NCBI RefSeq assembly: GCF_030915465.1 | Contig: NZ_CP133267.1 | Coordinates: 3,895,001 to 3,959,000, forward strand | Direction: 5' to 3' | Length of the DNA stretch: 64,000 bases | Origin: Neobacillus sp. PS3-34 | GTDB lineage: Bacteria > Bacillota > Bacilli > Bacillales > Cytobacillaceae | Shown: positions 1 through 64,000 of the stretch, piece by piece | Position numbering within the stretch: position 1 is the first letter of the stretch | Layout of the letters: every line of letters begins with the position of its first letter | The notes under the pieces: generated by a model | Seen by the model: the letters and a program-made list of their open reading frames with translations, nothing else | The model's database searches: none | Told to the model about the DNA's origin: nothing | Program-made: the position numbers and the translations under genes

Positions 1-320
1 GTGTTTTAGATGGTGTAGTAAAAAGAATTGTTTCTTATGGTGCCTTTGTAGAAGTGTTCCCTGGTGTCGAAGGACTTGTACACATTTCACAAATTGCCCA
101 CAAGCATATTGGCACTCCGCACGAAGTATTAAAGGAAGGCCAAGAAGTAAAAGTAAAAGTGCTTGAAGCGAATGAACAGGAACAGCGCCTTTCACTTAGC
201 ATCAAGGAGCTACTTGAAAAGGAATCCGAGGAAACGTTTGACTATGAACTTCCTGAGGAGTCGAAAGGTTTCCAGCTTGGGGAAATGATCGGTGATCAAT
301 TAAAGAATCTAAAAAAGTAA
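1..320 (+). CDS. ypfD: S1 RNA-binding domain protein YpfD, 3' end only
   Basis: Carboxy-terminal 105 residues of a ribosomal protein S1 homologue; the reading frame enters at base 3 and the 5' part lies outside the window. The visible part is one S1 (OB-fold) repeat with the typical GAFVEV and GLVHISQI motifs, then a short acidic and lysine-rich tail. S1-domain proteins bind single-stranded RNA; in Bacillus YpfD is dispensable and its exact role is not settled. It lies 12 bases upstream of fni, the same order as in B. subtilis. Identification rests on the S1 motif plus synteny. Confidence 0.9.
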   Translation, partial: VLDGVVKRIVSYGAFVEVFPGVEGLVHISQIAHKHIGTPHEVLKEGQEVKVKVLEANEQEQRLSLSIKELLEKESEETFDYELPEESKGFQLGEMIGDQLKNLKK

Positions 321-332
321 TGGTGATTATCA

Positions 333-1390
333 GTGTCTAGATCGAATCGTAAATGGGATCATATCCGCTTTGCGCTTGAAGGGGCCATGAGCCATCTTCA
401 GTATTTGAGGATATTAAATTTATTCATAACAGTTTACCTGATTCCAGTCTGAGCAATATTCGGCTAGACAATTCAATTGGCGGACTTAATTTAAGTTCGC
501 CAATTTTTGTCAATGCCATGACTGGAGGCGGCGGAGAAAAAACATATGAAATCAACCGCAATCTTGCTGCTGCCGCTAGCAAAAAGGGTCTGGCTATGGC
601 TGTAGGATCTCAAATGGCTGCTATTAAGGAAAGCTCAGAACGGAGAACTTTTGAAATTGTTCGTCTTGAAAACCCGCATGGCATTATATTTGCCAATCTT
701 GGAAGCGAAGCTACATCGGAGCAGGCAAAGGCTGCAATAGATATGGTCGACGCCGATGCCCTGCAGATCCATTTGAATGTGATTCAGGAATTGACGATGC
801 CAGAAGGTGACCGCGATTTTACTGAAGCATTAAAAAGGATAGAACGTATTGCCCACTCCGTGAATGTCCCGGTAATCGTTAAAGAGACGGGCTTTGGAAT
901 GAGCAGCGAAACGATAAAAAGCCTGGCATCAGCTGGTGCTGCCATTATTGATGTAGGAGGCTATGGCGGCACGAATTTTGCAGAAATCGAAAATAAGCGC
1001 AGAGAAGAGCCCCTTCCCTTTTTTAATCAATGGGGCATACCTACGCCTATTTCTATCATTGAGGGATCTAACAGTGGCACAGGGGTACCAATCCTGGGCT
1101 CAGGAGGGATACGGTCCAGCCTTGATATCGCTAAAGGAATAGCCATTGGAGCAGACGGCATTGGCGTGGCAGGACCATTTTTAAAAGTTTTGGTACAACA
1201 TGGATTCGAGGCATTACTTGAGCAAATCGATAAATTTCATAAAGAATTAATATTTATAATGGCTGCGCTCGGTGCGCGTTCAATAAAGGAATTGCAAAAA
1301 GTTCCGCTGATGATTTCTGGTGAAACCTTCCATTGGCTCGAGCAAAGGGGAATAGATACAAAAAAGTACAGTCAGCGAACAAAAGAGTAA
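333..1390 (+). CDS. fni: Type 2 isopentenyl-diphosphate delta-isomerase (frameshifted once)
   Basis: FMN- and NADPH-dependent enzyme that interconverts isopentenyl and dimethylallyl diphosphate for isoprenoid (menaquinone, undecaprenol) synthesis. The GTG start at 333 begins MSRSNRKWDHIRFAL, and the second part carries NAMTGGGGEKT, the TIM-barrel FMN loop VGGYGGTNFAEIE and GSGGIRSSLDIAKGI. The two parts are in different frames. Adding one C to GGGGCC at 381-386 joins them through GAHEPSSVFEDIKF and gives about 352 residues, the normal length. One base is therefore probably missing from the sequence rather than the gene being dead. Follows ypfD directly and ends at a strong terminator. Confidence 0.9.
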
Positions 1391-1427
1391 AGCTCTCGAA
1401 GAAAATATTCGAGAGCTTTTGTTTTTT
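1391..1427 (+). terminator. Rho-independent terminator after fni
   Basis: A perfect 10-base inverted repeat (AGCTCTCGAA / TTCGAGAGCT) with a 7-base loop is followed by a T-rich tract. It starts immediately after the fni stop codon. Confidence 0.9.
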
Positions 1428-1442
1428 CGTATTATTCCTTAA

Positions 1443-1586
1443 TCAATCATATTTAGAGTCATTTAATGATCGTGCTTCCTCCGGGCTTTGCAGCTTGGTT
1501 GAGCCAGGATAATGCAATGCCTGGTCCCTATCAGATTCAACACGTTTGCTTGCCTTCAGCTTTTTTTCCTGTCTGTCTTTTCCCAA
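1443..1586 (-). CDS. ypzI: YpzI family small protein
   Basis: A 47-residue, highly charged, soluble protein beginning GKDRQEKKLKASKRVESD and ending PEEARSLNDSKYD, which matches my recollection of the short YpzI family found between fni and yphA in Bacillus. The start is TTG at 1586, chosen because an AGGAGGTG ribosome binding site lies seven bases upstream; a longer reading frame upstream has no family similarity. Transcribed against its neighbours, converging on fni. No enzymatic motif or membrane segment is visible and the function is unknown. Confidence 0.75.
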   Translation of the reverse strand: MGKDRQEKKLKASKRVESDRDQALHYPGSTKLQSPEEARSLNDSKYD

Positions 1587-1692
1587 AATAAAACACCTCC
1601 TCTTTTTAAGATGATTCTTTGTCGCAAGATTATTCAGCAAGTATGAAGTACATATTTCCTTCCTATAATGGGGATAGTAGGAGGTGAATGAT

Positions 1693-2301
1693 ATGGGTGG
1701 ATTAAGTTTTTTATGGATTTCTTGGGCGATATGGATTTTTGTTACCTTTTTTATGAAAAAACAAAGTCCATATAGGACGAAATTAGCTGCTGCCTTATTG
1801 GGGATGATTATTTGTTCCTCGTTCCATTTTCCCATAGGAGGGCTTGATATTTATGCTGGGGGCTTGTTTGCCTTGCTGTTTTGTTATCACCTTCTGGCAG
1901 TGGAAAAGAAACGGACAATCATTTATTTTTTTATCTGTTCCTATATTGTTACAGCTGCATATTCCGCACTCCATTTATTTGAGATTTATGATCCAGTCCT
2001 GATTATTTTCAATAAAGATTGGATGATGGCCATCATTCTGGCTTATATTGTTCTTATCCTGCAAAAAACGTTAAAAGGAAGGCTTATACTGCTGGTAAGT
2101 GGAACAATGCAGGGGGAAATCCTTTTTGCAATTGTTGTAGATAAATTATCCTTTAACTACCCTGTTGGTTCTTTTGATTATCTGGATATTTGTGCGATAT
2201 CTGCTGCATTGATTCTTGGCTGGAGCTTCCTTGAGAATGCACGAATTATTTTTGAAACTCATCTTATTGTTAATCAAAGCGAGAAACAAAAATCCTCTTG
2301 A
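1693..2301 (+). CDS. yphA: YphA-like integral membrane protein
   Basis: A 202-residue membrane protein with about six hydrophobic helices (for example LSFLWISWAIWIFVTFF near the start and AAALLGMIICSSF), short loops and a short charged C-terminal tail. The ATG at 1693 follows a TAGGAGGTGA ribosome binding site at proper spacing; the GTG nine bases earlier lies inside that site. Its place between fni and der matches yphA of B. subtilis. No transport or catalytic motif is recognisable and the role is unknown. Confidence 0.7.
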   Translation: MGGLSFLWISWAIWIFVTFFMKKQSPYRTKLAAALLGMIICSSFHFPIGGLDIYAGGLFALLFCYHLLAVEKKRTIIYFFICSYIVTAAYSALHLFEIYDPVLIIFNKDWMMAIILAYIVLILQKTLKGRLILLVSGTMQGEILFAIVVDKLSFNYPVGSFDYLDICAISAALILGWSFLENARIIFETHLIVNQSEKQKSS

Positions 2302-2374
2302 TCGAGAAATCTCTTAGGGATATCCAATGTTTTCATTGCTAGGAAGGAATAACATTTGTTAATATAATAAAGTT

Positions 2375-2407
2375 AGCCCTTCTCTTTGAAAGAAGGGTTT
2401 CTTTTCA
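2375..2407 (+). terminator. Terminator after yphA
   Basis: Inverted repeat CCCTTCT / AGAAGGG with a loop of about seven bases, followed by TTTCTTTT. Confidence 0.75.
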
Positions 2408-2502
2408 TTAGTGATTTGATTAAATTCTATCGTCATTTTAATTATTTTCAAAAAATGAGAATCTTAATGAATAAATAGCTGTTTTATGAAAGGGTGAACA
2501 TA

Positions 2503-3813
2503 ATGGTAAAACCTGTTATTGCAATCGTTGGGCGTCCTAACGTTGGTAAATCTACAATTTTTAACAGGATTGTAGGAGAAAGAATCTCGATTGTCGAAGA
2601 TATACCAGGGGTAACTCGGGATCGTATATATAGTTCTGGTGAATGGCTGACACATGATTTCAATATTATTGATACGGGCGGAATTGATATAGGGGATGAA
2701 CCTTTCCTTGAACAAATACGTCAACAGGCTGAAATCGCCATCGATGAGGCCGATGTTATCATTTTCTTAACGAATGGACGAGAAGGTGTTACAGCCGCAG
2801 ATGAAGAAGTGGCAAAAATTTTATATAAAACAAAGAAACCGGTTGTTTTAGCTGTAAATAAAATTGACAATCCCGAAATGCGTGAACAGATGTACGATTT
2901 CTATTCACTGGGATTTGGTGAGCCGATTCCTATTTCGGGTTCACATGGTCTTGGTTTAGGGGACTTGCTAGATGAAGCTGCAAAGCATTTTCCAAAAAAC
3001 CAACAGCATGACTACGATGAAGATGTAATCAAATTTAGTTTAATTGGACGTCCGAATGTTGGAAAATCATCATTGGTTAACGCAATTCTGGGTGAGGAAC
3101 GCGTCATAGTAAGTGATATTGCAGGAACAACCCGTGATGCAGTCGATTCTCCGTACACATATGATGGACAAGAATATGTAATAATTGATACAGCAGGGAT
3201 GAGAAAAAAAGGAAAAGTTTACGAAAGTACCGAAAAATATAGTGTACTTCGTGCATTGAGAGCAATCGAACGCTCTGATGTTGTCCTAGTGGTCATCAAC
3301 GCTGAAGAAGGTATTATTGAGCAGGATAAAAAAATTGCAGGCTATGCACATGAAGCTGGCCGTGCAGTTGTCATTGTCGTAAATAAATGGGATGCCATTG
3401 AAAAAGACGAAAAGACAATGAAAGAACTCGAACAGAAAATCAGGGAGCATTTCTTATTCCTGAGCTATGCGCCAATTGTTTTCTTATCTGCCAAGACTAA
3501 AAAACGGGTTCATACATTGTTGCCAATGATTAATGTTGCGAGTGAAAACCATTCGCGTCGTGTTCAGACTAATGTCCTAAATGATGTTATTATGGATGCT
3601 GTAGCAATGAATCCAACACCTACAGATAAAGGCAAAAGGCTCAAAATCTACTATGTCACTCAAGTGGCTGTAAAGCCGCCTACCTTTGTTGTGTTTGTAA
3701 ATGAACCGGAATTAATGCATTTCTCTTATGAACGATTCCTGGAAAACCGAATTAGAGATGCATTTGGCTTTGAAGGTACACCAATCAAAGTTTATGCCAG
3801 GGAGAGAAAATAA
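2503..3813 (+). CDS. der: Ribosome biogenesis GTPase Der (EngA)
   Basis: Essential double-GTPase needed for maturation of the 50S ribosomal subunit. Two tandem G domains are clear: P-loop GRPNVGKST near residue 10 with DTGG and NKID, and a second P-loop GRPNVGKSS near residue 183 with DTAG and NKWD; a KH-like RNA-binding domain follows to the C-terminus ([19 protein letters not shown]). At 436 residues it matches the Bacillus length. The ATG at 2503 was preferred to a GTG nine bases earlier, which is part of the AAAGGGTGA ribosome binding site. Intact, followed by gpsA. Confidence 0.97.
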
Positions 3814-3905
3814 AGGAACTCGCCGATTGGCTGTCCTGTCGGTCGTGAGCGATCAGAATTTATAGAAGAAAATTCTGGTTAGCCAAAAAAAGGTTGTGAT
3901 TATAT

Positions 3906-4962
3906 ATGCAGCATAATACTGAAAAAATAGCAGTAATCGGTGCAGGAAGCTGGGGAACGGCACTCGCTATGGTTCTGGCTGACAATGGACATGAAGTGCG
4001 ACTGTGGAGCCATAATGAAACGCAGGTGCAGGAAATAAATGAATTTCACACAAATACCAAGTATTTGCCTGAAATCTCGTTGCCTGAAACCATTAATGGA
4101 TATGCTTCATTATCAGATGCTCTTAACGGAGTTGAAACGATTATTTTGGCGGTGCCGACAAAAGCAATAAGAGAGGTTCTATCCAAGATTCAATCTGTTC
4201 AAAATACACCTCTAACCATTGTTCATGTTAGTAAAGGGATAGAGCCAGATTCGCTCCTTCGGATTTCAGAAATGATTAAAGAAGAAATGCAAGCCGATTT
4301 ATTAATAGACGTGGTCGTCCTTTCCGGCCAAGCCATGCTGAAGAAGTTAGCCTTCGCCACCCAACAACGGTAACTGTTTCTTCATCGAATATTACTGCTG
4401 CCGAAAAAGTTCAGGATCTGTTTATTAATCACAATTTTCGCGTGTATACAAATCCCGATGTGATAGGTGTAGAAATTGGCGGGGCCTGAAAAATATTATT
4501 GCACTCGCTGCAGGAATAACGGACGGGCTTGGGTATGGAGATAATGCAAAAGCTGCCTTGATTACAAGGGGCTTGGCTGAAATTGCCCGCCTAGGCACAA
4601 AAATGGGTGCCAACCCGCTTACTTTTTCTGGCTTAACAGGGATCGGCGACTTGATTGTTACCTGCACTAGTGTCCATTCAAGGAACTGGAGAGCTGGAAA
4701 CCTTCTTGGAAAAGGCCAGTCACTTGATGAGGTACTAGCGAATATGGGGATGGTAGTGGAAGGTGTGAGAACAACAAAGGCTGCATATCAGCTTGCGGAA
4801 AAATTCTCTGTTGATATGCCTATCACAACGGCTCTTTATAACGTTCTTTTTAATGGAAAGAATGCTAAAGATGCTGTTGATACATTAATGGCACGTGGAA
4901 AGACGCGCGAAATGGAGGATCTTTCCAATATTCTTGGCGAACTTCTGAGTGATGAAGAGTAA
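3906..4962 (+). CDS. gpsA: Glycerol-3-phosphate dehydrogenase [NAD(P)+] (frameshifted twice)
   Basis: Reduces dihydroxyacetone phosphate to sn-glycerol 3-phosphate, the backbone precursor for phospholipids. The N-terminal Rossmann motif [17 protein letters not shown] and the C-terminal [14 protein letters not shown] region are both present but lie in different frames, with a third frame between. Adding one C at GGCC 4326-4329 restores the LSGPSHAEEV active-site stretch, and one C at GGCC 4483-4486 restores EIGGALKNIIAL with the catalytic lysine. The repaired protein is about 352 residues, near the family length. Two losses at the same tetranucleotide in an essential gene point to sequence error. 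Confidence 0.9.
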
Positions 4963-5097
4963 GAACGATCTTAATTGTGCACCCACCTATTTATTTTTAT
5001 TGATTGGGCGTTTGAGGATACCTTTTATAAAGCCTCAGCATACAATGCATCGAAGCAAACTGGTAACATGAAAAGTGTGCATGGGTTAATTAGTCCC

Positions 5098-5142
5098 AAG
5101 GCCGGAGTAAAGACCTCGCCCCTCTTTACTTTGGCCTTTTTT
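5098..5142 (+). terminator. Terminator after gpsA
   Basis: Long inverted repeat: AAGGCC and AGTAAAGA on the 5' arm pair with TCTTTACT and GGCC on the 3' arm, followed by TTTTTTA. It closes the der-gpsA unit; 4963-5097 before it contains no recognisable gene. Confidence 0.8.
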
Positions 5143-5206
5143 ATTTTTAATTTTTTAAACTTTACTCCTGTGATATAATTACCTTCGGAAAAAGGGGGGG
5201 TTGTCT

Positions 5207-5392
5207 TTGTCGCCAGCTTTATTAAAAATGTGGATATCCTTTGCAGGGATGGCATTTATGTTTCTTGCCATTATTTTAATCATTGTCAGCAGGTACAAGC
5301 TTAAAGGTGCTTTTCGATTTGTTACAGCGCTTGCAGCCTATATTTTTATGATTCTGTCTGGAATTATTATGTTTATTACCTTATTTGCCTGA
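5207..5392 (+). CDS. yphE: Small two-helix membrane protein, YphE/DUF2768 type
   Basis: About 61 residues with two membrane helices separated by a basic turn (SRYKLKG), beginning MSPALLKMWISFAGM after a TTG start at 5207. That TTG lies six bases from an AAGGGGGG ribosome binding site; an alternative TTG at 5201 lies too close to it. Size, topology and position between gpsA and yphF fit the DUF2768 protein YphE of B. subtilis. Function unknown; the neighbourhood (yphF, spoIVA) suggests a sporulation-era role, which is inference only. Confidence 0.7.
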   Translation: MSPALLKMWISFAGMAFMFLAIILIIVSRYKLKGAFRFVTALAAYIFMILSGIIMFITLFA

Positions 5393-5433
5393 CAATTTTT
5401 TGTAAGGAAAGATAAGTTTAAAGGATGGATAGT

Positions 5434-6150
5434 ATGAAAAAGAAATTTCTTGGTTTATTGATCGGGTTATTATCCATCCTTCTCTCCGGCTGTATGTATC
5501 CGGAAGAAGAAATGGCAAAGAATCAAACGCCGTATCAAGACCAGCTTCAAGCGGTTCAGTCTGCGGTTGAATCCTTCCAAAAGGATAACGGAGGAATTCT
5601 TCCGATTAAAACAAGAGATGCGAATACGCCGATTTATCAAAAATACCCTATCGATTTCGAAAAAATTTCCCCGAAATACATGGCCGAGCCGCCGGGAAAT
5701 GCTTTTGAAAGCGGCGGTGTTTTCCAATATGTAATCATCAATGCCGAGACAAAACCAACAGTCAAATTATTCGATCTGCGGATAGCAGATACGATTAGAG
5801 AGATAAAACTTAGAATCAAAATGGGAGGCTATCCTCCATTTAAAAAAATATTGGCATCCAATGTTTATACACTGGATTTCAAACAACTGGGCTATAAGGA
5901 GCCTCCATTTGCCGTAAGCCCATATACTCATCAAAATCTCCCTTATATCATTAGTGGTGAAGGTGAAGTATATGTGGATTATCGTATGGATTTATATCGT
6001 GCAATTAAAGAAAAAGGAACAGGCGGTTTCAAGCCTGGCGACGATATCCGCCAAATCCTTTTGAAAAAATCAATGTTTGTACCTGCCTATTCATTGCCAT
6101 ATACAATTGATGAAAAAAATGAACCGGTTTTTTTGGAAAACAAGAAATAA
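5434..6150 (+). CDS. yphF: YphF-like lipoprotein
   Basis: A 238-residue predicted lipoprotein. The N-terminus MKKKFLGLLIGLLSILLSGC is a lipoprotein signal peptide with lipobox LLSGC, so it should be anchored on the outer face of the membrane through the cysteine at residue 20. The mature part is hydrophilic with no catalytic motif I recognise. The start at 5434 follows AAAGGATGG; a slightly earlier ATG (5425) would add three residues before the signal peptide and lacks a site. Position upstream of spoIVA matches yphF of B. subtilis. Function unknown. Confidence 0.75.
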   Translation: MKKKFLGLLIGLLSILLSGCMYPEEEMAKNQTPYQDQLQAVQSAVESFQKDNGGILPIKTRDANTPIYQKYPIDFEKISPKYMAEPPGNAFESGGVFQYVIINAETKPTVKLFDLRIADTIREIKLRIKMGGYPPFKKILASNVYTLDFKQLGYKEPPFAVSPYTHQNLPYIISGEGEVYVDYRMDLYRAIKEKGTGGFKPGDDIRQILLKKSMFVPAYSLPYTIDEKNEPVFLENKK

Positions 6151-6192
6151 CAGCGGTATTCTCTTTTCTTGGCTATTAAGAAAATTAGTCAT

Positions 6193-6235
6193 AACCCTTT
6201 TCCTATGAAATATATTGTAGGAGAAGGGTTTTTTT
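6193..6235 (+). terminator. Terminator after yphF
   Basis: Inverted repeat AACCCTTTTCCTA / TAGGAGAAGGGTT followed by a run of seven T. The rest of 6236-6396 contains no gene that I can support. Confidence 0.85.
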
Positions 6236-6396
6236 GTTGATGGAAAAGAAGCAGAATCCTCTTAGATATAAGGGAATGGTCCTTTAGTAGCTTCGTTTTC
6301 TTGCAGAGCCCTTATTTGTTGACAAGCACGGGTTAAATCATTTTCCAACTGATCTGGTGACTTTCCAATAAGGGGGTAAGAAAATTTTAAAAAACA

Positions 6397-6428
6397 GTCA
6401 TAAAAATATAGGACAACATCATAGATAT
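6397..6428 (+). promoter_or_regulatory. Candidate sigma-E promoter of spoIVA
   Basis: GTCATAAA at 6397 and CATAGATAT at 6420 are separated by 15 bases, resembling the sigma-E consensus (a TCATA-type -35 element, 13-15 bases, then CATACA-T). spoIVA is transcribed by sigma-E in B. subtilis, so its position about 65 bases upstream is as expected. This is pattern matching only. Confidence 0.5.
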
Positions 6429-6494
6429 ATATTGTCCCAAAATACCTAAATGGATAATATTATCCCACTAACTCTATGATCGGGAGGGGATCAT

Positions 6495-7973
6495 TTGGAA
6501 AAGGTAGATATTTTTAAAGATATTGCCGAAAGAACAGGCGGTGATATTTATTTAGGGGTTGTCGGTGCAGTGCGGACTGGCAAATCCACTTTCATCAAGA
6601 AATTTATGGAACTGGTTGTTTTACCGAATATAGCGAATGAGGCTGAAAGGGCTCGCACACAGGATGAACTTCCACAAAGTGCTGCTGGTAAAACAATCAT
6701 GACAACAGAACCGAAATTTGTTCCTAATCAGGCGACGTCGGTTCATGTTGGAGAAGGTCTGGATGTCAACATCAGGCTTGTGGATTGTGTTGGATATACA
6801 GTTCCAGGCGCAAAGGGTTACGAAGACGAAAATGGTCCTAGAATGATTACTACTCCATGGTATGAGGAGCCAATCCCTTTCCATGAAGCAGCTGAGATTG
6901 GAACCAGAAAAGTTATTCAGGAGCATTCTACTATCGGGGTTGTGATTACAACCGACGGCACGATCGGTGAAATTCCTCGTAATAGCTATCTGGAAGCCGA
7001 GGAGCGCGTGATTGACGAGCTAAAAGAAGTGGGCAAACCATTCATCATGGTGGTAAACAGTGCCCAGCCATATCATCCTAATACTGAATCATTAAGAGCA
7101 GCACTGGCAGAAAAGTATGATATTCCGGTTGTGGCGATGAGTGTGGAAAGTATGAGGGAATCTGATGTATTAAATGTAATGCGTGAAGCACTATACGAAT
7201 TCCCTGTGCTTGAAGTGAATGTTAATCTTCCGAGCTGGGTAATGGTCCTTAGAGAGAATCATTGGCTTCGTGAAAGCTATCAAGAGGCAGTGAAGGAAAC
7301 AGTTAAAGATATAAAGAGATTAAGAGATGTTGACAGAGTAGTCCAGCAGTTCAGTGAGTTTGATTATATCGAGCGTGCCGGGCTTGCAGGGATGGAAATG
7401 GGGCAGGGGGTTGCCGAAATTGATCTGTACGCTCCCGATGAATTATACGATGAAATCTTAAAAGAAATAGTCGGCGTTGAAATTAGGGGTAAGGACCATT
7501 TGCTAGAACTGATGCAGGATTTTGCGCATGCAAAAGCTGAGTATGACCATATTTCAGATGCGCTGAAAATGGTGAAGCAAACCGGTTATGGCATCGCATC
7601 TCCAACACTGTCTGATATGAGTCTTGAGGAGCCGGAAATCATACGCCAGGGTGCCAGATTCGGAGTAAGGCTTAGAGCGGTCGCTCCATCCATCCACATG
7701 ATAAAAGTAGATGTTGAATCAGAGTTCGCCCCAATCATCGGAACTGAAAAACAGAGTGAGGAACTTGTCCGCTACCTGATGCAGGATTTTGAGGACGATC
7801 CGCTTTCTATCTGGAATTCTGACATTTTCGGACGCAGCCTGAGTTCAATCGTTAGAGAGGGCATCCAGGCAAAACTCTCATTAATGCCAGAAAATGCACG
7901 ATATAAATTAAAAGAAACATTAGAAAGAATCATAAATGAAGGATCAGGCGGCTTAATTGCCATCATCCTTTAA
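6495..7973 (+). CDS. spoIVA: Stage IV sporulation protein A (spore coat ATPase)
   Basis: Morphogenetic ATPase that polymerises on the forespore surface and forms the basement layer of the spore coat, anchored by SpoVM. The 492-residue length equals that of B. subtilis SpoIVA. A P-loop GAVRTGKST lies near residue 25, a Walker B-like stretch RLVDCVGYTVPGAKG follows, and the C-terminus is the hydrophobic IIAIIL-type tail. The start is TTG at 6495 behind GGGAGGGGA. Preceded by a candidate sigma-E promoter and followed by its own terminator, so it is a single-gene unit. Intact. Confidence 0.97.
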   Translation: MEKVDIFKDIAERTGGDIYLGVVGAVRTGKSTFIKKFMELVVLPNIANEAERARTQDELPQSAAGKTIMTTEPKFVPNQATSVHVGEGLDVNIRLVDCVGYTVPGAKGYEDENGPRMITTPWYEEPIPFHEAAEIGTRKVIQEHSTIGVVITTDGTIGEIPRNSYLEAEERVIDELKEVGKPFIMVVNSAQPYHPNTESLRAALAEKYDIPVVAMSVESMRESDVLNVMREALYEFPVLEVNVNLPSWVMVLRENHWLRESYQEAVKETVKDIKRLRDVDRVVQQFSEFDYIERAGLAGMEMGQGVAEIDLYAPDELYDEILKEIVGVEIRGKDHLLELMQDFAHAKAEYDHISDALKMVKQTGYGIASPTLSDMSLEEPEIIRQGARFGVRLRAVAPSIHMIKVDVESEFAPIIGTEKQSEELVRYLMQDFEDDPLSIWNSDIFGRSLSSIVREGIQAKLSLMPENARYKLKETLERIINEGSGGLIAIIL

Positions 7974-7979
7974 CTTGGA

Positions 7980-8002
7980 TGGCTCCCTATGGGAGTCTTT
8001 TT
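7980..8002 (+). terminator. Terminator after spoIVA
   Basis: Short hairpin GGCTCCC / GGGAGTC with a TAT loop, followed by TTTTT; lies seven bases after the spoIVA stop. Confidence 0.8.
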
Positions 8003-8006
8003 GTAT

Positions 8007-8287
8007 GGCTGTTTTCGTAAACTTTGTTGCTATTTAGAGTGAATCAGATGGTTGATAAGGAAGTTGATTGAAGCGGAAGGTGCGAGATCCTCGAAAATGC
8101 TATCGCATTTCCTTCGTGCGGTGTGTATTCTAGGGAGCTGATTCAACGTCCTGCGGGAGCAGTGGGACAGGTGAGACCCCGCAGTCGCTTCAGCGACGAG
8201 GAGGCTCACCGCCAACCCCGCGGAAAGCGAGCATCCTGAAGTGGAAATCAACTACTATTAAAAACAACAATCTTTTAGAAAACAGCC
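8007..8287 (+). repeat. Structured intergenic repeat, copy A (with insertion and inverted core)
   Basis: Bounded by a perfect 10-base terminal inverted repeat (GGCTGTTTTC at 8007, GAAAACAGCC ending at 8287). The GC-rich core (GCGGAAGGTGCGAG, GGGACAGGTGAGACCCC, GAGGAGGCTCACCG, GCGGAAAGCGAGCATCC) recurs in two other places in this window, 54992-55222 and 59113-59340. GGTGAG/CTCACC and an inner stem can fold. Relative to those copies, this one carries roughly 60 extra bases (about 8091-8150) and its core is inverted with respect to its arms. It encodes nothing convincing. It looks like a MITE-type or structured-RNA repeat of Bacillaceae. Confidence 0.8.
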
Positions 8288-8629
8288 TTTTGTATTTAAG
8301 GTTTGAGAGTTAAACCAAAGGGTATAAACCAATTAAAGTTATTACATAGTCATTACAGTTAAGAAAAGATTTCCATTATTTTATTAAATATTCTTGATAT
8401 GGCTAAATGATTATGATAATCTTTTAACAGAATTACGTTACAGTGCTAAAAACCTTTATTTTATTGGGTTTTTAATGAAAAAATAGATTGAAATCTGTAA
8501 CGTGTTGCTTTAATATTAGCACTGTCAACAAAATATACGGATTGACGTATATTATTGGCGAATTTTGTTTAGAAATGTAGATAAGTAATCTTATTTACCA
8601 ATTTAAATTTTTGGGAGGAGGTGAATGGC
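8288..8629 (+). promoter_or_regulatory. Long AT-rich leader and promoter region of hbs
   Basis: About 340 bases without a gene. A candidate sigma-A promoter TTGATA (8394) with 17 bases to TAATCT (8417) is visible, and a hairpin AAAAACC / GGGTTTTT lies near 8450-8475. A further TTGACG lies at about 8542 without a clear -10 partner. hbs of B. subtilis is transcribed from more than one promoter, so multiple signals here would be expected. Assignments are pattern-based. Confidence 0.4.
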
Positions 8630-8902
8630 ATGAACAAGACAGAACTTATTAATGCAGTAGCTGAAGCAGGCGAACTTTCTAAAAAGGACGCTACAAAAGC
8701 GGTTGATGCTGTTTTTGAATCCATTTTAGACGCTTTAAAAAGTGGTGACAAAGTACAACTAATCGGTTTTGGTAACTTTGAAGTTCGTGAGCGCTCTGCT
8801 CGTAAAGGACGCAACCCACAAACTGGCGATGAAATCGAAATCGCTGCGAGCAAAGTTCCAGCTTTCAAACCAGGTAAAGCGCTTAAAGATGCAGTGAAAT
8901 AA
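8630..8902 (+). CDS. hbs: DNA-binding protein HU
   Basis: Histone-like nucleoid protein that binds and bends DNA as a homodimer; essential in B. subtilis. The 90 residues begin [14 protein letters not shown] and contain the signature [21 protein letters not shown], whose arm intercalates the minor groove. The ATG at 8630 lies six bases after the strong site GGAGGTG; the upstream GTG is part of that site. Monocistronic, with a long leader upstream and a hairpin terminator downstream. Confidence 0.97.
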
Positions 8903-8940
8903 TTACATAAATTATGTGCTTTGAGCGAATGCTTAAGCAA

Positions 8941-8973
8941 AAAAGGCCGTGGAGTCAATCTGCGGCCTTTTTT
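8941..8973 (+). terminator. Terminator after hbs
   Basis: AAAAGGCCG and GCGGCCTTTTTT form a stem over a 12-base loop, followed by T residues. Confidence 0.85.
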
Positions 8974-9116
8974 CGTTTTTTGATCATTGTAAAAATACCT
9001 TCAGTACAGCGTAACTTACAATGCTCTATTCAAAAGTATTTAATTTTGCATGTCCTGACTGATATGCTAAGATGTATTTGTCAAGAGGAATAGTAGATAC
9101 ATTAGGAGGAAACATC

Positions 9117-9682
9117 ATGACAAACGTGAATCGTGCCCAGATTGAAGAAGCGGTGCGTTTGATTTTAGAAGCAATCGGAGAGGATCCTAACCGCGAAGGT
9201 TTGCTCGATACCCCAAAACGTGTAGCAAAAATGTATGAAGAAGTTTTCAGCGGATTGAATGAAGATCCGAAAGCTCATTTTGAAACCATTTTCGGTGAAG
9301 ACCATGAGGAACTGGTACTTGTGAAGGATATCCCTTTTTACTCAATGTGTGAGCACCATCTTGTACCATTCTTCGGAAAAGCTCATGTAGCATACATACC
9401 AAGAAACGGAAGAGTAACGGGTTTAAGTAAATTGGCTAGGGCTGTTGAGGCTGTTGCGAAAGGTGTCAGCTTCAGGAAAGAATTACTTCTACCATTGCCA
9501 ACAGTATTATGGAGAAGCTCGAACCTCATGGAGTAATGGTTGTGGTTGAAGCAGAGCATATGTGCATGACCATGCGCGGTGTAAAAAAACCAGGATCTAA
9601 AACGATAACCTCTGCTGTACGCGGAGAGTTCGTTGACAATGCAATCGCACGGTCCGAGGTATTATCTTTAATCAAAAACTAA
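9117..9682 (+). CDS. folE: GTP cyclohydrolase I (frameshifted once)
   Basis: Converts GTP to 7,8-dihydroneopterin triphosphate, the first step of folate synthesis; called mtrA in B. subtilis, where it shares an operon with mtrB as it does here. The first part has [20 protein letters not shown] with zinc-binding Cys and His; the second part, after a frame change near 9461, reads [17 protein letters not shown] and [15 protein letters not shown], which carries the other zinc cysteine. A lost A in the A run at 9459-9461 is the simplest repair and gives about 188 residues. ATG 9117 follows AGGAGGA; an upstream ATG at 9072 is rejected for lack of a site. Confidence 0.9.
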
Positions 9683-9734
9683 TTTAAAGTTCACCCCGTT
9701 TTTTATCTACCATTTACATGTAGGGGGCAGTATT

Positions 9735-9971
9735 ATGGATAATAAGAAATCGCAGAATTCTGAGTATATAGTGATCAAGGCTGTAGATGATGGTGTTAGC
9801 GTAATTGGATTAACAAGAGGGTCGGATACCAAATTTCATCATTCGGAAAAACTCGATAAAGGTGAAGTGCTAATCGCACAATTTACCGATCATACGTCAG
9901 CTATTAAAATCAGAGGGAACGCGAAGATTCTGACTTCTTTTGGAGAAGTTGAAAGCGAATTGAAAAAATAG
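9735..9971 (+). CDS. mtrB: trp RNA-binding attenuation protein TRAP
   Basis: A 78-residue protein that forms an 11-mer ring. When charged with tryptophan it binds tandem GAG/UAG triplets in trp leader RNAs to cause termination or block translation. The sequence [20 protein letters not shown] and [16 protein letters not shown] has the TRAP beta-sheet pattern with the KKR-type RNA-binding residues. Follows folE at 52 bases, as in the mtrAB operon. The trp biosynthetic operon is not at its B. subtilis position between aroH and hisC, so the target must be elsewhere. Confidence 0.95.
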
Positions 9972-9976
9972 TTGAT

Positions 9977-10015
9977 CAGAACGGTGAAGTTTCAAACCGT
10001 TCTGTTTCTTTTATT
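9977..10015 (+). terminator. Terminator after mtrB
   Basis: Perfect inverted repeat CAGAACGGT / ACCGTTCTG with a ten-base loop and a T-rich tail. Confidence 0.85.
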
Positions 10016-10194
10016 TTTATCATACGCTGGAATTGTTATTATTTTGTGAAAGCTGAGCATTAAAACATCTTTTATGTTATAATTGTGACTGCCTTGTTTA
10101 TTGGGAATAATAGAAAAACAATATAGATTTACATAAAACATTTATTATTAAGACGCTTACATTTTTAGAATTTGGGGAAGCAAGGGTGATCAAA

Positions 10195-11025
10195 TTGCAG
10201 GACATTCAAACTAAACTGGCAGATATTAAAGAGCAAGTTGAGCAAAAGGTGCATCACCCATACTTGCTTAATTATATTAAAACTCCTGTTGTTGATGAAG
10301 ATAAACTTCTAATCCTAATTTCCATCATGGATCATTTAGAACTGCCCTATATTGAAATGCAAAATTATGCATTGACAACCATGCTTGTTCAAATTGCCCT
10401 TGATACCCATGAAAATGTCTCGAATGCTTATACTTCCGAGGCAGAGAACGAAAATCCCAAAAGCCGCCAGCTGACTGTGTTAGCAGGAGATTACTTTAGC
10501 GGCTTGTACTATAAATTGCTTGCAGAATCTGATGATATTTTAATGATCAACGCGCTCTCTAGAGGAATTAAAGAAGTGAATGAACACAAAATATCACTTT
10601 ACCAAAAGGAATTTGATGGAATAGAGAAATTGATGGCAAACATAAAGGCAATTGAGGGGTCTTTAATTTACAGGCTATCGCATTATTTTCAGGCAAACGT
10701 CTGGAGCGAATTTGCATCAGACCTTCTGTTCGTCAAGCGGTTGCTTAATGAAAAAAAGCAGTACCTTCAGGCTGGAACTTCCATTTTATTTGACGCCTTG
10801 AAGAAAGCGGCATTTCCTAAAAGTGAGAATAAAAACAAAGACATCTCACAGGAACAGCAGAGATATTTGCTGTTAATCTGTGACCGGTATATTGAATTCT
10901 CAAAAGGATTAATTGAAAAGGGAATAAATCAGCTCCCATATCTGAATGATGTTTTAGAAAAAAGGATCTCATCCATTCTCAATCAGCACCAGCCTATGGC
11001 AAAAACATATGTGGAAGAAGGGTAA
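10195..11025 (+). CDS. hepS: Heptaprenyl diphosphate synthase component I
   Basis: Small subunit of the two-component enzyme that makes the C35 side chain of menaquinone; it determines chain length and pairs with the catalytic subunit HepT encoded two genes on. It lacks aspartate-rich catalytic motifs, as expected. The TTG at 10195 gives MQDIQTKLADIKEQVEQ with HHPYL soon after, resembling other HepS N-termini, behind AAGGGTGA; a GTG nine bases earlier overlaps that site. About 276 residues. A candidate extended -10 promoter (TG, one base, TATAAT) ends at 10083. Identification depends mainly on the hepS-menG-hepT order. Confidence 0.9.
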   Translation: MQDIQTKLADIKEQVEQKVHHPYLLNYIKTPVVDEDKLLILISIMDHLELPYIEMQNYALTTMLVQIALDTHENVSNAYTSEAENENPKSRQLTVLAGDYFSGLYYKLLAESDDILMINALSRGIKEVNEHKISLYQKEFDGIEKLMANIKAIEGSLIYRLSHYFQANVWSEFASDLLFVKRLLNEKKQYLQAGTSILFDALKKAAFPKSENKNKDISQEQQRYLLLICDRYIEFSKGLIEKGINQLPYLNDVLEKRISSILNQHQPMAKTYVEEG

Positions 11026-11030
11026 GATAA

Positions 11031-11734
11031 ATGCACCAGTCTAAAGAAGAGCGGGTTCATCATGTGTTTGAAAAAATATATGAAAACTATGATAAAATGA
11101 ACTCAGTAATCAGTTTCCAGCAGCATATTAAATGGCGCAAAGATACGATGAAAAGAATGAATGTCCAACCTGGCTCAAAAGCCCTGGATGTATGCTGTGG
11201 TACAGCTGACTGGACAATTGCATTAGCTGATGCAGTGGGCACTAAGGGTGAAGTGGTCGGATTGGATTTCAGCCAGAATATGTTAAAAATCGGGCAGGAA
11301 AAAGTAAACGCTCTGCAATTAAAGCAGGTACGGCTCGTTCATGGGAATGCAATGGAATTGCCCTTCCCTGATGCATCCTTCGATTATGTAACAATAGGGT
11401 TTGGCTTGAGAAACGTCCCGGATTATTTGCAGGTATTAAAAGAAATGAACCGTGTACTGAAACCCGGAGGCATTGCAGTTTGCCTTGAAACATCCCAGCC
11501 AACGGTGCTGGGCTTCAAACAGCTATATTATTTCTATTTCAGATTTATCATGCCTGTATTCGGGAAACTGTTTGCAAAGAGCTTCAATGAGTATTCATGG
11601 CTTCAAGAATCGGCAAGGGATTTCCCGGCATGAAGAAGCTTGCGCGCATGTTTGAAACTGCTGGTTTTAAGGATGTAGTGTATAAGCCCTATAGTGGAGG
11701 AGTCGCTGCAGTTCATATAGGCAATAAGAGATGA
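11031..11734 (+). CDS. menG: Demethylmenaquinone methyltransferase (frameshifted once)
   Basis: SAM-dependent C-methylation of demethylmenaquinone, the last step of menaquinone synthesis (ubiE/COQ5 family). SAM motif [15 protein letters not shown] lies at residues 48-62 and [17 protein letters not shown] further on. The N-terminal frame stops early at about 11633. Restoring a G in CCCGGC near 11627 gives [19 protein letters not shown] and the C-terminal [14 protein letters not shown], about 234 residues, as expected. Lies between hepS and hepT with 5- and 43-base gaps, so surely one transcript. Confidence 0.93.
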
Positions 11735-11777
11735 TTTTAGGACGGATACACAGGATGAAAAAGCAGGGTGAATACAA

Positions 11778-12740
11778 ATGAAATTAAAAATGATGTATTC
11801 ATTTTTGAATTCGGATATTAATTTAATTGAAAAAAAGCTTGAGGAGACGATTCAGGCAGAATCTCTTCTTTTAAAGCAGGCTTCCTTGCATACATTGCAA
11901 GCCGGAGGAAAAAGAATCCGGCCTGTATTTGTTTTGCTTGCTGGGAAATTTGGCCAATATGATATCGAAGTCATCAAAGACGTGGCTGTTGCTCTGGAAT
12001 TAATCCATATGGCGTCATTGGTCCATGATGATGTAATTGACGATGCGGATATGAGAAGGGGAAAACCAACAGTCAAGTCGAAATGGGATAATCGGATAGC
12101 TATGTATACCGGTGATTTTATTTTTGCACTTTCTCTAGAATTAATGACTAATATCAAAAATCCGTTGGCACATAAGATTCTTGCAAATACGATTGTTGAA
12201 GTGTGTATTGGTGAAATTGAGCAGATTAAAGACAAATATCGATATAACCAAAACTTCCGTGATTATCTGCGCAGAATAAAAAGGAAGACCGCCCTTCTCA
12301 TCGCTGTTAGCTGCCAGCTCGGTGCCATTGCTGCCGGAGTAGAAGAATCACTTCATAAAAAACTTTTCCGTTTTGGTTATTACGTTGGAATGTCATTTCA
12401 GATTACCGACGATGTTCTAGATTTTACGGCATCCGAAAAAGATCTAGGAAAGCCAGCGGGCAGTGATTTATTACAAGGGAATATAACCCTTCCTGCTTTA
12501 TATGCAATGAGAAACGATGTTATTCGCCAGGAAATTGAAAAGGTCAATGAAAATATGGATCCTGCTGAAATGCAAAATATCATATCAATGGTTAAACAAT
12601 CGGGTGCGATTGAAGAATCGCTCGCTTTAAGCGACCGCTACTTGGATAAGGCGTTAGCAATTCTTGAAGAACTGCCATCGAATAAAGCCCAAAAAACCCT
12701 TCGGGACATTGCTAGGTTTATTGGGAGGCGAAAATCTTAA
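11778..12740 (+). CDS. hepT: Heptaprenyl diphosphate synthase component II
   Basis: Catalytic trans-prenyltransferase subunit that adds isopentenyl units to farnesyl diphosphate; works with HepS. Both aspartate-rich motifs are present: HDDVIDDADMRRG near residue 80 and QITDDVLDF near residue 210, plus GGKRIRP near residue 43. 320 residues, intact. ATG 11778 follows AGGGTGA at normal distance. Third gene of the hepS-menG-hepT unit. Confidence 0.96.
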   Translation: MKLKMMYSFLNSDINLIEKKLEETIQAESLLLKQASLHTLQAGGKRIRPVFVLLAGKFGQYDIEVIKDVAVALELIHMASLVHDDVIDDADMRRGKPTVKSKWDNRIAMYTGDFIFALSLELMTNIKNPLAHKILANTIVEVCIGEIEQIKDKYRYNQNFRDYLRRIKRKTALLIAVSCQLGAIAAGVEESLHKKLFRFGYYVGMSFQITDDVLDFTASEKDLGKPAGSDLLQGNITLPALYAMRNDVIRQEIEKVNENMDPAEMQNIISMVKQSGAIEESLALSDRYLDKALAILEELPSNKAQKTLRDIARFIGRRKS

Positions 12741-12830
12741 GAGGTTGCGAAATTTTCAAAACAATGTTAATATTTTTCGTGGGTTGTCCTTCCGGATAGT
12801 CATTATACATAATTTTTAGGAGTGGAATTC

Positions 12831-13277
12831 ATGGAAAAAACATTTTTGATGGTAAAACCTGATGGAGTTCAGAGAAACCTAATTGGTGAAATTACTAGCC
12901 GTTTTGAAAGAAAGGGCTTTCAGCTTGTCGGAGCAAAATTAATGAGCATTCCCCAAAGCCTGGCAGAGGAGCACTACGGTGAGCATAAAGAGCGCCCTTT
13001 CTTTGGAGAACTTGTAGATTTTATTACTTCTGGTCCTGTATTTGCAATGGTTTGGCAAGGTGAAAACGTTATTGCAACTGCTCGTCAGATGATGGGTTCA
13101 ACTAACCCTAAAGATGCAGTTCAAGGTACGATCCGCGGAGATTTTGCTTTAACAGTAGGAAAGAACGTAATCCATGGATCCGATTCTCCAGCAAGTGCAG
13201 AGCGTGAAATCGGCGTATTCTTCAAAGAAGAAGAGCTGACAGAGTACACTAAATTAGTTAATGAGTGGATTTACTAA
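12831..13277 (+). CDS. ndk: Nucleoside diphosphate kinase
   Basis: Transfers the gamma phosphate between nucleoside triphosphates and diphosphates through a phosphohistidine. The 148 residues start [20 protein letters not shown] and contain the catalytic [16 protein letters not shown] motif with the active-site histidine. The ATG at 12831 gives the exact family length; an in-frame GTG nine bases upstream is part of the TAGGAGTGG site. Closed by a hairpin terminator. Confidence 0.98.
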
Positions 13278-13288
13278 TTAATAAAAAG

Positions 13289-13324
13289 AGGCACTTGTAT
13301 AAACATATACGAGTGCCTTTTTTG
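13289..13324 (+). terminator. Terminator after ndk
   Basis: Inverted repeat AGGCACT / AGTGCCT with a long imperfect stem (TGTAT / ATACG) and a run of T. Confidence 0.85.
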
Positions 13325-13369
13325 CATACGCTTTCAAAAATGTTGTATCCATGTCTCTTTATTTATTAA

Positions 13370-14185
<816 letters not shown>

Positions 14186-14193
14186 ATAACATC

Positions 14194-14221
14194 GGGAGCC
14201 TGCTGAATGCGGCTCCTTTTT
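14194..14221 (+). terminator. Terminator after cheR
   Basis: GGGAGCC / GGCTCC stem with ten-base loop and TTTTT, just past the cheR stop. 14222-14356 is AT-rich and holds nothing recognisable besides the aroC ribosome binding site. Confidence 0.8.
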
Positions 14222-14356
14222 GGATTATGGAGACCATTGCGTGATAAACTATCTTCGGCATTCAATATGCTGAAAAATAAAACATTTCACTATAAATATT
14301 CATTTTCATATGGTATATTAATAAAAATCCTTTAGCGAGTTGAAGGGGGAAAGAGA

Positions 14357-15531
14357 ATGAGGTATTTAACAGCGGGAGAGTCACATGGCCCCCAGTTAAC
14401 AGCAATTATAGAAGGACTTCCTGCGGGAATGTCTTTAACATCTGAAGATATCAATCAAGAGCTGGAAAGAAGGCAAAAGGGTCATGGGCGTGGAAGAAGG
14501 ATGCAGATCGAAAAAGATTCTGTAGAAATTCTTTCAGGTGTACGTCATGGTTTGACATTAGGGTCCCCGGTTTCATTTGCTGTAAAAAATAATGATTGGA
14601 AGCATTGGACCCATATAATGGGAGCAGAACCAATCAACGAAGATGAATTAGATGATGTAAAACGAAAAATTTCCCGTCCGCGTCCCGGACATGCGGATTT
14701 AAACGGTGCCATTAAGTATGGACATAGGGATATGAGAAATGTTCTTGAGCGCTCTTCTGCAAGAGAAACGACTGTTAGAGTAGCTGCAGGGGCGGCGGCA
14801 AAAAAATTGCTATCCCTTTTGGGAATAAATCTGGCATCTCATGTGGTAGAAATAGGAGGTGTCAAATCTGCTTATGATTTATCATCCTTTAGTTTGGCCA
14901 AATAAAGGATATTACTGAAAGCTCTCCTGTAAGATGCATGGACAGTGCTGCTGGTGAAGAGATGATGCTTGCAATCGATGAAGCAAAAAAGAATGGTGAT
15001 TCGATTGGAGGCATCGTAGAGGTGGTAGTAGAGGGCATGCCGGTTGGTGTCGGGAGCTATGTCCACTATGACAGAAAGCTGGATGCCCGCCTGGCAGGGG
15101 CAATAATAAGCATTAATGCTTTTAAGGGCGTGGAATTCGGAATTGGTTTTGAGGCAGCCAGAAAGCCTGGCAGCGAAGTGCACGATGAAATAATCTGGAC
15201 CGAAGAAAGTGGCTATGCACGGAAAACAAATCGTCTTGGCGGTTTTGAAGGCGGGATGACAAATGGCATGCCGATTATTGTAAGAGGTGTTATGAAGCCT
15301 ATTCCAACGCTCTACAAGCCTCTCCAAAGTGTTGACATAGAAACCAAGGAGCCATTTGCTGCCAGCATCGAGAGGTCGGATAGCTGTGCAGTCCCAGCAG
15401 CAGCTGTTGTGATGGAAAATGTGGTGGCATGGGAGCTTGCCAGTGCAATTGTAGACCAGTTTTATAGTGACCGTATCGACGTGTTGGTCGAAGAAATTAA
15501 AAGGCAGCGCGAATTTGCGAGGGAATTCTAG
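14357..15531 (+). CDS. aroC: Chorismate synthase (frameshifted once)
   Basis: Converts 5-enolpyruvylshikimate 3-phosphate to chorismate, the branch point to aromatic amino acids, folate and menaquinone; uses reduced FMN. Called aroF in B. subtilis. The first part begins [20 protein letters not shown] and contains [11 protein letters not shown] and [20 protein letters not shown]; the second includes [24 protein letters not shown] in spread motifs. Adding one C to GGCC at 14896-14899 gives [18 protein letters not shown] and 391 residues, the family length. First gene of the aromatic cluster; its TAG stop overlaps the aroB GTG by one base. Confidence 0.95.
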
Positions 15532-16595
15532 TGGACACTATTTCAATTGAGGCTTCTTCAAAAAGCTATCCCGTTTTCATCGGCAGAGGTATAATAACGC
15601 AATTAAAGCAAATGTTGAACAGCTCTTTTAAAGGGCTGACTAAAATAATGATTATTACAGATGAAACGGTAGCCGAAATTCATCCTCATGCACTCATCAG
15701 CCAGTTAGAGGATTTCCATTACACTGTTTTTATTGTGCCGAGCGGTGAAAAAGCAAAGACGTTTGAGGTTTATTATTCAGCTTTGACGGCAGCATTGGAA
15801 GCGAAATTAGACAGGAAATCTCTGGTTCTTGCTTTTGGAGGAGGGGCTGTAGGAGATCTTGGCGGATTTGTTGCAGCAACCTTTATGAGAGGAATTTCTT
15901 TTATACAGATTCCAACCACAATTCTCGCCCATGACAGTGCTGTCGGCGGTAAAGTCGCTATTAATCATCCGCTTGGGAAAAATATGATAGGTGCATTTTA
16001 TCAGCCTGAAGCAGTGTTTTATGACCTTGAATTTTTGGATTCTCTGCCTATAACTGAAAAGAGATCCGGGTATGCAGAGGTAATCAAGCACGCACTTATA
16101 CAGGATCAGGATTTCTACCAATGGCTCCTTTTCAATATTTCTGATCTTGAAGCTGCCACAAATGATCAGTTGGCTTTGGCTTTAAAAAAAGGAATAAAAA
16201 TCAAAGGAAATATTGTTGCACAAGATGAAAAGGAAAATGGAATCAGGGCATTTTTAAACTTTGGACACACTCTTGGTCATGCAATCGAAGCAGAAATGGG
16301 CTACGGAAAAATAACACACGGTGAGGCAGTCATGATTGGGATGGTCTTTGCACTTCAGCTAAGTATAGATTTGGCAGGTCTTTCCTTCAACCTTAAGGAA
16401 TTTTTAAACTGGATCCATAGGTTGGGATATAAAACAGAAGTGCCTTCCCATCTCAAAGCAGAAAGCTTGATAGAAAAAATGGAGCAGGATAAAAAAACAA
16501 TAGGCAGTTCAATCAATTTTGTTTTACTGGAACAACTGGGGAAGCCAAGAATGAAACAAATAGATAAAGCAATTTTATTAGAGTATCTTACATGA
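15531..16595 (+). CDS. aroB: 3-dehydroquinate synthase
   Basis: NAD- and metal-dependent cyclisation of DAHP to 3-dehydroquinate, the second shikimate step. NAD-binding AFGGGAVGDLGGFVAATF and SAVGGKVAINHP are present, with metal ligands in GYAEVIKHALI, NFGHTLGHAIEAE and THGEAVMIGM. 354 residues, intact. The GTG start at 15531 overlaps the aroC stop, a tight translational coupling. Confidence 0.97.
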   Translation: MDTISIEASSKSYPVFIGRGIITQLKQMLNSSFKGLTKIMIITDETVAEIHPHALISQLEDFHYTVFIVPSGEKAKTFEVYYSALTAALEAKLDRKSLVLAFGGGAVGDLGGFVAATFMRGISFIQIPTTILAHDSAVGGKVAINHPLGKNMIGAFYQPEAVFYDLEFLDSLPITEKRSGYAEVIKHALIQDQDFYQWLLFNISDLEAATNDQLALALKKGIKIKGNIVAQDEKENGIRAFLNFGHTLGHAIEAEMGYGKITHGEAVMIGMVFALQLSIDLAGLSFNLKEFLNWIHRLGYKTEVPSHLKAESLIEKMEQDKKTIGSSINFVLLEQLGKPRMKQIDKAILLEYLT

Positions 16596-16616
16596 TAAAT
16601 AATAGGGGGTTATCTT

Positions 16617-16993
16617 ATGATCAGAGGGGTGAGAGGGCCATAACGGCTCAAGAAAATACGGAACTGGCCATCTTAAGTGCCGCAGAAAAGCTTTTAAAAA
16701 CAATGATTGAAAAAAACCAAATAAACGCTGATTCTGTTGCGTCCATATTTTTATCTACTACCGATGATATAACCGCCGTTTTTCCCGCAAAAGCGATGAG
16801 GGGTTTTAAGGGGTGGACTCACGTACCGGTTATGTGCATGAAGGAAATGTCCGTCCCTGGCTCGCTTCCCATGTGTATAAGAGCCATGATGCATATCAAT
16901 ACAGAGAAAAAACAGGATGAACTTTTCCATGTTTACCTTGACGGAGCAAAGGGATTGCGTCCTGATTTAGGAAACAGCGAACGAGAAATATGA
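16617..16993 (+). CDS. aroH: Chorismate mutase, AroH type (frameshifted near the start)
   Basis: Monofunctional trimeric chorismate mutase that makes prephenate for phenylalanine and tyrosine. The true start is the ATG at 16617 behind AGGGGG, reading MIRGVRG. Restoring one G beside the GGCC at 16636-16639 continues it as AITAQENTELAILSAAEKLL, matching the catalytic N-terminus with its active-site arginine. Without the repair a spurious upstream ATG (16592) appears to open the frame. Downstream VFPAKAMRGFKGWTHVPVMC and IRAMMHINT carry further active-site residues. About 125 residues. Confidence 0.9.
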
Positions 16994-17059
16994 TAAAATA
17001 AAACTCAAAACACTTTAATGTGCTAATAAGAAAAAGTATATATATTGAGGTGAAAGCTC

Positions 17060-18151
17060 ATGCGATGGAAAAAGCAGCTTCTCGAATTGTCACCATACCT
17101 GCCAGGAAAATCAATTGAAGAAGTAAAGAAACAATATGGATTGGAAAAAATCACTAAGCTGGCTTCAAATGAAAATCCTTTTGGCTGTTCAGATAAGGTG
17201 CTGGAATCTCTAAAAAAATATCAGCCGAAAACAGAGCTCTATCCAGATGGATATGCCACAAATTTAAGGGAAACACTAGCGGAAGCCTTACAGGTGGACA
17301 TTAATCAATTGTTATTTGGTAACGGTTCTGATGAAATTATTCAAATTATTTCAAGAGCGCTTCTCCATTCTGATTCAAATACGGTCATGGCCACTCCTAC
17401 TTTTCCTCAATACAGACACAATGCCATCTTAGAAGGTGCCGAGGTAAGAGAAGTACCGTTGAAAAATGGGGATCATGACTTGGATGGAATGCTTGCGGCA
17501 GTCGATGAAAAAACAAATGTTATTTGGCTGTGCAGCCCTAATAATCCTACTGGAACATACATATCTGAAGAAAAAATGGCATCCTTTCTTTCTAAAGTCC
17601 CTCAGGACATCCTGGTGGTAATAGATGAAGCCTATTATGAATACGCAGTTGCAGAAGACTATCACGACTCAATTAATTTATTAAAGGAATTTAAAAACCT
17701 CATTGTGTTAAGAACATTTTCAAAAATCTACGGCTTGGCAAGCATGCGGGTAGGATATGGCATAGCGGATCGTGATATAATCCGTGCCCTTGAGCCTGCA
17801 CGGGAGCCCTTCAATACCAATTCTTTCGCCCAGCTGGCAGCAAAAACATCCATCGAGGATACTGAATTCGTCGAGGTATGCAAGCTAAAAAACAGAGAGG
17901 GGCTTGAACAGTTTTATCAATTTTGCGGTGAAAACGCGCTTGAATATTTTCCTTCACAGGGGAATTTTATTTTAATCAATTTTAACCGTGATGGAGATGA
18001 GGTGTTTCAATATCTGTTATCCCGCGGTTTTATTGTAAGGTCTGGTAAAGCCCTCGGCTTTCCTTCCTGTGTGAGGATTACGGTTGGTTCAAAAGAACAA
18101 AATGAGGGTCTTATTGAATTGTTGAAGGAATTTTTGGCGGAAGAACTTTAA
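17060..18151 (+). CDS. hisC: Histidinol-phosphate / aromatic aminotransferase
   Basis: PLP enzyme that acts on imidazole acetol phosphate in histidine synthesis and, in Bacillus, also on phenylpyruvate and hydroxyphenylpyruvate. Fold-type I motifs are clear: LASNENPFG near the start, LFGNGSDEIIQ, CSPNNPTGTY, DEAYYEY and the lysine motif TFSKIYGLASMRVGYG. 363 residues. ATG 17060 follows GAGGTGA. It follows aroH directly here, 66 bases on, where B. subtilis has the six trp genes. Confidence 0.95.
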   Translation: MRWKKQLLELSPYLPGKSIEEVKKQYGLEKITKLASNENPFGCSDKVLESLKKYQPKTELYPDGYATNLRETLAEALQVDINQLLFGNGSDEIIQIISRALLHSDSNTVMATPTFPQYRHNAILEGAEVREVPLKNGDHDLDGMLAAVDEKTNVIWLCSPNNPTGTYISEEKMASFLSKVPQDILVVIDEAYYEYAVAEDYHDSINLLKEFKNLIVLRTFSKIYGLASMRVGYGIADRDIIRALEPAREPFNTNSFAQLAAKTSIEDTEFVEVCKLKNREGLEQFYQFCGENALEYFPSQGNFILINFNRDGDEVFQYLLSRGFIVRSGKALGFPSCVRITVGSKEQNEGLIELLKEFLAEEL

Positions 18152-18182
18152 ATTAATTAAATATTTACAAGGCGGTGATCCT

Positions 18183-19289
18183 TTGAATGGCCGTGTTTTA
18201 GTTATTGGGCTGGGATTGATTGGAGGCTCTTTGGCTTTATGTTTAAAAAAAGAACACAGCCAAGCTTCAATTATTGGGTATGATATCCGCCTTAAGGACG
18301 CACAGCTGGCTAAAACGATCGGGGTCATTGATGATTACTGTGAAAGTATTCAGTCAGAAGCTATTTTAGCGGACTTAATTGTAATAGCCACTCCAGTCAA
18401 TCAAGCAGAAAAAATTATTGATTTGCTTTATTCTCTTCCTTTAAAGCCCGAAGTGATTATTACCGATACAGGCAGTACCAAAGGGAAAATTTCATTGAAA
18501 GCCTCCAAATTGATCGACAACGGAATCCATTTTATTGGCGGCAATCCTATGGCAGGCTCGCATAAAAGCGGGTTCACGGCAGCAAAGGAAATTCTATTTG
18601 AAAATGCCTTTTACTTAATTACTCCTGATAACAGGGTGCCGGAAGATAAGACAAATATCCTGAAGGAATGGCTGAAGGGGACGAAAGCCAAGTTTTTGAC
18701 TGTAACACCTGCCAGCCATGATTTTATTACAGGCATCGTCAGCCACTTTCCACATCTGATTGCAGCTTCACTTGTTCATCAGGCAGAAAAATTCTCTGCA
18801 GAGGAAATGCTAATTCCTCGTCTTGCAGCTGGGGGTTTTAGAGATATAACCAGAATTGCCTCAAGCAGCCCAGAAATGTGGCGAGATATTCTCCTGCATA
18901 ACCGTGATGTTTTATTAAGTTTGCTGGAGCATTGGAATGATGAGATGTCCCAAATTAGGAACATGATACTTCATGAAGATGCTGAAGGGATACTTGGGTA
19001 TTTTACGGGAGCAAAACAGTTTCGTGATGGGCTGCCTTCGAAAGAAAAAGGTGCAATACCCGCATTTTATGATTTATTTGTTGATGTTCCCGATTATCCT
19101 GGTATTATTTCTGAAATTACAGGATATCTGGCAAAGGAAAATATCAGCATCACGAATATTCGCATCCTTGAAACAAGGGAAGAGATCTATGGAGTGCTTG
19201 TAATTAGCTTTCAAACCGAAGATGACCGAAAAAGGGCTGAAGGATGCATAGCGTCTTATAGCAATTATCCGACATCGTATGGTTCATAA
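18183..19289 (+). CDS. tyrA: Prephenate dehydrogenase
   Basis: NAD-dependent oxidative decarboxylation of prephenate to 4-hydroxyphenylpyruvate in tyrosine synthesis. Rossmann motif VIGLGLIGGSLAL at residue 6, the catalytic region GNPMAGSHKSGF, the helical part with GIVSHFPHLIAASLV, and a C-terminal ACT regulatory domain (VDVPDYPGIISEITGYL, about residues 300-360). 368 residues. TTG start at 18183 behind AAGGCGGTGATC. Adjacent to hisC and aroA. Confidence 0.95.
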   Translation: MNGRVLVIGLGLIGGSLALCLKKEHSQASIIGYDIRLKDAQLAKTIGVIDDYCESIQSEAILADLIVIATPVNQAEKIIDLLYSLPLKPEVIITDTGSTKGKISLKASKLIDNGIHFIGGNPMAGSHKSGFTAAKEILFENAFYLITPDNRVPEDKTNILKEWLKGTKAKFLTVTPASHDFITGIVSHFPHLIAASLVHQAEKFSAEEMLIPRLAAGGFRDITRIASSSPEMWRDILLHNRDVLLSLLEHWNDEMSQIRNMILHEDAEGILGYFTGAKQFRDGLPSKEKGAIPAFYDLFVDVPDYPGIISEITGYLAKENISITNIRILETREEIYGVLVISFQTEDDRKRAEGCIASYSNYPTSYGS

Positions 19290-19319
19290 TAAGCAATTCT
19301 TCAGAAAAAGGGGATCTCA

Positions 19320-20609
19320 ATGGAGTCATTAACTTTAAAGCCTTTTAATGGAGGCTTGGCAGGAGAGATTGGTATTCCAGGGGATAAGTCCATTTCCCAT
19401 CGTTCTGTAATGTTTGGAGCGATTTCTCATGGAGTAACAACAGTAACTAATTTTTTACCAGGCGACGATTGCTTAAGCACAATCTCTTGCTTTCGCAAGC
19501 TTGGTGTGATTATCGAGGAAAATGGTCAAAATCTACGGATTTTTGGAAAGGGATTTGAAGGACTGACTGAGTCTGCGGAATTTCTTGATGTTGGGAATTC
19601 AGGAACAACGATTAGATTATTGATGGGCATTTTAGCTGGCCGTCCTTTTTATTCCGTATTACATGGGGACGAATCCATTGCCAAAAGGCCGATGATTCGA
19701 GTAACAGACCCATTAAAAACAATGGGAGCATCCATAGATGGTCGTAAAGAAGGTGGATTTACCCCGCTTGGCATCAGAGGTGGAAATTTGAATCCAATAC
19801 ATTACAAACTTCCTGTCGCCAGTGCACAGGTTAAATCCGCATTATTGCTTGCTGCGCTTCAGGCCAAAGGAGAATCGGTTATTGTTGAACCCGCAGAAAC
19901 AAGGGATCATACAGAAAGAATGATTCAGCAATTCGGAGGAAACATCCAAAGAGAAAATCGAATGATCAAAATTAAGGGCGGACAAACGCTCAAAGCATCT
20001 GATGTCCATGTGCCTGGAGATATCTCTTCGGCTGCATTTTTCCTGACTGCAGGAGCCGTTGCTGATGGAAGCGAGCTCACTTTAAAAAATGTAGGACTAA
20101 ACCCGACAAGGTCAGGCATTCTTGATGTAATGGAAGATATGGGAGCAACCCTTGAAGTGATTACAGAGAAGGAGGCTTCCCGCGAACCTGTGGGGGATCT
20201 TATTATCCGTTCTTCAAGGCTTAGGGGAACGGTTATAGAGGGGGATATCATTCCGCGATTGATTGATGAAATCCCTATTATTGCTCTCCTTGCAACCCAG
20301 GCTGAAGGGAAGACAGTCATTAAGGATGCAGCAGAATTGAAAGTGAAGGAGACAAACCGGATCGACACAGTTGTTGGAGAACTGAGAAAACTTGGCGCTC
20401 GAATTGAAGCAACTGAGGATGGGATGATTGTTTACGGAAAAACCCAATTAACCGGTGGGAGGGTTTCGAGCCATGGAGACCATCGCATTGGCATGATGCT
20501 GGCAATTGCGTCCCTTATTTGCAAAGATGAAGTGTACTTGGAAAATCATCAGGCCATCTCAGTTTCGTATCCGCAATTTTTTGAACATCTTAATAGTCTA
20601 AAAAGATAA
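19320..20609 (+). CDS. aroA: 3-phosphoshikimate 1-carboxyvinyltransferase (EPSP synthase)
   Basis: Transfers enolpyruvyl from PEP to shikimate 3-phosphate; called aroE in B. subtilis. Motifs [35 protein letters not shown] and [18 protein letters not shown] identify it. At residue 96-102 the GNSGTT stretch differs from the GNAGTA form of the plant-like class, which places it with the class II-type bacterial enzymes by family knowledge. 429 residues, intact, last gene of the aromatic cluster, followed by a terminator. Confidence 0.97.
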
Positions 20610-20634
20610 AAACAGCTTCAATGCTGTTTTTTTC
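20608..20634 (+). terminator. Terminator after aroA
   Basis: AAACAGC / GCTGTTT stem with a six-base loop and TTTTTTTC, overlapping the last bases of aroA. Confidence 0.85.
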
Positions 20635-20719
20635 TTTTTAAGCGAATTCCTTCACCTTTATTGTCATATACTCCGTTATTCCGCATAGCTTGTCTTAAGA
20701 CAGGGAAAGGGTGGATTTT

Positions 20720-21619
20720 ATGACATACATTATTGAAAATGCAACTATTCTAAAAGAAGACAAGCTGGTTGAAAATTCCGTAATAATTAAAGAAAACCAA
20801 ATCAGCTCTTTTCAGCAGAACCTCAGAAAATTAAATTTTTTCAGAATGGATGCCGAACCATATATAATGACCCCTGCATTTGCAGTTCTTGATACAGGAT
20901 ATTTATTAACTGATTCATATCCGTCATTAAAAACCTATTTTACTGATCATTTTCTTAAAAAGGGTTGTACCATCATTTTTACCTATGTTAAGGTTACTCA
21001 CGAGAATGAGTTGAAAATAAAGCTGAAAAACGCGAAAAATCTCCTGCTTAATTCACCAATTGATTATTTAATCGGTATCAGAATTCCCATCCACGCACTT
21101 ACCCCTACCTTAATTAGAAGCTGCAGGAAAGAGCATGTTCCCGCCATTTTCATAGAATTTCAGAAAGCGGAGGAATTGGCACAAGTTCCATGGGGCTGGA
21201 TTAGAGAAGCAATGTTTCCGTACAATGTTCCTCTTATTCCCTGCCTTCCAGATGTTTCGAAAAAAATTGCAGATAACTGCCTCGTCAAATGGCAGGAGAT
21301 TATGTTGAAAGAAAAAATCCCTTCCCTATTGGAAGAAGTCCCGGAGAATTTGCCATTATCCCGATCTATATTAAATAAAATCGGCCTTTTGCCACGAAGA
21401 GCAGGGCTTATGCATGGTGGGGAAATTAGTTATAACTTGTATTTGAAAAGCCGGGAAATCAAGAATGTTGATACAACGGACCTATTTCTTTATCATAAGG
21501 AGAGATTAGTCGTAACTGTACATAAAGGAAACGTCATAAGAGCCGGAAGCGAGGTTTTATATAAACCTGGATTCGGAGAACATGTTAAAGTGAAGACGCC
21601 ATCCTTTTTTGCTTTTTAA
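20720..21619 (+). CDS. Unrecognised protein, degenerate amidohydrolase-like
   Basis: A 299-residue soluble protein I cannot name. The N-terminus (YIIENATILKEDKLVENSVI) and C-terminus (HGGEISYNLYL, LVVTVHKGNVIRAGSEVL) look like the two halves of the small beta domain of amidohydrolases such as N-acetylglucosamine-6-phosphate deacetylase. The stretch YIMTPAFAVLDTGY sits where those enzymes have PGFIDxHxH, but the metal-binding HxH is missing. Catalysis of the usual kind is therefore unlikely. ATG 20720 follows AAAGGGTGG. It sits alone between the aroA terminator and ypiA, 33 bases before ypiA, possibly co-transcribed with it. Codon use is like its neighbours. Confidence 0.55.
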   Translation: MTYIIENATILKEDKLVENSVIIKENQISSFQQNLRKLNFFRMDAEPYIMTPAFAVLDTGYLLTDSYPSLKTYFTDHFLKKGCTIIFTYVKVTHENELKIKLKNAKNLLLNSPIDYLIGIRIPIHALTPTLIRSCRKEHVPAIFIEFQKAEELAQVPWGWIREAMFPYNVPLIPCLPDVSKKIADNCLVKWQEIMLKEKIPSLLEEVPENLPLSRSILNKIGLLPRRAGLMHGGEISYNLYLKSREIKNVDTTDLFLYHKERLVVTVHKGNVIRAGSEVLYKPGFGEHVKVKTPSFFAF

Positions 21620-21652
21620 AATATAATTATTAGTGATTGAGAGGACATATAT

Positions 21653-22912
21653 ATGGATAGAGTAGAAAGAATTCTTGAACTATTAGAAAACGGTCAACAT
21701 AAAGACGCTATAAAAGAATATAATAATGTATTCAAAAATGGCACTGCAGAAGAAAAGTTTCTGCTTGGAGAGGAATTATTTCAATTTGGCTTTATTGAAG
21801 AAGCAAAGGCATTAATTGAAGATATGCTTAAGGTTTTTCCGGAAGAGGGTGAGTTGCTCGCTTTACTGGGAGAAATCCTGATTGAAGCAGGCAAAGAAGA
21901 AGAGGCCTTGCTCGTCCTTGACAGAATTAATGAAAGGGATGCCTGCTTTCCACAGGCACTTCTATTGATGGCAGATTTATACCAGGTTCAGGGGCTTTAT
22001 GAAGTAAGTGAACGAAAGCTTTCAAAGGCAAAAGAAGTACTGCCGCATGAAGTCATCATTGATTTTGCCCTTGGCGAACTTTATAGTGAACAGGGAGAAA
22101 TAACAAAGGCTATAGAGGCCTATCAAAAGGTTCTCAAGGAAGAAAGTGAAATTGCAGGCGTAAGCATAAACCAGAGAATAGGAGATATCCTGAGCGTCTC
22201 TGGTGCTTTTGAGGATGCCCTCCCGTATTATAAAAAAGCGCTCGAGGATAAACTGGAAATCAATACACTTTTTGGCTATGCGTTTACGGCTTTACAGGCT
22301 GGTTATTATAGGACAGCAATCGAAAAATTTAATGAATTAAAAGAATTAGATCCGGAGTATCATTCCATTTATCTTCAATTAGCAAAAGCGTATGAATTTG
22401 AAGAAGAGCTTGAGAACAGTCTTGAAACAATTAAACTTGGGATTAAGCAGGATGAGTTTAGTAATGAATTATTTTTCTATGGTGGCAAGATTGCGTTAAA
22501 GCTTGGAAGGAATGAGGAGGCTGAACAGTTCCTGCGGGAAGCAATTGCCCTAGACCCTGGCTATACGGAAGCTGTTCTGACGTTAAATAAAATCTTCCTT
22601 CAGCTGGAAAAATTTGAAGATGTAATTGATTTGATAAAGGAAATAGATATCCAGGAAGATGAAGAACCACAGCTTTTATGGGATGCTGCCCTGGCATATC
22701 ACAGAATTGAAGAATTTTCACAGGCATTAAACAAATATGAGAGTGCATATACTTTTTTTAAGAATAATGAAACTTTTCTTCAAGATTACGGATATTTTTT
22801 ATTAGAGGAAGGAAAAAACGCACTAGCCGCCGAAATTTTTAAACAGCTCCTTAAAAATGATCCAACAAATGAGGAGTTCATTGAATTAGTCGGCCGACTG
22901 ACTGAAATGTAG
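21653..22912 (+). CDS. ypiA: TPR-repeat protein YpiA
   Basis: A 419-residue soluble protein made almost wholly of tetratricopeptide repeats; units such as LLALLGEILIEAGKEEEALL, FALGELYSEQGEITKAIEAY and EEAEQFLREAIALDPGYTEA are visible at roughly 34-residue intervals. TPR solenoids bind protein partners; the partner of YpiA is not known to me. ATG 21653 behind GAGAGGA. Position between aroA and ypiB is the same as ypiA in B. subtilis. Confidence 0.88.
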   Translation: MDRVERILELLENGQHKDAIKEYNNVFKNGTAEEKFLLGEELFQFGFIEEAKALIEDMLKVFPEEGELLALLGEILIEAGKEEEALLVLDRINERDACFPQALLLMADLYQVQGLYEVSERKLSKAKEVLPHEVIIDFALGELYSEQGEITKAIEAYQKVLKEESEIAGVSINQRIGDILSVSGAFEDALPYYKKALEDKLEINTLFGYAFTALQAGYYRTAIEKFNELKELDPEYHSIYLQLAKAYEFEEELENSLETIKLGIKQDEFSNELFFYGGKIALKLGRNEEAEQFLREAIALDPGYTEAVLTLNKIFLQLEKFEDVIDLIKEIDIQEDEEPQLLWDAALAYHRIEEFSQALNKYESAYTFFKNNETFLQDYGYFLLEEGKNALAAEIFKQLLKNDPTNEEFIELVGRLTEM

Positions 22913-22955
22913 CTTGAAAATTTGAACAAAAAGAAAGCAGAGGAGGGAATCTACG

Positions 22956-23522
22956 ATGGCAACCCCTGTTTCTGTCAACGAGAAGAAGGATTTTATTCGC
23001 TGGTTTTTAAACCATTATCAGTTAAAAAGAAGAGAATGTGTTTGGATTTTAAATTATTTGATGAGTCACGACCAATTAATGGAGAAGGTACATTTTGTTG
23101 AACAAGCGCAGTATTGTCCAAAAGGGCTGATCATGTCCACTCATTGCGTTGATAAAGTTCCCTTCCGTTTTTACAAAGAAAATGTGATGACAACAGATGC
23201 CGAGAAATCCTTTCACGATATCAGGCTAAACCGAGAAGAAGAAATCTACATTCAGTTGAATTTCAATGCTTCAAATAAGATGCATCAGTACGCGGCAGTC
23301 CTTGAGGAGAATCCATTTGTACCAAAGCATCTTCAAGTGAATGAAAAAGACGTTGAAATAGCCGAACAGTTTTTAAACAGCAGCATTGAAAGGTTTCAGC
23401 GTGAAAAACTATTGAGTATGATAGATGAGGCACTTGATAAACAAGACAAAGAGAGGTTTCGTTTATTAACGGAGCAATTAAATAGTATGAATAGCCATGT
23501 GGAAAATGGGAGCTTGCTGTAG
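22956..23522 (+). CDS. ypiB: YpiB family protein (UPF0302)
   Basis: A 188-residue soluble protein with the family features [20 protein letters not shown] near the N-terminus, [18 protein letters not shown], and a helical C-terminus [20 protein letters not shown] (the IDEAL-type motif at about residues 149-153). ATG 22956 lies behind AGAGGAGGG. The biochemical role is not established; in B. subtilis the gene precedes ypiF and the cytochrome bc operon, as here. Confidence 0.88.
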
Positions 23523-23617
23523 GCAGGCTTTTTGTTTTTTAAAAATAATTTTTATTTTTGGCGATTTTTAGCAATAATGTTATGATAATAGAGAAAAAAT
23601 ACGTTGGAGTGAAAAAA

Positions 23618-24082
23618 ATGAAATGGGTTCCACAGGATATAGAGATGTATATGAAATCGAAGGAATACGTTGATACAGCAGTCATTTCCTTGTATCCGAT
23701 ATCTTTCGGCGATGAAATGAAGCAGTCAGCATCGATGTTTGAATTTTTGTCCTTACTGACAAATCAACTTGAGCGCCAATTTACCGGCAGGCTGGTACTC
23801 CTGCCGCCTTTTACATATTTGAAGGAAGGAACACTTGAACAATCGATTGTTAAGCTTTCAGAATGGGAAAGCAGCCTGAAAGAAAGCGGCTTTAAGCACA
23901 TTTTTTATTTGACTTCAGATAGTGATTGGAAGAGCCACGAATCCTCCCTTGGAGGGTCTGTCATATGGATGCCCTCCATCCCTCTTGAAAATATGGAGGA
24001 TTCCCAAAAGATTTCGATAGTTAGCAGCCAGGTTAAGCAGTTATTAAACTTATTTACTCAAAAATGGCGTGAAAATGAGTAA
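23618..24082 (+). CDS. ypiF: YpiF, DUF2487 family protein
   Basis: A 154-residue soluble protein beginning MKWVPQDIEMYMKSKEYVDT, with RLVLLPPFTYL and a C-terminal helix. ATG 23618 follows TTGGAGTG; an in-frame upstream start at 23558 would place the start in front of a sequence without a binding site. It stands directly upstream of qcrA, as in B. subtilis where it is thought to belong to the same locus. No enzymatic motif visible; function unknown. Confidence 0.8.
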   Translation: MKWVPQDIEMYMKSKEYVDTAVISLYPISFGDEMKQSASMFEFLSLLTNQLERQFTGRLVLLPPFTYLKEGTLEQSIVKLSEWESSLKESGFKHIFYLTSDSDWKSHESSLGGSVIWMPSIPLENMEDSQKISIVSSQVKQLLNLFTQKWRENE

Positions 24083-24118
24083 ACCCTGTCTAGATAAGAA
24101 CAAAGCTATACTATTATA

Positions 24119-24147
24119 TTGACCTTGGTTAAAGATTGATATATCAT
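24119..24147 (+). promoter_or_regulatory. Candidate sigma-A promoter of qcrABC
   Basis: TTGACC (24119) and TATCAT (24142) are separated by exactly 17 bases, about 75 bases before qcrA. Confidence 0.5.
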
Positions 24148-24220
24148 AATTATGTCCTAGTTTTATATGTGTTTAATTATGTCCGATGGACTTAACTTCG
24201 TGAATAGAGGGGGGATAAGC

Positions 24221-24727
24221 ATGAGTAAGCATCGAGTTTCAAGACGCCAATTTTTGAGCTATACATTGACTGGTGTAGGCGGTTTCATGGCAGCTGGTAT
24301 GTTAATGCCAATGGTACGTTTCGCAGTTGATCCTGTTTTAAAGGCTGAAGAAGCTGGCAATTTTACACCGACTAAGCAAAAAGTAGATGAATTAACGAAT
24401 GAACCTGTTCGCGTGGACTTCACATTCAAGCAAAAAGATGCATGGTATGAGTCTGACGTAACGAGCACGGCGTGGGTTTATAAGGATGACAAAGGAAAAA
24501 TCGTTGCCCTATCGCCTGTTTGTAAGCATCTAGGCTGTACAGTTGGCTGGAATACAAGTAAGGAGCATCCAGAACAATTCTTCTGCCCTTGCCACTATGG
24601 CCGCTATGAGAAAGACGGCACAAATATTCCAGGTACACCACCACTGGCACCACTTGATGTATATCCATTCAAAGAAAAAGACGGCTACCTGTATTTAGGC
24701 CAAGCTAAACCACGGAAGGAGGCGTAA
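24221..24727 (+). CDS. qcrA: Menaquinol-cytochrome c reductase Rieske iron-sulfur subunit
   Basis: Carries the 2Fe-2S cluster of the menaquinol:cytochrome c reductase. The N-terminus has a twin-arginine-type signal (SRRQFLSYTLTGVGGFMAAG). Both Rieske boxes are intact: CKHLGC near residue 105 and CPCHYGRYEKDG near residue 127, with the two Cys and two His ligands. 168 residues. ATG 24221 follows GAGGGGGGAT; an upstream start 54 bases away is rejected. First gene of qcrABC. Confidence 0.97.
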   Translation: MSKHRVSRRQFLSYTLTGVGGFMAAGMLMPMVRFAVDPVLKAEEAGNFTPTKQKVDELTNEPVRVDFTFKQKDAWYESDVTSTAWVYKDDKGKIVALSPVCKHLGCTVGWNTSKEHPEQFFCPCHYGRYEKDGTNIPGTPPLAPLDVYPFKEKDGYLYLGQAKPRKEA

Positions 24728-24730
24728 TAA

Positions 24731-25405
24731 TTGTTAAACAAAATTTACGATTGGGTAGATGAGCGTTTGGATATTACGCCTTTGTGGCGCGATATCGCAG
24801 ACCATGAAGTGCCTGAGCACGTAAACCCTGCGCATCACTTTTCTGCGTTTGTTTACTGCTTTGGAGGTCTGACGTTCTTTGTTACAGTAATTCAGATACT
24901 TTCTGGTATGTTCTTATCAATGTACTATGTACCGGATATTAAAAATGCATGGCAATCCGTATACTACCTACAAAACCAGGTAGCTTTCGGACAAATCGTG
25001 CGCGGCATGCACCACTGGGGTGCAAGCTTAGTATTAGTAATGATGTTTTTACATACATTACGCGTATTTTTCCAGGGCGCGTATAAAAAGCCACGTGAGC
25101 TTAACTGGGTAGTCGGAGTATTAATTTTCTTCGTTATGCTTGGACTTGGATTCACAGGTTATTTATTGCCTTGGGATATGAAAGCGTTATTTGCGACAAA
25201 AGTAGGTCTTCAAATCGCTGAAGCGACACCGTTTATTGGTTCCTATGTGAAAGTATTGCTTGCAGGGCATGAGCATATCGTCGGTGCCCAGACACTGACC
25301 CGTTTCTTTGCGATCCATGTATTCTTCCTGCCAGGAGTATTGCTCGGCCTTATGGGAGCTCACTTCTTAATGATTCGTAAACAAGGTATTTCAGGACCAC
25401 TATAA
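24731..25405 (+). CDS. qcrB: Menaquinol-cytochrome c reductase cytochrome b subunit
   Basis: Four-helix cytochrome b6-type subunit that oxidises menaquinol and carries two b hemes. Heme-ligand histidine pairs are seen in MHHWGASLVLVMMFLHTLRVF and FFAIHVFFLPGVLLGLMGAHF as paired positions about 14 apart; GYLLPWD is the quinol-site motif. 224 residues. The start is TTG at 24731, with its GGAGG site inside the end of qcrA. Intact. Confidence 0.96.
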   Translation: MLNKIYDWVDERLDITPLWRDIADHEVPEHVNPAHHFSAFVYCFGGLTFFVTVIQILSGMFLSMYYVPDIKNAWQSVYYLQNQVAFGQIVRGMHHWGASLVLVMMFLHTLRVFFQGAYKKPRELNWVVGVLIFFVMLGLGFTGYLLPWDMKALFATKVGLQIAEATPFIGSYVKVLLAGHEHIVGAQTLTRFFAIHVFFLPGVLLGLMGAHFLMIRKQGISGPL

Positions 25406-25467
25406 AAATTTAGGCGATAAAGGTAAACAATCGTTTATCTTTACGGATAAAGGAGGGGGATTGCTCG

Positions 25468-26237
25468 ATGCATCGCGGTAAAGGTATGAAGTTCGTTGGT
25501 GATTCACGTGTTCTGGCACCTTCGGAACGTAAACCGAACATTCCGAAAGATTATTCGGAATACCCTGGTAAAACAGAAGCATTCTGGCCTAACTTCCTTT
25601 TGAAAGAATGGATGGTAGGTGCAGTTTTTCTAGTAGGATATTTATGTTTGACAATTGCTCACCCGTCTCCGCTTGAGAGGATTGCGGATCCGACGGACAC
25701 TGGCTATATTCCATTGCCAGACTGGTATTTCTTGTTTTTATACCAGTTGCTGAAATACTCATATGCTTCAGGTCCTTATACAATAATTGGAGCGTTCATT
25801 ATTCCAGGACTTGCTTTTGGCGGATTGCTTCTTGCTCCGTTCATTGATCGCGGACCTGAACGACGCCCGTCAAAACGTCCTTTGGCTACTGGGTTTATGC
25901 TGCTTGCTTTAGCAGCCATTGTATTTTTGACTTGGCAATCTGTTGCTACACATGACTGGGCTGCAGCAGAGCGTCAGGGTAAAATCACCTTTGGCGAAAG
26001 ATTGACAAGAATGCCGATGGATATAAAATTGCTTCCAATAACGGCTGTCTCGGCTGCCACGGCAACGAGTTAGGCGGAGGAATGGGACCAAAATTATATG
26101 ATACCGGTCTGAAACCTGAAGAAATCGCCAATATTGCCAGACATGGTAGAGGCAAAATGCCTCCAGGCGTCTTCAAAGGCACTGATGCAGAGCTTAAAAC
26201 GCTAACTGAATTCATTGCAGGCTTAAAGTCCAAATAA
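25468..26237 (+). CDS. qcrC: Menaquinol-cytochrome c reductase cytochrome b/c subunit (frameshifted once)
   Basis: Fusion of a subunit IV-like part with three membrane helices (residues about 45-155) to a C-terminal cytochrome c domain, typical of Bacillus QcrC. The heme c site CLGCHG becomes visible only after a frame change near 25997; a lost A in the run at 25995-25997 gives GEKIDKNADGYKIASNNGCLGCHG in pieces and about 256 residues. PDWYFLFLYQLLKY is the subunit IV motif. Followed by a terminator, so the operon ends here. Confidence 0.93.
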
Positions 26238-26246
26238 TTTTTTGAA

Positions 26247-26274
26247 AAGCTGGCGAACCTCGTCAGCTTTTTTT
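26247..26274 (+). terminator. Terminator after qcrC
   Basis: AAGCTGGCG / CGTCAGCTT stem followed by T7. Confidence 0.85.
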
Positions 26275-26353
26275 AGCTAATAAAATTTGATATGCATTAT
26301 GTTAATCTACATAAGTAAATTTCCTTTGATACTATTTGAAAAGAGGTCTGACA

Positions 26354-26950
26354 TTGAATTGGGTCTATCCGTTATTGGCAAATAGAAGTATATTATGGCT
26401 TTTGCTCGTTGTGAATATCGCAGGGACGATTTATGGGTATTACTGGTATGGCTGGCAGCTTGAGGATACACCGGCAAAATTCCTTGCGTTTGTACCTGAC
26501 AGCCCAACTGCAAGCTTATTTTTTGTATTTGTACTGCTTGCTTTCTTACTGAAAAAAAATTGGGGGCTAATGGAGAGTCTTGCTATTATTACACTATTTA
26601 AATATGGTATATGGGCTGTCGTGATGAATTTACTCGTATATTTCGTAAATGGTGAATTGGATGGAGTCGGATATATGCTTATGGCCTCCCATTTTGCCAT
26701 GGCTGTGCAGGGCCTTCTATATGCACCTTTTTACAGGATAAAGTGGTGGCACTTTGTTGTTGCTGCTATATGGACACTGCATAACGATGTAATTGATTAT
26801 GTTTTCTTTATGCTGCCCCGCTATCACGATTTAGCATTGTATACTCCCCAAATTGGCTATTTCACATTTTGGCTGTCTATCATTTCCTTAAGCATTGCTT
26901 ACTATCTATGTATGCGGCCTAATCGATTCAAACTGGATATAAAATCATAA
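26354..26950 (+). CDS. ypjA: YpjA, DUF1405 membrane protein
   Basis: A 198-residue integral membrane protein with about six helices, starting NWVYPLLANRSILWLLLVVN, with a TIYGYYWYGWQL turn and HFAMAVQGLLYAPFY. TTG 26354 follows AAAGAGGT at normal distance. It lies between qcrC and ypjB as in B. subtilis. Function unknown; no transporter signature I recognise. Confidence 0.82.
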   Translation: MNWVYPLLANRSILWLLLVVNIAGTIYGYYWYGWQLEDTPAKFLAFVPDSPTASLFFVFVLLAFLLKKNWGLMESLAIITLFKYGIWAVVMNLLVYFVNGELDGVGYMLMASHFAMAVQGLLYAPFYRIKWWHFVVAAIWTLHNDVIDYVFFMLPRYHDLALYTPQIGYFTFWLSIISLSIAYYLCMRPNRFKLDIKS

Positions 26951-27024
26951 TCTGAGCACCTAAAAGGTGGTCTATCCTTGTCCAGCCCTACATACATTTT
27001 AGTAGTATGGAAGGGGGGACAAGA

Positions 27025-27822
27025 ATGAAGGTAAAATGGATCCTATTAATATCAGTCATCATTTTGCTGTTGGCACCTTTGAATGCATCTGCAACACAGC
27101 CGTCACCTTTAGAAAAACTGGATGAAATTTCGGATGAAGCCTTACAAATGGTGAAATCCCAAAGATATGAGGATGCAAAAACAATTCTTAACTATTTTTC
27201 TAATCAATTTTTTTATGTAACCGGAAAAGACAGGCCTTTATCAATAGATGAATTAAGAATTATTACAGTTTCTCATGATGAGGCGATGGAGGCTGCCGCC
27301 AGCCCTGATATGAATTACCAAGATAGAATGAATAAGGTGACTAAATTTAGGCTAGCTGTGGACGCGCTGGCGACCAGGCATCAGCCGCTTTGGATAGAAA
27401 TGAAAAAACAGATCATGCCAGCTTTTAATAAAGCGAAGATTGCAGCTTTTAATAACGACTCAATCGCCTTCCATAACAGCTTTAATCGATTTTTATCTTT
27501 ATATGATATTGTGTATCCCAGTATGAAAATAGATATTCCAGCAGAACATATACAAAGATTGGATGCAAGAATTGATGTGATTGAACATTTTATTCCTGAG
27601 AGGCTTGCTGAACCTGCAAGCAGACAGGAACTTGAAACAGCGGAAATGGATTTGCAGAGCATTTTTGATGAAATGGATGAAGATCAAGCGGATCCTTCTT
27701 TGTGGTGGGTAATTATTTCAACTGGAAGCATAATAACCATGACATTATCGTATGTAGGCTGGAGAAAATATATAGGTGAAAAGCAAGCCCGTAAGAACCG
27801 TTCAAGAGAGCAAAAAGATTGA
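27025..27822 (+). CDS. ypjB: Sporulation protein YpjB
   Basis: A 265-residue protein with an N-terminal signal peptide (KWILLISVIILLLAPLNASA), a mostly helical extracellular domain and one C-terminal membrane helix (WWVIISTGSIITMTLSYVGW) with a basic cytoplasmic tail. This is the type I membrane layout of the YpjB family, whose gene is sporulation-associated in B. subtilis by family annotation. ATG 27025 lies seven bases behind AAGGGGGGA. Directly downstream of ypjA. Confidence 0.85.
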   Translation: MKVKWILLISVIILLLAPLNASATQPSPLEKLDEISDEALQMVKSQRYEDAKTILNYFSNQFFYVTGKDRPLSIDELRIITVSHDEAMEAAASPDMNYQDRMNKVTKFRLAVDALATRHQPLWIEMKKQIMPAFNKAKIAAFNNDSIAFHNSFNRFLSLYDIVYPSMKIDIPAEHIQRLDARIDVIEHFIPERLAEPASRQELETAEMDLQSIFDEMDEDQADPSLWWVIISTGSIITMTLSYVGWRKYIGEKQARKNRSREQKD

Positions 27823-27879
27823 CACCATTCTTACCCGCCAATAAAATGTAAAACAACTAGATTTGAATGGGGGTTCCCT

Positions 27880-28554
27880 ATGTATCTTATTTATTTTGCA
27901 TTTATCATTCTTGTTCCACTTTGGGCACAGATGAGAGTGAAAGGCGCTTTTGCAAAATATTCCAAGGTGGCTTCATCCTATCATAGAAGTGGAGCGGAAG
28001 TCGCAAGAGCAATTTTGAATGCTAACGGCCTGTTCCAGGTAGGAATTGAACAGGGAAGAGGTTTTCTAAGTGATCATTACGATCCAAGAACAAAAACAGT
28101 TCGCCTCTCACCAAATATATATCACGGACAATCAATCGCTTCTGCTGCTGTTGCAGCCCATGAGGTTGGACATGCAATCCAGGATGCGAACGGATATGCT
28201 TTTTTAAGGTTTAGGCATGCATTAGTTCCAGTAGCAAATATCGGTTCGAATTTTTCATGGATCCTGATTATGATTGGCTTTATAGCTCATATGAGCGGAA
28301 TGATCCTGTTAGGAATCATTTTTATGGCCGCAGCAGTCGTATTCCAAGTGATTACACTTCCGGTAGAATTCAATGCATCCAGTCGGGCAATGGACCAAGT
28401 GGTATCCCTTGGGCTTATCAGCGGATCAGAAGAAAAACAAACAAGGAAGGTTTTAAATGCAGCGGCTCTTACCTATGTAGCTGCAGCAGCTGTTGCAGTC
28501 CTTGAATTAATAAGACTCATCCTGATTTATACAGGCATGAGCAGAAATGATTAA
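27880..28554 (+). CDS. Membrane zinc metallopeptidase, YugP-like
   Basis: A 224-residue membrane protein with the zinc-binding motif AAHEVGHAIQD (HEVGH, residues about 89-93), an N-terminal helix, a pair of hydrophobic helices at about residues 125-165 and a C-terminal helix. Matches the neutral zinc metallopeptidase family that includes YugP. Substrate unknown. Not part of the B. subtilis order at this site as I remember it, but it is common near ypjB in related genera. Ends in a strong terminator. Confidence 0.88.
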   Translation: MYLIYFAFIILVPLWAQMRVKGAFAKYSKVASSYHRSGAEVARAILNANGLFQVGIEQGRGFLSDHYDPRTKTVRLSPNIYHGQSIASAAVAAHEVGHAIQDANGYAFLRFRHALVPVANIGSNFSWILIMIGFIAHMSGMILLGIIFMAAAVVFQVITLPVEFNASSRAMDQVVSLGLISGSEEKQTRKVLNAAALTYVAAAAVAVLELIRLILIYTGMSRND

Positions 28555-28557
28555 AAA

Positions 28558-28589
28558 AAGCGCTGCCTATTTGGCAGCGCTTTTTTTAA
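28558..28589 (+). terminator. Terminator between the metallopeptidase gene and ypjC
   Basis: Perfect stem AAGCGCTGCC / GGCAGCGCTT with a TATT-centred loop; A-rich on one side and T7 on the other, so it can serve the convergent genes on both strands. Confidence 0.9.
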
Positions 28590-28611
28590 ATCGAAGTTAG
28601 CTGGATAAATA

Positions 28612-29487
28612 TTAATGCTCTATCGGTTTTTTGTTTTCATCCAGTGTAAAGCCTTCTCCAAGAACGTCATGCACGACACTCACTGATACGAACGCATGTG
28701 GATCAACAGAGGTAATGATACCCTTCAAGCGGACAATTTCATTTTTGCCAACAACGCAATAAAGAACTTCCCGTTCATTTTTGGTAAATGATCCATATCC
28801 TCTTAAAACGGTAACTCCACGATCCATTTCGGCCATTATCTTTCGTGAAATTTCGTTATTTTGGTCAGAAATAATCATTGCTCCTCTTGCTGAATAAGCC
28901 CCTTCCTGCATAAAATCAATCACTCTGGCCCCAACAAAAACAGCTACAAGGGTATACATAGCCTCCCGGTAGGTCAGATAAGTTAGCAGAGAAAGCGCAA
29001 TGACACATGCATCAAATAAAAACATCGTCCGTCCCATGCTCCATCCGGCATACTTATGGACAAGCCTCGCTATGATGTCTACTCCGCCAGTTGTTCCTCC
29101 AAACCGGAAGATTATCCCTAATCCGATGCCTATGGAAACACCAGCAAACAGTGCTGCCAGAGTCAAATCTTCGTAAAGAGGCATATCAATTGGATAGCGC
29201 TGAAAGATCCATAAAAATAAAGAAACACCTACTGTGCCAATGATGGTATAAAGAAATGATTTCCTCCCTAACAGTTTCCAGCCTACAAAAAAGAGAGGAA
29301 TGTTCAAGATTAAGTTTGTATAAGATGGATCCCATTTGAACATAAAAAACAGCAAAAGGGTAATCCCGGTAAAGCCGCCTTCTGCTAAATGATTTTGCAT
29401 GTTGAAGTTGACGAGTCCAAATGAAAGAATTGCGGCTCCGACAATAATAAAAAAAATATTTTTAAGTCTAAGGCCAAATATCATCAT
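28612..29487 (-). CDS. ypjC: YitT family membrane protein (YpjC)
   Basis: A 291-residue protein with about six membrane helices (residues 1-170) and a C-terminal DUF2179 cytoplasmic domain (GVTVLRGYGSFTKNEREVLY region). The family signature RFGGTTGGVDIIARLVHKY is present near residue 127. Members are of uncertain transport function. Convergent with the metallopeptidase gene and divergent from ypjD, with 189 bases between the two starts. Confidence 0.9.
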   Translation of the reverse strand: MMIFGLRLKNIFFIIVGAAILSFGLVNFNMQNHLAEGGFTGITLLLFFMFKWDPSYTNLILNIPLFFVGWKLLGRKSFLYTIIGTVGVSLFLWIFQRYPIDMPLYEDLTLAALFAGVSIGIGLGIIFRFGGTTGGVDIIARLVHKYAGWSMGRTMFLFDACVIALSLLTYLTYREAMYTLVAVFVGARVIDFMQEGAYSARGAMIISDQNNEISRKIMAEMDRGVTVLRGYGSFTKNEREVLYCVVGKNEIVRLKGIITSVDPHAFVSVSVVHDVLGEGFTLDENKKPIEH

Positions 29488-29676
29488 TCATTCCTCCTTT
29501 TCCATAATTTTCTCCAAATCAGCGGTTATTATTATATAGGATTAAGGAATATTCAGCAATTCAAACAGGACAACCCTAAACAAATAAATCAAAAATATTT
29601 GTAAATAACCTTTAATTTAGCTAACATGAGAATGATATAGATGTTTAGCAATACTACATAATTGAGGTGAAGTAGA

Positions 29677-30024
29677 TTGGGCAGCAATGGAAAAACAATG
29701 CAGGAGCTTCAGAACGAGGTTCATACATATATAAGTCAATTTAAGGAGGGCTATTTTAGTCCGCTGGCAATGCTGGCTAGAATGACAGAAGAAATTGGCG
29801 AGCTTGCCAGAGAAGTCAATCATTATTATGGGGAAAAGCCGAAAAAAACGAATGAGGCTGATAGAACGATTGAGGAAGAATTGGGCGATTTACTTTTTGT
29901 CATTATTTGTTTTGCCAATTCACTTAATATAGACCTGGAAGAGGCACATGACTATGTCATGAATAAATTTAATACGCGCGATAAAGACCGCTGGACAAAA
30001 ATTGATCCTGGAAATATGGAGTGA
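29677..30024 (+). CDS. ypjD: MazG-like nucleotide pyrophosphohydrolase
   Basis: A 115-residue single MazG domain that would hydrolyse nucleoside triphosphates to monophosphates and pyrophosphate. The metal-binding helix pairs are visible as [18 protein letters not shown] and [21 protein letters not shown] 29677 is chosen because GAGGTGA lies six bases upstream and the N-terminus then matches B. subtilis YpjD. Five bases upstream of dapB, so co-transcribed with it. Confidence 0.9.
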
Positions 30025-30029
30025 AAATA

Positions 30030-30829
30030 ATGGAAAAAATAAAAATTATTATTGCTGGCCCCGGGGAAGAATGGGGCAGGAAGCAGTTAAGCTAGTGAAA
30101 AACACAGAGACCTTTGATCTAATTGCAGTAGTGGACAGAAAAAATGGGGGAATGAAATTAAGCGATTTAGAAGGCTTTCATAATATAAATGTTCCTATTT
30201 TTTCAGATTTTGAATTATGCCTGAAGGAATCGAAGGCAGATGTTTTGATTGATTTAACTACACCCGAAGTGGGCATGTATCATGCAAGGACTGCACTGCA
30301 ATACGGAGTCCGCCCTGTCGTTGGAACAACTGGATTTTCAAAAGAAGATTTAGAAGAGCTTGAAACAATTTGCAGAAACAGGAACCTTGGATGCATCATC
30401 GCACCTAACTTTGCCATTGGGGCAGTGCTGATGATGAAGTTTTCACAAATGGCTGCCAAGTTTTTCAGTGATGTTGAAATCATTGAATTGCATCATGACC
30501 AAAAGCTTGATGCACCATCTGGAACAGCAGTAAAGACGGCAGAAATGATTTCAGCTGTCCGTGAAGCAAAAAAACAAGGACATCCGAATGAGAAGGAAAC
30601 GATTAAGGGTGCCAGGGGGGCAGAATATGATGGGATGCATATCCATTCAGTCAGGCTGCCAGGTTTAATCGCACATCAACAGGTAATGTTCGGTTCTGAA
30701 GGTCAGACCATGACAATTCGGCATGACTCCTATCATCGCGGTTCCTTCATGTCAGGAGTAAAAGTTGCGGTAGAAACGGTCATGAAGCTGGATGTCTTTG
30801 TTTATGGACTTGAAAATATTTTGGAATAA
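30030..30829 (+). CDS. dapB: 4-hydroxy-tetrahydrodipicolinate reductase (frameshifted at the start)
   Basis: NAD(P)H-dependent step in lysine and meso-diaminopimelate synthesis, also feeding spore dipicolinate. The ATG at 30030 opens [10 protein letters not shown], then the frame is lost in a C run. Adding one C to GGCCCC at 30057-30062 restores [14 protein letters not shown], the dinucleotide-binding loop. [31 protein letters not shown] (catalytic His and Lys) follow. The repaired length is 266 residues. dapB is essential in Bacillus, so the break is almost certainly a sequence error. Confidence 0.94.
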
Positions 30830-30841
30830 GGGAGCTGGCTT

Positions 30842-31273
30842 ATGAATATTGCCTTAATCGCCCATGATAAAAAGAAAAATGACCTTGTTCAATTTGCAAC
30901 CGCATATAAAGCTTTATTTTCGGAGCATACACTTTATGCTACTGGAACAACAGGGCTTCGAATCAGTGAAGCAACAGGCCTGACAATCCATCGTTTTCAA
31001 TCGGGGCCGCTTGGAGGGGATCAGCAAATTGGTGCCATGATCGCTAAGAATGATATGGATGCCGTTTTCTTTTTCCGTGACCCTTTAACCGCGCAACCGC
31101 ATGAACCGGATGTGTCAGCGTTAATGAGGCTATGTGATGTCTATGCCATTCCACTCGCAACGAATATGGGGACGGCTGAAGTGCTCATAAAAGGTATAGA
31201 ACAAGGGCTTGTGGAGTGGAGGAACCTAAGAAAAGAAAGTAAGGGGGATTCAAATGCTGAAGAGCGGATTTGA
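30842..31273 (+). CDS. mgsA: Methylglyoxal synthase
   Basis: Converts dihydroxyacetone phosphate to methylglyoxal and phosphate. The 143 residues contain the phosphate-binding [12 protein letters not shown], the catalytic aspartates in [19 protein letters not shown] and [15 protein letters not shown]. Lies 12 bases after dapB and overlaps bshB1 by 20 bases; pairing with bacillithiol genes makes sense because bacillithiol detoxifies methylglyoxal. Confidence 0.97.
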
Positions 31274-31963
31274 TATCTTATCCTTTGGCGCTCATGCGGA
31301 TGATGTAGAGATTGGGATGGCTGGAAGCATTGCAAGATTATCATCGGAAGGCAAAAAGATAGCTATTTGCGATTTAACAGATGCGGACCTTTCGTCAAAC
31401 GGAACAGTTGAGACAAGGAAAAAGGAAGCTGCCATTGCTGCCGATATTTTAGGCGTTACGGAACGGATTTCGCTTGGACTGCCTGACCGGGGGCTTTTTT
31501 TGAAGGATGAATACATACGGAAAGTAGCAGAAGTCATTCGTTACTATCGGCCAAAAGTCGTCTTTGCACCTTATTTTGAGGATAGGCATCCAGACCATGG
31601 GAATTGTGCCAGGATTGTCGAGGAGGCTGTTTTTTCTGCTGGGATAAAAAATTTTCAGACAGACGGAAACAATTTGTCTCACCGTGCTGAAAACTTATTT
31701 TTTTATATGATTAATGGTTTTCATCGTGCTGATTTCCTTTTTGATATTTCTTTGTTCATTGATAAAAAGAAAGCGGCCTGAATGCCTATAAAAGCCAGTT
31801 TGAAAAAACGGCGAATAGCTTTGATACTCCTCTCGTAAATGGCTATATTGAAACAGTTGAAGCAAGAGAAAGATTGTTTGGTAAACAGGTGGGAGTCCAA
31901 TTTGCGGAGGGATTTAAATCTAAGAATCCTCTGCTTTTGAATCGTGATTTGTTAGGAGATTAG
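31254..31963 (+). CDS. bshB1: Bacillithiol biosynthesis deacetylase BshB1 (frameshifted once)
   Basis: Zinc-dependent removal of the acetyl group from GlcNAc-malate, the second step of bacillithiol synthesis. The LmbE/PIG-L motif [13 protein letters not shown] lies near the N-terminus with the third zinc ligand region [11 protein letters not shown]. The frame ends early at about 31781; adding one C to GGCC at 31775-31778 continues it as [20 protein letters not shown] and gives 236 residues, the exact B. subtilis length. ATG 31254 follows AAGGGGGAT. bshA starts two bases after its stop. Confidence 0.94.
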
Positions 31964-31965
31964 GA

Positions 31966-33116
31966 ATGAAGAAATTAAAAATTGGGATTACTTGCTATCC
32001 AACAGTTGGCGGATCAGGGGTTGTCGCAACAGAACTCGGAAAAATGCTGGCTGAAAAAGGACATGAAATCCATTTTATATCCTCGAGTATGCCCTTTCGG
32101 TTGAAAAGGGTATATCACAATATTCAATACCATCAGGTGGAGGTGAACCAGTACTCTGTTTTTCAATACCCTCCATATGATATTGCTCTGGCAAGCAAGA
32201 TAGCCGAGGTAATTAAAAGGGAAAATCTTGATCTCTTGCATGTGCATTACGCCATACCGCATGCAGTATGCGCAATACTTGCTAAGCAGATGAGCGGAAG
32301 GGATTTAAAAATCGTTACCACCCTTCATGGAACGGATATCACAGTTTTAGGTAACGACCTATCTTTAGCAGATGCTATAAAATTTGGGATTGAAAAATCT
32401 GACGCAGTAACAGCCGTCTCCAATTCGCTCGCAGACCAAACGTATGAATTAATCCGGCCGGATAAATATATTCAAACGATTTATAATTTTATCGATGAAA
32501 GAGTGTATCAAAAAGGTGATTGTTCTCATCTTAAAGAGGAGTACGGAATTGCGGTTAACGAAAAGGTTATTATCCATGTATCCAACTTTGGCCTGTAAAG
32601 AGGGTCACAGATGTTGTTAAGGCATTTGCAAAAATCACGGAAGCGATGCCAGCAAAGCTATTATTAGTTGGGGACGGCGCAGAAATGTCGATTGTTTGCA
32701 AGCTTGTCGGAGAACTGGGAATCAGGGAACGAGTTTTATTATTAGGTAAACAAGAAAACCTCGAAGAACTGTATTCGATAAGTGATCTAATGTTGCTGCT
32801 ATCCCAAAAAGAAAGCTTTGGACTTGTTGCACTTGAAGCGATGGCATGCGGAGTACCTTGCATTGGCACCAGGATTGGCGGGATTCCAGAGGTTATCGAC
32901 CATGGCGAAACAGGCTTTTTATGTGAACTGGGCGATATTGAGGACATTTCACAAAAAGCGATTACTCTTTTGGGAGATCCTGTGCTCCATCAGAAATATT
33001 CCAAACAAGCGATTGAAACGGTAAATAAAAAGTTCAGGGCAGAATTAATTGTCCAGCAATATGAAGATTTATATTTTAAGCTTTTAAGTGAAGGGAATTT
33101 GGTAACATATGATTAA
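31966..33116 (+). CDS. bshA: N-acetyl-alpha-D-glucosaminyl L-malate synthase BshA (frameshifted once)
   Basis: GT4 glycosyltransferase that joins UDP-GlcNAc to malate, the first step of bacillithiol synthesis. N-terminal domain starts [19 protein letters not shown], contains [12 protein letters not shown] and the C-terminal domain has [20 protein letters not shown] with the donor-binding glutamates. The two domains lie in different frames; one base is missing immediately 5' of GGCC at 32590-32593 (expected FRPVKRV or similar). Repaired length about 383. Overlaps cca by eight bases. Confidence 0.94.
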
Positions 33117-34311
33117 ATCGTTTATAGAAGCCGCCCCAGTACTGGAAAGATTAATACATGCAGGCTATGAGGCTTATTTTGTGGGTGGGTCCGTTAGGGA
33201 TTATCTCCTTGATAAGCCAATTAGCGATGTGGATATTGCCACTTCTGCGACCCCCTCAGAAATAAAAGCGGTTTTTTCTAAAACGGTTGATATCGGAATT
33301 GAACATGGGACCATTCTCGTTTTATATAAAAATAATTCTTACGAAATTACTACCTTCCGTTCAGAAGCGGAGTATGAAGATTTTCGCAGACCCAAAGAGG
33401 TTAAATTTATTCGCTCGCTCAAAGAGGATTTACAGCGAAGAGACTTTACGATGAACGCTATTGCAATGGACAGAGAAGGGTTGATAATCGATCCCTTTGG
33501 TGGGAAAAAGTCTATAGTTGAAAAGTCAATTCAAACTGTCGGGCAGGCAGATGATCGATTCAGGGAGGATGCCCTGAGAATGATGCGTGCAGTCCGTTTT
33601 GTCAGCCAGCTTTCTTTTACTATTGAAGAGGATACCTTTCAGGCATTAATAAAGAACAGACAGCTGCTTGAAAAAATTGCCACTGAACGTAAACGAGCTG
33701 AATTTGAAAAGCTTCTCACTGGTCAGGATCGCCGCAAGGCATTGAAATTGTTGCTGAATGCGGGGATTTATAAGTATCTGCCAGCGATGGAGATGCACGA
33801 AATGAGTCTGTCGAGGCTTTTCCAAGTAAATTGTGATTTTCTAACATTAAACGAAATGTGGGCCTTAATATTATATTGTTTGGAACATAAGGACAAAAAA
33901 TCTGCAGAATCATTCTTAAGAGAATGGAAACTTCCAGTAAAACAAATTAAAGATATTCAAAGTATTCACTATTATTTTACGGAGAGATTTAACAGCACCT
34001 GGCATAAATATGACCTCTATTTAGCAGGAAAGGAAACTATTTTATCTTCCCAACGGGTATTTGAAGCTGTTGCAGGAAAAGAAGAGCCTTCCTTAAAAGA
34101 GCACTTCTCCAGGATGTATGATAAGCTCCCTATAAAAAATCGTGCTGATCTGGCTGTAACGGGCAGTGAATTAATGAGCTGGTTCAATCGGGATGGTGGG
34201 CCGTGGGTAAAAGAAGCAATGGAATCAATAGAGCGGGCTGTGCTGGAAGAGAAGGTTAGGAATAGTACGGCTGAAATAAAGGAGTGGCTTTTAAATTGCA
34301 GTCAGAGTTAA
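33109..34311 (+). CDS. cca: CCA tRNA nucleotidyltransferase
   Basis: Adds or repairs the 3' CCA end of tRNAs without a template. The nucleotidyltransferase head has YFVGGSVRDYLLDKPISDVD near residue 20 (GGSVRD and the DxD metal pair), then RRDFTMNAIA and EDALRMMRAVRF. 400 residues, intact. ATG 33109 lies within the end of bshA, so translation is coupled. Overlaps birA by 16 bases. Confidence 0.97.
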   Translation: MIKSFIEAAPVLERLIHAGYEAYFVGGSVRDYLLDKPISDVDIATSATPSEIKAVFSKTVDIGIEHGTILVLYKNNSYEITTFRSEAEYEDFRRPKEVKFIRSLKEDLQRRDFTMNAIAMDREGLIIDPFGGKKSIVEKSIQTVGQADDRFREDALRMMRAVRFVSQLSFTIEEDTFQALIKNRQLLEKIATERKRAEFEKLLTGQDRRKALKLLLNAGIYKYLPAMEMHEMSLSRLFQVNCDFLTLNEMWALILYCLEHKDKKSAESFLREWKLPVKQIKDIQSIHYYFTERFNSTWHKYDLYLAGKETILSSQRVFEAVAGKEEPSLKEHFSRMYDKLPIKNRADLAVTGSELMSWFNRDGGPWVKEAMESIERAVLEEKVRNSTAEIKEWLLNCSQS

Positions 34312-35272
34312 GAAAAAAATTGCTCGATGCCTTTACAAATGCGGGAGATTCCTATCTTTCCGGCCAGGCAGTTGCTAATTTGGTAGGCTGTACAAGGACT
34401 GCCGTTTGGAAACACATGGAAGAGCTTAGAAAAGAAGGCTTTGAATTAGAGGCCGTAAGAAGGAAAGGGTACAGGATTATAAAAACACCCGAAAGAATGA
34501 CGGCAGATGAAATCCGGTTCGGTTTGAGAACGGAGAGTATCGGTAAAAATATTCACCATTTTGAAAGTGTAGAATCCACTCAAAAAGTAGCCCATCAGCT
34601 TTCCTATAACGATACTCCGGAAGGTACGGTAATTATCGCTGAGGAACAGACCAGCGGCAGGGGCAGGATGGACAGGAAATGGCACTCACCGAAATATACA
34701 GGAGTTTGGATGAGCCTGATTTTACGGCCAGCTATTCCTCCTGCAAAAGCTCCACAGTTAACGCTTCTTGCAGCTGTGGCAATTGTACAGGCAATTGAAG
34801 AAACAACAGGGCTGAAGCCTGAAATTAAATGGCCAAACGATATTTTGATCAACGGGAAAAAAGTGACCGGCATTTTAACAGAACTTCAGGCTGAAGCAGA
34901 TCGAATCCATTCCATAATCATCGGGATTGGCATTAATGTTAACCAAAAACAGGAAGACTTTCCTTTAGACCTTCAAACGACTGCCACATCCCTTGCAATC
35001 GAAAAAGGAGAAGCTGTGTCAAGGACTGAACTGGTCAGGAATGTATTTAAACACATGGAGAAATTGTATTTTATCTACTTGGAAAAAGGCTTTTTTCCCA
35101 TTAAACTTTTATGGGAAAGCTTCGCGATCAGTATCGGGAGGACTTTACGCGCCCGGACACTTACTTCAGTTATCGAAGGAAAGGCCTTGGGATTACCGAT
35201 GACGGTGTATTAAAAATTGAGGATAAACACGGGGTTATCCACCACATATATTCAGCGGACATTGAACTTTAA
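34296..35272 (+). CDS. birA: Biotin-protein ligase and biotin operon repressor (frameshifted near the end)
   Basis: Bifunctional: joins biotin to carboxylase carrier lysines and, as holo-repressor, controls biotin genes. N-terminal winged helix (SGQAVANLVGCTRTAVWKHM, residues 20-40), then the ligase loop SGRGRMDRKWHSP and KWPNDILINGKKVTGIL. The C-terminal SH3-like domain breaks at GGCC 35183-35186; adding one C gives KALGITDDGVLKIEDKHG and 325 residues, the family length. TTG 34296 is preferred because the earlier GTG at 34284 abuts the AAAGGAG site. Confidence 0.93.
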
Positions 35273-35314
35273 TCTTTAATTTCCTATCTTTTACGCTAGC
35301 CAAAATTCTTGTTT

Positions 35315-35326
35315 CTTTGCTATAAT
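35315..35326 (+). promoter_or_regulatory. Candidate extended -10 promoter of the panBCD leader
   Basis: TTTGCTATAAT: a consensus TATAAT at 35321-35326 preceded by TG and one base, the extended -10 form, which can work with a poor -35. No good -35 is visible. Confidence 0.5.
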
Positions 35327-35332
35327 TCGATT

Positions 35333-35477
35333 GGGCGGTATCCTGAGGAGCTGCACCGGCAGTGATTTTTTTACACATAATATGGTTTCTGCCTAGATCC
35401 GTAAAACGGACCGGGACAGAGGGATGAAACATGCTAAAGAGTAACGGGATCCTCTGCCTTCAGAAGGATCTTTTTGT
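35333..35477 (+). ncRNA. Structured leader RNA upstream of panB, candidate pan motif with terminator
   Basis: Between the promoter and panB lie two hairpin-forming modules that share CCT and ACCGG elements (35342-35365 and 35386-35423), followed by a terminator (GATCCTCTG / CAGAAGGATC, then T5, 35448-35475). The stretch CAGAGGGAT at 35417-35425 can pair with ATCCTCTG at 35449-35456, the 5' arm of the terminator, so the two folds exclude each other. Rfam knows a 'pan' RNA motif, often in tandem, before panB/panC/panD in Firmicutes; this position and layout fit it. The ligand is not known to me. Confidence 0.55.
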
Positions 35478-35545
35478 TTGCTTATATTACGCAGACGCTC
35501 ATATAACCGTTTTATCGCCTCTTTCTTATTAAAGGAGGAAAGCTG

Positions 35546-36382
35546 ATGAAGCAAACTACTGATTTTTTGAAAATGAAACAAAAGAATGAAAAGATCGTAA
35601 TGTTAACAGCTTATGATTACCCTTCTGCCATCCAGGCAGAACAAGGCGGAGTCGACTTCATTTTGGTGGGTGATTCTCTGGGAATGGTCGTTTTGGGCTA
35701 TGATTCAACTGTCCCTGTGACTGTTGATGATATGATCCATCATGCAAAAGCTGTTAAGCGCGGTGCGAAGGAAACTTTTATTGTAGTAGACATGCCTTTC
35801 CTTAGCTACCATTTATCAATCAGGGATACACTACAAAATGCGGGACGCATTATACAAGAAACAGGAGCCCATGCTGTAAAGCTCGAAGGTGCCGATGAGG
35901 TGATTGACCATATTTCCGCTCTTACAAGGGCAGGTATTCCTGTTGTTGCACATTTAGGCTTAACCCCACAGTCGGTTGGTGTTTTGGGCGGCTATAAAGT
36001 ACAGGGAAAGGAAGCAGCAGCTGCTCTGAAACTGCTGGAAGACGCAAAAAAATGCCAGGATGCCGGTGCTTTTGCACTTGTACTTGAATGTGTACCAAAA
36101 CAGCTTGCTGCAGAAATCACTTCGAATCTGGATATTCCTGTCATAGGAATTGGGGCAGGAATGGATGTTGACGGGCAAGTGCTTGTTTATCATGATATTT
36201 TGACATACGGAGTTGGCCGGGTTCCAAAATTTGTTAAACAGTATGCTTTTTTAAACGAATCAATTTCCGAAGCAATTCAAGCCTATGTGTCGGAAGTGAG
36301 AAATGTACAGTTCCCTGAAGAACAGCATTCCTTCACTATGAAAGAGGAAGAGCTAAAAGGGTTATACGGAGGCAAGGAATGA
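35546..36382 (+). CDS. panB: 3-methyl-2-oxobutanoate hydroxymethyltransferase
   Basis: Makes ketopantoate from 2-oxoisovalerate and methylenetetrahydrofolate in pantothenate (vitamin B5) synthesis. Family stretches [36 protein letters not shown] (metal and substrate site), KLEGADEV and [10 protein letters not shown] are present. 278 residues, intact. ATG 35546 follows AAAGGAGGAAAGC. It overlaps panC by four bases (ATGA). Confidence 0.97.
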
Positions 36383-37226
36383 ATATAATCACTACAATTA
36401 ATGAAATGCAATCTGCAATGCTTAAACACAAAGCAAACGGGCTTTCTATTGGCTTTGTGCCAACAATGGGTTTTCTTCACGAAGGACATTTAACTCTCTT
36501 AAGAAAAGCAAGAGAAGAAAACGACATTGTTGTCATCAGCATCTTTGTAAATCCGCTTCAGTTTGGCGAAACGAGGATTTTTCGACATATCCGAGGGATT
36601 TTGAACATGATCGCCAATTAGCTGAAGGGGAAAAAGCTGATTATTTATTTTACCCGTCGGTTGAGGAAATGTACCCTAATACACCATCTGTTACAGTAAC
36701 TGTACAGGAACGCACCGATGTGTTATGCGGAAAATCACGCCCAGGACATTTTGATGGGGTCGCGACGGTCTTAACAAAACTGTTTAATATCGTCATGCCG
36801 TCAAGAGCTTATTTTGGCAAGAAGGATGCTCAACAGGTTGCTGTTATTGATGGATTAGTAAGCGACTTTCATTTTCCGATTAAGCTTGTTCCGATTGATA
36901 TTGTGCGTGAGGAGGATGGGTTAGCAAAAAGCTCCAGGAATGTAAATCTCCTTCCGCATGAAAGAACACAGGCTGCCAATCTTTATAGAAGCTTGATGAG
37001 TGCCCAGGCAGCAATCGAGAAAGGCCAAAGAAATCCTCGGGAATTAAAAGCACTTCTTGAATCCGCCATTCGTAATGAGACAGATGGCGAAATTGATTAT
37101 ATTGAAATATACAGTTATCCGGAACTGAAGCCAATTGAAAAAGTTGAAGGAACTATTATCATTGCCCTTGCAGTTAAATTTGCAAAAGTCAGGTTGATCG
37201 ATAATATTATCCTTACCGTTAATTGA
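36379..37226 (+). CDS. panC: Pantothenate synthetase (frameshifted once)
   Basis: ATP-dependent condensation of pantoate with beta-alanine. HIGH-type nucleotide loop [18 protein letters not shown] near residue 28, then after the break [28 protein letters not shown] and the KMSKS-like AKSSRNV. The frame is lost near 36569, just after VNPLQFG; a lost A in GGCGAAAACG (FGENEDF) is the simplest repair and gives 282 residues. Second gene of panBCD. Confidence 0.94.
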
Positions 37227-37291
37227 CTGGGTCGGTGAAAGCCAGACCAGTTGTAGATAGATAATATTGGAGAAAGAGGAGGAAATTAAGT

Positions 37292-37675
37292 ATGTTTCGC
37301 ACCATGATGAACGGCAAAATACATCGTGCCCAAGTGACAGAAGCGAATTTAAACTATGTAGGAAGCATTACGATAGATGAAAATCTTTTGGATGCGGTTG
37401 GTATGCTACCTAATGAAAAAGTGCAAATTGTTAATAATAATAATGGAGCACGACTTGAAACCTATATCATCCCTGGTGAAAGAGGAAGCGGTGTTGTCTG
37501 CTTGAATGGCGCTGCAGCCCGTCTTGTTCAGCCTGGGGATACGGTAATTATCATTTCCTATGTTATGGTTGCAGAAGAAAATGTGCGGGACCATAAGCCA
37601 AAGGTAGCGATAATGGGTGAAAATAACCAGATCAGTGAGCTTCTTCACGCAGAACCAGCCCATACCATTATGTAA
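37292..37675 (+). CDS. panD: Aspartate 1-decarboxylase
   Basis: Pyruvoyl enzyme that makes beta-alanine from aspartate. The proenzyme cleaves itself between Gly24 and Ser25 in [10 protein letters not shown], leaving a pyruvoyl group on the alpha chain; the active-site tyrosine stretch [15 protein letters not shown] follows. 127 residues, the usual size. ATG 37292 behind AGAGGAGGAAA. Last gene of panBCD, followed by a hairpin. Confidence 0.97.
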
Positions 37676-37724
37676 TCGCTTTTTATCTAATTAGCCTAAT
37701 TGGATTCTGTACTTAAACGCCTAA

Positions 37725-37752
37725 AGGCTCGCCAATCGGCGGGCTTCTTTAA
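37725..37752 (+). terminator. Terminator after panD
   Basis: AGGCTCGCC / GGCGGGCT stem with a short loop, followed by TCTTT. Confidence 0.65.
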
Positions 37753-37845
37753 TATTGATACAAAAAAACATTACAAAAGCTCATTTTCTTTTTCTTTTTT
37801 GCGTTTTTTATGATACCGTTGAATGACGAATGAATGAGGTGTTAA

Positions 37846-40652
37846 ATGATGTTAAACAAATATGTTGTAATTGATTTAGAGACAACAGGCAATGTCCCTA
37901 AAAAGGGAGATAAAATCATTCAATTCGCGGCGGTTGTTATCGAAAACGGCATTATTAAGGAAAAGTATTCTTCTCTTGTAAATCCGAAAAAGAATATCCC
38001 GGCCTTTATCGAAGAACTCACGGGAATTAATAATAGCATGGTGAAGGATGCCCCCATTCTATCCGAAATTGCTCCTAAAATAACGGAATTATTGGAAGGC
38101 GCCTATTTCGTTGCGCACAATGTACTTTTTGATTTATCCTTCCTGCAGGAAGAATTACTAAATGCCGGATTTGAAGGCTTTTTTGGTCCAATTTTGGACA
38201 CTGTGGAAATGGCCAGAATTTTATATCCTACCGCGGACGGTTACAAGCTTACAGATCTTGCAGATCAGGAGAACCTAGTTCATGACAGGCCCCATCAGGC
38301 TGACAGCGATGCATTGGTGACAGCAGAGCTTTTTCTTATTTTTATTAATAAGCTCTCCCTGCTGCCACTGAAAACTGTTCAACAGCTTGCACGTCTATCG
38401 GGAGGCTTGAAAAGCGATCTTGATCAGCTGTTGGGAGATATGATCCATGAGAGAAAAAACAGATGGGAGATCCTACCTGAGTCAGTTGAGATTTTTCATA
38501 ACCTGGCATTAAAAAGATGTGGGACTGAATTTCCTTTGTTTGAAAACCATGAAAATCCACCCTATCCTGGCAGCCCACAAGAAAAAACTCAAATCATGCA
38601 GAAAGCTTTTTCGGCATTTGAAGTGAAAATGGGACAATTCGAGATGATGGATCACGTTTACAAAGCTTTTAATACAAATACACACGCACTCATCGAAGCG
38701 GGAACCGGGGTGGGGAAATCACTTGGCTACCTTTTGCCATCTGCTTTTTTTACCAGGCAAACGGGGCAGGCTGTCGTGATTAGCACCCATACTATACAGC
38801 TTCAAGAACAGCTGTTACATAAAGAAATCCCCCTTTTGAACAAAATTCTTCCTTTTAAAATTAAGGCAGTTCTTCTTAAAGGAAGAAGCCATTATGTTAG
38901 TCTGGAGAAATTCTCACAAACACTTAAAGAAGAAAACGATAACTATGATACCAATTTAACTAAAATGCAAATTCTTGTATGGCTGACTGAAACAGAGACA
39001 GGAGATCGGGATGAACTGAATTTATCAAGTGGAGGCCTGATTTACTGGAATAAAATTAAAGGGGATCAGCCTGCTTTTCTTACGGGACAGGAATGGCTTG
39101 AAAAGGATTTTTATCTGCGTGCAAAGGAAGCAGCTGGAAACGCGGATTTAATCATAACAAATCATGCTTTGCTCCTAAGTGATCTTGCGTATAAAGCATC
39201 CATTCTCCCTTCATTTGATTATGCAGTTATTGATGAAGCCACCATTTTGAAAAAGCAGCAGGAAGGTTTCTTGGGCATACTCTTGATTATTTAAGTGTCC
39301 GTCTACTTTTGACTCAGTTTGGTTTATATGAACAGCGCCAGCTTTTTTATAAGATGGAAAGGCTGTTTAATGCAGCTGTCGTTGAAAAAGGAATGCATAT
39401 TACCACTGGCAAATTAAATGAAATGGTCTCAAATCTTTTTTACGAAATGGATGAATTTTTCAAAATTACAGCATTGGCTGCGAAAAAAAATGTGACAAAA
39501 AGGAACGAGAATTATAACAGGATTAAAACTCGTTTAATGTCTAGTGATACAGGGAAAGAATGGTTAGCTTTGGCTAACAGTGGCGAAAGATTGGCTTTTA
39601 GTTTAAAGGACTTAATCAATGCAATAAACAATAGGATGGAAGCTGTCAAAAAAGTGAAGAGCAGCCTTAACTCTGAACAGCTCAGTTTTATGGAGGAAGT
39701 TCATTCCTTAACGGGTGAACTGGAGGAATTAAGGTCAAGTATGTATGAATTGATTTTAAAAAGTACTTCGATGGTCAAATGGGTAGAAGTAGATCTTCGT
39801 TCCCCGCAAAATACAACAGCTATTTATGCGCAGCCTGCTTCCGCGGCCAATGAGTTAAGAGACCGGTTTTTCAATATGAAAAAAGGAGTAGTAGTTACTT
39901 CTGCCACATTGACGGTCAAGCAAAAATTCGATTATATTGTCAATGAATTAGGGCTGAACAAAAACAACACAGCCATTGTACAAATACCTTCTCCATTTCA
40001 ATATAATCAGCAGGTGCAGCTGTTAATTCCTGATGATCTTCCTGATATTAAATCCGTCTCAACAGAAGATTATGTAACATCGATTACAGAGCATATTATA
40101 TCAATAGCAGAAGCATCAAGAGGAAGAATGCTCGTTCTTTTTACAGCCCAGGAAATGCTGAAGAAGACGTATGAATTAATAAAGGAAAGCGGATTTTTAA
40201 GTGAATATGCAATCATCGCCCAGGGGATTACAAGTGGAAGCAGGTCAAGACTGACGCGCAATTTCAAAAGATATGAAAAGGCCATTTTGCTTGGCACAAG
40301 CAGCTTCTGGGAAGGAATAGACATCCCAGGGGAGGATTTATCATGTCTGGTTATTGTCCGTCTCCCCTTCAGCCCGCCTGATGACCCGTTAACGGAGGCT
40401 AAAGCGGAATTAATTAAACTGAGTGGGGGAAACCCTTTTTCGGAGTACTCGCTCCCAGAAGCGATTTTAAGATTCAAACAGGGATTTGGCCGCTTAATCA
40501 GAACCGAGCAGGATAGGGGAGTCATTGTTATTTTTGATAAAAGAATCACCACTGCGAATTATGGAAGGGACTTTTTACAATCTATTCCTCCCATACCGAT
40601 TAAAACAGGAAATATTGATAAACTGGTGGAAAGAATTCTTTCCTGGTTATAA
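37846..40652 (+). CDS. dinG: DinG-family helicase with N-terminal exonuclease domain (frameshifted once)
   Basis: The N-terminal 180 residues are a DEDDh 3'-5' exonuclease (VIDLETTGNVPKKGDKI, later HQADSDALVTAEL), fused to a superfamily 2 XPD/DinG-like helicase (Walker A IEAGTGVGKSLGYLLPS near residue 283). This is the Gram-positive DinG form, which is active mainly as a nuclease. The DEAH box is broken at 39238-39241: adding one C restores VIDEAHHFEKAAGRFLGH. After the break the C-terminal helicase lobe runs to GFGRLIRTEQDRGVIV. Repaired length 935, close to the B. subtilis protein. Not a GGCC site. Confidence 0.93.
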
Positions 40653-40704
40653 TCCTGCTATAATGGGAGGATACAAAACAGCAGAGAAATTAGGAGGAAA
40701 TGAT

Positions 40705-40875
40705 ATGGAAAGCAAGATAGAGGTGCTATCAACAGTAAAAATCCAGAATAGCCCTGATTTATATAAGGTTGTGGATGCTTTGAACCGTACACTTAAAGAT
40801 AAAGATTTAATGTTTGGCCTTGCACTTGATCAGGAAGATAAAAATAAAGCGATATTTACTATTTATCGTACATAG
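40705..40875 (+). CDS. ypmA: YpmA, DUF4264 small protein
   Basis: A 56-residue soluble protein starting MESKIEVLSTVKIQNSPDLY and ending AIFTIYRT. ATG 40705 is eight bases from a strong TAGGAGGAAA; a longer in-frame upstream extension overlaps dinG and is rejected. Small conserved protein of unknown function, in the same place (dinG-ypmA-ypmB) as in B. subtilis. Confidence 0.85.
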   Translation: MESKIEVLSTVKIQNSPDLYKVVDALNRTLKDKDLMFGLALDQEDKNKAIFTIYRT

Positions 40876-40890
40876 GTGAAGTGAAATAAA

Positions 40891-41364
40891 GTGAAAAAGT
40901 GGATTGGTATACTTATAACAGTTCTTCTAATTATTGTCGGGATTATGGGGAAAATCTATTCTAATGCGGTAGAGCCAGTGAATGCCGCTGAAAAGAAAGC
41001 CATTGCGATCGCTGAAAAAAAAATTGATTTTAGCAGCGTGGATGATTTTCATTTGTATAACGGTCTTGAAACGATTTATGTTCTTGAGGGAAAGGACCAG
41101 AAGGGAAAAAATATTATCGTCTGGATACCTGAAAAAAGCCACAAAATCTTTGTACGGAAAGCTAAAAGCGGCCTGACAAAGGAAGAGGCAATCAAGTCGT
41201 TGAAGGAAAAGAAAAATCCTGAGAAAATCGTTGCTGTCCGTCTTGGAATGGAAAAAAATATTCCTTTTTGGGAAATTTACTACCTTTCCAGTGATCATTT
41301 AATAAACTATTATTGTGTTGATTTTAAAACTGGTGAAATGGTAAAAAGAATTGAAAACCTTTAA
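40891..41364 (+). CDS. ypmB: YpmB, membrane-anchored PepSY-like protein
   Basis: A 157-residue protein with one N-terminal membrane helix (WIGILITVLLIIVGIMGKIY) and an extracytoplasmic domain with two short repeats of PepSY character (KSGLTKEEAIKSLKEKKNP and the closing CVDFKTGEMVKRI). GTG start at 40891 behind AGGTGAAG. Located between ypmA and aspB; the stop TAA overlaps the ATG at 41364. Function unknown. Confidence 0.85.
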   Translation: MKKWIGILITVLLIIVGIMGKIYSNAVEPVNAAEKKAIAIAEKKIDFSSVDDFHLYNGLETIYVLEGKDQKGKNIIVWIPEKSHKIFVRKAKSGLTKEEAIKSLKEKKNPEKIVAVRLGMEKNIPFWEIYYLSSDHLINYYCVDFKTGEMVKRIENL

Positions 41365-41378
41365 TGAGGGGAAAAAAG

Positions 41379-42565
41379 ATGCAATTTCAGCTTGCGAAAA
41401 GGGTGAAGGCTTTGACTCCTTCATCAACACTGGCAATTACCGCTAAAGCAAAGGAACTAAAAGAACAGGGAGAAAATATCATCGGCCTCGGTGCGGGCGA
41501 GCCTGATTTTAATACTCCTGGCCATATTTTAGAAGCAGCTGCAGATTCAATGAATGAAGGACAGACAAAATATACTCCTTCTGCAGCCTTCCGAAATTAA
41601 AAAAAGCAATTATTGAAAAGTTCAAACGCGACCAGGATATTACCTATTTGCCAAATGAAATCATTGTTACCAATGGAGCAAAACACGCTCTTTATACCCT
41701 TTTTCAAGTCTTGCTTGATGATGGAGATGAAGTCATCATTCCTATCCCTTACTGGGTTAGCTACCCAGAGCAAGTAAAGCTAGCAGGCGGTTTGCCGGTT
41801 TATGTAAAAGGAAAAGAAGAAAATGATTTTAAAATAACGCCTCGACAGCTAGCGGATGCTGTTTCAAATAAAACCAGGGCTGTCATTATCAATTCACCAA
41901 GCAATCCTACCGGCGTTCTTTATACAAAAGAGGAACTAGAAGAACTTGGTAAGGTATGTCTTGAAAAAAACCTCCTGATTATTTCGGATGAGATTTATGA
42001 AAAGCTGACATACGCTGGGGCTGAACATATTTCGATTGCACAGATTTCTGAAGAGTTGAAGCAGCAAACGATTATTATTAATGGTGTTTCTAAATCACAT
42101 TCAATGACGGGTTGGAGGATCGGCTATGCTGCGGGCAATAAAGACGTCATTGTAGCGATGACGAATCTTGCCAGCCACAGCACCTCCAATCCCACTACTA
42201 CAGCTCAGTATGCGGCAATTGCAGCATATAATGGCCCTCAGGAGCCTGTAGAGGAAATGAGAAAAGCGTTCGAAAACAGATTGGAAATCATATATGAAAA
42301 ATTAATTTCAATTCCAGGCTTTAACTGTGTTAAACCACAGGGCGCTTTTTATCTTTTTCCAAATGTAAAAGAAGCAGCTGATAATTTAGGTTATAAGGAT
42401 GTTGATTCTTTTGTGGAGGCTTTACTGACTGAAGCGAAAGTGGCTGTAATTCCAGGTTCAGGATTTGGTTCTCCCGACAATATCCGCCTTTCATATGCAA
42501 CGTCATTAAATCAATTAGAAGAAGCGGTTGAAAGAATCAGGGTATTTGTAGAAAAAAATAATTAG
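41379..42565 (+). CDS. aspB: Aspartate aminotransferase (frameshifted once)
   Basis: PLP-dependent aspartate/2-oxoglutarate aminotransferase. Starts MQFQLAKRVKALTPSSTLAI at ATG 41379, behind GAGGGGA; an upstream ATG at 41364 has no site. The frame breaks at 41584-41588, where GCAGCC should read GCAGGCC: this restores KYTPSAGLPKLKKAI. Downstream are NSPSNPTGVLY, SDEIYEKL and the PLP lysine motif NGVSKSHSMTGWRIGY. Repaired length 395. In B. subtilis asnS follows; here a terminator and dnaD follow instead. Confidence 0.95.
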
Positions 42566-42610
42566 TCCTAAAAAGTCTGTGTTTTAATCCTCTCATTTCA
42601 GTATGTAAAA

Positions 42611-42641
42611 GGAAGTCCGCTTTCGCGGACTTCTTGCTTTC
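42611..42641 (+). terminator. Terminator after aspB
   Basis: Perfect GAAGTCCGC / GCGGACTTC stem with TTTC loop and a T-rich tail. Confidence 0.85.
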
Positions 42642-42726
42642 ATTTTAAAATCAATATGGCTGGCTAAACTTGTCATCTACTTAGCAATTGAAATCCATGT
42701 TATACTGAATAGGAGGTGTCATAAAG

Positions 42727-43428
42727 ATGAAATCAAGTTTACTATCCTGGGTTGAAGAAGGAAATATTTCGATTCCTGCAGCATTATTGACGCATTACAA
42801 AAAAATGAATCTTAATGAATTTGAACTAGTGCTCTTATTGAATATTATTACTTTTGTAGAAAAAGGAAATGAATTTCCTACTCCTGTTGAGCTTTCATCA
42901 CGCATGACCATATCCGAAACAGAGTGTACTAATATGCTAAGGAAGCTTATTCAAAGAGGCTATATAATTATAATGGAAGAGCACTCTTCTGAAGGTATCC
43001 GTTTTGAAAAATACTCCTTAAGGCCTTTATGGGAGAAATTAATTGATCATTTCTTAACTGACCAAAAAAGTGGACAAGCATTAAGCAAACAGTCAGAGGA
43101 AACTGACCTTTATACATGCTTCGAAAAAGAATTCGGACGTCCGTTATCCCCATTTGAATGTGAAACTCTAGGCATGTGGATGGATGATGATATGCATGAA
43201 CCAATTATCATTAAAGCAGCTTTAAGGGAATCGGTCATGTCTGGAAAGCTAAATTTTAGATACATTGATCGTATTTTATTCGAATGGAAGAAAAATGGGA
43301 TTAAAACAATCGAACAGGCTCGGAATCAGGGGAAAAAATTCCGCCAAAAACAACAGCAGGGCAGAACAGCCCCGGAAGAATTTCAACAGACCGTTCCTGT
43401 ACCACTATATAATTGGCTTGAGCAGTGA
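42727..43428 (+). CDS. dnaD: DNA replication initiation protein DnaD
   Basis: Primosome protein that remodels oriC DNA and helps DnaB and DnaI load the replicative helicase. The N-terminal winged-helix DDBH1 domain spans about residues 1-120 and the DDBH2 domain about 125-200, with YxxxIxxxW-type motif seen as YIDRILFEWKKNGIKTIEQA, then a basic tail. 233 residues. ATG 42727 behind TAGGAGGTG. Precedes nth as in B. subtilis. Confidence 0.95.
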   Translation: MKSSLLSWVEEGNISIPAALLTHYKKMNLNEFELVLLLNIITFVEKGNEFPTPVELSSRMTISETECTNMLRKLIQRGYIIIMEEHSSEGIRFEKYSLRPLWEKLIDHFLTDQKSGQALSKQSEETDLYTCFEKEFGRPLSPFECETLGMWMDDDMHEPIIIKAALRESVMSGKLNFRYIDRILFEWKKNGIKTIEQARNQGKKFRQKQQQGRTAPEEFQQTVPVPLYNWLEQ

Positions 43429-43436
43429 TCAAAGAG

Positions 43437-43467
43437 GAACGAGAGAGAGAATCTCTCGTGTTTTTTT
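43437..43467 (+). terminator. Terminator after dnaD
   Basis: CGAGAGA / TCTCTCG stem with short loop and T8. Confidence 0.85.
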
Positions 43468-43503
43468 TATTAAGCAAATTTTTTTTGATTGAAGGTGATC
43501 TGG

Positions 43504-44172
43504 ATGTTAAATCAAACCCAAATTCGTTTTTGTTTAGATCAAATGGGGGAACTGTTTCCGGAGGCACATTGCGAATTGGTACATTCCAACCCATTTGAGC
43601 TTGTAATTGCGGTTGCGCTGTCTGCCCAATGTACTGATGCACTCGTTAATAAAGTAACTCCGTCGCTGTTCCAAAAATATAAAAAGCCTGAAGATTATTT
43701 GTCTGTAACTCTGGAAGAACTTCAACAGGACATAAGGTCCATCGGTCTTTTTAGAAATAAGGCTAAAAACATTCAAAACCTTTGCAGAATGTTGCTGGAT
43801 GATTTTAATGGTCAGCTTCCTATGGACCGTGACGAGCTGACAAAGCTTCCTGGGGTAGGAAGGAAGACTGCCAATGTAGTCGTATCTGTGGCATTTGGCA
43901 TACCAGCAATTGCGGTAGACACACATGTAGAAAGGGTCAGCAAACGTCTTGCTATCTGCCGTTGGAAGGATAGTGTATTAGAGGTAGAACATACTTTGAT
44001 GAAGAAGGTGCCAAAAGAGGAGTGGTCCGTCACCCATCATCGAATGATTTTCTTTGGCCGCTATCACTGCAAGGCGCAAAACCCCCGCTGTGAAAGCTGC
44101 CCGATGCTGGAACTTTGCCGTGAAGGGAAGAAAAGAATGAAAGGTAAAGGAAGTCCCAATGATGGAGCTTGA
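43504..44172 (+). CDS. nth: Endonuclease III
   Basis: Bifunctional DNA glycosylase/AP lyase for oxidised pyrimidines. Helix-hairpin-helix LPGVGRKTANVV with the catalytic Lys in ALSAQCTDALVNK and Asp in AVDTHVERVSKRL; the 4Fe-4S cluster motif C-x6-C-x2-C-x5-C is seen from CKAQNPRCESCPMLELC. 222 residues. ATG 43504 after AAGGTGA; the TTG 15 bases upstream is part of the leader. Overlaps ypoC by 14 bases. Confidence 0.96.
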   Translation: MLNQTQIRFCLDQMGELFPEAHCELVHSNPFELVIAVALSAQCTDALVNKVTPSLFQKYKKPEDYLSVTLEELQQDIRSIGLFRNKAKNIQNLCRMLLDDFNGQLPMDRDELTKLPGVGRKTANVVVSVAFGIPAIAVDTHVERVSKRLAICRWKDSVLEVEHTLMKKVPKEEWSVTHHRMIFFGRYHCKAQNPRCESCPMLELCREGKKRMKGKGSPNDGA

Positions 44173-44677
44173 AAATAAATTGACAGTGCCTGTTGAATTA
44201 GCAAATCCTTTCTTTTTTACCAATAAATTTAACTTTATCAGCTACCCGGTGCCTTCTTTTAATCTCAAGGATTTTTTTTTATATGAAGTCCATTTTTATC
44301 ACGGAATCCCTTCCTACAGACCCTGGGACCATCCAGAAGAAACAGTTCCTTTAATTTTAGAGGAATGGGGCTCCCTAAAGGGAATAATTGAAGCTTCACA
44401 TAAGAAAAGGGCACAAGAAGAAACTTTACCTTCAATGCGAAAAGGAATCGGGTTATTTTTACAATTATTATTTTGGTGTAACCGGAAACCTTCAGTTTTA
44501 ACGAATCCAATACCGATTGCTGATTTACCCTATAGGCCAGTAAATGTATTAGAAAGAGTGAATTTCATTATGTCCCGGCCAAGCCTGTTTCACTCCTTTA
44601 TACAATTAGGTGAATTAATGGCTGAACAGGAGAAACAATATGCATTAAGCATAATAAAAAAAGCGTCCAAGCTCTAA
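44159..44677 (+). CDS. ypoC: YpoC-like protein
   Basis: A 172-residue soluble protein with a C-terminal helical domain (RKGIGLFLQLLFWCNRKPSV and VNVLERVNFIMSRPSLFHSF). It begins inside the end of nth, so is coupled to it, and its stop lies within the loop of a terminator shared with ponA. This is the place of ypoC in B. subtilis. No known catalytic motif; function unknown. Confidence 0.8.
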   Translation: MMELENKLTVPVELANPFFFTNKFNFISYPVPSFNLKDFFLYEVHFYHGIPSYRPWDHPEETVPLILEEWGSLKGIIEASHKKRAQEETLPSMRKGIGLFLQLLFWCNRKPSVLTNPIPIADLPYRPVNVLERVNFIMSRPSLFHSFIQLGELMAEQEKQYALSIIKKASKL

Positions 44678-44697
44678 GTGAGCCTGGACGCTTTTTG
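44657..44697. terminator. Bidirectional terminator between ypoC and ponA
   Basis: AAAAAGCGTCCA and TGGACGCTTTTT form a 12-base stem with A and T tracts on either side, so it can stop both convergent genes. The ypoC stop codon lies in the loop. Confidence 0.9.
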
Positions 44698-44700
44698 TTC

Positions 44701-47520
44701 TTAATGACCTCCGCTACCGCCAGTACCAGTACCAGTGCCGGTACCAGTGCCGGTTCCAGTACCAGTACCAGTACCAGTACCAGTACCAGTACCAGTACCA
44801 GTACCAGTACCAGTACCAGTACCAGTACCAGTGCCAGTGCCAGTGCCGGTTCCAGTGCCGGTTCCAGTACCGGTTCCAGTTCCAGTGCCGGTTCCGGTTC
44901 CAGTACCAGTACCGCCAGTACCGCCAGTACCACCAGTACCACCAGTGCCACCAGTACCGCCAGTGCCACCAGTACCGCCAGTACCACCAGTGCCACCTTT
45001 ACCGCCAGTGCCACCTTTTCCTCCGGTACCGCCTTTTCCTCCGGTACCGCCGCCGCCCTGGCCACTAGTTCCTCCAGGGTTCGTTGCAGGTGGCTGAGTA
45101 CCACTGTTATCACCTTGATTATCTCCGTTATTGGTGCCGGTACCATCAGAAGCGCCGGGAATATCTACTGTGGCTGTAACAGGGTCACTCGTTTCTGATC
45201 CCTTTACTGCCACTATCGTAAATGTGTAGGTTGTTCCCGGGGAAGGATTTGACAGTCGCAATGAAGTATCTGTTGTTGTAACTTTCTGTTCTCCAGCATT
45301 CGTTGCTGCCACAACTTCAAATTTTATTCCTGTTTTATCTGCTGGATAGTCCCATGTTAAATCAATTCCATTTTGTGCTTCATCATAGTGGGCATCAGCA
45401 TTAATCGGACCTTCTAGTTTTTCATATTTGTCAGAAACTTGCTTTGGTCCATGTCCTTTAATAGCGTACTCGTAAGAAACCTTATCCTCAGGAGTATATT
45501 CACTTGCAAGTTTTGCCGGCATTGACCCTTTTTCAATTCGAACTCTTGATACGCTCTTTGGCATGGTGAAGTCAGGAGTTTTTACATCATTAGACACATA
45601 TTCCATAACATTTTTAAAGATATATTGGGCAATCTTCTGATCATCTCCCATATGAATTGGGGTTCCTCGATCACTATAACCAGTCCATACGGAAGCAGTA
45701 TAATTGGTTGTATAACCAGTAAACCATGCATCTGGTACATCCTTGCTGTTCGTAATTCCGTATTTTTTTAAATCATCGTCTGTATAATTTGTTGTACCGG
45801 ATTTTCCCGCGATAGGCAGCTGGAACCCTTGCTTTTGTACCTGTTCCATATTCAAGAACACTTTTTAACATGTCAGTTATCATAAAGGCTGTATAATCCT
45901 TCATTACAACCTTTGTTTCTGGCTTAGTATTAATTTCTGTTCCATCACGCAGCTCTATCTTTTTTACTGCGTATGGTTTTGTATAAAAGCCATTATTGCC
46001 AAACGCTGCATATGCTCCAGCCATTTGGAGAGGGGAAACACCAACCGTTTTCCCGCCAAAACCGCCAATCGCATATGATTCATAAATCTCTTTTAAGGGA
46101 ACTCCAAGATTGATAGCAAATTCCTTTGCTCTCTCAAGGCCAACCTCTTGAAGAGTTTGTACTGCTGGTGTGTTCCGTGAAAGGGCAAGGCCTTTCTTAT
46201 TGTCATAGCCCCCATGTATTTATTATCCCAGTTTCCAAATTTCTTTCCGCCAGTATAGGTAACTTCCTTATCGTTAATCATATGGTATGTTCCCCATTGA
46301 AGATATTCAATGGCTGGCCCATAATCAAGAATTGGCTTTATCGTTGACCCAGGCTGGCGCTGTATATCAGTTGCATAATTGAAGCCGCGTTTAACATTTA
46401 TATTACGGCCGCCACCAATTGCCCTGATTTCACCAGTTTTTGTATCAAGCAAGGTAAGTCCTGCTTGAAATTTATCATCTGGATATTGAACAATATCATT
46501 ACCATTTAGCACTTTTTCAACATAGGACTGTGCTTTTGGATCGAGCGTTGTATGAATTGTTAAACCGTCAGTATAAATGTCAAAATTTCCATTTTCCTTT
46601 ACTTCATCAATAACTGTATCAATAAATGCATCGTATGGGCTATCATTTTTCACACGCTTTTCTTCAGGAACCAGACCTGTTTGAATCGGTGTGTTAATGG
46701 CTTCATCCATTTCTTGCTTTGTAATATATCCGTGTTGGTGCATTAAGGTCAGCACAATATTGCGCCTTTTTTCAGCAGCATCCGGATGGACAAATGGATT
46801 ATAATTATTTGGGCTTTGTGGCATTCCTGCCAGCATTGCAGCTTGAGGAAGAGTTAAATCCTTCAAGCTTTTTCCAAAATACATTTTTGCAGCCGTTCCG
46901 ACCCCATTAATATTCCCAGACATATAAATTTTGTTAACGTACATCTCGAGAATCTGATGTTTAGTATATTGCTGTTCAAGCTGATAGGCCAGCCACGCTT
47001 CCTGCACCTTTCTTTTAATCGTTTTTTGAGGTGTCAGGATTGAATTTTTGACCACTTGCTGTGTAATCGTACTGCCGCCTTCAGAACCGAAGCCATGGGT
47101 AATATTCGCCACGACAGCACCGCCGAGACGTATTACATCAATTCCATGGTGTTTATAAAAGCGGGCATCCTCAGTTGCAATAAAAGCATTTTCAACAACC
47201 TTGGGAATATCATCATAGGTAACATAATCCCTGCTGCCTACTGATCCAACCTCTGTCACAAGGTTTCCGTCTTTATCTAATATTTTAGAAGCAATCGGAT
47301 CCTTCAATAATTTTTTATCAAGTTTAGGAGTACCTTGAACTAAATATGCAAAAGTACCAGCGCCAGCCATAATGCCGATAATACCCATCGCAATCAGGAA
47401 TAGGAAAATTCTTTTTAGGAGTCCTGACCCTTTTTTATTGCTCTTTTGGGTACCGTTGGCATTTTGTCGTTTGCGGCGCTCCTCTCTTGATTGATACTTA
47501 TCAGCCATGTAGTCTGTCAT
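44701..47520 (-). CDS. ponA: Penicillin-binding protein 1A/1B with Thr-Gly repeat tail (frameshifted twice)
   Basis: Class A penicillin-binding protein that polymerises and cross-links peptidoglycan. Order: short basic cytoplasmic part, membrane helix (RIFLFLIAMGIIGIMAGAG), GT51 glycosyltransferase (TEDARFYKHHGID, GGSTITQQVVKN), transpeptidase with active serine in PGSTIKP, SRN and KSGTTNY boxes, a fibronectin type III domain, then a long Gly/Thr tail. Frames change near 46185 (TTGCCC for TTGGCCC; restores RKALALSRNTPAV) and near 45821, where two bases of a GGCC seem lost (VPGLPIAGKSGTT). Repaired length about 940. Lies next to recU, as in B. subtilis. Confidence 0.92.
44707..45056 (-). repeat. 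Thr-Gly / Gly-Gly-Thr coding microsatellite in the ponA tail
   Basis: Read on the minus strand, the 3' end of ponA consists of Gly-Gly-Thr and Gly-Gly-Lys triplets (about 44930-45056) followed by a long Thr-Gly dipeptide run (about 44710-44930). Between 44757 and 44833 the DNA is a perfect tandem array of the hexamer CCAGTA (about 13 units). Both other plus-strand frames stay open through it, giving illusory Pro-Val and Ser-Thr proteins. The unit is six bases, so copy-number changes would alter tail length without shifting frame. Confidence 0.9.
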
Positions 47521-47546
47521 TCCTTTCTAACTTTCACTTTAACCAA

Positions 47547-48161
47547 TTAAGAAAGCTTGTAAAGATCATTTATTACTTTAATATAGTCAATCCGCGGTTG
47601 AAATCCAAGCGGAATGCTGTAACCAGTTTGTTCTATTTCTTCCTTTGTAATTGACTTTCTTCCGCCTTCAGCCATTCTTTCCCAAAAAGTTAATAAATGC
47701 TTTGCCTCAAGTAGGAAAATTTGGTTTTGAGTACTGAAACAAAGTATAACAAAACAGATGCCCCCGTGGGCTATCACCGATTTCATATGATTAATCTGGT
47801 GTTCATGAATGTTTTTCATGGGGAAAGATGTTGAATTTTGAGTTTCTTTAGCCTCGAAATCAATGTATCTTCCTTTATAAACACCGTTATAGTCAGTGGT
47901 AGATGCTTGTTTAAAATAAGCTTCCTTAATAACAGCAGCACTTCTTTTTGGATAATCGACCTGTACTATTTGAACAGGTGTGGGCTTTTTATGAATGACT
48001 GCTATATTTCGTAAAAGGTAGTACTCATTTGTTTCGTTTAGATCCTCCTCGAGGGTCATGCCTCTTTTACTATATGTCCACTTTTTTTCTTTTTGCTTAT
48101 TAGTGGCAGAAGCTTTTTCCTGTGGAATGTATTTTTTTCCATTGGGATAATGAAATTTCAT
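47547..48161 (-). CDS. recU: Holliday junction resolvase RecU
   Basis: Homodimeric structure-specific endonuclease that cuts Holliday junctions and biases branch migration. 204 residues with the catalytic region [17 protein letters not shown] (metal-binding D, E and K) and the following HEHQINHM. Start ATG 48161 behind a GAGAGGTG site. Divergent from yppC and 26 bases upstream of ponA, the conserved recU-ponA pair of Bacilli. Confidence 0.96.
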
Positions 48162-48233
48162 TGATAAGCACCTCTCAAACTATTACTTATCATATCAAAT
48201 CTTTACGCAATGGGGTGAATAAAAACTGATTGA

Positions 48234-49298
48234 ATGCTCCATTCTATGCATGAGCGCACATTATTGAAGAGTCGATCAATCACTCCTCAAAATCCTGCCT
48301 ATGTGATGGAAGGGAAGAGGAATATGAATCATCTTACAATACAGGAGCAAGTATTAATCCGTCAAATTCAAGAGGAGACAAAAAATAAAAACATCGATAA
48401 TATCACTAGAACAAATGCATACTTTTTATACTTTAAAAAGAACCCTGAAATAGTTTGGTCCTTTCTAGCGAGTATGGTCTCAAGAAATGGCGGCTGGAAT
48501 ATGTGCGATTTAAAAGGATCGGTCTTTGTACAAATACTGGATCCGAATACTCGAAAGCAGCTTTTCCTGACATTTGAAAGGGCAAACTGGCTGATTTTCC
48601 ATGATGTATATCCTCAATTGCTGCTCTACCAGTATTCGACGAGATTTAGCCGGCCATTGTTTCACCTCCTGCCATATTTTAATGTTTCTTCGTTTATTCA
48701 ACAGGAGTGGCTCCGATTTTGGAATGAAAATGACTCCTTAAGAATATCTTCTGCACTGATCATTAATGAACAAAATGTTATACAAAAACCAATCATCGAA
48801 CATCCGGTTTATAAGAGCAGGGTGTTTCGCTCTCTTATATTTTCCTTTCAGGATTGGTTTCATTTTAGCTGTGTCCTCTTTCCAACATGCGGAGGAGAAC
48901 TATATGGTGCCAGTGTAAATGGATTTCGCAACCTGTCAAAGAGAATCAATCTTGGAAAGAGACTTATGAAAATCCTGCTGCATCCGCGGTTATTCCCTTA
49001 TTTCCTTGAGTTTGCCGAAAGCACACCCCATACCGGATCAAGACATGATTTCGAAAGATATTTTAAAATGCCTGTTAATCGGGAGACTCCTTTTTTAAGA
49101 GCAGCTTTTCCCGTAATAGAGCATAACAGGCATGAATATGAGGATTGGAGCCTTAACAGCCCTAAAGCATATAAATGGCTTCATACCCCGGCAAAACACA
49201 GGCATCCCATTCATTTGACAGATTGGTACTTTCATAAAAGGAATCAAATGAAATTGATGCTTTACCTTCAAAAAGGTTTGCTGGATAAAAGGGTTTAA
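48234..49298 (+). CDS. yppC: YppC, DUF2515 protein
   Basis: Up to 354 residues of a soluble protein with aromatic-rich stretches (MVSRNGGWNMCDLKGSVF, RANWLIFHDVYPQLLLYQYS, HIPLTDWYFHKR-like end). Belongs to the DUF2515 family by recollection and by its place next to recU. The start is uncertain: ATG 48234 has no well-placed site, whereas ATG 48324 (MNHLTIQEQVL) has GGAAGAGG close upstream and would give 324 residues. Function unknown. Confidence 0.8.
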   Translation: MLHSMHERTLLKSRSITPQNPAYVMEGKRNMNHLTIQEQVLIRQIQEETKNKNIDNITRTNAYFLYFKKNPEIVWSFLASMVSRNGGWNMCDLKGSVFVQILDPNTRKQLFLTFERANWLIFHDVYPQLLLYQYSTRFSRPLFHLLPYFNVSSFIQQEWLRFWNENDSLRISSALIINEQNVIQKPIIEHPVYKSRVFRSLIFSFQDWFHFSCVLFPTCGGELYGASVNGFRNLSKRINLGKRLMKILLHPRLFPYFLEFAESTPHTGSRHDFERYFKMPVNRETPFLRAAFPVIEHNRHEYEDWSLNSPKAYKWLHTPAKHRHPIHLTDWYFHKRNQMKLMLYLQKGLLDKRV

Positions 49299-49326
49299 AA
49301 AAAAGCAAGGATACCCTTGCTTTTTT
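49296..49326 (+). terminator. Terminator after yppC
   Basis: AAAAAAGCAAGG / CCTTGCTTTTTT stem with ATAC loop. Confidence 0.9.
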
Positions 49327-49393
49327 AAACCTATTTTAATTGCAATTCTGTTTAAATTAATACAAGAAAGGTACCTTTTTTCTAAATAGAACT

Positions 49394-49514
49394 GTGTCTA
49401 GCTCCAGCGCCTACCCCCTCGAGGTCGCTTCGGTCCTAACGATGAAGTCAAAGGACGACTTCACCTTTAGGCCCTCCAGCGCTTGTCGGGGGTGATCAAG
49501 GCGCTTCCACTTTT
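49394..49514. repeat. GC-rich interspersed repeat (single copy here)
   Basis: GC-rich segment with GTCTAGCTCCAGCGCCTA, CCCTCGAGGTCGCTTCGG, a hairpin GAAGTC.../GACTTC, CTCCAGCGCTTGTCGGGG and GGCGCTTCCACTTTTC. From memory, closely similar segments are scattered in intergenic regions of many Bacillaceae. Its composition differs sharply from the AT-rich flanks. It abuts the sspM stop codon and may act as that gene's 3' structure. Only one copy lies in this window, so repeat status rests on recollection. Confidence 0.55.
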
Positions 49515-49622
49515 CTATTCTGCTGGGCGGTTTTCTCCCTTTAGTTTTTTATCACCGTATCCAGCCTTATTGCTTACCTGGCGGCTTGCTTGAGAATTGT
49601 TTTCCTTACCCTTTTTCTGCAT
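49515..49622 (-). CDS. sspM: Small acid-soluble spore protein M
   Basis: A 35-residue basic protein, MQKKGKENNSQASRQVSNKA at the start and GYGDKKLKGENRPAE at the end; the end matches the DKKLxGxNRP signature of SspM as I recall it. ATG 49622 (minus strand) lies eight bases from a strong GGGAGGTG. SspM is a minor SASP made in the forespore under sigma-G. Located between yppC and yppE, where B. subtilis also has sspM. Too short for ordinary ORF calling. Confidence 0.78.
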   Translation of the reverse strand: MQKKGKENNSQASRQVSNKAGYGDKKLKGENRPAE

Positions 49623-49815
49623 ATCGTAAACACCTCCCATAATTATTTTGCCCCACTTAAACGGTTTCATTCTTTTATAGCTTATGTCGAAAACGTAAAA
49701 TTAATAGGCTCGAAATCCACTTTCTTTGCCGAAACGCTTCTAGTTTTGTCAGGAGAGAAGGAAGCAGAAAGAGAAGGGAGAATATTCGTTGTAGAATATG
49801 AAGGAGGTCGTACAT

Positions 49816-50055
49816 ATGAGTGAAACGATAACTCAAAAGGAACAGGTATTAATCATGCTTGCAGAAATATCCAATCAATTGGAAGAGTTGGAGTCAATTA
49901 TAGAGTCATCGTTTACAGGTCTTCGAAAAGATGCGTACGAACATGAGGCAAGAAAATTAGAATTGCCGAAGGATAGGCTCTCCTTGCTGGAAAATAAAGA
50001 ATACCGTGAAGCAAGGAAAAATGCAGGAGCCTTGAAACTTGAACTTGGTTTTTAA
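49816..50055 (+). CDS. Small coiled protein of unknown function (yppD position)
   Basis: A 79-residue acidic protein, mostly helical, beginning MSETITQKEQVLIMLAEISN and with a predicted coiled stretch QLEELESIIESSFTGLRK. ATG 49816 follows AAGGAGG at a distance of about nine bases. It stands where yppD lies in B. subtilis, but I cannot confirm sequence similarity, so I give no symbol. 18 bases of upstream in-frame sequence are excluded as part of the ribosome binding site. Confidence 0.65.
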   Translation: MSETITQKEQVLIMLAEISNQLEELESIIESSFTGLRKDAYEHEARKLELPKDRLSLLENKEYREARKNAGALKLELGF

Positions 50056-50133
50056 AAGAGTAAAATAAACTTATAACTCAAGTGGCTTTCTAAAATGAAG
50101 CTGCTTTTATTTTTTATTAGCAGGAGGGAATAA

Positions 50134-50490
50134 ATGGATCATTCACTTCCTATGATGAGTGAAAAACTATTGTCATTTAATCATTTCATGCTGAAAAAGT
50201 ATGAAGAAACAAAAGAAAGCGGAATGGAAGGGGATTTCTTTAATGAAGTAAAGCCTTTTGCCGATTCGGTAAAAGAAATCAATGATTCCTGGAGAGCGGC
50301 TGCATTGGACTGGATCGGCAGAGAGAGGCCAAAGAATTTGCATCCGAATCAAATTGATACTGTTCATGACCACATGGAACAGTTATCTGTCCAAGCATTT
50401 TATCCCCAGACGAGCAGAAAGAGGTTTCTTGATGCTTCTAAATCTATTGAATATGTACTCACGGTTTTATTAAATCATCTTAATAAATAG
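50134..50490 (+). CDS. yppE: YppE, DUF1798 family protein
   Basis: A 118-residue helical soluble protein, starting MDHSLPMMSEKLLSFNHFML and with FFNEVKPFADSVKEINDSW. Family and place match YppE of B. subtilis, which forms a four-helix bundle; the function is not established. ATG 50134 follows GCAGGAGGG. Its 3' end meets a bidirectional terminator shared with yppF. Confidence 0.85.
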   Translation: MDHSLPMMSEKLLSFNHFMLKKYEETKESGMEGDFFNEVKPFADSVKEINDSWRAAALDWIGRERPKNLHPNQIDTVHDHMEQLSVQAFYPQTSRKRFLDASKSIEYVLTVLLNHLNK

Positions 50491-50520
50491 AAAGGGATGC
50501 ACTACAGGCATCCCTTTTTT
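50491..50520. terminator. Bidirectional terminator between yppE and yppF
   Basis: AAAGGGATGC / GCATCCCTTT stem with seven-base loop, A tract and T6. Confidence 0.9.
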
Positions 50521-50525
50521 GCTTA

Positions 50526-50738
50526 TTAATTTTCAGTTTCGAAGAGGGAGTCGTCTGGTGAATTGTCTATTACTTTTGCACCCTGGCTTTCAAGCTCCCG
50601 AACAACTTGACGGTATTCCTTGAAAGTAATCTCGTTATGGATGTAAGCTTTTTTGGCAAATACCATTAAATCAATTAGATCATCAGTTTTATAATCCCGA
50701 TTTTGAACGAATTTAGTTTGAAGATCATGAATGTCCAA
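50526..50738 (-). CDS. yppF: YppF family protein
   Basis: A 70-residue soluble protein, MDIHDLQTKFVQNRDYKTDD at the start, with the conserved helix DLIDLMVFAKKAYIHNEITF and an acidic tail. Matches the small YppF family in size and in the yppE-yppF-yppG order. A minus-strand site AAAGGAGGGGA lies upstream of the ATG at 50738. Function unknown. Confidence 0.82.
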   Translation of the reverse strand: MDIHDLQTKFVQNRDYKTDDLIDLMVFAKKAYIHNEITFKEYRQVVRELESQGAKVIDNSPDDSLFETEN

Positions 50739-50923
50739 AACTTTCCCCTCCTTTATCTTTTTTTAACTGTATCACAGAATGAATTAATTTATTGTTTTTA
50801 AAATATTTAAACTTCCGACAATTTTCCCCAAAAAAAGACCCGGTCAAATTAACGGAAAATATTCACCTAAGAAGTCTTCTTATCATAAAGTGTAGGGATG
50901 ATGTGCGGAGGAGATGTTTGCCC

Positions 50924-51493
50924 ATGTTTGCAAAAAAGAAAAAAAATCCTGACTTCCGAAACGGATTCCCGGGGCAAATGCTGCATGGGGATCCGTATAA
51001 TCAATTTCATGTTCCATGGAATTCAGCCAGGAATTATCCTTATCCGTCTGGCCAGTCCGGTTATCCTATATTTCAGCAGCAGGCAGTTTACAATAATCCA
51101 TACCAGCATGGTTTTCCTCAAGGACCACAGTCCTACCAGCAGCATGGTCCAGGTCCAGAGAGTTATCCATATTCCCCCTACCACGGGCCTCAGAATGACG
51201 CACAGTTCATATTTCAAAATCCATTGCAGCCCCAAGAGGAAATGTATGGAAATCCTTATTTGCAACAAAATAGCTACCAGCAACCAAACCCATATATGAA
51301 TGCCAATCCATATCCAAAGGGGAATGTTCTTCCTAAACAGCCTGGAGGAATGCAAAGCTTTATGAATTCCTTTAAATCTCAGGATGGATCTGTTGATTAT
51401 AATAAAATGATGAATACCGCCGGTCAGATGATGAATGCAGTAAACCAGGTATCATCCCTTGTGAAAGGGTTTGGAGGCTTTTTCAAGGTTTAA
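50924..51493 (+). CDS. yppG: YppG-like Pro/Tyr/Gln-rich coat protein
   Basis: A 189-residue low-complexity protein rich in Pro, Tyr, Asn, Gln and Gly (QNSYQQPNPYMNANPYPKG), with a basic N-terminus MFAKKKKNPDFRNG and an ordered C-terminal helix (NKMMNTAGQMMNAVNQVSSLV). This composition is typical of spore coat and coat-associated proteins; YppG of B. subtilis is annotated as such. ATG 50924 follows GGAGGAG. A weak hairpin (AGGCGGCC / GGTCGCCT) follows at 51512-51532. Confidence 0.82.
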   Translation: MFAKKKKNPDFRNGFPGQMLHGDPYNQFHVPWNSARNYPYPSGQSGYPIFQQQAVYNNPYQHGFPQGPQSYQQHGPGPESYPYSPYHGPQNDAQFIFQNPLQPQEEMYGNPYLQQNSYQQPNPYMNANPYPKGNVLPKQPGGMQSFMNSFKSQDGSVDYNKMMNTAGQMMNAVNQVSSLVKGFGGFFKV

Positions 51494-51664
51494 AAAATCA
51501 TAGAAAAAACAAGGCGGCCAACTCGGTCGCCTATTTATTATAATTTAGTTAAAATTCTTTCAATTCTATTACATATATGCTATTTTGGTAATTACCGGCA
51601 ATTTTTTCTTGCGAAATTTCAACTGTATTTTTAAAAAGAGAAAATAAATAAAGGGGGAATTAAA

Positions 51665-52528
51665 ATGATTCGAGTCCTGCAGCAATCTGTTATCATTTTC
51701 ATACTTATTCTTTTTCTTGCTGCTCTTCCCGTTATCATTGGTATTAATCCGGCCACCCAATCAATCGAGTGGCATTTTGATATGCTTTCTCATATATTTG
51801 GGGAATTTATGCATGCACTGAGCCAAGGGAGTTTAGGTACATATACGTTGGGGGCTGAAACCAGGTTTATTGCAGATGATATTGGTGATAATTTTGTATC
51901 AAGCTTTTTAATTATCGCAGTGGGTGTCAATCTGGGTGTTTTGTTCAGTTTAATATTCGGTATTTTTGTTAGCAGGTTCCGGTTTACGAAAATTTTCAAC
52001 TTGTTCTTGAATGTTCTCGCGACAATCCCGGATTTTATCATCATCATTTTATCATTAATCCTTGCAGTAAAAATTTATAAAGAAACAGGATTCAGGGTTG
52101 TATCGTTAAGGCGAGATGCGGGTCCGATCAATATCTGGTTTCCAATGGTCCTTGTTGGGCTTGCTCCGACATTATACTTGTTTAAATTGGTCGCTGTCCG
52201 TTATTACCAAATAAGCGGTGATGATTATATAAAAACAGCAGTAGCAAAAGGAATGAGATTGAATTACATAAACTTTCAACATGTATTTAAAAATGTTGAA
52301 CCCTTTATTATAGCAGAACTTACCAAAGTCATTTCATTAGCGATAGGCAATCTGTTTATTGTTGAATATCTGATGAATGTTCCAGGCATTACTAAATTTA
52401 TTTTTTTAAGTAATGAAGTCCAGCCTCTGGCGATTGGCTTATTTTCTCTGCTTATTATTTCTCTCCTAGTCTATATTTCTGTAAGGCTGGTACTTTATTT
52501 ATTTAAACGGGGTTTTATCTATGAATAA
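51665..52528 (+). CDS. OppB/DppB-like ABC transporter permease
   Basis: A 287-residue integral membrane protein with about six helices and the cytoplasmic coupling (EAA-type) loop YIKTAVAKGMRLNYINFQHV near residue 195, typical of oligopeptide/nickel-type inner-membrane permeases of the binding-protein-dependent family. It is divergent from classical OppB: the N-terminal periplasmic loop is altered and there is no clear TPxxFWL-like motif. ATG 51665 behind AAAGGGGGAAT. It overlaps the next gene by eight bases, so the two permeases surely form a pair. No ATPase or binding-protein gene lies nearby. Confidence 0.88.
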   Translation: MIRVLQQSVIIFILILFLAALPVIIGINPATQSIEWHFDMLSHIFGEFMHALSQGSLGTYTLGAETRFIADDIGDNFVSSFLIIAVGVNLGVLFSLIFGIFVSRFRFTKIFNLFLNVLATIPDFIIIILSLILAVKIYKETGFRVVSLRRDAGPINIWFPMVLVGLAPTLYLFKLVAVRYYQISGDDYIKTAVAKGMRLNYINFQHVFKNVEPFIIAELTKVISLAIGNLFIVEYLMNVPGITKFIFLSNEVQPLAIGLFSLLIISLLVYISVRLVLYLFKRGFIYE

Positions 52529-54926
52529 GTTGTTGAGAATAAATTACTCTTTTTATATAGGCTTTTTTCTAGTCGCAGCCCTTTTGTTTTTTTCGATTTT
52601 CGGACCGATATTGGCGCCCCATTCGCTAACTGAAACACTGGAAACGCATTATTCAAATGGAAAGATCTTTGCACCTCCACTTGATCCATTTAAAACAAGT
52701 GAGTATCCTCTTGGAACGGACAGATGGGGCTATGACCTTTTATCCATGGTTCTAAATGGAATCAGATACACAGTGTTTATTTCAATTGCAGTTACCGTTT
52801 TAAAAATGGCAGTTGGCACACTGATTGGTATATACATTGGAACATTAAAGAAAGTACCTAGCTGGCTTGAGGCATTTGAAAATGCCTGGAGCTATGTACC
52901 GTTATTTATCATTCTTTACTTTTTTCTTCGTCCTATCAGCTTTAACAGTGTATTATCTCCTTCACAGCTAATTACATATTTTATTATTGTCACAGCAGCA
53001 ATCAGCATACCAAGCATTATTTCTTCAGTTAGGCAAAAGTCAGCCGAACTGTCTAAATCGGTATTTATCGAAGCATCCAGAACTCTCGGAGCGGGAAGGA
53101 ACAGAATCGTCTGGCTTCACATCTTTCCGCAAATGAAGGAATCGCTTTTAATAATGTTCGTTCTGGAAGTTGTTTATGTAATTACGATTATGGGACAGCT
53201 TGCTTTAATGAATATTTTTATTGGCGGGACAAAAATGTCCTTGGACCCGATTATTTATAATTCGATTACAAAGGAATTAGCAGGATTGGTTGGCCAGGCA
53301 AGGGGAAATGTTTATGGAACTTTCCATGTGCTTTTGGTTCCGCTTTTTGTTTTATTATTGACGACATCATCCTTCAGCCTGCTTGCCAATGGACTGAAAA
53401 ATAGATTCCAGTCGAATTATCAGCGCACTCCATGGATTAAAACTGGTTTCGAACCGAAAATATTGCCAAAAAGAAAGCAATTAGGAAATGACACTAAAAT
53501 TTGGAAACCAACTGGTGAGCGACTGGCTTTATTGACTTTAATTGTTGCTTTCGTGGCTTTCGGCAGTTATGTTTATGCGGAAAGGAACGCAAATGTTGGT
53601 GTGAAAAACTTTAGCCAGGCTGACTATTCCATAAATGTAAAAATGAATAAAGCAGGCGTCTTTCATTCAAAGGCAAATATTGATGTTAAAAACCTTTCCT
53701 CCAAGAGCTGGGATGACTTGGTTTTTTATTTCATCCCTAATGCCTTTAAGAAAGGACATAGATATAAAAATATTAAGGGCTTTTCAGAGGTTGAAATAAA
53801 CAGTATTAAAGTAGATGGGAAAAAAGCAAATTTCACTTTGAAAAATGACACTCTAAAAGTCCAACTGAAAAAGAAAATGGAGAAACGCGACAGTAGTGTA
53901 GTTACAGTCGATTATTCGTTTACCATCCCTGAAGAGGGCAGCCGCTTTTCCAAAATAAAGGACCGGTATTACCTCGCACAATGGTATCCAATGCTAGCCA
54001 CATTTGAGCATGGGAAATGGAATAAAGAGGATTATCTGGATGGACTGGAGACCTTTGTAACCGGCTGGTCTGATTTCAAAGTATCCTATTCGTTTCCAAA
54101 GGGATATTCCATTGCTTCCACCTCCGATCATGACCCTGGTTTAAAGAAAAATAAGGGGGAGTTCGAGGCAGATAATGTCCGGGAAGTATTTATTGCTGCA
54201 TTTAAAGATATGAAGAAGTACGAGACAGAGTCAAACGGGGTAAAAATTCGCTTGTTCACAGAAGGTGACCATAATAAAGATCCTAAAAAGACATTGGAAC
54301 TAGCGAAGAGCGCGCTTTCTTTTTATCGAGAAAAAATCGGAGAATATCCCCATAAGCAGCTTGATATTGTATTAGATAAAGGGCAAAATATGGAATATCC
54401 GGGAATCATAACTGTAGATCCATATGGTGATGATGATGCCTTCTTTATATTAGCAATAGTGCATGAAATTGCACATCAGTACTTTTATGGTGTTGTTGCC
54501 AATGATCAATACAATGAGGCGTGGCTTGATGAGGGCTTTACAGAGTTTGCCACTAACATGTATTTCTATGTTAAAGAAAAGCAGTCTGAATATGAGGCTC
54601 AGATACTTTCCTATAACAGGATGGATAGGGCTGAGCAGCAGGGATTAGGCAAGCAGTACTCCAATGTCCCACTGGATAAGAATCAGAGTACAGCTTATAT
54701 ATACGGCCAGCCAGCTATTCAATTATTCGATATGATTCAGGATAATTACACGCTGAAAGGCAAGGATCTCCGCACAGTCGATATGCAGTATCTCTCTGAT
54801 TATTATAATCATTTTAAATATAAACAAGTTGACACTAAAGAGTTTTTGAAATTCACTATGAATTATTTCGAACTTCCTAGTGGCTATTTTACTGATTGGC
54901 TAGATGTGCAAAAAGCAAATCATTAA
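52521..54926 (+). CDS. OppC-like ABC permease fused to an M1 family aminopeptidase
   Basis: An 801-residue two-part protein. Residues 1-295 are an OppC/DppC-type permease: LAPHSLTETL and PLGTDRWGYDLLSMVLNGIR after the first helix, five or six helices, and the coupling loop FIEASRTLGAGRNRIVWLHI. A further helix (LALLTLIVAFVAFGSYVYA, about 337-356) leads to an extracytoplasmic M1 metallopeptidase-like region. It has substrate motif QNMEYPGI near residue 632 and the zinc motif HEIAHQYFYG with the third ligand in NEAWLDEGFTEF (HExxH-x18-E). A single uninterrupted frame joins them, so the fusion is read directly. Inferred role: cutting peptides at the mouth of a peptide transporter, or sensing them. 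Confidence 0.9.
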   Translation: MNKLLRINYSFYIGFFLVAALLFFSIFGPILAPHSLTETLETHYSNGKIFAPPLDPFKTSEYPLGTDRWGYDLLSMVLNGIRYTVFISIAVTVLKMAVGTLIGIYIGTLKKVPSWLEAFENAWSYVPLFIILYFFLRPISFNSVLSPSQLITYFIIVTAAISIPSIISSVRQKSAELSKSVFIEASRTLGAGRNRIVWLHIFPQMKESLLIMFVLEVVYVITIMGQLALMNIFIGGTKMSLDPIIYNSITKELAGLVGQARGNVYGTFHVLLVPLFVLLLTTSSFSLLANGLKNRFQSNYQRTPWIKTGFEPKILPKRKQLGNDTKIWKPTGERLALLTLIVAFVAFGSYVYAERNANVGVKNFSQADYSINVKMNKAGVFHSKANIDVKNLSSKSWDDLVFYFIPNAFKKGHRYKNIKGFSEVEINSIKVDGKKANFTLKNDTLKVQLKKKMEKRDSSVVTVDYSFTIPEEGSRFSKIKDRYYLAQWYPMLATFEHGKWNKEDYLDGLETFVTGWSDFKVSYSFPKGYSIASTSDHDPGLKKNKGEFEADNVREVFIAAFKDMKKYETESNGVKIRLFTEGDHNKDPKKTLELAKSALSFYREKIGEYPHKQLDIVLDKGQNMEYPGIITVDPYGDDDAFFILAIVHEIAHQYFYGVVANDQYNEAWLDEGFTEFATNMYFYVKEKQSEYEAQILSYNRMDRAEQQGLGKQYSNVPLDKNQSTAYIYGQPAIQLFDMIQDNYTLKGKDLRTVDMQYLSDYYNHFKYKQVDTKEFLKFTMNYFELPSGYFTDWLDVQKANH

Positions 54927-54940
54927 TGCGTTTGTGTAGA

Positions 54941-54988
54941 AAAACGATAACAGGCAGATAATATCCTGCCTGTTATCGTTTTTTTTAT
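54941..54988 (+). terminator. Terminator after the permease-peptidase gene
   Basis: Long perfect stem AACGATAACAGGCAG / CTGCCTGTTATCGTT with an eight-base loop and T8. Confidence 0.92.
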
Positions 54989-54991
54989 TTA

Positions 54992-55222
54992 GGCTGTTTT
55001 CGTATACTTTGTTGCTATATAAGGAGTAGGTGATTTCCACTCCAGGATGCTCGCTTTCCGCGGGGCGGGCGGTGAGCCTCCTCGGCGCACAGCGCCTGTG
55101 GGGTCTCACCTGTCCCGCTTGCTCCCGCAGGAGTCTCGCACCTTCCGCTCCAATCAACTTCTTTTTCAACGATTTGCTTTTAAAAACCTATTTGCAAAAC
55201 AACTTTCTTTTAGAAAACAGCA
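54992..55222 (-). repeat. Structured intergenic repeat, copy B
   Basis: Starts GGCTGTTTTC and ends GAAAACAGC, the same terminal inverted repeat as the copy at 8007. The core (GGATGCTCGCTTTCCGCGGG, GGTGAGCCTCCTCGGCGC, GCGCCTGTGGGGTCTCACC) is nearly identical to the reverse complement of the copy at 59113-59340. Inside, GGTGAG pairs with CTCACC and GGCGC with GCGCC, giving a strong hairpin. No believable gene; open frames across it are accidental. Orientation is given relative to copy C. Confidence 0.85.
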
Positions 55223-55241
55223 TTTGTTTAAGAAACGAGTG

Positions 55242-55724
55242 TTATTCCTCAATATTGATTGTTTTCCCTTTTACCCGTGGAAGCCGAATTTGCAATAATC
55301 CATCACGGTATGATGCTTTAATATTCTTTTCATTTATTGGCTGAGGCAGAGCAATCGTACGAGAGGATTTCTGTCGGAATTGTTTTTTTCGATACGTTTG
55401 ATTCACTTCGTCCTCCTCCAGAATCAATTCGCTTTGGTCCACCGATATGTTCAGATAGTTTCCTCGTATGTCAATTTGGATTTGCTCTTTTTTTACACCG
55501 GGGAGCTCCGCATTGATGATGATTTCTTTGGGACTTTCTAATGTTTCCACGTGAAATGAAGGTGTTGATGGGAAGGGGGTACGGAAAAAATCATCTATTG
55601 TTTGTAAAAATCCTTTTACGGGTTTTTCTTGAAAAAAATCATTCATTGTTTTCATTAAATCCCCAAAGGGCTCCGCTTTTGCCTTTTTACGGCCTTGAGG
55701 ATCACCTGGAAGTTGGGAAGACAT
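55242..55724 (-). CDS. Small heat shock protein, Hsp20 family
   Basis: ATP-independent holdase. 160 residues with an N-terminal variable arm (FGDLMKTMNDFFQEKP) and an alpha-crystallin domain from about residue 65 (ESPKEIIINAELPGVKKEQI, then ASYRDGLLQIRLPR), closing with a KTINIE tail of the I-x-I kind. The start at 55724 is chosen because GTGAGGAG lies seven bases upstream. Spore-associated Hsp20 members exist in Bacillus, but assignment to one is not possible here. Divergent from hcp. Confidence 0.88.
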   Translation of the reverse strand: MSSQLPGDPQGRKKAKAEPFGDLMKTMNDFFQEKPVKGFLQTIDDFFRTPFPSTPSFHVETLESPKEIIINAELPGVKKEQIQIDIRGNYLNISVDQSELILEEDEVNQTYRKKQFRQKSSRTIALPQPINEKNIKASYRDGLLQIRLPRVKGKTINIEE

Positions 55725-55822
55725 AGGCATACTCCTCACTTTCAATAAATTCACACCCAGTATATGAAGGGATTTTTCTGTTGGTGCATGTCACAAAATT
55801 GATTTAACTTTTTGAACGAATT

Positions 55823-55882
55823 TTGACAGCTTACAAAAGTGTGATGTAAATCACGCTTTTTAAAGGTTATGCTCGATATTCT
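55823..55882 (+). promoter_or_regulatory. Candidate FNR-type activated promoter of hcp
   Basis: A near-perfect FNR box TGTGA-N6-TCACG lies at 55840-55855. A -10 element TATTCT lies at 55877-55882, giving a predicted start near 55889, so the box would be centred at about -41.5, the classic position for class II activation. A TTGACA at 55823 could also serve as an alternative -35. A gene for a Crp/Fnr family regulator lies just downstream of hcp. Confidence 0.65.
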
Positions 55883-55917
55883 GTTACAGGAGAAAAGATG
55901 GAAAGCGAGGAAAAATA

Positions 55918-57214
55918 ATGTTTTGTTATCAATGTGAACAAACACCGTCCGGCGGATGTACAGTAGTAGGGGTATGTGGTAAGGATGAAACAATCGCCAG
56001 CCTTCAGGATACGATTATTTTTGGCTTAAAAGGAATTGCTGCTTATCGTACCCATGCAAATCAATTAGGATATACGGATCCATTTGTGGATGCAACCACT
56101 CATGAAGCGTTATATATGACTCTGACAAACTCCAATTTTAATGTGCAGGAACATATTGACATGGCGATGAAGGTTGGCCAATCAGCCGTCAAGGTCATGG
56201 AAATTCTCGATGATGCACAAACAACTCGTCTTGGGATTCCGGAGCCAATTCGTGTAAGCCAAAACAAGATTGAAGGAAAGTGTATCGTGGTAACAGGCCA
56301 TAACTTGTTTGCGCTTGAAGAACTATTAAAGCAGACTGAGGGAAAGGGGATCAATATCTATACGCATTCAGAAATGCTTCCTGCGCACGGATATCCGGCA
56401 TTAAAAAAATACGAACATTTAAAAGGGAATATTGGGAAGGCTTGGTATGATCAACGTCGTTTATTTGAAAAATTCCCTGGTGCCATTCTTGCAACAACGA
56501 ACTGTGTAATGCCTATCAAAGGAACATATGCAGACAGAATGTTCTCCTATGAAGTAGCTGGACTTGAAAATGTACAAAAAATTGAAAATGATGATTTCAG
56601 CAGGTTAATTGAAAGGGCACTGGAGCTTCCTGAAGCAAATATTGAATCAGAGGAGACTCTATTGACCGGCTTTCACCATGAAACTGTTTTAGGCCTTGCG
56701 CCTGAAGTAATTGATGCGGTCAAAACAGGCAAAATCAAAAGATTCTTCGTTATTGCTGGATGTGATGCACCAGGAAAAGGTGGAGAGTATTACCGTGAGC
56801 TAGCTACTTCTTTGCCTCCAGAAACAGTTATTTTAACAACATCGTGCGGTAAATTCCGCTTTAACGATGTGGATTACGGATTTGTTCCTGGAACAGAAAT
56901 TCCGCGTTATATCGATCTCGGACAATGTAATAACTCTGGTTCTACTGTAAAGATTGCCAAAGCTCTAGCTGATGCATTCGGATGTGAGATAAACCAGCTG
57001 CCTGTAAGTATTGTACTTTCCTGGTTTGAGCAAAAAGCAGTAGCCATTCTTTTGGCGGATTCAGCCTTGGCATAAAAGATATCCGAATTGGCCAAAGCCG
57101 CCTGAATTTATTTCAGGAGGAGTTTTACAAGTCTTGCAGGATACATTTAATTTACAATTAATTGGAACTGCTCAGGAAGATATGGAAGAAATGCTTCAAT
57201 TATCTGTAAAATAA
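55918..57214 (+). CDS. hcp: Hybrid-cluster protein / hydroxylamine reductase (frameshifted twice)
   Basis: Reduces nitric oxide or hydroxylamine in nitrosative-stress defence, with a 4Fe cluster and a hybrid 4Fe-2S-2O cluster. The N-terminal cluster motif C-x2-C-x7-C-x5-C is seen in FCYQCEQTPSGGCTVVGVCG. Hybrid-cluster ligands include TTNCVMPI, AGCDAPG and TTSCGKFRFN. Two frame breaks near the end: about 57057 (GCGGAT for GCGGGAT, restoring FSLGIKDIRIG) and GGCC at 57090-57093 (adding C restores GPKPPEFISGGVLQVL). Repaired length 432, the short class of Hcp. An FNR box lies upstream. Confidence 0.93.
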
Positions 57215-57220
57215 GAACAC

Positions 57221-57256
57221 AAAAACGGCATCAGCATATTGCTAAGGCCGTTTTAT
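57221..57256. terminator. Terminator between hcp and the Crp/Fnr gene
   Basis: AAAACGGC / GGCCGTTTT stem with an AGCA / TGCT inner pairing; A and T tracts on either side allow use by both convergent genes. Confidence 0.75.
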
Positions 57257-57948
57257 TAGAGGATTTCTTCTAAAAGCCTCTCTGGCTCAAGAATCATATT
57301 GCCTTCGTCGTCTACTTCAATTAGTGCGTCCCTTTTCATTTTCGTAAGTGTCCTGCTAATCGTTTCCCTTGTGGTTCCGATCATATTGGCCAAATCACGA
57401 TTTGTAAATTCGGCCTCAAGCAGGATTTTACCGTTTTTAAGGTTCTTTCCATTCTTTGTTCCAAGACGAACCAATAATTTTATAATCTGTTCATATGTGT
57501 TGTTTAAAATTTGTTCTTCAAGCCTGTTTTGTAAATCAACAATTTTTTCGCCTAATACCCGGAAAACCTTGATACAGAGTTCAGGATTCTCGATTAGTAT
57601 TTTTTCAAATTGATGTATAGGAATAGCAATAAGTGTTGATCCTTCAAGGACCTCAGCAAATGCTGGATAGTCACCCTGGCGGAAAAAACCGACATGAGGA
57701 AACATTTCTCCCTGCTTCATGATCGCGACTATCTGCTCTCTCCCATTAATGTCGCTTTTATAAACCTTAATTCTTCCACTATAAATAAAATATACATTCT
57801 CGAGAGGATCGCCTTGAAGAAATACATGGCTGTTCTTTTTCCAATCTCTAGTTATAGATATTCCCACAATTTTATCCATTTCTTCACTATTCAATTCACG
57901 GAAGAGCGAAAACTCCGAAAGAACCCTTTTAATATCATCTTGTTTCAT
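57256..57948 (-). CDS. Crp/Fnr family transcription regulator without a cysteine cluster
   Basis: A 230-residue regulator: N-terminal cyclic-nucleotide-type beta barrel (KKNSHVFLQGDPLENVYFIY, residues 30-115), long dimer helix, and a C-terminal winged helix with recognition helix TNRDLANMIGTTRETISRTL. Only one cysteine (in ELCIKVF) is present, so the iron-sulfur sensing of FNR is not expected; B. subtilis Fnr has a C-terminal cysteine cluster, absent here. Likely controls hcp through the box at 55840 and responds to NO or redox by another route (inferred). ATG 57948 behind AGAGGTGAT. Confidence 0.85.
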   Translation of the reverse strand: MKQDDIKRVLSEFSLFRELNSEEMDKIVGISITRDWKKNSHVFLQGDPLENVYFIYSGRIKVYKSDINGREQIVAIMKQGEMFPHVGFFRQGDYPAFAEVLEGSTLIAIPIHQFEKILIENPELCIKVFRVLGEKIVDLQNRLEEQILNNTYEQIIKLLVRLGTKNGKNLKNGKILLEAEFTNRDLANMIGTTRETISRTLTKMKRDALIEVDDEGNMILEPERLLEEIL

Positions 57949-58054
57949 TTCATCACCTCTTAATGCATATAGAACGAACCAGTTAGACCATAAATGCGTC
58001 TGCAATAATCTTACTAACCATTATAGTTTAAAACTATTCACAAGGGGAACTTTA

Positions 58055-58866
58055 ATGGAAGAAGTCTTTGACGAGAAGGTGAACAGATTGAAACAAGTTT
58101 TGTCAATTAATGAACAAGGTACAGGGGAAACAGTTGTTTTGATTCACGGTTTTTGCGGGAGTTCAGCATACTGGGAAAGAGTTCTCCCTGCATTAAGCAA
58201 AGAATGCCGGGTGTTGGCGGTTGATTTACGCGGACATGGAAAATCTCCTTTACCTAATGGGGAATTTTCAATCGAAGATATGGCAGAGGATGTGGCAAAA
58301 GTCTTAAACCAAGAAGAGGCAGGTAAAGTATTCCTGTTCGGACATTCTCTCGGAGGATATGTATCTTTGGCTTTTGCAGAGCGCTATCCTGATAAATTAA
58401 AGGGATATGGACTGATACATTCTACCTCATATCCTGATAGTAAAGAAGCGAAGGAAGGGCGCATTGCTGGAATACAGAAAAAAGAAAATGAAGGGATGGA
58501 AGCCTTTATCGGGCAGCTGGTTCCGAAGCTTTTTGCTGATCAATCACGAAGCGAACTAAAGGAAAGTATTGAAAGGGCTAAAGAAATAGGCTTACAAACA
58601 AATCAGCAAGGCGCAATCCAAGTCTTGAAAGCGATGAAAAATAGGCCTGACCGCACTCAAACTATGGAAAATCAAAGTATCCCTATTTTATTGGCAGCTG
58701 GAAAAGAAGATAAAGTAATACCTCCTGATAAAACTTTTTCAACGAGTGGCCGCATATTGACACCATCGTGCTTGAGAGGTCAGGACATATGAGTATGTAT
58801 GAGGAACCAGAACAACTGGCAGAGGCTCTTCTGGCCTTCATCAAAAAATATTCAACAGACGAATGA
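58055..58866 (+). CDS. Alpha/beta hydrolase (frameshifted once)
   Basis: Soluble alpha/beta-fold hydrolase of about 270 residues. Oxyanion region LIHGFCGSSAYW, nucleophile elbow LFGHSLGGYVSLAFAERYP (serine at about residue 100), Asp in LLAAGKEDKVIPP, and after repair the catalytic His in LERSGHMSMYEEPEQLAEAL. The frame breaks near 58737-58743; a lost T or A (giving FNEWPHIDTIV or similar) restores it. Substrate unknown. It starts 106 bases from the divergent Crp/Fnr gene, so the two may share control. Confidence 0.88.
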
Positions 58867-59112
58867 ACCTGCGATTTGTGGGTTTTTTCTTTTTGAAAGC
58901 CTGTTTCGCAGAGATTGTTATTTTCTGCACAAATTCTAATATTTAAAGTTAGTACCGAAATCCCCTGATGCGGACTCGAATGTCCTTAGTTTGATTATAC
59001 CTGTCCGAATTAGCTACTAATTCGAATTCGAGCCCTTTGTTTTCACCCAAACTTGCCATGAGTAGCCTCTAAGTGGCACGAATTATTACAGAAGCAACAA
59101 AATTGATGAAAA
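58867..59112. other. Non-coding stretch between the hydrolase gene and repeat copy C
   Basis: About 245 bases without a supportable gene. A weak hairpin and T run (58868-58888) may terminate the hydrolase. A perfect inverted repeat GAATTAG / CTAATTC with a 3-base loop lies at about 59007-59023 and is followed by GAATTCGAG. I cannot say what it does. Confidence 0.4.
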
Positions 59113-59340
59113 GAGCCTTTCTAAAAGATTGTTGTTTTATAAATAGGTTTTTAAAAGCAAATCGTTGAAAAAGAAGTTGATTGGAACGGAAGGTGCGAAA
59201 CTCCTGCGGGAGCAGCGGGACAGGTGAGACCCCACAGGCGCTGCGCGCCGAGGAGGCTCACCGCCCGCCCCGCGGAAAGCGAGCATCCTGGAGTGAAAAT
59301 CAACTACTCCATAAATAGCAACAAATTATACAGAAAGCCT
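59113..59340 (+). repeat. Structured intergenic repeat, copy C
   Basis: Reverse complement of the copy at 54992-55222 over nearly its whole length; about 120 bases of core are almost identical. Core elements here are GGAAGGTGCGAAACTCC, GGGACAGGTGAGACCCC, GCGCTGCGCGC and GAGGAGGCTCACCGCCCG, then GCGGAAAGCGAGCATCCTGG. The outer ends are slightly decayed (AGCCTTTCT and AGAAAGCCT instead of the full GGCTGTTTTC pair). No coding potential of note. Confidence 0.85.
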
Positions 59341-59442
59341 TTTTGGAAAAAAGTCCCTCCCTAAAAAAGATAAAAATGCGTTTATTTTTCTTTTGCCTCG
59401 AACGTTTATTCGCTAAAATGGAATTAATGAGGTGAAGCGATA

Positions 59443-61729
59443 ATGAAGCTAAGAAAAAATCTCCAGGAAATCTTGGGAGACTTAAAAATAAATGATCAAT
59501 TTAAAGAGAATATTGTTAGCTGGCGGACAATTGATGAAAAACCTGCAAATACTGTACCCCTTCCAGCTGATTTGCACGAGCAGCTAAAGGATGCACTGAC
59601 AAAAAGGGGTATAGGCCAACTATATACCCATCAAAGGTCTGCATATGAATCTGTCATGAAAGGCCAGAGCATTGTTACGGTAACGCCAACCGCTTCTGGA
59701 AAAACGCTATGTTATAACCTTCCAGTTCTGCAGACTGTTCTATCTGATCCCGATGCGAGAGCACTATATATATTCCCAACTAAAGCTCTTGCGCAGGATC
59801 AAAAAAGCGAGATTAATGAAATTATCCAGGAAACTGGCATGGAGATAAACAGTTACACGTATGACGGGGATACCCCTGCGAATATCCGCCAAAAGGTAAG
59901 GAAAGCAGGGCATGTTGTCATTACAAATCCCGATATGCTTCATTCGGCAATTTTGCCCCATCATACAAAGTGGGTATCCTTGTTTGAGAACTTAAAGTAT
60001 GTCGTCATTGATGAATTACACACATACAGAGGAATTTTTGGCAGCCACGTCGCAAATGTTATCCGCCGTTTAAAAAGAATTTGCCGTTATTATGGCAGCA
60101 ATCCTGTTTTTATTTGCACCTCTGCAACCATTGCCAATCCTCTTGAACTTGCAGAGACTCTTACAGAAGGGTCCGTGTCGCTAATTGATAATAATGGTGC
60201 TCCAACAGGCAGGAAACACTTCCTCTTTTATAACCCGCCAGTTGTAAATAAACCATTAAATATCAGAAGGAGTGCGACACTTGAAGTCAGGAAACTTGCC
60301 GGTGAACTGTTGAAAAATAAGATACAGACTATTGTCTTTGCAAGAAGCAGGGTTAGGGTGGAAATTATTTTAACTTACCTGCAGGAGCTGGTTAAAAACC
60401 AGCTTGGTTCAAAATCAATCATGGGCTATCGGGGAGGTTATCTTCCTACCGAAAGAAGGAAGATTGAAGAGGTGTCCGATCAGGTGAAATTTATGGCGTT
60501 GTCAGCACGAACGCACTTGAGCTTGGAGTGGACATTGGCCAGCTTCAGGTATGCATCATGACAGGATATCCCGGAACCATTTCCAGTGCGTGGCAGCAAG
60601 CTGGCAGAGCAGGGAGAAGGCATGGAGAGTCGCTCGTCATCATGGTTGCAAGCTCCAGCCCGCTGGATCAATATATTATCCAAAATCCTGAATACTTTTT
60701 CAGCCAAAGTCCTGAAACAGCCCGAATAAATCCTGATAATCTAATCATTTTGATTGACCATATGAAATGTGCAGCCTACGAGCTTCCGTTCAAGGCAGGT
60801 GAGCAGTTCGGGACTGTAGGTACTGAGGATTTGCTGGAATATTTAACAGAAGAGCGGGTTCTTTATCAAAATGGTGATAAGTGGTACTGGATGAACGATT
60901 CCTTTCCTGCCCATAATATCAGCCTGAGGTCGGCATCGCAGGAGAATATTATAATTGTGGATCAAACGAATGTTGCGAACGTTAAAGTTATTGGGGAAAT
61001 GGACCGTTTTTCGGCCATGACATTGCTGCACGAAGAAGCGATTTATTTGCACCAGGGCACTCAATTTCAAGTTGAAAAGCTTGATTGGGAGGAGAAGAAG
61101 GCTTTTGTCAGGGAAGTAGACGTTGATTATTTTACAGATGCGAACCTGGCTGTTCAGTTAAAGGTGCTCGAAGTTGATAAGCTTCAGGAACTCAGTCAAA
61201 TGGAAATCGGCTACGGTGATGTCAGCGTCCGGGCAATGGCAACTATTTTTAAGAAAATAAAATTTGAAACACATGAAAATATCGGTTCACGCCAATCTTT
61301 CTTCCTGAAGAAGAGCTGCATACCAGTTCTGCGTGGATCTCATTGGACAGGCAATTTGCGGATATGGGCCATGAACGGCTGGAACAGGGTCTGGTCGGAA
61401 CAGCCCATGCATTAAATCATATTGCTCCATTATTTGTTATGGCCGATCCCCAGGATATACATGTAGTGCCGCAGGTAAAGGCAGACCACAATGAGAAGCC
61501 GACTATTTTCTTTTATGACCGTTATCCTGGAGGAATAGACCTTAGCGAAAAAATTTACTCGGGGATGGTTCCCGTTTTTAAGGAAACACGAAAAATGGTA
61601 AGCGGCTGCCTCTGTGAAAGTGGATGTCCTTCCTGTGTGGGAACAGAGGCGTTAGGAGAAAAATCCAAAAAAGACACCTTGAAAATAATTGATTTCTTTT
61701 TGGAATCAGCAATTGCTTCCGGGAGGTAA
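59443..61729 (+). CDS. mrfA: DEAD/DEAH-box helicase MrfA (YprA; frameshifted twice)
   Basis: Superfamily 2 helicase that with MrfB repairs mitomycin C adducts in B. subtilis, independently of UvrABC. Walker A is TPTASGKTLCYNLPVLQ near residue 85, Walker B is VIDELHTYRG near residue 190, the second RecA lobe ends in the QAGRAGRRHG motif VI, and the C-terminus has the four-cysteine MrfA motif CLCESGCPSC. Breaks near 60472 (GAGGTG for GAGGGTG; restores EEGVRSGEIYGVVSTNALEL) and near 61293 (CGCCAAT for CGCCCAAT; restores PIFLPEEELHTSSAW). Repaired length 762. mrfB starts five bases after its stop. Confidence 0.92.
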
Positions 61730-61733
61730 AAAG

Positions 61734-63023
61734 ATGTCATTGAAGAATAAACTAAATCGGCTAAAGCCACATCTTTCACCGCAAAAGGAGCAGGAGCCTT
61801 CTCCCCTCCGTGGGAAAGCCAAATATGCCGCAGCTGCCGGAAAATAATAATATTTCTTCAAAGGTGGAAATTCCTTATCTGGACCGTTGGGAAAGCGAAG
61901 GTGTAACTCCCTATTTTTTTGATGGGGATTATTGTTTGATTCGTGAAGTAAGGTATCCAATGGAACATTTCCATGGCCATTACCGTTTCAAGGATCTCTT
62001 TTCAGCTGTGGAGGCTTGGAACCATGCACCTTCAGTTCATCCATTGTCGGCTTATGGCCACAAGGCGGAGGATTTGTTTTTCTTTGATACTGAAACAACT
62101 GGCCTTGGCGGGGGAACAGGAAATACCATTTTTCTTCTTGGCTATGCAAGAGTAGATGGAGATGAACTTGTTTTACGCCAGCATATTTTGCCGAATCCAG
62201 GGGCGGAGGTGCCCTTGTATCAGAGTTTTTTGGAAAAGGTGGATTATAAAACGCTTGTAACCTATAACGGAAAGTCATTTGACTGGCCACAGGTAAAGAC
62301 GAGACATACCCTTATCAGAGAACACGTTCCTAAGCTCCCTTCCTTCGGTCATTTCGATTTATACCATGCTTCAAGAAGACTGTGGAAGCATAAATTAGAG
62401 CGTATGAAATTGTCCATAGTTGAAAAAGAGGTTTTAGGGGTGGAAAGGATAGATGATATCCCTGGTTTTCTTGCCCCGATGATTTATTTTGACTTTATCG
62501 AAAGTAAGCTGCCTGAAGGAATGCTAGGGATTTTAAAACATAATGAAATAGATATTCTTTCCCTCGTCAGCTTGTATACCCATTTAACCTTCCAGCTTTG
62601 CAGTCTTGACCAGAATCAAACAAGAGAGGAATCCTTTGAAGTAGGCAGATGGTTTGCTTCATTAGGAGAGAAGGCAGAAGCCGAAAAGTTATTTGACACG
62701 CTGGCTGAGGGGACTGATGATACCTCTCTCCAGGCAAAGCAGGCACTCGCATTCTCGAAAAAAAGGAGCGGAATTGGAAGAGAGCCTTGGAATTGTTTGT
62801 TGAGACAGCAGAATCCGGCAGTTCCTATCTGTGCATGGAGGCATCCATTGAAGCTGCAAAGATTTATGAACATAAAGAAAAAAAAATAAACAAAGCGATT
62901 GAATATACGAGTAAGGCTTTGGAAATTTATGAATCGAAGAAAAGTGACAACCAGGATTTCTATTCTGATGTTCTCAAAAGACGGGACAGGCTTGATCGAA
63001 AAAGCAAGAAAATTCGTGGGTAA
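61734..63023 (+). CDS. mrfB: DEDDh exonuclease MrfB (YprB; frameshifted twice)
   Basis: Metal-dependent exonuclease partner of MrfA. DEDDh motif FFDTETTGLGGGTGN near residue 105 and TYNGKSFDWPQVKTRHTL further on, then a C-terminal helical TPR-like region. ATG 61734 behind GGGAGGT opens MSLKNKLNRLKPHLSPQKEQ. The frame shifts before IPYLDRWESEG (about 61800-61845; two bases lost or one gained, exact site unclear). It shifts again near 62773, where GGAATTGG probably lost one A and the repair gives NWKRALELFVETAESGS. Repaired length about 430. Neither site is GGCC. Confidence 0.88.
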
Positions 63024-63221
63024 TCTCAGTTTTTGGACGAAAAAATGAGATTAATAGCAATTTTCAGCAAGATAATAAGTTTTGTAACAAAATTTTAATA
63101 ATTTTTCTTCAAAATTCCAGTATTTCCGTGTTGTTAATCGAAGAATCACAATGTAAAATGTTAAATTGTACGGTTTCAAAAAAACCATAAAAAACGATTA
63201 AAACACAATGGAGCTGGTAAT
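63024..63221 (+). other. AT-rich stretch between mrfB and a small membrane gene
   Basis: No gene seen. A possible weak hairpin between CTCAGTTTTTGGACG and AAAAATGAGA (63027-63052) may end the mrfAB transcript. Confidence 0.35.
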
Positions 63222-63317
63222 ATGTATAAAGCTATTTTGTTTTTATTCTTCATTGTCGTTTGTTTAACTGCAGTTCTTTTTACAAGCTTAAAAGACAGTT
63301 TTTATACAATGCTATAA
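63222..63317 (+). CDS. Possible 31-residue single-helix membrane protein
   Basis: ATG 63222 opens MYKAILFLFFIVVCLTAVLF, followed by a short polar end TSLKDSFYTML and a stop. One strongly hydrophobic helix occupies residues 4-21. A GGAG site lies seven bases upstream. The surroundings are otherwise empty, and there is a candidate promoter region upstream. No family recognised; small one-helix proteins are common in spore formers. Could be chance, because hydrophobic AT-rich frames arise easily. Confidence 0.45.
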   Translation: MYKAILFLFFIVVCLTAVLFTSLKDSFYTML

Positions 63318-63337
63318 AAATAGGTATTTTCATTAGT

Positions 63338-63366
63338 ACAAGAGTTTACCCTTCGACATAGGCTGT
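63338..63366 (+). promoter_or_regulatory. Candidate sigma-K promoter of cotD
   Basis: An ACA element followed 16 bases later by GACATAGGCTGT resembles the sigma-K pattern (AC, 16-17 bases, CATA-N3-TA). cotD is a sigma-K and GerE regulated coat gene in B. subtilis. The match is partial. Confidence 0.3.
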
Positions 63367-63402
63367 TAATGTAAACACAAAATATCGAAAGGGGAATTTT
63401 TT

Positions 63403-63788
63403 ATGTACTGTGGAACAAATATAATGCCTGCGGTTATCCATCCAACAAAATGCTGTGTGAACCACACCTTCTCAACAACGGTGGTTCCTCACATTCATCC
63501 ATCTCATACAACGACAGTAAATCATCATTTGTTTGAACACAAGCACTATTTTCCACAAACGCAATCACTGGCTAACGAGGTTTCCAACCAACAGTTTAAT
63601 TGCGGCCCAGGACCAGTTTCACCAGCTCCAGTTCCGCCTGTAGGACCAGGCTTTGGCCCGGGAATGGGTGGACCAGGATTCGGTCCAGGAATGGGTGGAC
63701 CAGGCTTTGGCCAGGCATGGGAGGACCAGGATTCGGCCCAGGAATGGGTGCGCCAGGATTCGGACCCGGACCTTATTGGGGAAGATAA
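63403..63788 (+). CDS. cotD: Spore coat protein CotD (frameshifted once)
   Basis: Coat protein with a His/Cys-rich N-terminal part (HPTKCCVNHTFSTTVVPHIH, TTTVNHHLFEHKHYFPQT) typical of CotD, and a C-terminal array of near-identical PGFGPGMGG units. In the fourth unit GGCC at 63709-63712 has lost a C; with it the repeats continue to GMGAPGFGPGPYWGR and a stop at 63788, about 128 residues. Two nearby GGCCC sites in the same repeats are intact. ATG 63403 follows AAAGGGGAA. Ends in a clear terminator. Confidence 0.9.
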
Positions 63789-63794
63789 TTTCTG

Positions 63795-63821
63795 ACAAGG
63801 GCTAAAAGCCCTTGTTTTTTT
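63795..63821 (+). terminator. Terminator after cotD
   Basis: Perfect ACAAGGGCT / AGCCCTTGT stem with AAA loop and T8. Confidence 0.92.
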
Positions 63822-63895
63822 TATATTATAAGATATGCTTTTTTCATAAAAGTGTTTGTCCTTATACATCATTTTTGCAAAAAGAGGTGTTTGCC

Positions 63896-64000
63896 TTGAA
63901 GGTCCTTTCCATATCCGGCTATAAACCTTTTGAATTGGGAATATTTAAGAAAGACCACCCTTCCGTTTCATACATAAAAGCTGCGATCAAAAAAGAGCTC
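63896..64000 (+). CDS. ypsA: YpsA, DUF1273 family, 5' end only
   Basis: First 35 residues of a protein that runs off the window: [20 protein letters not shown] then [13 protein letters not shown], an almost exact match in pattern to the YpsA N-terminus (SLOG-type Rossmann fold with [10 protein letters not shown]). TTG start at 63896 behind AGAGGTG. YpsA is linked to cell division and oxidative stress in Bacillus by published family work; it follows cotD in B. subtilis as well. Confidence 0.88.

Follow-up and report, generated by a model that had tools for sequence, protein, structure and literature searches.

A two-gene module of Bacillaceae with an OppC-type ABC permease fused to an M1 metallopeptidase domain

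Results

A permease pair with a predicted outward M1 domain

The window, which is the whole analysed stretch of 64,000 nucleotides from Neobacillus sp. PS3-34 (NZ_CP133267.1, positions 3,895,001 to 3,959,000), contains a two-gene unit that encodes a partner permease, B', and a fusion protein, C'-M1. The features of this module are as follows, in window positions.

51512..51532, + strand: weak terminator-like hairpin of the gene upstream of the module (consensus scan)
51665..52528, + strand: OppB-like partner permease B', 287 aa, with BPD_transp_1 at residues 91-281
52521..54926, + strand: fusion protein C'-M1, 801 aa, reading frame open and intact
52521..53411, + strand: OppC-type permease part C', residues 1-297, with OppC_N and BPD_transp_1 and six helices in the model
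53070..53129, + strand: EAA coupling loop of C', residues 184-203 (EASRTLGAG...P), placed by conservation
53424..53513, + strand: putative cytoplasmic linker, residues 302-331, 8 K/R and 2 D/E, low pLDDT
53514..53582, + strand: added transmembrane anchoring helix, residues 332-354, from the structure model
53601..54200, + strand: M1 beta domain, residues 361-560, from the model, border set by us
54201..54923, + strand: M1 catalytic domain, residues 561-801, border set by us
54393..54395, + strand: Glu625 of NMEYPG, at the position of the exopeptidase Glu (sequence)
54462..54476, + strand: HEIAH zinc and catalytic motif, residues 648-652 (sequence)
54531..54533, + strand: third zinc ligand Glu671 of HExxH-x18-E (sequence)
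54943..54988, + strand: hairpin and T-run 3' of the fusion gene, likely terminator of the two-gene unit (stem of -24 kcal/mol)

The B' and C' genes overlap by 8 nt. Pfam places OppC_N at residues 8-53 (27.5 bits), BPD_transp_1 at 99-293 (39.4 bits) and Peptidase_M1 at 595-778 of C'-M1, all above the curated cut-offs. No named Opp/Dpp/Nik subfamily could be assigned to C' at the equivalog cut-offs, the best score being that of Opp4C with 63.4 bits versus the 350 needed. The AlphaFold2 model (mean pLDDT 86.5) has seven membrane helices, namely the six of the permease and the extra helix 332-354, followed by a two-domain M1 fold that spans residues 362-797. Reading frame, Pfam and model thus agree with the initial annotation, which had described an OppC permease, a further helix and a complete M1 peptidase in a single uninterrupted frame of 801 codons.

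Both the profile and the fold assign the C-terminal part to the M1 zinc metallopeptidases, and it is the only match to PF01433 in the Neobacillus sp. PS3-34 genome at E ≤ 0.001. The active-site residues, N623-M-E625-Y-P-G and H648-E649-x-x-H652 followed after 18 residues by E671, are complete, as had been noted before; we take E625 to be the equivalent of the exopeptidase Glu in the GAMEN motif. The peptidase had also been placed outside the cell, and the topology of the model and the charge rule, with the positively charged linker inside, support this placement. A cytoplasmic peptidase is disfavoured by the helix count and the charges.

The transcription signals around the module are less distinct. 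The consensus terminator scan (loop limit 8) did not list the -24 kcal/mol hairpin behind the fusion gene and found three terminator-like sites in the module versus 2.6 expected from shuffles. The hairpin at 51512..51532 was not found by a second script and is a weak indication that the upstream gene is separated from the module. Promoter-like sites in the module (eight in the consensus scan) were fewer than in shuffles (12.8); many relatives share a TTGACA box upstream of B' that is not clearly seen in the window. Control by CodY was also considered, and the signal is not convincing: 30 of 47 upstream regions, from related sequences, contain a CodY box with at most four mismatches versus 27% in mononucleotide shuffles.

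Distribution of the fusion

Among 193 genomes of the family, the full-length fusion was found in 51 copies in 50 genomes, and the permease half alone in eight further ones. One genome (G191) has a full copy as well as a permease-only copy, and another (G058) has only a remnant of the fusion. In addition, a protein search yielded at least 65 proteins of 771-826 aa that cover at least 96% of the query, among the 120 of 232 relatives listed (P0001-P0061, P0065, P0066, P0068 and P0069). The genera given for them, where a name was given, include Cytobacillus, Neobacillus and Mesobacillus, and many named isolates show the same architecture. Two metagenomic proteins of 649 aa (P0063, P0064) consist of two tandem C' permease copies without an M1 domain.

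In one genome, G049, the two halves lie in different frames, which could be taken as a hint that the fusion itself arose by misassembly or misannotation. The adjoining gene in G049 also looks broken, suggesting frame errors at this place, and the presence of the fusion in 50 of 193 genomes and in many named isolates rules out an assembly error at the junction and leaves an artefact a practically negligible probability. The fusion is genuine and inherited in a group of Bacillaceae.

For the gene neighbourhoods we used the window and those 49 of 74 loci in which the match extends to the permease, 50 loci in all. Whether the upstream permease always accompanies the fusion had been raised as a question: a B' homologue is present in 49 of the 50 loci, and the exception (L103) contains only a C' fragment with 78% identity to the window permease (BLAST), perhaps a decayed copy. 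Wherever the overlap between B' and the aligned start of C' was measured (48 loci), it was 8 nt. The upstream neighbour is the same in 40 of the 50 loci and so is the downstream gene, so that about 40 loci share the chromosomal site of the module; we recognised the neighbouring genes as, presumably, yppG, hsp20, yprA, yprB, opp, trpS and spx.

ATPases, binding proteins and coupling loops

What the initial annotation left unmentioned is that no ATPase or binding-protein gene lies beside the module in the window genome, where the module is thus not a complete Opp system. This genome contains 8 OppC_N, 14 oligo_HPY ATPase and 10 SBP_bac_5 matches, and by their coordinates seven of the eight OppC_N genes are grouped with two oligo_HPY ATPases and a substrate-binding protein (SBP), C'-M1 being the only exception.

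Across the 50 loci, some of whose flanks reach contig ends, an OppD/F-like ATPase lies within the flanks of seven, five of these ATPases belonging to a separate opp operon; in L063 the match is to the motif only. The five loci (L054, L075, L076, L077 and L079) are all from Neobacillus, have a complete oppABCDF operon on the upstream side, with the module following as the next permease unit, and are the only ones with an OppA relative in a search that used one reference per gene, which divergent OppA or ATPase genes may escape. A 97-aa ORF separates the operon from the module in L054. In the other four loci the stretch between oppF and B' contains a terminator-like hairpin (three recognised by eye, only that of L076 by script), followed in three of the four by a TTGACA box. 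Judged from these hairpins and boxes, the module in these loci adjoins the opp operon without sharing its transcript and probably has its own promoter.

The coupling loops of both permeases are retained. In C', L189, G190 and P203 of the EAA region are invariant in 42 sequences, and the mean entropy of the region (0.83) is below that of TM1 (1.32), TM2 and the linker (1.54) but above that of TM5 (0.41), TM3 (0.71) and TM6 (0.74); the kochii and horneckiae lineages have another residue in place of its leading Glu. The EAA region of B' is among the most conserved stretches of that protein (mean entropy 0.52 versus 1.54 for residues 1-40). The conservation of both loops suggests that an ATPase still docks on B'C', and such ATPases would be borrowed from the Opp systems of the cell.

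Intact, dead and lost peptidases

The active residues of the M1 domain are intact in 94 of 106 rows, a set that contains duplicates between two sources, and the Glu at the E625 column is present in 97. The candidate Tyr, Y726, is variable, being Phe in 33 of the 106 rows, in which the other residues are intact. Within the fusion clade, the permease seems to have outlived several deletions and at least two inactivations of the peptidase. Because some relatives have B'C' but no peptidase, or one whose active site is broken, this pair is the core of the module, and trimming is not essential to it. The earlier proposal of "trim, then import" is thereby weakened as an obligatory coupling, although trimming as such stays part of the reading that we prefer below.

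The dead versions keep the fold, and for this reason a second reading ranks next to the preferred one: the ectodomain could chiefly be a peptide-capture domain that replaces the soluble SBP, catalysis being secondary, with a pure pseudo-peptidase receptor in several lineages. We consider this rather unlikely. The full catalytic set is kept in most rows. For the kochii pair L069/L070 the ratio is 0.26-0.29 in the dead ectodomain and 0.08 in the permease, which means weaker constraint on the former; L066/L071 give 0.38 and 0.15, at a dS close to saturation. Moreover, orphan pairs exist that have neither an M1 domain nor an SBP-like neighbour.

Alternatively, the permease might do no more than place an ordinary nutritional aminopeptidase at the surface, the products being taken up by other transporters without direct coupling. 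Standalone M1 relatives are indeed common, several with membrane or lipoprotein-like leaders, and the permease also occurs without the peptidase. A single helix would however be enough for anchoring, the partner B' is retained, and across the 13 family rows compared with the window, the permease is more strongly conserved than the catalytic part, with identities of 60-79% versus 25-73% when dead rows are included and of 64-79% versus 56-73% among the active rows. Mere anchoring is therefore improbable in our view.

Orphan OppBC-like pairs and parallel fusions

Orphan OppBC-like pairs make up a wider group that includes B'C'; their loci were picked from search matches and not sampled. Pairs that lack an M1 domain as well as any OppA- or OppD/F-like neighbour occur in L144, L145, L148, L153, L154 and L155, the last being a contig of 3.4 kb. 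L146 contains the same type of pair with a double C gene, and L147 a similar one, but with an ABC exporter-like gene two genes upstream. More distant pairs were found in L188, L191, L193 and L195; in L189, ABC ATPases of other kinds flank the locus on either side, and no B-type neighbour of the L194 C gene is among the matches listed. In ten further loci (L178-L187) B and C are fused into a single chain of 665-805 aa without an adjoining Opp-type ATPase, the B part being among the three matches listed in eight of the ten; in L178, an ABC ATPase gene of another kind is located at a distance of 2.7 kb.

Two side observations concern this group. A small lipoprotein-like gene precedes the sister orphan pairs in L144 (7577-8152, 191 aa) and L145 (10052-10573, 173 aa). 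A second, different orphan B/C-like pair is present in L036, L038, L040, L046, L052, L053, L063 and L068, its genes beginning 3.1-5.0 kb from the start of C', on the opposite strand in the case of L040.

The existence of a group without Opp-type ATPase or SBP, including the single-chain fusions, could also mean that B'C' is an orphan ABC pair for sensing or export, whose peptidase processes a signal or an exported peptide. This would be in line with the FtsX-type M1 fusions described below and with an ABC-2-M1 fusion that is called an exporter in the accessible part of its description (PMC3924187). On the other hand, B'C' is of the Opp/Dpp/Nik sequence class, the nearest solved permeases are named as subunits for peptide import and the coupling loops are kept, so that we regard a function other than import as unlikely.

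M1 domains occur on other permeases as well. Lottiidibacillus (L190:7697-11284) encodes an OppC-M1 protein of 1195 aa, 315 aa of which form a tail. It is accompanied by a B' gene of its own and located between two genes that are found near the module in relatives of the window. Its permease falls into another orphan clade: a single clade for the window-family and Lottiidibacillus permeases was rejected (AU p 6e-44; branches are long and the group was named after seeing the tree), whereas a single clade for the M1 domains was not rejected (AU p 0.544). Homologous M1 domains are also carried by FtsX-type permeases in 14 of 65 rows chosen by us; proteins of 1337-1527 aa with an FtsX-like permease and a C-terminal M1 domain were found in L080, L081, L084, L095, L096, L099 and L192 (4663-9246), with an ATPase gene directly upstream in L192. 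As Lottiidibacillus, FtsX-type and ABC-2 fusions occur besides C'-M1, the M1 domain was probably joined to ABC permeases several times.

Discussion

A possible importer with a capture-and-trim ectodomain

The best-supported reading, ahead of the receptor without essential catalysis, is that of an importer with an ectodomain that captures and trims peptides. B' and C' would together be the membrane channel in a type I ABC importer of the Opp/Dpp class. This channel would bring neither ATPases nor a binding protein of its own and would be powered by the ATPases of one complete Opp system of the cell. The M1 ectodomain would be tethered outside on the extra helix, at the place where OpuA has its binding domain, and would bind the free N-terminus of extracellular peptides, remove N-terminal residues and present the product at the mouth of the channel. 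We favour this mechanism as a whole only tentatively, although we find it more plausible than any of its competitors. Aminopeptidase activity of the ectodomain and peptide import by B'C' are what the sequences suggest, and we infer the direction of transport, the type of substrate and the hand-over in this model.

A broader scenario is possible but doubtful. Opp-type permease pairs without their own ATPase and SBP would be widespread in Bacillales, and the M1 domain would have replaced a tethered binding domain in one clade and also, joined to an unrelated orphan permease, in Lottiidibacillus, its active site becoming the receptor of the importer; repeated loss of catalysis with retention of the fold would then have led to a pseudo-enzyme receptor.

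If the ectodomain indeed feeds the channel, an enzyme would act as the receptor of an ABC importer, and natural variants of one permease with an active, a dead or no peptidase would serve as ready-made controls. The module would also direct interest to Opp-like permease pairs that lack ATPases of their own, to what powers them and to what they do.

Comparison with known systems

The permease part of C' matches the solved OppC/DppC chains (DppC in 8z1v_B; 8j5q_C) in sequence and shares OppC_N and BPD_transp_1 with them, but these chains have about 290-300 aa and lack a peptidase. The seven canonical OppC genes of Neobacillus sp. PS3-34, unlike C', come with an SBP and two ATPases. For Deinococcus radiodurans, a two-domain M1 metallopeptidase has been solved (6a8z, 6ifg); it is a chain of about 430 residues without a permease (14% identity). 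A peptidase and an ABC transporter are also combined in one chain in the bacteriocin exporters with a C39 peptidase; there, in contrast to C'-M1, a cytosolic cysteine peptidase is attached to an exporter.

With OpuA of Lactococcus, whose binding domain is joined to the permease by a transmembrane anchoring helix and an 11-residue linker according to the available text of PMC11065425, C'-M1 shares an extracytoplasmic domain attached to the permease on an extra helix. OpuA however carries a substrate-binding domain where C'-M1 carries an enzyme. OpuA also has its own ATPase.

The FtsX-M1 proteins of Brevibacillus (P0070), Paenibacillus (L080) and Rossellomorea (L096) resemble C'-M1 in their homologous C-terminal M1 ectodomain and differ in their FtsX/MacB-type permease and their length of about 1340-1530 aa. 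In TC 3.A.1.145, represented by Q1D520 of Myxococcus xanthus (1200 aa), an ABC permease and a C-terminal M1 zinc aminopeptidase domain form one chain, as in C'-M1; the accessible part of its description gives an ABC-2 membrane domain with 13 predicted TMSs and calls it an exporter (PMC3924187), whereas the permease of C'-M1 is a type I permease of the Opp type, whose partner is a separate protein. No ABC-2 domain was found in C'-M1 by Pfam, which lists only Opp-type domains besides Peptidase_M1, and the model has seven helices.

The module had initially been put forward as an undescribed system. This does not hold for the combination as such, given the ABC-2 fusion in print and the FtsX-type fusions seen here; it does hold for the OppC-type fusion as far as our literature search goes, in which none was found among the matches listed, subscription papers being mostly beyond its reach. 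Neither pseudo-enzyme offshoots nor an orphan OppBC group appeared among the matches listed in this search, of which a small part was directed at orphan permeases. An ABC permease with an M1 domain is therefore a known idea, and the OppC-type version with its orphan partner is a newly noticed variant of it.
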